Shown here piece by piece: positions 1-22,629 of a stretch of 22,629 nucleotides of DNA. The stretch covers positions 1 to 22,629 of the IMG/VR virus record IMGVR_UViG_3300037963_002500; one strand, given 5' to 3'. This DNA is from a virus. Each line of letters starts with the position of its first letter. Position 1 is the stretch's first letter. The notes below the pieces were generated by a model. It was not told the DNA's origin. It made no database searches and was given only the letters and a program-made list of their open reading frames with translations. The position numbers and the translations under genes were made by a program.

Positions 1-361
1 GTGGGAAAACATTCTAAAGCAAGACAAATTGACTACTGAATGTAGGGTTATGTCTAAAGATAGTGAAAAATACAAATCTCAAGACGGACAGAAATGTTTT
101 GTTACATGGAGTTTAGATGTTGATAAAAGTTATAGTGAATCTATTAAACTAGCAATAGAAGTTCACAAAGTAGAATTTAAAGATGATTTTGAACCCCTTG
201 AATTTGAAGGTTTAGGAGAAGGATATATGATTCAACTTCTAAACGTGCGTTTTCAAGATGTAAAATATGGAATGCTAGGAAATTTAGAACCAGAAAGCGT
301 TTTTATTGATACAGAAGAATTAGATAATACTCCTTTAATTAGTTTTACTTTTCGGAAGTGA
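1..361 (+). CDS. Tagged small protein, 5' end cut by the window edge
   Basis: The reading frame is open from base 2, and base 1 is G, so the first codons read (AT)G TGG GAA AAC ATT CTA AAG. This gives an N-terminus MWENILKQDK, with the initiator lying 2 bases outside the window. An internal TTG at 29 is in frame but would remove the W-x-x-I-L-K tag found on many neighbours, so I reject it. The rest (about 120 aa in all) alternates charged and hydrophobic residues and looks beta-rich, ending in LISFTFRK. I recognise no family. The stop TGA at 359-361 overlaps the start region of the next gene, which suggests translational coupling. It is a real gene by length, tag and packing; its function is unknown. 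Confidence 0.85.
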   Translation, partial: WENILKQDKLTTECRVMSKDSEKYKSQDGQKCFVTWSLDVDKSYSESIKLAIEVHKVEFKDDFEPLEFEGLGEGYMIQLLNVRFQDVKYGMLGNLEPESVFIDTEELDNTPLISFTFRK

Positions 362-366
362 TGAAT

Positions 367-873
367 ATGTGGAAAGACATTCTAAAAGGCGAAAAAGTTC
401 ACCCTAGCGTGAAAGGTTTCGTAGATAAGGCCAACCAAGCACTTCGTTCAGAAATGATTAAAATGAAGAAAAAAGTAGAAGAAATGGAAAAAGTCAAAGA
501 AACGAAAGATTTTAAAGATTTGCCACAATGGAGTAAAGATGAATATAATTATCGTATTCATCATATTAACAAACGAATAGACGACTTAATTTACCTAACA
601 GGTGCTAAATTTGGTTCAAAGAAAGGCAAAGACGCATTGACTGGAAGAGAATTTGATTTAACCGTTGGTCAAAGATTAAGTCAATCTACTAAAAAGCCTA
701 TTGGGGCTAAAAGAATGGAAAGACCAATTGCATTTAGTTATGACCCCAATGATACGCTTGATTCAAATGTTATTCGAAGATTTGGAATGTCCAAAGAATT
801 ATTTGAAAAATTAGAAGAAGATACAAGAAATGTTTTTAGAGAAGAATTTAAAAACTTAGAAGGGGATAAATAA
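367..873 (+). CDS. Tagged helical protein of unknown function, 168 aa
   Basis: Three starts lie in frame (GTG 358, ATG 361, ATG 367). I choose ATG 367 because GGAAGTGAT just upstream gives normal Shine-Dalgarno spacing and because the product then begins MWKDILKGEK, matching the shared tag. Residues about 20-50 are a Lys/Glu-rich, probably coiled-coil helix. A basic stretch with GSKKGKDALTGREFDL follows, and then a helical C-terminus containing SKELFEKLEEDTRNVF. There is no catalytic motif or membrane segment. It sits between another tagged gene and the candidate small terminase. A structural or cargo role is possible but only inferred. Confidence 0.85.
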   Translation: MWKDILKGEKVHPSVKGFVDKANQALRSEMIKMKKKVEEMEKVKETKDFKDLPQWSKDEYNYRIHHINKRIDDLIYLTGAKFGSKKGKDALTGREFDLTVGQRLSQSTKKPIGAKRMERPIAFSYDPNDTLDSNVIRRFGMSKELFEKLEEDTRNVFREEFKNLEGDK

Positions 874-874
874 A

Positions 875-1531
875 ATGGTAACTCGTAAGCGTTGTGGTTT
901 TTGCCAACATGAAAATAGGGAAGAACTTGAATCCTTGTTGGAAACAGGGCAAGCAAGTTGTGATGCCCTAGATTTGCAGAATGATTGGAGAAGTGGAACT
1001 GCCGCCCAACATCAAAGAAATCACATGGGGAACTATGAAATGGCTTCTAATCCTCGTTGTGTGCTATGCACAGACCCGATGAGAAAACATTATGAGATTG
1101 CGCTTTCGGAAGGTAATATTACAAGTGAGGCAGTTTCTGAGGCTCTAAACGTGTCGAAAGAACAGGTGCAACGGCACATGAAGCACCACTTGTCGCCATT
1201 GGTGCAGAAATCTGCGGCCTCCTTGATAGCGAAAAAGGAGGTAAATGAAGTCGATTTGTTATCAGCGAATGTTCAGCGATTAGATATGAAATTAGATGAA
1301 GTATTCGCTATGGATGATTTAGACCCAAAGATAATTGATAGCCTCACCAAACTCGCTAGAGAGATTCGTGAGTCATTAAAGTATCTTATGGAGTTTAAAG
1401 GCAAATTGGTTCATAAGAGGCAAGATACAGTTATTTTCGCACAGATGCAGATTGTTCAAGAAGTCTTAGCACAGAACAATCCTGAGATTTGGCTAGACAT
1501 TAAGAAAGAAATGCAGGAGAGATTACAATGA
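875..1531 (+). CDS. Tandem CxxC...HxxxH zinc/HTH protein, candidate small terminase subunit
   Basis: This 218-aa protein opens with two tandem copies of a zinc-binding helix-turn-helix-like unit. The first has C7, C10, H46 and H50; the second has C62, C65, H101 and H105. The first Cys to first His spacing is 39 residues in both. The second copy reads like the short CxxC-(D)-P-x-R-x-x-(I/L)-E ... GVSKxxxxRHxxxHL proteins seen in many phages (here NVSKEQVQRHMKHHL). Residues about 115-218 are helical and acidic/basic, fit for oligomerisation, and end in NPEIWLDIKKEMQERLQ. DNA recognition followed by oligomerisation is the architecture of a small terminase, so that is my best guess; a transcription regulator is the alternative. 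The segment at 1080-1240 is unusually GC-rich. Its stop overlaps the next start (ATGA). Confidence 0.75.
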   Translation: MVTRKRCGFCQHENREELESLLETGQASCDALDLQNDWRSGTAAQHQRNHMGNYEMASNPRCVLCTDPMRKHYEIALSEGNITSEAVSEALNVSKEQVQRHMKHHLSPLVQKSAASLIAKKEVNEVDLLSANVQRLDMKLDEVFAMDDLDPKIIDSLTKLAREIRESLKYLMEFKGKLVHKRQDTVIFAQMQIVQEVLAQNNPEIWLDIKKEMQERLQ

Positions 1532-1532
1532 A
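1514..1532 (+). repeat. Ribosome-binding-site repeat, copy 1
   Basis: CAGGAGAGATTACAATGAA contains the Shine-Dalgarno site and start codon of the gene at 1528. The same 19 bases recur exactly at 1971-1989, and close variants (GGAGAAATTACAATGA, GGAGAAATCACAATGA) lie at 2281-2296 and 2607-2622. Four consecutive gene starts therefore share one translation-initiation block. Confidence 0.85.
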
Positions 1533-1968
1533 TTGGATGAACATTTTAAAAGACGTAAACTTGGGGAATACATATTTAACTTTACGAGATGGGAAAGAAC
1601 TTACCACCGAAAATTTAGAAATCACGCTCGAATTAAAGGAAGTTTCTGGAAAATATAGAAGAAAAACTCAAGTTGGAGGAGATAAAGTTTCGGATAACTT
1701 TTCTTCTTTTGAAGATGCCCGTTCAAGAAATTATGAGGGCGTATATGGGGAATATGAATATGCCTTTATGCCTAAATTAAAGGGGTTTGTAGAATTATAT
1801 GATGGAGACATATTAGTGAAGAAATTCAAGGCGGAGGAAATCGGTGTTTCATTTGAAGGCGGTTCTTTCAATAACATCAAAACATTTCCTGTTCCGATTA
1901 TTTTTGAAATTGAATTAGATTATGACGATGAAGTTCCTTTCATTTATATTACTATGCAAGTCGCTTAA
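1528..1968 (+). CDS. Tagged beta-rich protein of unknown function, 146 aa
   Basis: It begins MNWMNILKDV, a clear copy of the shared tag. The start ATG overlaps the upstream stop (ATGA) and is preceded by the GGAGAGATTACA ribosome-binding block. After the tag the protein is dominated by alternating hydrophobic/polar stretches (YLTLRDGK, LEITLELKEV, GFVELYDGDILVKKF, IIFEIELDYDDEVPFIYITMQ), which predicts a beta-sandwich or barrel. There are no cysteine clusters or active-site motifs. A small virion or decoration-type domain would fit, but I do not recognise a family. Confidence 0.85.
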   Translation: MNWMNILKDVNLGNTYLTLRDGKELTTENLEITLELKEVSGKYRRKTQVGGDKVSDNFSSFEDARSRNYEGVYGEYEYAFMPKLKGFVELYDGDILVKKFKAEEIGVSFEGGSFNNIKTFPVPIIFEIELDYDDEVPFIYITMQVA

Positions 1969-1970
1969 TA

Positions 1971-1989
1971 CAGGAGAGATTACAATGAA
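1971..1989 (+). repeat. Ribosome-binding-site repeat, copy 2
   Basis: This is an exact 19-base copy of the block at 1514-1532, placed at the start of the gene at 1985. It fixes that start as ATG 1985 rather than the in-frame ATG at 1922, which lies inside the upstream gene and has no Shine-Dalgarno site. Confidence 0.85.
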
Positions 1990-2275
1990 AAATCGAAAAA
2001 GATACCACTTCCCAGACCAATTGGAAGAAATTGCAAGAGAGGACAAAGAACGTAGAGCAAGAAAGGACAAAGAACGTAGAGCAAGAAAGGACAAAGAACG
2101 TAGATTTAGAGGCGATAGAAAAAAACAAACTTCTAATTTACTCAGCACTATGAGAATGATTAGACAAATAAAAGAACTTTCTGAAACATTAAGTGAAGAA
2201 GAAAAGAATAAATTAGCAAAAGAATTAGAATCCACTATTGAAAGTATTAAGCGTAAATTGGATAAACTCAAATAA
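1985..2275 (+). CDS. Highly charged coiled-coil protein with internal DKERRARK repeats, 96 aa
   Basis: The start is ATG 1985, set by the exact Shine-Dalgarno repeat. The N-terminus MKNRKRYHFPDQLEE lacks the tag. Residues about 17-40 consist of three tandem 8-residue units (ARxDKERR), encoded by 24-base DNA repeats. The C-terminal half is a long helix rich in Glu, Lys and Leu (ELSETLSEEEKNKLAKELES). The product is very basic near the repeats and should form an extended helix or coiled coil. Its position between two tagged small genes suggests membership of the same late operon. Its function is unknown; nucleic-acid binding through the arginine-rich repeat is possible. Confidence 0.8.
   Translation: MKNRKRYHFPDQLEEIAREDKERRARKDKERRARKDKERRFRGDRKKQTSNLLSTMRMIRQIKELSETLSEEEKNKLAKELESTIESIKRKLDKLK
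2033..2104 (+). repeat. Three tandem 24-base repeats
   Basis: The unit is GCAAGARA followed by GGACAAAGAACGTAGA, repeated three times inside the gene at 1985. The copies are nearly identical at DNA level (the first has GA for AA in one place), so the expansion is recent or slippage-prone. Each copy adds eight residues (ARKDKERR). Confidence 0.9.
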
Positions 2276-2292
2276 ATATAGGAGAAATTACA

Positions 2293-2622
2293 ATGAGTTG
2301 GCGAAATATATTTAAATCTGAATCCCGTAAAAAAAGAGAAAGTGATTTAATTAACCAATTAAATGATTTTTTAGAAAAAAACTATCCTGTTGAAGCAAAC
2401 TATGCTTTTGGAGAGTTTTTAGATAAACTATCTAAACTGGATTTTAAAGGGGAAAATATATTAAAAAATAAACCTTACTTTACACAACCCGCTTCAATTG
2501 ATGAAGGAGGAAGTGCGCCTAATCCTAAAACATGGGATGAAATTTTTGAAGATATACAAAAAGATAAACTTGAAGAGTTTATAGAATATATTAGAATGCG
2601 TATGGAGGAGAAATCACAATGA
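2293..2622 (+). CDS. Tagged helical protein of unknown function, 109 aa
   Basis: It begins MSWRNIFKSE (tag variant with IF in place of IL), preceded by the GGAGAAATTACA block. It is acidic/basic and mostly helical: a Lys/Arg-rich segment (residues 9-20), then NDFLEKNYPVEANYAFGEFLDKL and a Leu/Ile-rich C-terminus. Residues about 78-90 contain TWDEIFEDI, a second internal W-x-E-I peptide that resembles the tag. Its stop overlaps the start of the next small gene (ATGA), so the two are probably translationally coupled. I recognise no family. Confidence 0.85.
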   Translation: MSWRNIFKSESRKKRESDLINQLNDFLEKNYPVEANYAFGEFLDKLSKLDFKGENILKNKPYFTQPASIDEGGSAPNPKTWDEIFEDIQKDKLEEFIEYIRMRMEEKSQ

Positions 2623-2726
2623 CACGATGTAAATTACTTGACCAATGGTTTGATGCAAAGTCTAAAGAATTAGACAAAGAAGAGAATAAGCAGAAAAAAG
2701 ATTTGATTACTGGTGAAAAGAAGTGA
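2619..2726 (+). CDS. Small charged protein, 35 aa
   Basis: This short frame starts at ATG 2619 (overlapping the upstream stop as ATGA) and ends at TGA 2724-2726, which overlaps the GTG start of the next gene. It is preceded by GGAGAAATCACA, a variant of the ribosome-binding block used by the three genes upstream. The product MTRCKLLDQWFDAKS... is followed by a Lys/Glu/Asp-rich helix. It has no tag. The overlaps at both ends and the shared Shine-Dalgarno block are the main support for a real gene. Its function is unknown; it may serve partly as a translational bridge. Confidence 0.7.
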   Translation: MTRCKLLDQWFDAKSKELDKEENKQKKDLITGEKK

Positions 2727-2989
2727 ACTGGCAAAACATTATTAATAAGAAATATAGTGAAGATACTACCTTTGCTAATTTTGATGACATAGAAGAACTA
2801 ATTGATGCTATGTTAAAGAATGATGTAATGAATGCTAAGTCATTAAGTAATATCTACAAGAATGTTAAGTTTGGTAAAATAAATAAAAATAGACGAAAAG
2901 ATTACTTAATGATGTTTAAAAAGTATGTTACACGAAAACACGGTCTTAGGGAACAATGGGAAGAATTAGTGTCAAAAGGCAAGTTTTGA
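2723..2989 (+). CDS. Tagged small basic protein, GTG start, 88 aa
   Basis: It starts with GTG at 2723, overlapping the preceding stop by four bases (GTGA), and reads MNWQNIINKK, a tag variant with IIN in place of ILK. The tag gives strong support for this non-ATG start. Residues 17-50 are acidic/helical (DDIEELIDAMLKND), and the C-terminal half is basic (NKNRRKDYLMMFKKYVTRKHG). No family is recognised. It is followed by GGAGATTG, the Shine-Dalgarno site of the large gene downstream. Confidence 0.8.
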   Translation: MNWQNIINKKYSEDTTFANFDDIEELIDAMLKNDVMNAKSLSNIYKNVKFGKINKNRRKDYLMMFKKYVTRKHGLREQWEELVSKGKF

Positions 2990-3003
2990 GGAGATTGTAA
3001 GTT

Positions 3004-4938
3004 ATGTCAGAAATCAAAACTTTTCTGGAAACTGCGAAAGGCGGTAAAATCTTGCGTAGTCTTTTACAATATCTACTAGTCGAAGATATTACAGAAGAGT
3101 TTGAAAATGCAAAATTATCCGATTCAATCAATAAAACATTTGAAATGTTAAATTCTGGTAGTTTAGATAAAAATGTTGAAGATATTTTAAACGAAGGTAT
3201 ATTCAAAGGCAAGAAAGATGAAGTTCTTTCTCGATTAAATTCACTAAAAGAAGCGTTTCTCTCTAAAGGAACAGGAACTGCCTCAAGAACAAAAGAGTTT
3301 AACGACAAAATTAAACCAAAAATTACAAAATTAAGAGAACTTTCGAAAAAATTAAGAGAAAATAAGGATAATGAAGCCATATTTTCTAAAATAAAAGGTG
3401 AATCAGAAGAGTTAGTTGTTGAACTTAACGAAGAAATAGAAAAATTTACTGAAAAATTCGGAAGAGAAGGCGGATTTAGAGATACTCCTAAGATTAAAGA
3501 GTTAATGGATGCTACAAAAAAGACAATTTCTGAATTTCAAGAGTTATTTTTAGCAAAAGATGTTTCTTCTTCGGCTACTTACTATGATTCTATACTTCAA
3601 CAAGATATTTCTTTCGTTTTAGAGAGAGATATTGAGGCCTTTACTTCAGATGACGTTGAAAATTACATCACAGCAGTAAATAATGCTGTCGGAAAGGCTT
3701 CAACAGGTAAATTTAGACCATTATACATAGACCATGAAGAAGAAGGAGTAGTAATTAACTCAAGTTTTCCAAAAAGACTCTATAAAGGTAAAAGAGCAAC
3801 ACTAGTAAAGCCTCTAAAGTTCTTAATTGACAGCGATTTTGGTCAAGAATGGTGGAAACAATGGTCTAGAGGCCAAATTCGTAAAGGAGTTATTACCGCA
3901 TCAGAAATTAGAGAAAGAATTGTTAAGCAGTTGTTTTATGGTGGTTTAACTTTTAGAGAACATTTTAATTTTAGAGCAGGTAGCGATACTGATAGAAAGA
4001 GCAGAAATAAAGAAATTGTAAGAGACAATGAAAAATTAGACATAGTTGAAGAAATAGATGAGGCGGGTAACAAGACTAAACGACTTAGATTAGACGATAC
4101 TTTAAATGATACAATTAAAAGAGCAAGTGATAATGCAGACTCCTTAGAAAAGATATTTAGTTCATTTTATACAGAAGTATTAGGTGAAACTTACAACCCA
4201 ATAGTAAATCACAACAAATTACTTGTTAAATTAATTGAAAAATACAATCAACCCGTTGAAAAGTTTCAGAATTTCCTTAAAAAGGATTATAGCGAACTAA
4301 TTGATAAACTAATTAGAGAAGTTCGAGCAGATAAATCAAAATTAGGAACAGTCATTAGGATTGAAAATGTAGATTTACCAAAAGGTCTTGATTATGACAA
4401 AAAAGAAAATGTTTTTATTGATGATGAAGACGATATTCTCACTTTAGAAGAGGTAAGAGAGATATATAAAGGTGATGAATTAGCCACAATTAATCAATAT
4501 ATAGAAAATGTAAATACACCTATGGAAGAACCTGATACTTTCTTTGATTTCTTAAATAGCAAAGAAGATATTGAAGCATATTTCAATAAAATTGCAGAAA
4601 ATCAACTAATTAGTCCAAATGTAGACAATTTACTAGGTGTTTTGTTTGAATTAAGCGAAATGGCTGAAAGAGAAGGCAATTATGAGGTATTAGAGGAAGA
4701 AATTCAAGCAATTATGACCAATAAAGCCTTCGATTCTAACGAAAAAAGGGAACAAATTGAGAGAATTGAGAGGGCTATTGTTGATAAATTAAAGAATTAT
4801 AGTAGGTTAATTAAGAGAGGATTTGCCCAAAAAGCAAAGGATTTCATAGAAAATCACCAGAATTATACCGCAAGTGCCGATGTAAGAGGGAAACTTTTAA
4901 GGCAATTGGAAGAACAGAACGTAATTAGGAGGGAATGA
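3004..4938 (+). CDS. Large Lys/Glu-rich helical protein, 644 aa
   Basis: The start ATG 3004 follows GGAGATTG with normal spacing. The N-terminus is MSEIKTFLETAKGGKIL, not a clear tag, though SEIKTFLE resembles the hydrophobic/acidic pattern. Residues about 30-190 are probable coiled coil. A more ordered middle region (about 190-330) contains SRGQIRKGVITASEIRERI and aromatic-rich FGQEWWKQW, and the C-terminal third is again acidic and helical. There are no ATPase, nuclease, peptidase or transmembrane motifs. It is one of three proteins of this style in the window, together about 2,570 residues. Internal-virion, scaffold or head-associated roles are possible. I do not recognise the family. Confidence 0.85.
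   Translation: MSEIKTFLETAKGGKILRSLLQYLLVEDITEEFENAKLSDSINKTFEMLNSGSLDKNVEDILNEGIFKGKKDEVLSRLNSLKEAFLSKGTGTASRTKEFNDKIKPKITKLRELSKKLRENKDNEAIFSKIKGESEELVVELNEEIEKFTEKFGREGGFRDTPKIKELMDATKKTISEFQELFLAKDVSSSATYYDSILQQDISFVLERDIEAFTSDDVENYITAVNNAVGKASTGKFRPLYIDHEEEGVVINSSFPKRLYKGKRATLVKPLKFLIDSDFGQEWWKQWSRGQIRKGVITASEIRERIVKQLFYGGLTFREHFNFRAGSDTDRKSRNKEIVRDNEKLDIVEEIDEAGNKTKRLRLDDTLNDTIKRASDNADSLEKIFSSFYTEVLGETYNPIVNHNKLLVKLIEKYNQPVEKFQNFLKKDYSELIDKLIREVRADKSKLGTVIRIENVDLPKGLDYDKKENVFIDDEDDILTLEEVREIYKGDELATINQYIENVNTPMEEPDTFFDFLNSKEDIEAYFNKIAENQLISPNVDNLLGVLFELSEMAEREGNYEVLEEEIQAIMTNKAFDSNEKREQIERIERAIVDKLKNYSRLIKRGFAQKAKDFIENHQNYTASADVRGKLLRQLEEQNVIRRE
4927..4934 (+). promoter_or_regulatory. 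Shine-Dalgarno site deciding the start at 4941
   Basis: AGGAGGGA abuts ATG 4935 directly (zero spacing) but lies 6 bases before the in-frame ATG 4941, so 4941 is the more likely initiator. Confidence 0.7.
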
Positions 4939-4940
4939 GT

Positions 4941-7850
4941 ATGTCTGATATTATTAAAGCACCACTAAAAGGAAAACCTTTAGGCATTCCCGAAGAATTA
5001 CTTACTGAAGTTTTCAATGCAATACCTGAAAGCGAACATAATGTTTTTAAAGAATTGTTATTAGAAATATCTAGAGAAACAAAGCAATTTGACGAAAATA
5101 TGTCAAGAATCGAGAAGAAAAGAAAAAAGAAAGAAATAAAAAATAAAATTGAAAGTTTCTTTTCAGAAGTAGAGTCAAGAGCAGGTAAACCAAATGAAGC
5201 CTTTAGAGAAAAAATTAAACAAGTTCAAGAAAAATTCAAAGAAGACGCTGATGAAACAAGAAAAAAGTTTAGCGACGAAAGAAGTAAAATCAGAAAACCT
5301 AGTGCTAATATTGAAGATAAAGAAGTCAGAAGAAAAAGGGAAGAATCATATAGGCAAAAAATCCAAGCAATAAATACAAAAAGAGATTCCGAACTTCAAG
5401 AGTTAGCAAGACAAAGAGATGCAGATGTAGAAAAATTAGAAAGAGAACTTACTGCAAGTGTAGAGTCTATTGAAATAGATAGAGCATTAGTCGGTAAATT
5501 GGCTAACAAGTTCTTTACTGTAAAAGTAGATAAATTAGAGAATCTAATAAATAAAATTAAAATAGAAAGAGATGGAGAGTCATATCCTAACAAAGTATTT
5601 ATTAACTTAGATGCAGACAGTCTAGACAAATATGACTTTACTTTTACCAATGTAGAGTCTGTCGATATTCCAAAACTTAAAGAATTAAAAAAGACTTCTG
5701 AAAAGAAAGCACACATTCAACTTATTATTGATGCGGCTAAGAAAAAGGAAAAAATTCCTACGAAGAAGTTCGTAGGATTTGGTATAGATTCAGATGAACT
5801 GATTGCAGGGTTTAATTTAACAAAGTCAAATGAAAGAGAAGCAATTTATAAGTTCTGGAAAGAAATCTTAAAAGAAGAACAAAAATTCATAAATGCTGCT
5901 GAAACTTTTTGTCAAGAATTAGAAAACTTAAAGGGTATAGTAAAATCTAAAGAGATAACTGATTTTATGAAAAAGTATTTCACAGAAGATAATAAATTAA
6001 AAACAAACGAAATATTTTACTTAATGCCATTCCCTTCACAACTTAAAAGAATCCCAGAACCTTTAGGTATTTTGCTTAACATTATTGCATATGTAGAAAA
6101 ATTCTATGAAGAAGTAGAGGTTTCATTTGAAGAAGGAGATTCTGATGAACTGCAAGGTTTTATTTCAGATTATGCTGCTTATGTTCCATCAGATGAAAGA
6201 GGTGGAGGTGGAGGAACTAAAGCCTCTTTTGATGTTTACAAGCCAAACTTGCTTGAAGAATTAAATTCTGATTCAAAGGGCGAATTGAAAAATATTGAAG
6301 AAGATTTAGATACAATAGACCCCCTACTACTATATGATATGGTAGTAAATGGAACTATCGCTTTAGTTAAAAGAGAAATCACAGAATTTAACGAAGAATT
6401 AGATGAATTTGTGGATTCTGATTCATTTGATTATATTAATTCTGTATTGGGTGAAGCGAGTTATAAAGATGCTGTTCTCGATGATGATGACTTTGAAACA
6501 TTACAGGATTTAGTAGATGCTTTAGAAGATACTTTTGCAATTGAAGGAGATGCCTTTGTTTTACCTATCTTTATGCTTTACGATGAAAAGTTTGAAAGAG
6601 CATATGATAGAAATAAAAAAGAAGGAGAAATAGAATTTGAATATACTCCTAATGTTAGAGAAGATGATGACGGGAATCCAATAGGTATGTTTTCTGCTAA
6701 AGGAGAAAGAACACCAATTCAACTAAAAAGTGCAAGTGCTAAAAACACCGATAATAAAATTCAAGAATTCTTAAAAGATGTTGTTTCTTTGGTTGATATT
6801 GATTTCCAGTTCGCAATTAAAGAAGGTAAGGCTGCACGAAAAACTTTGGGTTATCAGCCCGATAGAACAATTTCTTCTTGGGCAAGAGATAGAGGTAGAG
6901 TAAGTATTGATAGATTAGAACAAAGTCAAGTTTCTACCATAAGAGGAAAAAAAGTTGAATCCAGCATTGAAAAAGACCTTAAAGATATTATGACTCCTTT
7001 CTTAACTGCAATTTCAGAATATTATTACAAACCGTTCTTTAGGAATAGAGATATTGGAACAAAGCCAAAATATCTTTCTAATAATACTGGAAGAGGAATT
7101 GTTCTTTTAGCCAACGAACTAGAAGTAGATACTATTCTTGGTTCATCCTACAAAAAACTTCTAAGAGGAACGCAATCACAAAGAAGACAATTAAGACCAG
7201 ACTTATTCAAAGACATTCTAGCATTCTTAAACCTTACTAGAAACCCATCAAATTTAGAACAATTAATAAATATGGGAGAGGGCGCAGTTAGAGGACTTAC
7301 TAAAATTTTCCCAAAAACAGAAGAAAGAAATAGAAATCACATCGCAAAAATTATTTCATCTTTAGCGGATAAAATGAAAACTAAAGACACCGTAAACAGA
7401 AAAACAATCAAAGGCAAAACAATTAAAGAAAGAGCCAAAGAATACGATAAGCAAGTTTCACAAGGATTAGAAATGCCCCTCTTCGCCTTACCATATTGGA
7501 TTACTGTAAATAAGAGAAGTTTTACCACAAAGTATCATGATAAAGTATTTGCCAAATTAGAAAACTTCTTCAATAGAGGACAAAATGTTCCGCTTGTTCT
7601 GACAAAGATGCTAATGGCTCACGATGAAATTAGAAAAATGTTGGGCAAAGATGTAGTATATGGATTCTATAATCTAGAATACAATGACATTGATGAGTTT
7701 ATTCTCAAAATACACGATGAGAATAAATTAGACTTAAGCCACATGGAAGTTACTGAAATCGTAAAGTCATACGATTCACATGAGAATATCTCAAAGGAAT
7801 ATGGAATTAGTTCGGACGAAGTATATTTAATCAAGGCAAACTTTAGGTGA
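4941..7850 (+). CDS. Very large Lys/Glu-rich protein with Gly5 hinge, 969 aa
   Basis: The start at ATG 4941 is set by spacing from AGGAGGGA. The N-terminus MSMSDIIKAPLKG is a possible tag variant with Met in place of Trp. Residues about 45-185 are a long charged coiled coil (KRKKKEIKNKIES, RDADVEKLERELT). Five glycines (421-425) divide the chain in two. The C-terminal half is less coiled, with a basic region (about 700-800) and a final stretch around EIVKSYDSHENISKEYG that could be a helix-turn-helix. There is no catalytic motif, signal peptide or membrane segment. The stop lies inside the Shine-Dalgarno site of the acetyltransferase-like gene. Its role is unknown; its position before the terminase suggests a virion or packaging-related protein. 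Confidence 0.85.
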   Translation: MSDIIKAPLKGKPLGIPEELLTEVFNAIPESEHNVFKELLLEISRETKQFDENMSRIEKKRKKKEIKNKIESFFSEVESRAGKPNEAFREKIKQVQEKFKEDADETRKKFSDERSKIRKPSANIEDKEVRRKREESYRQKIQAINTKRDSELQELARQRDADVEKLERELTASVESIEIDRALVGKLANKFFTVKVDKLENLINKIKIERDGESYPNKVFINLDADSLDKYDFTFTNVESVDIPKLKELKKTSEKKAHIQLIIDAAKKKEKIPTKKFVGFGIDSDELIAGFNLTKSNEREAIYKFWKEILKEEQKFINAAETFCQELENLKGIVKSKEITDFMKKYFTEDNKLKTNEIFYLMPFPSQLKRIPEPLGILLNIIAYVEKFYEEVEVSFEEGDSDELQGFISDYAAYVPSDERGGGGGTKASFDVYKPNLLEELNSDSKGELKNIEEDLDTIDPLLLYDMVVNGTIALVKREITEFNEELDEFVDSDSFDYINSVLGEASYKDAVLDDDDFETLQDLVDALEDTFAIEGDAFVLPIFMLYDEKFERAYDRNKKEGEIEFEYTPNVREDDDGNPIGMFSAKGERTPIQLKSASAKNTDNKIQEFLKDVVSLVDIDFQFAIKEGKAARKTLGYQPDRTISSWARDRGRVSIDRLEQSQVSTIRGKKVESSIEKDLKDIMTPFLTAISEYYYKPFFRNRDIGTKPKYLSNNTGRGIVLLANELEVDTILGSSYKKLLRGTQSQRRQLRPDLFKDILAFLNLTRNPSNLEQLINMGEGAVRGLTKIFPKTEERNRNHIAKIISSLADKMKTKDTVNRKTIKGKTIKERAKEYDKQVSQGLEMPLFALPYWITVNKRSFTTKYHDKVFAKLENFFNRGQNVPLVLTKMLMAHDEIRKMLGKDVVYGFYNLEYNDIDEFILKIHDENKLDLSHMEVTEIVKSYDSHENISKEYGISSDEVYLIKANFR

Positions 7851-7854
7851 TACT

Positions 7855-8484
7855 ATGGCAGAAAGATTTTCTGAAGATGACATTGAATTTGAAGAAATGT
7901 CAGAAGATGAAGCAGTTGCTACATTCGTTAAAGATGGCTATGATAAATATGTTAAAAGAAGTACGAGATATGGAAGTAATCTTTCTCCAGATTCAGAATG
8001 GGCAAAAAGCCCAGCAAAAATGTTTGTTGCATTTTATGAAGATACTCCAGTTGGTGTGATGGGATTTTCAGAATACAAGGGAGTTCTTTTAGGTGCAGGT
8101 ATTCATATTAGAGAGGGATATAGAAAAGAAGATGGCTATGGTGGTCTTTTCAGTATTTTAGTTAAAAAGATTCTTTCTGAGAAAGGAAGTAAGACTCTTT
8201 ATATTAATGTAGCAAAAGAAGGATTAGGTGCTGCATTTAGAGCAAAGGGATTCAAAGATATGGAAAAGGATGAACTTCCTCAAGATATACAAGAAGACCT
8301 TCAGGGAACTAAGTATTCAGACCAAGTTCAAAAGTGGATGAAATTAAAGGCTAAAGATATGGCAGTAGATAAGCCGATGCCACAGATTACTACTCGTAAA
8401 AAAATTAAAACAGAAAGAACAAAGCATAGGACTTATTCTGGTAAAAACTTCCCCGAATGGAAAAAGATTCTTAGGGGTGATTAG
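7855..8484 (+). CDS. GNAT-like N-acetyltransferase with tag-like C-terminus, 209 aa
   Basis: GGTGAT (7846-7851), which contains the upstream stop, precedes ATG 7855 by three bases. Residues about 60-150 fit a GNAT fold: a beta pair (MFVAFYEDTPVGVMGFSEY), a strand (LLGAGIHIREGYR), the acetyl-CoA loop region (R..DGYGGLFSIL), a helix, then LYINVAKEGLGAAFRAKGF, typical of the last strand-helix-strand. The acetyl-CoA loop is atypical (RKEDGYGG instead of Q/RxxGxG/A), so activity is uncertain. The last residues are EWKKILRGD, matching the W-x-x-I-L-K/R pattern that neighbours carry at the N-terminus. A substrate among the lysine-rich neighbours is possible but inferred. It lies directly upstream of the large terminase. 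Confidence 0.7.
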   Translation: MAERFSEDDIEFEEMSEDEAVATFVKDGYDKYVKRSTRYGSNLSPDSEWAKSPAKMFVAFYEDTPVGVMGFSEYKGVLLGAGIHIREGYRKEDGYGGLFSILVKKILSEKGSKTLYINVAKEGLGAAFRAKGFKDMEKDELPQDIQEDLQGTKYSDQVQKWMKLKAKDMAVDKPMPQITTRKKIKTERTKHRTYSGKNFPEWKKILRGD

Positions 8485-9915
8485 ATGGAAATGGAAGAAT
8501 TTAACTTAGAGCATCAGATGGATATGGAGTTATCCAAGAACTCTTTTCCATATTTTTTTCAACACGTTTTGGGTTTTGACTTTCCATCATATATACAAGA
8601 ATGGTATGGTTTAATGAATGAAACACAAAGAACTGTTATTATTTGTTCAAGAGACCACGGAAAATCTGTTTTTATGCATTCATGGGTTGTTTGGAATTTA
8701 GTATTCAGACCTCCGCCATATCAAATGCTTTACATCTCATCTAACCAAAAACAGACAATGGTTCACATGAGAGATATTGATAAGATGTTTCAGCACCCTT
8801 TACTTAAAAAATTCAAACCCTCTAGAGGTTGGGCTATTGGTAATATTACTTTAACAAATGGAAATCAAATTCTTGAGCGTTCCGTTGGTTCACAGATTCG
8901 TGGTTTGCACCCACAAGAAATTATTATTGACGACCCTTTGAAAGAATTCAGCGTAAGTGGTATTCAAAAAGTAACTGATTGGTTTTACGGGGATATGATT
9001 CCTACACTTCACCATACTGCATCTTTGAGAGTTATAGGAACTCCGTTCAGTTATACGGATATTTACCGACAACTTGAAGAAAATGCTGCATATACTGTTA
9101 GAACCTATCCTTGTCTAAATGCACTTAATGAACCCCTTTGGCCTGACCGTTGGGATTATGATGCTTTAATGTCAAGAAAGGCTGAAATTGGTTCACTTAA
9201 ATTCACAAGAGAATATATGTGTGTTCCTATTTCAACAGGAACTTCTCTCTTTAATCCAGAATATTTAGACCTTGCAAAGAATAAAAACTTAGTTTTGAAA
9301 CCTAGCAGAAGAGAAGGATATAAGTATTATGTAGGAGTAGACCCAGCAATTTCAACAGATGGAGATTACAATGTAATTACTGTATTAGAAGTAGATGAAG
9401 ATGACAATAAAAACATTGTATATATTGACCGTTCTAAAAACGTAGAGTTTAGAGAAAACATTAATAAAGTTAAACTCATTGGTAAAATCTTTAATCCAGA
9501 AGTAATCTTATTTGAAACAAATACATTCGCAAAATCATTTACTCAAGAACTTCGTAACGTCGCAGATTTAAATGTTCATGACTTTAACACTACTAGAAAG
9601 AAAAAAGAAGAGATTATCTTAAATTTGCAAATGACTTTAGAAAATCAGAAGATGAATTTTCCTTATGGTAATGAAGAAAGCCGACGTGTTACTTCTGCTT
9701 TAGTAGAAGAACTGTCTATGTTTGCTATTACAGAACGTGGAAGATTTGAGGGAATCGGGGCGCATGACGACATGGTGATGAGCCTCGCATTAGCCAATTC
9801 AGCGACGTTTCAGATGACGGATAACTTCATACTCTTGGATGACATGGAGATATTCGGGAGTTCTAAACCGTCTAACAATCGAGTTAAAATGCCTTTCTTG
9901 GGGTTGAATTTTTAA
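8485..9915 (+). CDS. terL: Terminase large subunit (ATPase and nuclease)
   Basis: This is the DNA-packaging motor, which pumps viral DNA through the portal and cuts concatemers. The ATPase domain shows a Walker A variant SRDHGKS (residues 55-61) and Walker B IIIDD (146-150). The RNase H-like nuclease domain shows VGVDPA (D286), an acidic residue in ILFETN (E344) and GAHDDMVMS (D428/D429), the usual three acidic positions. Its length, 476 aa, is normal for the family. Start ATG 8485 follows GGTGAT (8476-8481). The stop overlaps the next start as TAATG. The last about 150 bases are GC-richer than their surroundings. This is the most certain identification in the window. Confidence 0.97.
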   Translation: MEMEEFNLEHQMDMELSKNSFPYFFQHVLGFDFPSYIQEWYGLMNETQRTVIICSRDHGKSVFMHSWVVWNLVFRPPPYQMLYISSNQKQTMVHMRDIDKMFQHPLLKKFKPSRGWAIGNITLTNGNQILERSVGSQIRGLHPQEIIIDDPLKEFSVSGIQKVTDWFYGDMIPTLHHTASLRVIGTPFSYTDIYRQLEENAAYTVRTYPCLNALNEPLWPDRWDYDALMSRKAEIGSLKFTREYMCVPISTGTSLFNPEYLDLAKNKNLVLKPSRREGYKYYVGVDPAISTDGDYNVITVLEVDEDDNKNIVYIDRSKNVEFRENINKVKLIGKIFNPEVILFETNTFAKSFTQELRNVADLNVHDFNTTRKKKEEIILNLQMTLENQKMNFPYGNEESRRVTSALVEELSMFAITERGRFEGIGAHDDMVMSLALANSATFQMTDNFILLDDMEIFGSSKPSNNRVKMPFLGLNF

Positions 9916-10262
9916 TGTGGGAAGATATTCTTAAAGCAAGAAAGTTCTATGCCAGTAAAGTAGATTCTTTAATTAATGAAGTTTTTACTGGAAAATTAAG
10001 AGGTGGTAATGTTAATAATTTAAAACGTGATTTTAAAAAGATAAGGCAACTGTTAGCAGACAAAGACCTTACTGTTAGATTTCATGTAGAAATAGAAGTG
10101 AAAGGTGGAGAATTTACTGGTTTATTTACTATTGCAGCAAAAACTTATATGGAATTTTTAACAAAACTAACAAATAATCTAGAAGGTAAAAAAATACCAG
10201 AATTAGGTAGAGAATTTAACTTCGTGAGAGATACTATCAGAATATATTCAACTGATATGTAG
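9915..10262 (+). CDS. Tagged small protein of unknown function, 115 aa
   Basis: It begins MWEDILKARK, a textbook copy of the tag, with its ATG overlapping the terminase stop (TAATG). After a basic helical segment (residues 10-50, with LRGGNVNNLKRDFKKIRQL) come beta-like stretches (LTVRFHVEIEVKGGEFTGLFTIAA) and a final strand VRDTIRIYSTDM. It resembles the first gene of the window in design (tag plus a small beta-rich domain), though I see no convincing alignment. No family is recognised. Its stop TAG runs into the GGTGAT site of the next gene. Confidence 0.85.
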   Translation: MWEDILKARKFYASKVDSLINEVFTGKLRGGNVNNLKRDFKKIRQLLADKDLTVRFHVEIEVKGGEFTGLFTIAAKTYMEFLTKLTNNLEGKKIPELGREFNFVRDTIRIYSTDM

Positions 10263-10267
10263 GTGAT
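10262..10267 (+). promoter_or_regulatory. Shine-Dalgarno site deciding the start at 10272
   Basis: GGTGAT lies 4 bases before ATG 10272, the spacing seen at most starts here. An in-frame GTG at 10263 lies inside this site and is therefore unlikely to be the initiator. Confidence 0.75.
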
Positions 10268-10271
10268 ATTA

Positions 10272-11642
10272 ATGGCTACTTCTGAAGAACTGAGAAATAT
10301 TTCTGCTAAGATAAGAGATGTCGCTGACAAAAAGGATGAAATCAAAGAAACAGAAGATGAAATCGAACAAGAAACAGGAGGCGAAATTAAACTATCATTT
10401 CTAAGCACAGGCCACGTTTTATCAGAATACGAAGAAATTCAACAAATCTCAAAGAATCTAAATATGAATTTAACTGATGCAAGAAAGCAATTAACTTACC
10501 CTAATGAATATGTTATTGACGGACAATCAATTCCAGACTTAGTAAAGAAAATGCGTTTGGCTCGGAGAGAACTGAAAGGAGAACAGAAAGATAGAATGTC
10601 AAAAGCAATTGACAATATCATTGATGCTTATTCAGACCACATTATGAAGTGTATTGATTCTATTCATTGGCTTAAGCCATACAAACATCCATTACTTAAA
10701 ATGAACTTTACTGAAAAACATTTGAGAAAAATGGAAAAAATGAAATCAGCAGAAGAGAGAAGAAGTATTGTAGATACACTTTGCAAGTTCTGGGAAAAAG
10801 ATTTACAAATACAAGACATGGCATATTCTGAAGAATACGCAAAAATTTCAAAAGAAATGAAAGTAACAAAGAAACAATTTAGAGATACCATTTCTAAAAT
10901 CCATGTTCAAAAAATTACAAAGAGTAAAAGAGAACTCGTTCAAGAATTTGTTTTAAAATCTATTTGTGAGAATAGAGGTATAGGTGCAAAGAGAATACAT
11001 GATATGATGCCTAATAATCTTTACAAGCATACAAATTCAAATATGATTTCAAAGATGGTCAGAAGTATGGATGTTATTAATGACAACGGTTCTTATTACA
11101 AAGCCCCATCACTAATGAAGAAAAATATTTGGGCTTATTGTGCTGCATTTATTGATTCAGACGGATATATTACATTAGACCGTAATATGAATCCTAGAGT
11201 CGGAATGGTTGCTACGGGTCAAAGAGGTAAAGTATTTATGGAAGAAATGCACAAGTCTATTGGTTTTGGTCGTATGCACCTTGACCAGAAATCACCACAA
11301 AATACTCGATTAATTAATCGTTTAAATTTTTATTCGCAAGATGATGTTACAAATATTTTAACAAAGTGCTTGCCTCACTTTAGATTAAAGAAAGGTAATG
11401 CTAAGTTATTGCTTGAACTTATTCGCATGAAAAAGTCTTATAAGAAAGCCGATTGGTATAAAGACCGTTGCGATGAAATTTTTAAGTTAATGAAATGGGA
11501 GAACCATAAAGACCATGTTGGTTTTGATTGGGCTAAAGAAAATATTTACTTAGATGACATTGCAAAGTTACAGGGTAATTGTAAAATGAGTCTTATGGAT
11601 GAATTAGAAAATGTCGGTGGTATTGTTCTCAAGGAGGAATAA
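10272..11642 (+). CDS. LAGLIDADG-type protein with long N-terminal extension, 456 aa
   Basis: Residues 290-298 (CAAFIDSDG, preceded by WAY) are a LAGLIDADG motif with the expected metal-binding Asp at D297. The following region (RVGMVATGQRGKVFMEEM, then HFRLKKGNAKLLLELI) matches the beta-beta-alpha layout of a single-motif homing endonuclease, which would act as a dimer. Residues about 215-275 look like a winged helix (KRELVQEFVLKSICENRGIG ... DNGSYYKAP). The first about 210 residues are helical and not recognised. No interrupted host gene or intron is evident around it. It may be a free-standing homing endonuclease between packaging genes, or a domesticated DNA-binding protein of the virus. 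GGTGAT gives the start at 10272. Confidence 0.8.
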   Translation: MATSEELRNISAKIRDVADKKDEIKETEDEIEQETGGEIKLSFLSTGHVLSEYEEIQQISKNLNMNLTDARKQLTYPNEYVIDGQSIPDLVKKMRLARRELKGEQKDRMSKAIDNIIDAYSDHIMKCIDSIHWLKPYKHPLLKMNFTEKHLRKMEKMKSAEERRSIVDTLCKFWEKDLQIQDMAYSEEYAKISKEMKVTKKQFRDTISKIHVQKITKSKRELVQEFVLKSICENRGIGAKRIHDMMPNNLYKHTNSNMISKMVRSMDVINDNGSYYKAPSLMKKNIWAYCAAFIDSDGYITLDRNMNPRVGMVATGQRGKVFMEEMHKSIGFGRMHLDQKSPQNTRLINRLNFYSQDDVTNILTKCLPHFRLKKGNAKLLLELIRMKKSYKKADWYKDRCDEIFKLMKWENHKDHVGFDWAKENIYLDDIAKLQGNCKMSLMDELENVGGIVLKEE

Positions 11643-11644
11643 TT

Positions 11645-11767
11645 ATGTGTTTAGGAAATCATAATTTTATTTATTGTGGAGTATGCTACAAAGACGGAGA
11701 TAAACCATTCGGATTCTGCGAATTATGTTGGCTTGCTCATGGAAAACCAAAGGGGATGAAAGAATGA
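11645..11767 (+). CDS. Small zinc-ribbon protein, 40 aa
   Basis: ATG 11645 follows AAGGAGG with good spacing, and the frame ends at TGA 11765-11767, overlapping the next start (ATGA). The product has C11-x2-C14 and C25-x2-C28, a compact zinc-ribbon pattern, with additional C2, H6 and H32. It is too short to contain much else. The Shine-Dalgarno site, coupling to the next gene and four paired cysteines make a chance frame unlikely. It probably binds zinc; its partner and role are unknown. Confidence 0.75.
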   Translation: MCLGNHNFIYCGVCYKDGDKPFGFCELCWLAHGKPKGMKE

Positions 11768-12042
11768 GTTGGAAAGAAATCTTAAAATTCAAAAGACGAT
11801 TTAAAAAAGTCTACAAAAATCCTAAAACGGGAAGAACCAATACTGTCAAATATGGTCAGGCTGGAAAGGCTAAAGATGGTGGAGATAGAATTAGGCCAAG
11901 CACAAAGAAAGGAGATGCTTATTGTGCTAGAAGTATGGCAATAAAAAGAGGCCTACCTAAAAAGAAAAGAAATGACCCTAATACGCCTAACAACTTAAGC
12001 CGTAAAAGATGGAAATGTCGTGGAACTAAATCAAGAAGGTGA
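11764..12042 (+). CDS. Tagged cationic protein of the CARS...RKRWKC type, 92 aa
   Basis: I choose ATG 11764, overlapping the upstream stop, because it gives MSWKEILKFK, a full tag; upstream in-frame codons lie inside the preceding gene. The protein is very basic. It contains KYGQAGKAKDGGDRIRP (residues 29-45), GDAYCARS (50-57) and LSRKRWKC (78-85). From memory, the combination of CARS, NDPNTPNNLSRK and RWKC recurs in small hypothetical proteins of marine viruses, but no biochemical function is known to me. The two cysteines, C54 and C85, may pair or bind metal. DNA or RNA binding is plausible from charge. It is the first of three consecutive tagged cationic genes. Confidence 0.85.
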   Translation: MSWKEILKFKRRFKKVYKNPKTGRTNTVKYGQAGKAKDGGDRIRPSTKKGDAYCARSMAIKRGLPKKKRNDPNTPNNLSRKRWKCRGTKSRR

Positions 12043-12057
12043 TATTATGAATTGGCA
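12038..12057 (+). repeat. Start-site repeat GTGATATTATGAATTGGCA, copy 1
   Basis: The Shine-Dalgarno site, spacer and first codons of the gene at 12047 share 19 identical bases (12039-12057) with the start of the gene at 12952 (12944-12962). Downstream the two genes are unrelated. Confidence 0.85.
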
Positions 12058-12274
12058 AGATATTCTTAAGAAAGACCCACGACGCACTAAAAAGGCTCGT
12101 AAAAAAAGAAAGAAGGGTAAGGCCACAAGAACCCATAATAGCAAAGGTGAAAAGAAAGACCGTTGCGCTAGAATTGCTGATAGGCCGAGTAAATATGGCC
12201 CAAAGGGAAGTGCATACAAATCGGGTGCAATGGTTCAATGTAGACAAGGTAAAATTTGGCGTGATGAAAAATGA
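12047..12274 (+). CDS. Tagged cationic protein with SAY.SGA...CR motif, 75 aa
   Basis: ATG 12047 follows GGTGAT by three bases and gives MNWQDILKKD, a full tag. An upstream in-frame ATG at 12020 lies inside the preceding gene. Residues 9-35 are almost entirely Lys, Arg, Gly and Thr. The C-terminal part contains DRCARIADR and GSAYKSGAMVQCRQGKIW, which resembles the SAYASGALVKCRKxGAxNWG proteins I recall from many phage genomes (function unknown). The predicted charge is strongly positive. It probably binds nucleic acid. The stop overlaps the next start (ATGA). Confidence 0.85.
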   Translation: MNWQDILKKDPRRTKKARKKRKKGKATRTHNSKGEKKDRCARIADRPSKYGPKGSAYKSGAMVQCRQGKIWRDEK

Positions 12275-12540
12275 GTTGGAAAGAGGTTCTGAAAGGCGGA
12301 GATAACTTCGCAAGAGAAAAGAAAGAAGGACTTCATGGTTGGTTTTCAAGAAGAGGCGGTGGTGGTCAAAAAGGTTGGGTTTCTTGTCAATCTTGTGAAG
12401 ATGATAAAAAAGGAACAAAACCTTGTGGAAGAAAAGATGCTTCTAAAGGAACTAAACAAAGATGTAGGCCAACTTGTGCTGCTTGTAAAACATATAAACG
12501 AAGAAAAGGTAAAAGTCGTGGAAGAGGATTCACAAGGTGA
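12271..12540 (+). CDS. Tagged cationic Cys-rich protein, KPCGRK...CRPTCAAC type, 89 aa
   Basis: It begins MSWKEVLKGG (tag with Val for Ile), with ATG overlapping the previous stop. A glycine/tryptophan segment (GLHGWFSRRGGGGQKGWV) is followed by C39-x2-C42, C52 in KPCGRK, C65 in QRCRPT, and C69-x2-C72. The tail is Arg/Lys/Gly-rich. The GWV.C...KPCGR...CRPT.AAC arrangement is one I recall from small marine-virus proteins with no assigned function. Six cysteines suggest one or two structural zinc sites. Its stop is embedded in the GGTGAT Shine-Dalgarno site of the next gene. Confidence 0.85.
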   Translation: MSWKEVLKGGDNFAREKKEGLHGWFSRRGGGGQKGWVSCQSCEDDKKGTKPCGRKDASKGTKQRCRPTCAACKTYKRRKGKSRGRGFTR

Positions 12541-12545
12541 TTAAA

Positions 12546-12947
12546 ATGAAATGGAAAGAATTATTGAAAGCCCATTGTGGCACACATAAAACAGATGAAA
12601 AGATGCTTTATGGTGGACAGAAAAAATTAGATGTGGCTAAACCTAAAGGAAAAATAACAGAAGCAGATTTTGATGAACTTAGGCGAAAAAAAGTTAAGAA
12701 ATCTATTTTTGATAAAGACCCCGAAGAAATGACGGACTTCATGAACATTAGTCCTAGAATGAAGACAGCAAAATTAGAGCGTCAAATTTTAAGAGAAATT
12801 AAGAAAGAGGGTGGAGCATTAGGTATGAAAAACCTTAAGCAATTCGGAAAGGAATCTGAAATCAAAAGAGTTTTAGAAAAACTAGAAAAGGAAGGTAAGA
12901 TATTTATGCACACCGATGGAGATATTTACACCCATAAACCGAAGTGA
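12546..12947 (+). CDS. Tagged protein with degenerate EF-hand-like loop and C-terminal winged helix, 133 aa
   Basis: ATG 12546, four bases after GGTGAT, gives MKWKELLKAHCG (tag with LL for IL). Residues about 32-45 (DVAKPKGKITEADF) look like an EF-hand loop in which most acidic ligands are replaced by Lys or Pro, so calcium binding is unlikely. The last about 60 residues (LERQILREIKKEGG, then LGMKNLKQFGKESEIKR, then LEKEGKIFMHTDGDIY) have the helix-helix-helix-beta-wing pattern of a winged helix, which suggests DNA binding. No family is assigned. Confidence 0.8.
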   Translation: MKWKELLKAHCGTHKTDEKMLYGGQKKLDVAKPKGKITEADFDELRRKKVKKSIFDKDPEEMTDFMNISPRMKTAKLERQILREIKKEGGALGMKNLKQFGKESEIKRVLEKLEKEGKIFMHTDGDIYTHKPK

Positions 12948-12962
12948 TATTATGAATTGGCA
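12943..12962 (+). repeat. Start-site repeat GTGATATTATGAATTGGCA, copy 2
   Basis: This is the second copy of the initiation-region repeat; its first base differs from the copy at 12038 (AGTGAT versus GGTGAT). It sets the start of the gene at 12952 and encodes the first tag residues. Confidence 0.85.
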
Positions 12963-13350
12963 GATTATTCTTAAAGAACTTTCTTGTCCTTTGGCAACGC
13001 AAGACTTAAAATTAAATACTAAAAATAGAGATGCAGCAATTAAAGACCCTAATATTAAATATGGGCCTTTAAATTTAGAAGATGAAGAGTATTGGATAAA
13101 GGCTGCTAAACATTGGAATACTAAACCAGAAGTTGCTAAAAAATCTAAATGCTCAAATTGTGTTGCTTTTGATATTAGTCCACGAATGAAAGAATGTATG
13201 CCATTAGAAGGCGAATTAGGATATTGTTGGATGCACGACTTTAAATGCCATAAAGATAGAACTTGCTATACATGGGCAAAGGGTGGGCCAATTGACAAAG
13301 ACGCAGTATCTAAGAAAAATCAAATGAAAAGAGAAAACAAAAAGGCTTAA
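12952..13350 (+). CDS. Tagged conserved marine-virus protein with Cys/His cluster, 132 aa
   Basis: ATG 12952, three bases after AGTGAT, gives MNWQIILKELS. The body contains CPLATQDLKLNTKNRDAAIK, KYGPLNLEDEEYW, then C67-x2-C70 in SNCVAFDISPRMKEC (C82), GYCWMHDFKC (C92, H95, C99) and RTCYTW (C105) before a GGPI segment. I recall this layout (NCVAFD.SPRM..C...GYCWMH.FKC...RTC..W) from uncharacterised proteins of marine tailed phages, including T4-like ones. The Cys/His cluster suggests a metal or Fe-S site. The tag is probably an addition on a widely shared domain, which makes this gene a useful test of tag function. Confidence 0.85.
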   Translation: MNWQIILKELSCPLATQDLKLNTKNRDAAIKDPNIKYGPLNLEDEEYWIKAAKHWNTKPEVAKKSKCSNCVAFDISPRMKECMPLEGELGYCWMHDFKCHKDRTCYTWAKGGPIDKDAVSKKNQMKRENKKA

Positions 13351-13391
13351 TAGGAGAGCCTTTAATGGTCAATTGTCGGGAGGCGTAGCGT

Positions 13392-15029
13392 ATGGTGGAA
13401 CAGAAAAGAAGATTCTCCATTACTAACTTGTTTAGGCGTTCTACTCCCAAACCTGCCGATAGACAAATTTTTAACATTGGTATTCAAGAAAGAAGAAATC
13501 AACAGATGATGACCGCACCAATCATTTATTCGATGGTGCAACAGTCTGTTATTGTAAGAACCTGTATTACTCAATTAAAACAAGAAATCTTTAGAAGAGG
13601 ATATGTTTGGGAAAAGTCTTATGAAGGGCTTTGTAAAAGTTGTGGCAAAAAACATAAGAAACCCGTTACAGAATGTTCTCGATGCGGTTCAACAGAATTA
13701 AGAGTTCCAGACCCAAAACAATTAGAATACATTGAAAAGTTCTTAGATAGATACGTCAATAAATCTGAACAGTTATTTATTGATGTTCTTCGAGAACTTG
13801 AAGATGATTTGAATACAATGGATGATGCATACATTGTAATGGTAAAAGAATATTTCTTAGACGGAAACGGTAAAATAAGAATGCATCGAGTAAAAGAATT
13901 ATATCGGGGCGACCCAGTAACTATGTATATTTATGCTGATGAGAATGGCGTAAGAGGAACAAAGGGTTTTACTTGCGTGAATCATCGTTCAATTATTGCT
14001 ACTGAACCACACGAAACTTGTGAAGTTTGTGGCAGTAATTTATTTCCTATTCATTATGTAAATAGAGTTGGAGGTGAAGACCAATACTTCTTAGAGGGAG
14101 AAGTTCTTCACTTTAGCAAATACAGTCCATCTCGTCTTTACGGATTATCACCTATTTTAACTCTCTATAATCATATTATGACATTGATTGCTATGGAGAA
14201 TTACGTCAATTCATCTTATACAAAGAGCAGAATGCCGAGAGGTTTGTTGGCAGTACAGACAAGAAACATGGAGTCTATGCGCTCTTTTTGGAGGTCTGTT
14301 AAAGAAAAGATGGAACAAGACCCGCACTTCATTCCTGTCATGGGAATCGAGGCTGAGAACGGTAAAGGGGCAGTTGAATGGATTAAGTTCATGGATAGTC
14401 TGAAAGAGATGGACTACGTTTCGGTAAAGGATGATTTGAGAGATAGAATTTCAGCATTCTATGGTGTCAGTAAAGTATTTATGGCTGATAATACTACAAG
14501 TGGTGGGTTAAACAACGAAGGTATGCAAATTCTTGTAACAAATAGAGCAGTTCAAATGGCTCAAAATGTTTACAATAATTATGTATTTCCGTTTTTGGTC
14601 AAACAATTTGGTATTACTGATTGGGAATTAAAATTACCACCAAGCGAAGAAGAAGATGAAATTGCAGTATTGCGTAAAAGAGAAATCGAAGTCAATATTG
14701 CAGCATCAATTAAGAATCTAGGATTTGAAATAGATATGGATGAAGATGGGAATTTTACCTATACTAAACCAGAACCCGAAGAACCCGAACAAACAGAAGA
14801 AGGTGAAGGTGTGGAAAAAGACCCATTAGCAGGTTCTAATTTAGACCAAAGAGATATTGATGAGCAAAATAGACAATTTGCAGAAGGTGGAGGAAAACCT
14901 CAAGAAAATCCACCTGCTACAAGAAATAAGCCATCAATGAGTACAGGCCCAGATAAAAGATTACAAGGATTACCTGAAGATGCAGGGAATCAAAACGTAG
15001 ATAGAAGAAGTGAAAGGAGAGTTGGTTAA
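13392..15029 (+). CDS. Portal protein with two zinc-ribbon-like insertions, 545 aa
   Basis: The portal forms the ring through which DNA enters the head and on which the terminase docks. The region LYGLSPILTLYNHIMTLIA, the long helix around residues 275-330, and ISAFYGVSKVFMADNTTSGG followed by NRAVQMAQNVYNNYVFPFL are typical of portal proteins. Two insertions near the N-terminal part carry metal-site patterns: C81-x2-C84 with C95-x2-C98, and C195-x2-H198 with C210-x2-C213. The C-terminal about 100 residues are acidic, Pro/Gln-rich and probably disordered. Start ATG 13392 follows GGGAGG. There is no tag. The stretch at 14260-14450 is GC-richer than the rest. Confidence 0.9.
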   Translation: MVEQKRRFSITNLFRRSTPKPADRQIFNIGIQERRNQQMMTAPIIYSMVQQSVIVRTCITQLKQEIFRRGYVWEKSYEGLCKSCGKKHKKPVTECSRCGSTELRVPDPKQLEYIEKFLDRYVNKSEQLFIDVLRELEDDLNTMDDAYIVMVKEYFLDGNGKIRMHRVKELYRGDPVTMYIYADENGVRGTKGFTCVNHRSIIATEPHETCEVCGSNLFPIHYVNRVGGEDQYFLEGEVLHFSKYSPSRLYGLSPILTLYNHIMTLIAMENYVNSSYTKSRMPRGLLAVQTRNMESMRSFWRSVKEKMEQDPHFIPVMGIEAENGKGAVEWIKFMDSLKEMDYVSVKDDLRDRISAFYGVSKVFMADNTTSGGLNNEGMQILVTNRAVQMAQNVYNNYVFPFLVKQFGITDWELKLPPSEEEDEIAVLRKREIEVNIAASIKNLGFEIDMDEDGNFTYTKPEPEEPEQTEEGEGVEKDPLAGSNLDQRDIDEQNRQFAEGGGKPQENPPATRNKPSMSTGPDKRLQGLPEDAGNQNVDRRSERRVG

Positions 15030-15030
15030 T

Positions 15031-15270
15031 ATGACATGGGATTATTATAATACAGAAGAAGACAAAATAGAAAAATCATATGATGTGGGTTATGCTGTTG
15101 AAGGAACACCATTGGAGTTGTATGCTTCTTTAGCCATGTTAGCGTCTTTAGGAATTACTCTTACTTTTACAGATGAGGATTTTATAGCAGGAAGAAAGGC
15201 ATTTATGGAAAAAATAAAGAGAATGGTTGAATCAGCGAGAAAAAAATTCAAGAAAAAAAAAGGTGATTAA
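15031..15270 (+). CDS. Small protein with MTWDYY tag variant, 79 aa
   Basis: ATG 15031 follows AAGGAGAG and begins MTWDYYNTEED, close to MTWDFYETGEE of the gene at 18394, so these two form a second tag subtype. Residues about 25-50 (GTPLELYASLAMLASLGITL) are hydrophobic enough to be a buried or membrane-associated helix, and the C-terminus is a basic helix ending KKKKGD. Upstream in-frame ATG 15010 lies inside the portal gene. Function unknown; a head-tail connection role is possible from its position after the portal, but nothing in the sequence proves it. Confidence 0.8.
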   Translation: MTWDYYNTEEDKIEKSYDVGYAVEGTPLELYASLAMLASLGITLTFTDEDFIAGRKAFMEKIKRMVESARKKFKKKKGD

Positions 15271-15498
15271 ATGGAAGAAGATAACAAACAAAAAGAAATT
15301 AGGCTAAGAAAAGAATTAGCAAAGGTAAAGGCGCAAAATGCAAGTGAATCAAGAAAGATTACAAAGAACCGTGATTTTTCTGTTGGTGGCATTCCACCAG
15401 ATACTACGCATAAGCGAACAAATACATCAAATGATGTTCCTGATGCTATTCTTTTGCCATCAAAGCGAAGAGGAAAGAAAGAGAATATTCCATTTTGA
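15271..15498 (+). CDS. Small charged protein of unknown function, 75 aa
   Basis: GGTGAT (15262-15267) includes part of the preceding reading frame and lies three bases before ATG 15271. The first about 30 residues form a charged helix (KEIRLRKELAKVKAQNAS). The remainder, with VGGIPPDTTHKRTNTS, looks extended or disordered and ends in basic residues followed by IPF. It has no tag and no metal ligands. Tight packing and a good Shine-Dalgarno site support it as a gene. Confidence 0.75.
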   Translation: MEEDNKQKEIRLRKELAKVKAQNASESRKITKNRDFSVGGIPPDTTHKRTNTSNDVPDAILLPSKRRGKKENIPF

Positions 15499-15508
15499 GG
15501 CGATATAA

Positions 15509-18388
15509 GTGTCTTATTCTGAAATTCTTAGAAAGAGAACGGATGATGACCAGCGACAGCAAGATGAAAGACAGTTAGAACAAGCCTCTAAAGAACAACA
15601 AGATAGAGTTAAAACTGAGTTTAGAGAAATGAAAAATCGTTTCGCTAGACTTCAAGAATTATATAATGACCTCAAAAAAGAATTTTTAAATTCTGTTAAG
15701 TTTACTTTAGGTAGAAGAAATAAAATTGAGAGTTTCTTTCGAGATGTAGGAATAGAAGAAGTAATGTCAAAAAAATCATTTGATTATCTTTTGTCTGAAA
15801 TATTCTATATGAAGAATAAAGATGCAGACCACTATACAAATCAATTAGCCAGTCAACTCGGTAATGTTGCAACTTACAGTCCAGATGGCAGTTTTATTCT
15901 CGAAGGAACTGATGAAACTACTATTAGTGTTGGAACTTTGGGAGAAAACCTAAAAGAATTAGCAAATAGCGAAATTGACGGAGTTCCTTTTGAAAAAGCA
16001 ATTAGTTATATTTATAGAAAAACATTTAATCAACCAATAATTAGAAGTAAAAAAGAATTAGGTGAAAGGAAGCAAAACTTAAAAGATATGGGTAAAATTA
16101 TTGCTGATATTGGAAAAACAAAAAGAACTGGTAGAAGATTACCTAAAGATTATAAAGACCTTATTACTGGTAGAAAAACAAAAGGAACATTAAGAGCAGT
16201 TAAAGGAGATACATATGCTCATAAAACAGAAAAAGACAAGGATGGCAGACCCGAAGAAATTTCTGAAGAAGAATATAAAAATTTAAATGAAGAACAACAA
16301 CAAGAATACAAGAGAAAAGATTATCTTGAAGGAGATGTTGCAGAATTAGATGATAAGTTTGCAATATCTACTGCTAAGAAATTAGTAGAACAAATTGAAA
16401 AGAACTTTGCTCCCACAACTTACAAAGGATTTGAAGAATTTAATCTCCTTGAAACATTACCAGAAAATCCTGAAGAGTTTGTCCGAAAGAAGTTTAATAA
16501 TCTAAGAGATACTTTAGAACTTGAAATTCAAAGGTTTTTGTTAAATAAAATAGAACAATCTAAAACAATGAAAAAAGAGAGAAAGTCAGAAATAGAAACT
16601 AGGTTAAGTGTTTTTACTGATAAATATGATATAGATAATGTAGGCACAGATATAGATTCCTTTATTAATCAAATTGATTTTGATGCTGTTATTGAACAAA
16701 GTAATAAAAATAGAGAGGCTTGGGAAAATCCAAAAAGTAACGCAGAAGGAAAACAAGTTAAAACTGCAATTAAAAACTATGAGAAAATTTTAGACTTAAT
16801 GTCTGAAAGCGATGACTTTCCACTTAAAACCTTTGGAGATAAAGGAACTGAGCCTAATTTTAAACCTTTAGAAAAATCAAATATTAAAATCATAGTAGAA
16901 GTCTTACAAGAACCATTCGTTGAAGTATTTGAAAAATTTACAAAAAAGAACAAATTCAATAGAGAAATGAATAAATACGCAAAAGACCCTTCTGCTAAGG
17001 CTACTGTTTTATTAGAAAAAGGTAAGCCATTTAAAAAATTACACGTTCCTTTTATTAATAAGATGGGTGGAGAAGAATTAATGGAAAGGCTAAGAAATTT
17101 TAGTTTAGAAGATATGGAAGAATTGGAAGATGATATATCTAAAGATATTGATGTTTTTGATGCAGCGAAAGAAATGAGAGAAGCATTTAAAAAAGCATTC
17201 AATGATAATTCTGACAAATTATTCGAAGAAATGAAAAAGACCATTGATGCGTTTCTGGAAGAAAAGAGAAAAGAATTTCTTGACAGATTTAAAGGAAAAG
17301 GCGAAAGAGAAGAAGAAAGAGAGGGGAGAAGAATCAAAATTACTCCTAAACCTTACACACAGAATCAAATTAGACAAAATTTAATGTCTTTTAAGAATAA
17401 TCTATATGATGATAAAACAGGAAACAAAATAGAAAAACTCATAAACAAAACACTTGAACTAAAAGCGTTTAGGAATTTCGATGCAGGAAAGAAAGGAGAA
17501 AAAAATACCATAAGTATTTTTAAAGAAAATATAGAAGACGCTCTTTCACAATACAAAAAATATGAACTTTCTGAAAATGAAAAAATTGAGAAGGCTAGAA
17601 AACTTCTAAAAGATATGTTTTCTCAACCTAATGATGATGACCCTGAATTTAAACAAAACTCAGAAATTGCAATTAAAGTTAGAGAATACGAAGAAAAATT
17701 CATTGGAGTATTAGAAGCATACAATGAATTAATTGTAAACAACGATGTCGCTGAAATTGCTACTGTTAAAGATACAATCAAACAATTAAGTATTTTTGTC
17801 AAAGACCCTAGAGAAATTCAACTTAAACCATTAAAGGATGGAATGTTCACTTATGATAAAGAAAAAGTTTTAAGAAAGATTATTACAAAGATTAATGCAA
17901 TTACTGATACTACGGGTTTAATCGGAAGAAAAGAAGAGTTAATTGATAGACAGTTTTCACAAAAAGTATTTTATAGAATGTTTAACAAAGATAACTTTGA
18001 AGAACAGATAATTAATCATTTAGATAGTAAGGTATTCACAACAGAAATATTTCCATCTCTTAAACCAACTGCCGATGCTTTAGTTCGACAAGCCAAAGAA
18101 TTAGTAAAATATGATATTCAAGAGCGCATTCCTCTAGGCCCACTAAGGGAAGGAGAAGAACGAGATTTAAACTTAAATGAGCAAATAAAGGGTGTAATTC
18201 GTAAAGCAATTAAAAGAACTAAAGAAGCAATTGCAAAACTAGAGAATAAAAATGCTGAAGATATAGAAAGACTATCAAAAGAAAAACATATAGAAATGGA
18301 AATAAGAAGAGTTATTTCTTCAAGAAGTAGAACTATTACTCAATTTGTAACAGATATTGAACAACTAGAAAAATACATAGGAGAATGA
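15509..18388 (+). CDS. Very large Lys/Glu-rich helical protein, GTG start, 959 aa
   Basis: GTG 15509 opens MSYSEILRKR, a tag variant with Tyr for Trp, preceded by GAGGCGAT. The chain is dominated by charged helices with few prolines or cysteines. Residues about 15-60 and much of 290-960 are likely coiled coil, and a region around 200-260 is rich in Lys/Thr/Gly (KTKRTGRRLPKDYKDL). The C-terminus ends in TDIEQLEKYIGE. No enzyme motif or transmembrane segment is visible. In composition it resembles the proteins at 3004 and 4941, though I see no clear alignment. Candidates are a tape-measure, scaffold or internal-virion protein. It lacks the hydrophobic segments usual in tape measures. Confidence 0.85.
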   Translation: MSYSEILRKRTDDDQRQQDERQLEQASKEQQDRVKTEFREMKNRFARLQELYNDLKKEFLNSVKFTLGRRNKIESFFRDVGIEEVMSKKSFDYLLSEIFYMKNKDADHYTNQLASQLGNVATYSPDGSFILEGTDETTISVGTLGENLKELANSEIDGVPFEKAISYIYRKTFNQPIIRSKKELGERKQNLKDMGKIIADIGKTKRTGRRLPKDYKDLITGRKTKGTLRAVKGDTYAHKTEKDKDGRPEEISEEEYKNLNEEQQQEYKRKDYLEGDVAELDDKFAISTAKKLVEQIEKNFAPTTYKGFEEFNLLETLPENPEEFVRKKFNNLRDTLELEIQRFLLNKIEQSKTMKKERKSEIETRLSVFTDKYDIDNVGTDIDSFINQIDFDAVIEQSNKNREAWENPKSNAEGKQVKTAIKNYEKILDLMSESDDFPLKTFGDKGTEPNFKPLEKSNIKIIVEVLQEPFVEVFEKFTKKNKFNREMNKYAKDPSAKATVLLEKGKPFKKLHVPFINKMGGEELMERLRNFSLEDMEELEDDISKDIDVFDAAKEMREAFKKAFNDNSDKLFEEMKKTIDAFLEEKRKEFLDRFKGKGEREEEREGRRIKITPKPYTQNQIRQNLMSFKNNLYDDKTGNKIEKLINKTLELKAFRNFDAGKKGEKNTISIFKENIEDALSQYKKYELSENEKIEKARKLLKDMFSQPNDDDPEFKQNSEIAIKVREYEEKFIGVLEAYNELIVNNDVAEIATVKDTIKQLSIFVKDPREIQLKPLKDGMFTYDKEKVLRKIITKINAITDTTGLIGRKEELIDRQFSQKVFYRMFNKDNFEEQIINHLDSKVFTTEIFPSLKPTADALVRQAKELVKYDIQERIPLGPLREGEERDLNLNEQIKGVIRKAIKRTKEAIAKLENKNAEDIERLSKEKHIEMEIRRVISSRSRTITQFVTDIEQLEKYIGE

Positions 18389-18393
18389 ATAAA

Positions 18394-18756
18394 ATGACAT
18401 GGGATTTTTATGAAACAGGTGAGGAGTTCATCCTCAAAGAAAAAGAAGTAAAGAAAGAACTTTTGGACACATTGAATCCAAAGGAAAAAAAGCGCATTAA
18501 GAAAATTTTACAGTCGGCAGAACCAACTGAATTTTTTGGTCAAGACTTTACTAAATTAGGTGAATTAGTGGGTGAACTTAAATCATTAAACTTTATTAAA
18601 TCAGATGACAAACTAAAGAAGAAAATGAAAGGTATGGATGAGCGCAACGTAGATATAGTAGCCTCCGCATCCAAACTTCGTAAGGAGTATGAATTGCTCT
18701 ATCGCCAATTGCGAGATTTAATCTATCCTAAAGGTAAAAAGGGAGGAAAAAAGTAA
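18394..18756 (+). CDS. Small helical protein with MTWDFY tag variant, 120 aa
   Basis: AGGAGA at 18379-18384 abuts ATG 18385 but gives normal spacing to ATG 18394, which yields MTWDFYETGEE, so I use the latter. The protein is helical and lysine-rich (KEKEVKKELLDTL, KEKKRIKKILQSAEPTEFFG, LRKEYELLYRQLRDLIYPKG) and ends in a basic tail GKKGGKK. The codons of the last third (18600-18720) are GC-richer than their neighbours. The stop overlaps the next start as TAATG. Function unknown. Confidence 0.82.
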   Translation: MTWDFYETGEEFILKEKEVKKELLDTLNPKEKKRIKKILQSAEPTEFFGQDFTKLGELVGELKSLNFIKSDDKLKKKMKGMDERNVDIVASASKLRKEYELLYRQLRDLIYPKGKKGGKK

Positions 18757-19019
18757 TGTGGTGGAATATTATTAAAATAAGCGATGAGGAAAGAAGAAAG
18801 ATAATTGATAGATATAGAAGAAAGAAAACGACTTCTAATGTTCCATCAAAGGCAAAAAATGTAACAAGAAAAGCATTTAATTGTGAAATGTGTGGACAAA
18901 GAAAATCTATTCGTGCAATTAGATATTACCCTCCTATGAAAAAATTATGCAATTCTTGTGCTAGACAAAATTATGGGCCTCACTTTAAACAGATTGGAGA
19001 AAAAATAGAGGATGATTGA
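18756..19019 (+). CDS. Tagged zinc-ribbon protein, 87 aa
   Basis: It begins MWWNIIKISDE (tag with IIK), and its ATG overlaps the previous stop. A basic N-terminal helix (residues 10-24) is followed by a zinc ribbon: C43-x2-C46 and C65-x2-C68, separated by a beta-rich segment RKSIRAIRYYPPMKKL. A domain of this kind commonly mediates nucleic-acid or protein contacts. Its partner is unknown. It is one of at least five small or embedded metal-binding modules in the window. Confidence 0.85.
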   Translation: MWWNIIKISDEERRKIIDRYRRKKTTSNVPSKAKNVTRKAFNCEMCGQRKSIRAIRYYPPMKKLCNSCARQNYGPHFKQIGEKIEDD

Positions 19020-19020
19020 G

Positions 19021-19260
19021 ATGACAGAAGATAAAGTAAGTGATGATATTTTGGCTATATTGAAAGCCTTAACAGATAAAATTGAAACATTGGAAAGAAC
19101 AGTTTATGCAAAAGATAATTTGCTAATGAAGTCTGGTCTTGTTGTTTCTGAAAGCCCTACTCCAACAATGGATAATAAGATTGCTTCACCTGTTGGTGAT
19201 GTAGCAAACATGGAATGGTCTGAAATTCACAAAATGGTAGAAAAAGTAGGAGGTCAGTAA
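19021..19260 (+). CDS. Small acidic protein with tag-like C-terminus, 79 aa
   Basis: GAGGATGAT at 19009-19016 gives normal spacing to ATG 19021. The in-frame ATG at 19012 lies inside that site and is unlikely. The first about 35 residues are an amphipathic helix (DDILAILKALTDKIETLERT). A linker with SESPTPTMDNK follows. The C-terminus reads MEWSEIHKMVEKVGGQ, in which W66-S-E-I-H-K resembles the N-terminal tags of neighbours. Function unknown. Confidence 0.78.
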   Translation: MTEDKVSDDILAILKALTDKIETLERTVYAKDNLLMKSGLVVSESPTPTMDNKIASPVGDVANMEWSEIHKMVEKVGGQ

Positions 19261-19261
19261 T

Positions 19262-19918
19262 ATGCCCGAAAGAGTAACAAAAAAAGAAAGAATGGTTACT
19301 TTAGCCATTGAAAAAGCAAGAAAGACAATTGAAACATTAAGGGAATCTACACAAGTTATTCCTGTTGATACAGAAGTCGAAGTTCAAAAGATTAAGCGAC
19401 CTAAAGTTCAAGATGCTTCAAAGATTACAAATCAAACTCAAGAAAAAGAAGGTTATGGGTTAGCAGGTGAATCTTTAAAGAAGTCATTTGGGGAATCAAC
19501 ATTAAGTGGCCCAAATATAAGAGAAGCCAACAGTTTATCTCCTAGATTTATAGGTTCAAATAGTTCTATTAATTTAACAAGAAAAGAAATGAATAAGGTT
19601 TTTGAAGAATTTGTAAAGAAAAATCCAAAGGCTACTGCATTTGACATAGCATATGAAAAAGAGTATATTGATGATTTCATCGCACTTGCAACGAAGATGT
19701 TCCCTAAGAATGTGGGTAGAACAATTAGCAATATCGGAGAGAGCCAATTTAAGAAAGAAGACGATATATCGGATAGCAAAGAATATATGATAGACGAAAT
19801 AGAAGAAAAAATTGGCAGAATTAAGTCAAGTTTAGATACTTCTGTAAGTAAAGAAACTTTGCTTAAAGTTTTGACGGCTATTGAAGACGCAGAAGATATT
19901 ATTATGCACCATCCTTAA
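19262..19918 (+). CDS. Protein of unknown function, 218 aa
   Basis: ATG 19262 follows GGAGGT (19249-19254). The N-terminal about 90 residues are basic and probably flexible. A polar Ser/Asn-rich stretch (LSPRFIGSNSSINLTR) precedes a helical C-terminal domain (about 115-218) with KEMNKVFEEFVKKNP and LLKVLTAIEDAEDIIMHHP. No tag, metal site or catalytic motif is visible, and the family is not recognised. It lies between small tagged genes and the ligase. Bases 19670-19790 are somewhat GC-richer than the rest. Confidence 0.8.
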   Translation: MPERVTKKERMVTLAIEKARKTIETLRESTQVIPVDTEVEVQKIKRPKVQDASKITNQTQEKEGYGLAGESLKKSFGESTLSGPNIREANSLSPRFIGSNSSINLTRKEMNKVFEEFVKKNPKATAFDIAYEKEYIDDFIALATKMFPKNVGRTISNIGESQFKKEDDISDSKEYMIDEIEEKIGRIKSSLDTSVSKETLLKVLTAIEDAEDIIMHHP

Positions 19919-19954
19919 ACCTATGCTCCCGAATATTTACGTTGGTGATAATTC

Positions 19955-22468
19955 ATGCCTCTTCTTATTGAAAAGGATAAGGACTCTTCTGAAAAGATTA
20001 TACGTCTTTTTGAGAAAACAAGGGTTGCTTATCTATCTGCTCGCACCGACCCCAAAGAATATGGAAATAGGTGGCGTAAAGCAATTGATGACATTAGAGA
20101 ACTCTATGAAGAACTTAATGAATTTAGCAAGGAATTAAAACAATTCATACAAGAAGATGAATTAGAAAACAAAGAAGCAAAAGACCCGACAAGTAATATC
20201 GCTGAAAAGATTTACAATGGCATTAAAGAAATGCGTTTCGGTTCTGAATTAATTGAAGACCCTTTTGCTAAAAAATTCAAAGGTGATGTTCTTGAAGCAT
20301 TACTTGAATCTCCAGAAACTATGATTAAATTTGTCCACTATGCTTTAAGGGCTGACAATAAAGCCCTACCAAAAGAGATTTGGAGCATTAAAGATATGCA
20401 ACCCGACACGATAACGGAGGGTCTGACGGGGCTTGACATAGATGAAGAGGATATAGCCCTCTATATTATCGAACAGTATGGGGATGAAAAAGACTCAAAG
20501 AAGGTTGAAAGCAAAGTTAAATCAGCCTTAGAGATGTTAGAGACTTTATTCTTCTCCAAGTATAGTGAAGAAGAATTCGATGAATTGAAAGACATCGAAG
20601 GTATTGAGAAGGCTGAAAAATCCAAAGACGAAAAGGCTGAGTCGGACTTTTTAGTTCCAAACAAACCTATGTATCGAATCTTTGAAATTGATGATATGAA
20701 GGAATTAAAGGGTTTTAGTGGAGAATATGTCATACAAGAAAAGTATGATGGTATGAGAATACAATTACATAAGATAGATGATAACGTAAAAGTATTCTCA
20801 TACAATGGAAACAATATTTCAGATAAATGTCAAGAACAAGTCAAAGAATTAAAGAAAAAGAAATACGGAGATTGTATTCTTGATGCAGAATTAATTCTAT
20901 TTGATGGCGATGAAGCCTTGCATCGGGCCGATACAATCGCACACGTTTTTAAAGGTAAATATCCTGATGCAAAAGTAAGAGCGCACGTTTTTGATATTAT
21001 GCGACATAATGAACAAAATCTTGTTGAAGAAGAACTAAAGGATAGAATTACAATTTTATTTAACAATTACGCATCACATTCCACAGAAGCAATAGAGTTC
21101 CCTTCAAAGAAAGATACTCGAACTGCTGATAATTTAAAAGATGTTGAAGAGTATTCAAAAGAAATTATGGAGATGCCAACATCAGAAGGAGTAGTAATCA
21201 AAGATTCTACATCAACATACTTTATAGGAACAAAAAAGAATCCTAAATGGATTAAATGGAAGAAGTTTGTTGATTTAGATTTGATTGTATTAGATAAGAA
21301 GACTACAAAATCTAATCTTAATTCTTATACTTTGGGAGCAGGGCCAGCAGAAGGAGAAGGCAAATTCTTTACTGAAATAGAAGGAAAAACTTATATGAAT
21401 GTAGGAAAGGCTCTCAATACAAAAATAGAAGTAGATGTTGGAGATATTATTCGAGTTAAGGTTGATGAAGTCAAAAAGAACGGAGATAGATATACTTTGT
21501 TTTCCGCAAAGGTTATTGAAGTTCCCGAAGTCGAATATCCTGATAAACTAGTAACATTAGAAATGCTTTCTCAAGATACTAAGAAGTCATTAAATTATGA
21601 TGTTAAGGCATTAGAAAAGGGAATTAGAATTACAGACCACATACACGGTGAAGCAGATATTATTGTAAAATCAGACTTAGATGGTTTTACAATCTACGGC
21701 TTTGATGAAAGCAACCTAATGTCTAAGAATGCCATAATTGATATGGATATGTGGAAATCAAAAGTCGAAGAGATTATGAAGACTAAGCAATCTAAATTGA
21801 CTCAAATTGTTTTTAATTATCTTAAGGACATGGGTTCAAAAGAACCAAAAGAAATTCACAATTTCTTAACAAAGAAACATAGTTCAGTTTATGAGGATAT
21901 TCTTGAAGGAAAAATGTCAAAGGTTAAGGATTGGTTTGAAAATAGAGATGGTATTGGCTACGATACAAAAACCAAAAAACTCTTTGCTGAAGAGGATAAA
22001 ATTATTAAAGAACCTGAGTTACTAAAAGCATACAAAACTCCAGAAAAATATAGAGAAGGTGAGTTTAAAGTATATCTTAGAAAAGATGATAACTTAAACA
22101 TCGCTATGAAGTTAGCAGACGAAACAATTAATTGGTTTGTGAAACTAGAAAGTGATGACAACATATTTGATTTGTTTGGTAAAGCAGGTAAATATCCAGC
22201 AGAAGTAGCAAAGACTTCTTCAAGAGAAAAAGTAGTTGATTCTGGTTCTGTGAAATTAGGTGTTCAAAAAGAAGGTTATCATGAATATTTCTTAAATGGT
22301 AATAAATTCCAAACTAAAATTCATTTTAGGGTTGTAGAGAGTAAAGGCGACAAAATGTGGATTGCTTGGACTGGTTATAAACAAGAACCTGCTGACGACG
22401 ATGAGGACAAGGGATTGTGGAATATCTATGAAGATAGGTTTAACTCCTTGACCATACCGACTGAATAA
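19955..22468 (+). CDS. ATP-dependent DNA ligase with extra N- and C-terminal domains, 837 aa
   Basis: The enzyme seals nicks in double-stranded DNA through a ligase-AMP intermediate. The nucleotidyltransferase motifs are in order: motif I EKYDGMR with nucleophile K263, motif III LDAELILFDG (E312), motif IIIa VFDIM (F346), motif IV EGVVIKD (E411-K416) and motif V KWIKWKK (431-437). An OB-fold follows (about 440-545). The N-terminal about 245 residues are helical and not clearly the usual ligase DNA-binding domain. The C-terminal about 290 residues include a winged-helix-like segment (KLTQIVFNYLKDMG...) and a last about 130 residues that weakly recall the LigD phosphoesterase fold, without certainty. 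GGTGAT precedes ATG 19955. Such a gene is unusual between structural genes. Confidence 0.92.
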   Translation: MPLLIEKDKDSSEKIIRLFEKTRVAYLSARTDPKEYGNRWRKAIDDIRELYEELNEFSKELKQFIQEDELENKEAKDPTSNIAEKIYNGIKEMRFGSELIEDPFAKKFKGDVLEALLESPETMIKFVHYALRADNKALPKEIWSIKDMQPDTITEGLTGLDIDEEDIALYIIEQYGDEKDSKKVESKVKSALEMLETLFFSKYSEEEFDELKDIEGIEKAEKSKDEKAESDFLVPNKPMYRIFEIDDMKELKGFSGEYVIQEKYDGMRIQLHKIDDNVKVFSYNGNNISDKCQEQVKELKKKKYGDCILDAELILFDGDEALHRADTIAHVFKGKYPDAKVRAHVFDIMRHNEQNLVEEELKDRITILFNNYASHSTEAIEFPSKKDTRTADNLKDVEEYSKEIMEMPTSEGVVIKDSTSTYFIGTKKNPKWIKWKKFVDLDLIVLDKKTTKSNLNSYTLGAGPAEGEGKFFTEIEGKTYMNVGKALNTKIEVDVGDIIRVKVDEVKKNGDRYTLFSAKVIEVPEVEYPDKLVTLEMLSQDTKKSLNYDVKALEKGIRITDHIHGEADIIVKSDLDGFTIYGFDESNLMSKNAIIDMDMWKSKVEEIMKTKQSKLTQIVFNYLKDMGSKEPKEIHNFLTKKHSSVYEDILEGKMSKVKDWFENRDGIGYDTKTKKLFAEEDKIIKEPELLKAYKTPEKYREGEFKVYLRKDDNLNIAMKLADETINWFVKLESDDNIFDLFGKAGKYPAEVAKTSSREKVVDSGSVKLGVQKEGYHEYFLNGNKFQTKIHFRVVESKGDKMWIAWTGYKQEPADDDEDKGLWNIYEDRFNSLTIPTE

Positions 22469-22476
22469 TGCGTGGG

Positions 22477-22487
22477 TATTATATACT
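22477..22487 (+). promoter_or_regulatory. Putative archaeal TATA box, leaderless promoter
   Basis: TATTATATACT lies in the 46-base gap after the ligase. Its centre (about 22482) is about 27 bases upstream of position 22510, just before ATG 22515. That matches the TATA-to-start distance of archaeal promoters and would give a nearly leaderless transcript, in agreement with the absence of a Shine-Dalgarno site before this gene. Confidence 0.5.
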
Positions 22488-22514
22488 CAACTCAGATAAA
22501 CTGATTTGAACGAC

Positions 22515-22629
22515 ATGAGCATCAGTATAAGTTCATCCAGAAATGATGATTTTATCATCATTAAAAGTGATGAACTGATGATTGGTGGTTATGCTTCGAT
22601 TGAAATTGTAGATAAGCAAAATGATTTAA
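22515..22629 (+). CDS. Start of a probable prohead maturation protease (XkdF-like), 3' cut by window edge
   Basis: The frame is open from ATG 22515 to the window end (38 codons). The product begins MSISISSSRNDD and continues IKSDELMIGGYASIEIVDKQ, then NDL. The (I/V)xGxAS(I/V)E(I/V)VDKQ(G/N)D(L/I) core is the opening strand-turn pattern I know from XkdF and related phage prohead serine proteases, which normally lie just before the major capsid gene. The catalytic residues lie beyond the window, so the assignment rests on this N-terminal pattern and on gene order. No Shine-Dalgarno site precedes it, unlike nearly all other genes here. Confidence 0.6.
   Translation, partial: MSISISSSRNDDFIIIKSDELMIGGYASIEIVDKQNDL
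22542..22562 (+). repeat. Perfect inverted repeat near the start of the protease gene
   Basis: AATGATGAT, a TTT loop, then ATCATCATT form a 9-base-pair perfect hairpin or operator-like palindrome 27 bases after the ATG. It encodes N-D-D-F-I-I-I. It may be coincidental codon use, or an RNA hairpin or protein site controlling expression. Confidence 0.4.

Follow-up and report, generated by a model that had tools for sequence, protein, structure and literature searches.

ATP-dependent DNA ligases of the LIG1 type (PF01068), known from archaea and eukaryotes, possess a nucleotidyltransferase core and an OB fold with motifs I, III, IV and V. The T4 ligase gp30 is a replicative enzyme, which is not the product of a head-operon gene and is not known to have a phosphoesterase-like tail. 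The parallel between T4 and the present case is that deficiency in the T4 or the host ligase reduced DNA-full heads, as reported in an excerpt of PMC10893049. In bacterial LigD a 3'-phosphoesterase (PF13298) is fused to an ATP-dependent ligase; the catalytic residues of the phosphoesterase, as far as an excerpt of PMC8656161 gives them, are His42, His48 and Asp50, which bind Mn (P. aeruginosa numbering), together with Arg52, His84 and Tyr88. The DNA ligase of magroviruses is listed in the replication block in PMC10160649, and the profiles of the Aoguangviridae (PMC10768690) and of the Apasviridae both list an ATP-dependent DNA ligase under replication. In the literature searched, which included these sources, neither a ligase of the head operon nor a phosphoesterase-like tail on it was found to be described, and the finding may be new in print.

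The ligase described here (the head ligase) shares with the LIG1-type enzymes the core, the OB fold and the four motifs, while its N-terminus is unrecognisable by sequence, the R-x-D-K of motif VI was not found, and it has a C-terminal tail of 289 aa and a location in the head operon. With LigD it has in common the fusion of the two activities' folds and, in the structure model, the phosphoesterase fold of residues 701-811 (3p43, 3p4h, 3n9b, 3n9d, 5dmp and 2lj6). It differs from LigD in that equivalents of His42, His48, Asp50 and His84 are absent, sequence-profile similarity is lacking, the barrel follows the OB fold and a winged-helix-like region, and no Ku was found. PMC10160649 places the magrovirus DNA ligase in the replication block, a description to which the head-operon ligase adds a qualification.

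The window, that is, the whole stretch of 22,629 nucleotides that was analysed, belongs to an 81.5-kb virus record (G000) and contains the gene as a single ORF with an ATG start (Table 1). Homologues were collected from the best 80 of 339 and the best 80 of 301 stretches, from two more and, for others, from further records. At least 171 homologous ORFs were obtained, at least 111 of which were distinct by DNA identity; 9 of the 111 were partial, short or split, and 102 were complete. Since these homologues exist and purifying selection was seen in every domain (pN/pS 0.06-0.44 against five relatives), the ORF is not due to chance. When 50,697 phage records were searched with the ligase by tblastn, only one match was obtained, in the core, to the ANMV-1 virus, and BFVD gave one strong match (A0A516LT18, 48% identity), the remaining rows listed (50 of 773) having E values of 0.01 or worse. 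Two Maricaulis genome-bin contigs (L086, L087) encode the tail of the head ligase and are probably mis-binned virus contigs.

On the basis of its TerL, portal, protease, capsid protein, ligases and PolB, together with ORFs that to the eye resemble PCNA, clamp loader, TFB and chaperonin, the virus is read as a magrovirus, perhaps near the Aoguangviridae, and its host is probably to be sought among marine archaea. The family B polymerase is present in two pieces in the record (Pfam); the ICTV profile of the Aoguangviridae describes a gene set overlapping that of this virus, with PolB-NTD/CTD in a figure legend (PMC10768690).

Table 1. Features of the head-operon ligase, its surroundings and the second ligase (window coordinates unless the record is named).
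Feature	Coordinates	Strand	Basis
N-terminal tags	358, 1528, 2293, 9915, 11725, 12020, 12271, 12537, 12916, 18756; record 27065, 28096		
C-terminal tags	19012 (82-aa protein), 22506 (protease)		
Terminase large subunit (TerL)	8485..9915	+	Terminase_6C E 1.2e-6
Portal protein	13392..15029	+	Phage_portal E 1.3e-11
82-aa protein, C-terminal W..IHK tag	19012..19260	+	tag scan
218-aa protein, conserved immediate upstream neighbour	19262..19918	+	102/103 with room
ATP-dependent DNA ligase of the head operon, 837 aa	19955..22468	+	ORF and at least 111 distinct homologues
Residues 1-234, N-terminal and helical, perhaps in part a diverged ligase DNA-binding domain	19955..20656	+	model, alignment
Residues 235-437, nucleotidyltransferase core	20657..21265	+	Pfam, motifs, VIA-align Z about 20 to archaeal ligases
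Motif I lysine K263	20741-20743	+	
Residues 438-548, OB fold and linker; canonical R-x-D-K motif VI not found	21266..21598	+	model, motif scan
Residues 549-611, beta hairpin and helix	21599..21787	+	pLDDT about 60 (low model confidence)
Residues 612-697, winged-helix-like region	21788..22045	+	IclR 5tjj Z 6.8
Residues 698-811, LigD-phosphoesterase-like beta barrel without catalytic His/His/Asp	22046..22387	+	tail model, motif scan
Residues 812-837, C-terminal extension	22388..22465	+	alignment of 63 tails
Prohead protease gene start (record 22506-23705), immediate downstream neighbour	22506..22629	+	Peptidase_S78 E 4.6e-9
SU10-type capsid protein	record 23717-25051		Pfam
Other ligase of the same virus, 505 aa	record (G000) 63298-64815	-	Pfam DNA_ligase_A_N, _M, _C all match

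The earlier note had placed the ligase next to the protease and among structural genes, and this was borne out, the genes of TerL, portal, a Peptidase_S78 protease and an SU10-type capsid protein lying nearby. Among the matches listed, the prohead protease was the next gene downstream in 107 of the 110 distinct ORFs with room for it, 106 of them within -40 to 59 bases, and the homologue of the 218-aa protein lay directly upstream in 102 of 103. In the same ligase-anchored matches a capsid gene followed downstream (82/82 with room) and a portal gene preceded (38/38 with room). A second sample was anchored on the capsid protein (best 80 of 472 relatives, biased to the loci nearest the HVTV-1 capsid protein); 28 of the 80 loci had less than 3.8 kb upstream and were left out, and the division into magrovirus-type and haloviral loci followed similarity to the HVTV-1 capsid protein rather than sample data. 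Of the loci that remained, all 35 of magrovirus type had the ligase upstream, six of them in a form identical to one in the ligase-anchored set, and it was found at this place in none of the 17 haloviral loci, which possess a related capsid protein. Its place is thus kept in both samples, the divergent clade included. The operon position suggests co-expression at best, and not an interaction with terminase or portal.

Three late proteins of the window, of 644, 971 and 959 aa (3004-4938, 4935-7850 and 15509-18388), gave no significant Pfam match. In the virus record itself (L083), a run of four X residues (N bases) occurs near the start of the protease gene, from about position 22629 of the record onward, at the window end. 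A halovirus protein of 1313 aa annotated as 'zeta toxin' (L213 6416-10357, HVTV-1 gene 115) is encoded upstream of the protease, at a distance of a few genes; to the eye, the protein ends in an ADP-ribosyltransferase-like part, which would recall the T4 head protein Alt.

The catalytic core is standard, as had been proposed: Pfam DNA_ligase_A_M matched residues 250-436 (E 9.6e-29, 101 bits), and motif I, K-x-D-G-x-R with the lysine that is adenylylated, was present in all 130 distinct proteins longer than 600 aa. The strict patterns of motifs III, IV and V were found in 124, 117 and 113 of these proteins, respectively, the exceptions being conservative (FD kept, EG..K kept, R for the first K of motif V, L for the second W), and an alignment of 43 relatives showed no variation at the key positions of motifs I, IV and V. 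In the motif scan the R-x-D-K of motif VI was found in 0 of 130 head ligases, in contrast to the R-x-R-x-D-K present in 17 of 17 replicative-type ligases; judged by eye, the acidic residue and the lysine of this motif may remain at 530-531. A dead ligase had been considered when some long relatives scored zero against a replicative-ligase profile, and was dropped when the motifs were seen in the alignment.

In the full-length model (pLDDT 74.5, pTM 0.34) the domains are confident but their mutual arrangement is not. VIA-align gave Z values of about 20 to the P. furiosus ligase 2cfm and to other ligases, and many rows against DNA ligases extended to model residue 540-543, in the OB fold, with an rmsd of about 10 or more, presumably because core and OB fold are placed differently in the model. 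The claim that about 245 N-terminal and 290 C-terminal residues are atypical stood in part: a convincing family match is lacking at both ends, but residues 438-542 form an ordinary OB domain, and the unusual tail is therefore 549-837.

Residues 1-205 had no convincing match in Pfam, PHROGs, NCBIfam or PDB sequences, a PDB profile search with the N-terminal region gave nothing under E 0.08, and the N-terminal DNA-binding domain PF04675 had no Pfam match in the head ligase. When the N-terminus was compared by hhalign with the first 200 columns of the replicative ligases, the score was 15.5 against up to 20.0 for shuffles, the match falling on a plausible motif. Foldseek in several cases aligned the model to archaeal ligases over about 600 columns, the N-terminal region included, at high rmsd, which suggests that part of the region may be a ligase DNA-binding domain that has diverged. 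In VIA-align most rows started no earlier than residue 215, and a few started at 155-162. Of 32 capsid-anchored proteins that were aligned, 14, those of the divergent clade, lack about residues 95-225, while core, OB fold, hairpin, winged helix and barrel are near-constant in length in the 32. The core is thus accompanied more constantly by the tail than by the N-terminal region.

Sequence searches failed with the tail: residues 549-837 had no convincing match in Pfam, PHROGs, NCBIfam or PDB sequences (best weak match 9.4e-4, in 2 of 63 tails). The match was obtained when the tail was folded alone, from 63 sequences (pLDDT 78.6, pTM 0.51). The top six VIA-align rows were all LigD-type phosphoesterases: 3p43 (Z 9.9, rmsd 2.7, 102 residues aligned), 3p4h (9.6, 2.2, 94), 3n9b (8.7, 3.3, 107), 3n9d (8.4, 3.1, 102), 5dmp (7.3, 2.9, 100) and 2lj6 (7.0, 3.5, 105). 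They cover the five distinct phosphoesterase sequences found in the PDB by profile, and the part matched is model residues 153-263, i.e. ligase residues 701-811. No different fold matched better, the next beta-rich row having a Z of 3.4. A Z below 8 may mean a common arrangement only, which applies to 5dmp, 2lj6 and the winged-helix rows, where residues 612-688 matched winged-helix proteins (IclR 5tjj at Z 6.8, others below 5). Foldseek was modest for the phosphoesterases (best E 3.6e-3, with lipocalins at ranks 5 and 7), and the fold call rests on the VIA-align ranking rather than on Foldseek E-values. In the model, then, residues 701-811 have the LigD phosphoesterase fold.

In a 996-aa relative and in two others, some 140-180 aa are inserted between the winged helix and the barrel, which marks a domain border there. 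D561, H564 and G565 of the hairpin and helix are invariant in the 63 tails, as are D818, G820, W822, I824 and D827 of the C-terminal extension. The barrel has its own G-N-K-F, T-K, W802 and Q810, present in all 63 aligned tails, although G-N-K-F is not conserved in the divergent clade. Two head ligases of 957 and 909 aa (L252, L255) have an extension past the barrel in which Pfam gave no family at E 0.05.

The likeness to the LigD phosphoesterase had been proposed with its hallmark residues left unconfirmed; the fold stood, but the residues were absent. In the motif scan none of the 133 tails had the signature H-x(4-8)-H-x-D, which all 18 LigD controls possess, and the E-D-H motif of His84 ([ED]DH) was present in 1 of 133 and 18 of 18, respectively. 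The positions aligned to the Mn ligands are R709 (or Y707), N713/N715 and N715/A717, rarely D or H; the strand register was set by hand, and neither of the two possible registers restores the ligands. On the corresponding strand of the 63 tails, R709 occurs in 62 (one X), N713 in 50 and N715 in 42, with V, S or A at 717. PF13298 gave no match in 17 tails nor, at E 1, in 19 records, and hhalign against the 18 LigD phosphoesterases scored 14.1 for the barrel and 20.1 for the tail, the best of 40 column shuffles reaching 20.0. Since the His/His/Asp signature is absent from all 133 tails, the barrel is probably not a working phosphoesterase; judging by its residues, it is probably catalytically dead, and the LigD fold has been reused here without its metal site. 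A bacterial NHEJ system (LigD with Ku) was considered and dropped, as neither Ku nor PF13298 was found in the 19 records.

As to function, the earlier suggestion of an action on packaged or incoming DNA is plausible, and repair coupled to packaging fits somewhat better than a virion-borne enzyme. We tentatively propose, as a real possibility rather than a probability, that the head ligase is a late-made sealer of nicks coupled to packaging. It would be produced together with the prohead and would close nicks or gaps in DNA that has been replicated, allowing the terminase motor to fill the head without being halted by strand damage. The winged helix and the dead phosphoesterase fold might serve as modules which bind DNA or read 3' ends, or alternatively as docking sites for a head protein. 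The fixed position between the portal region and the protease and capsid genes speaks for a role in packaging, as do the intact motif I, the second ligase of most large relatives and the lack of a terminal tag described below; the motif VI that was not found, the haloviral loci and the PolB-bearing records in which no other ligase was found speak against it. For T4, the excerpt of PMC10893049 also reports impaired DNA-full heads upon deficiency in endonuclease VII or topoisomerase II, and in vitro packaging of 500-bp single-nick substrates like un-nicked ones, nicked substrates of 100-200 bp being packaged worse. A nick therefore need not stop packaging, and since only the short nicked substrates were packaged poorly, the T4 parallel is supportive but not decisive.

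A wider reading, which we regard as rather unlikely as a whole, would make the ligase a core component of head morphogenesis in a large group of tailed viruses, probably of marine archaea, which mends DNA during packaging, uses a decayed LigD phosphoesterase as reader of nicks or 3' ends, and is retained even by members in which no second viral ligase was found. The locus ties the chemistry of DNA repair to the building of virus heads in a group whose metagenomic relatives number in the hundreds (339 stretches), and, if the packaging role is true, offers a one-gene test of whether nick sealing is a built-in packaging step.

Head proteins that are internal or ejected are often encoded close to portal and protease. 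It might be argued from this that the ligase is itself virion-borne, enclosed in the head and ejected with the genome, where it would repair nicks in the incoming DNA or circularise it, and the neighbouring protease and 82-aa protein carry a terminal tag which resembles in kind the T4 capsid targeting sequence, as described in an excerpt of PMC9026906. The tag, W-x-x-[ILV]-[ILHFV]-K (as in 'MSWKEILK'), was devised on this virus record after its sequence had been read, and was found there in 14 of the 54 ORFs on the forward (late) strand and in none of the 50 on the reverse strand, five antisense or minority-strand ORFs having been removed and three overlapping ones added by hand; shuffles of the late ORFs gave a mean of 0.10 and a maximum of 2 in 2000. 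When K or R was accepted as the last residue, 186 N-terminal and 170 C-terminal matches were counted per locus in 1789 ORFs of the ligase loci listed (182 and 152 distinct proteins), against 13 internal matches and 2.2 terminal ones expected. Proteins with the N-terminal tag are small, and strongly basic ones are more frequent among them (29%) than among untagged ORFs (3%); the tag was present in 0 of 361 haloviral ORFs. By analogy with T4, it is possibly a head-targeting signal. The ligase itself lacks it: among the matches listed, a terminal W-x-x-I-L-K tag was seen at neither end in any of the 111 ORFs, the 102 complete relatives included. The one match to the pattern in 36 capsid-anchored ligases (L261) lies near residue 18, in a conserved helix of an N-terminally short ORF, and by its position is not a terminal tag. 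Nothing thus points to the ligase entering the head by the tag route, and the lack of a tag found on many late proteins weakens the virion-borne reading, as does the fact that Ku (PF02735) was not found at E 1 in the 19 records, which may be fragments; we consider this reading doubtful. In the window a 209-aa protein (7855-8484), GNAT-like by eye without a Pfam match, ends in EWKKILRGD, a tag-like C-terminus.

The enzyme could also be a general replication and repair ligase, merely placed in the late operon, its place and function being unrelated, for which its standard core could be cited. Fifteen of 16 large relatives (large contigs chosen by hand from ligase-bearing loci) have, however, a further ligase frame of 505-518 aa, encoded in each of the 15 on the opposite strand. 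In this virus (G000) it is an ordinary three-domain ligase, so that the head ligase is not simply the replicative enzyme there. The relatives thus keep the head ligase in the head operon and, in those 15, the second ligase elsewhere, which upholds the view that the former does not sit with the replication genes. In this virus the two share the core family, but only the head ligase has the winged helix and the phosphoesterase-like tail. Ten further records had one ligase match in nine cases and two in one. In three PolB-bearing records of the divergent clade, which are possibly fragments (G097 and G098, 88-92 kb; G104, 64 kb, placed in the clade because it resembles L271), the ligase of the head operon was the only one found, and here it may simply serve replication, since no other ligase was found beside PolB. 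Considering that the place is kept in both samples, this divergent clade included, we find a general ligase improbable as an explanation for the group. One record of 184,733 bases (G005; L058, L191), about twice the usual size, contains two ligases of each kind, one of its head ligases being the 996-aa protein with an insert; it is probably two related genomes in one record.

The strict operon position and the strongly conserved tail residues, such as the near-invariant Y-H-E-Y of the barrel (132 of 133 tails), could also be those of a head-assembly factor, recruited as a structural or scaffold component with its ligase chemistry secondary. The catalytic motifs are kept in the 130 proteins with conservative exceptions only, which would not be expected if catalysis were dispensable, and this reading is very unlikely. 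An RNA ligase, mending for example tRNA cut by a host defence, is hardly credible: Pfam RNA_ligase exceeds its cut-off on the same ORF (29.2 vs 27 bits), but DNA_ligase_A_M scores far higher at 101 bits, a head operon is an odd place for tRNA repair, and the structure matches shown are DNA ligases.
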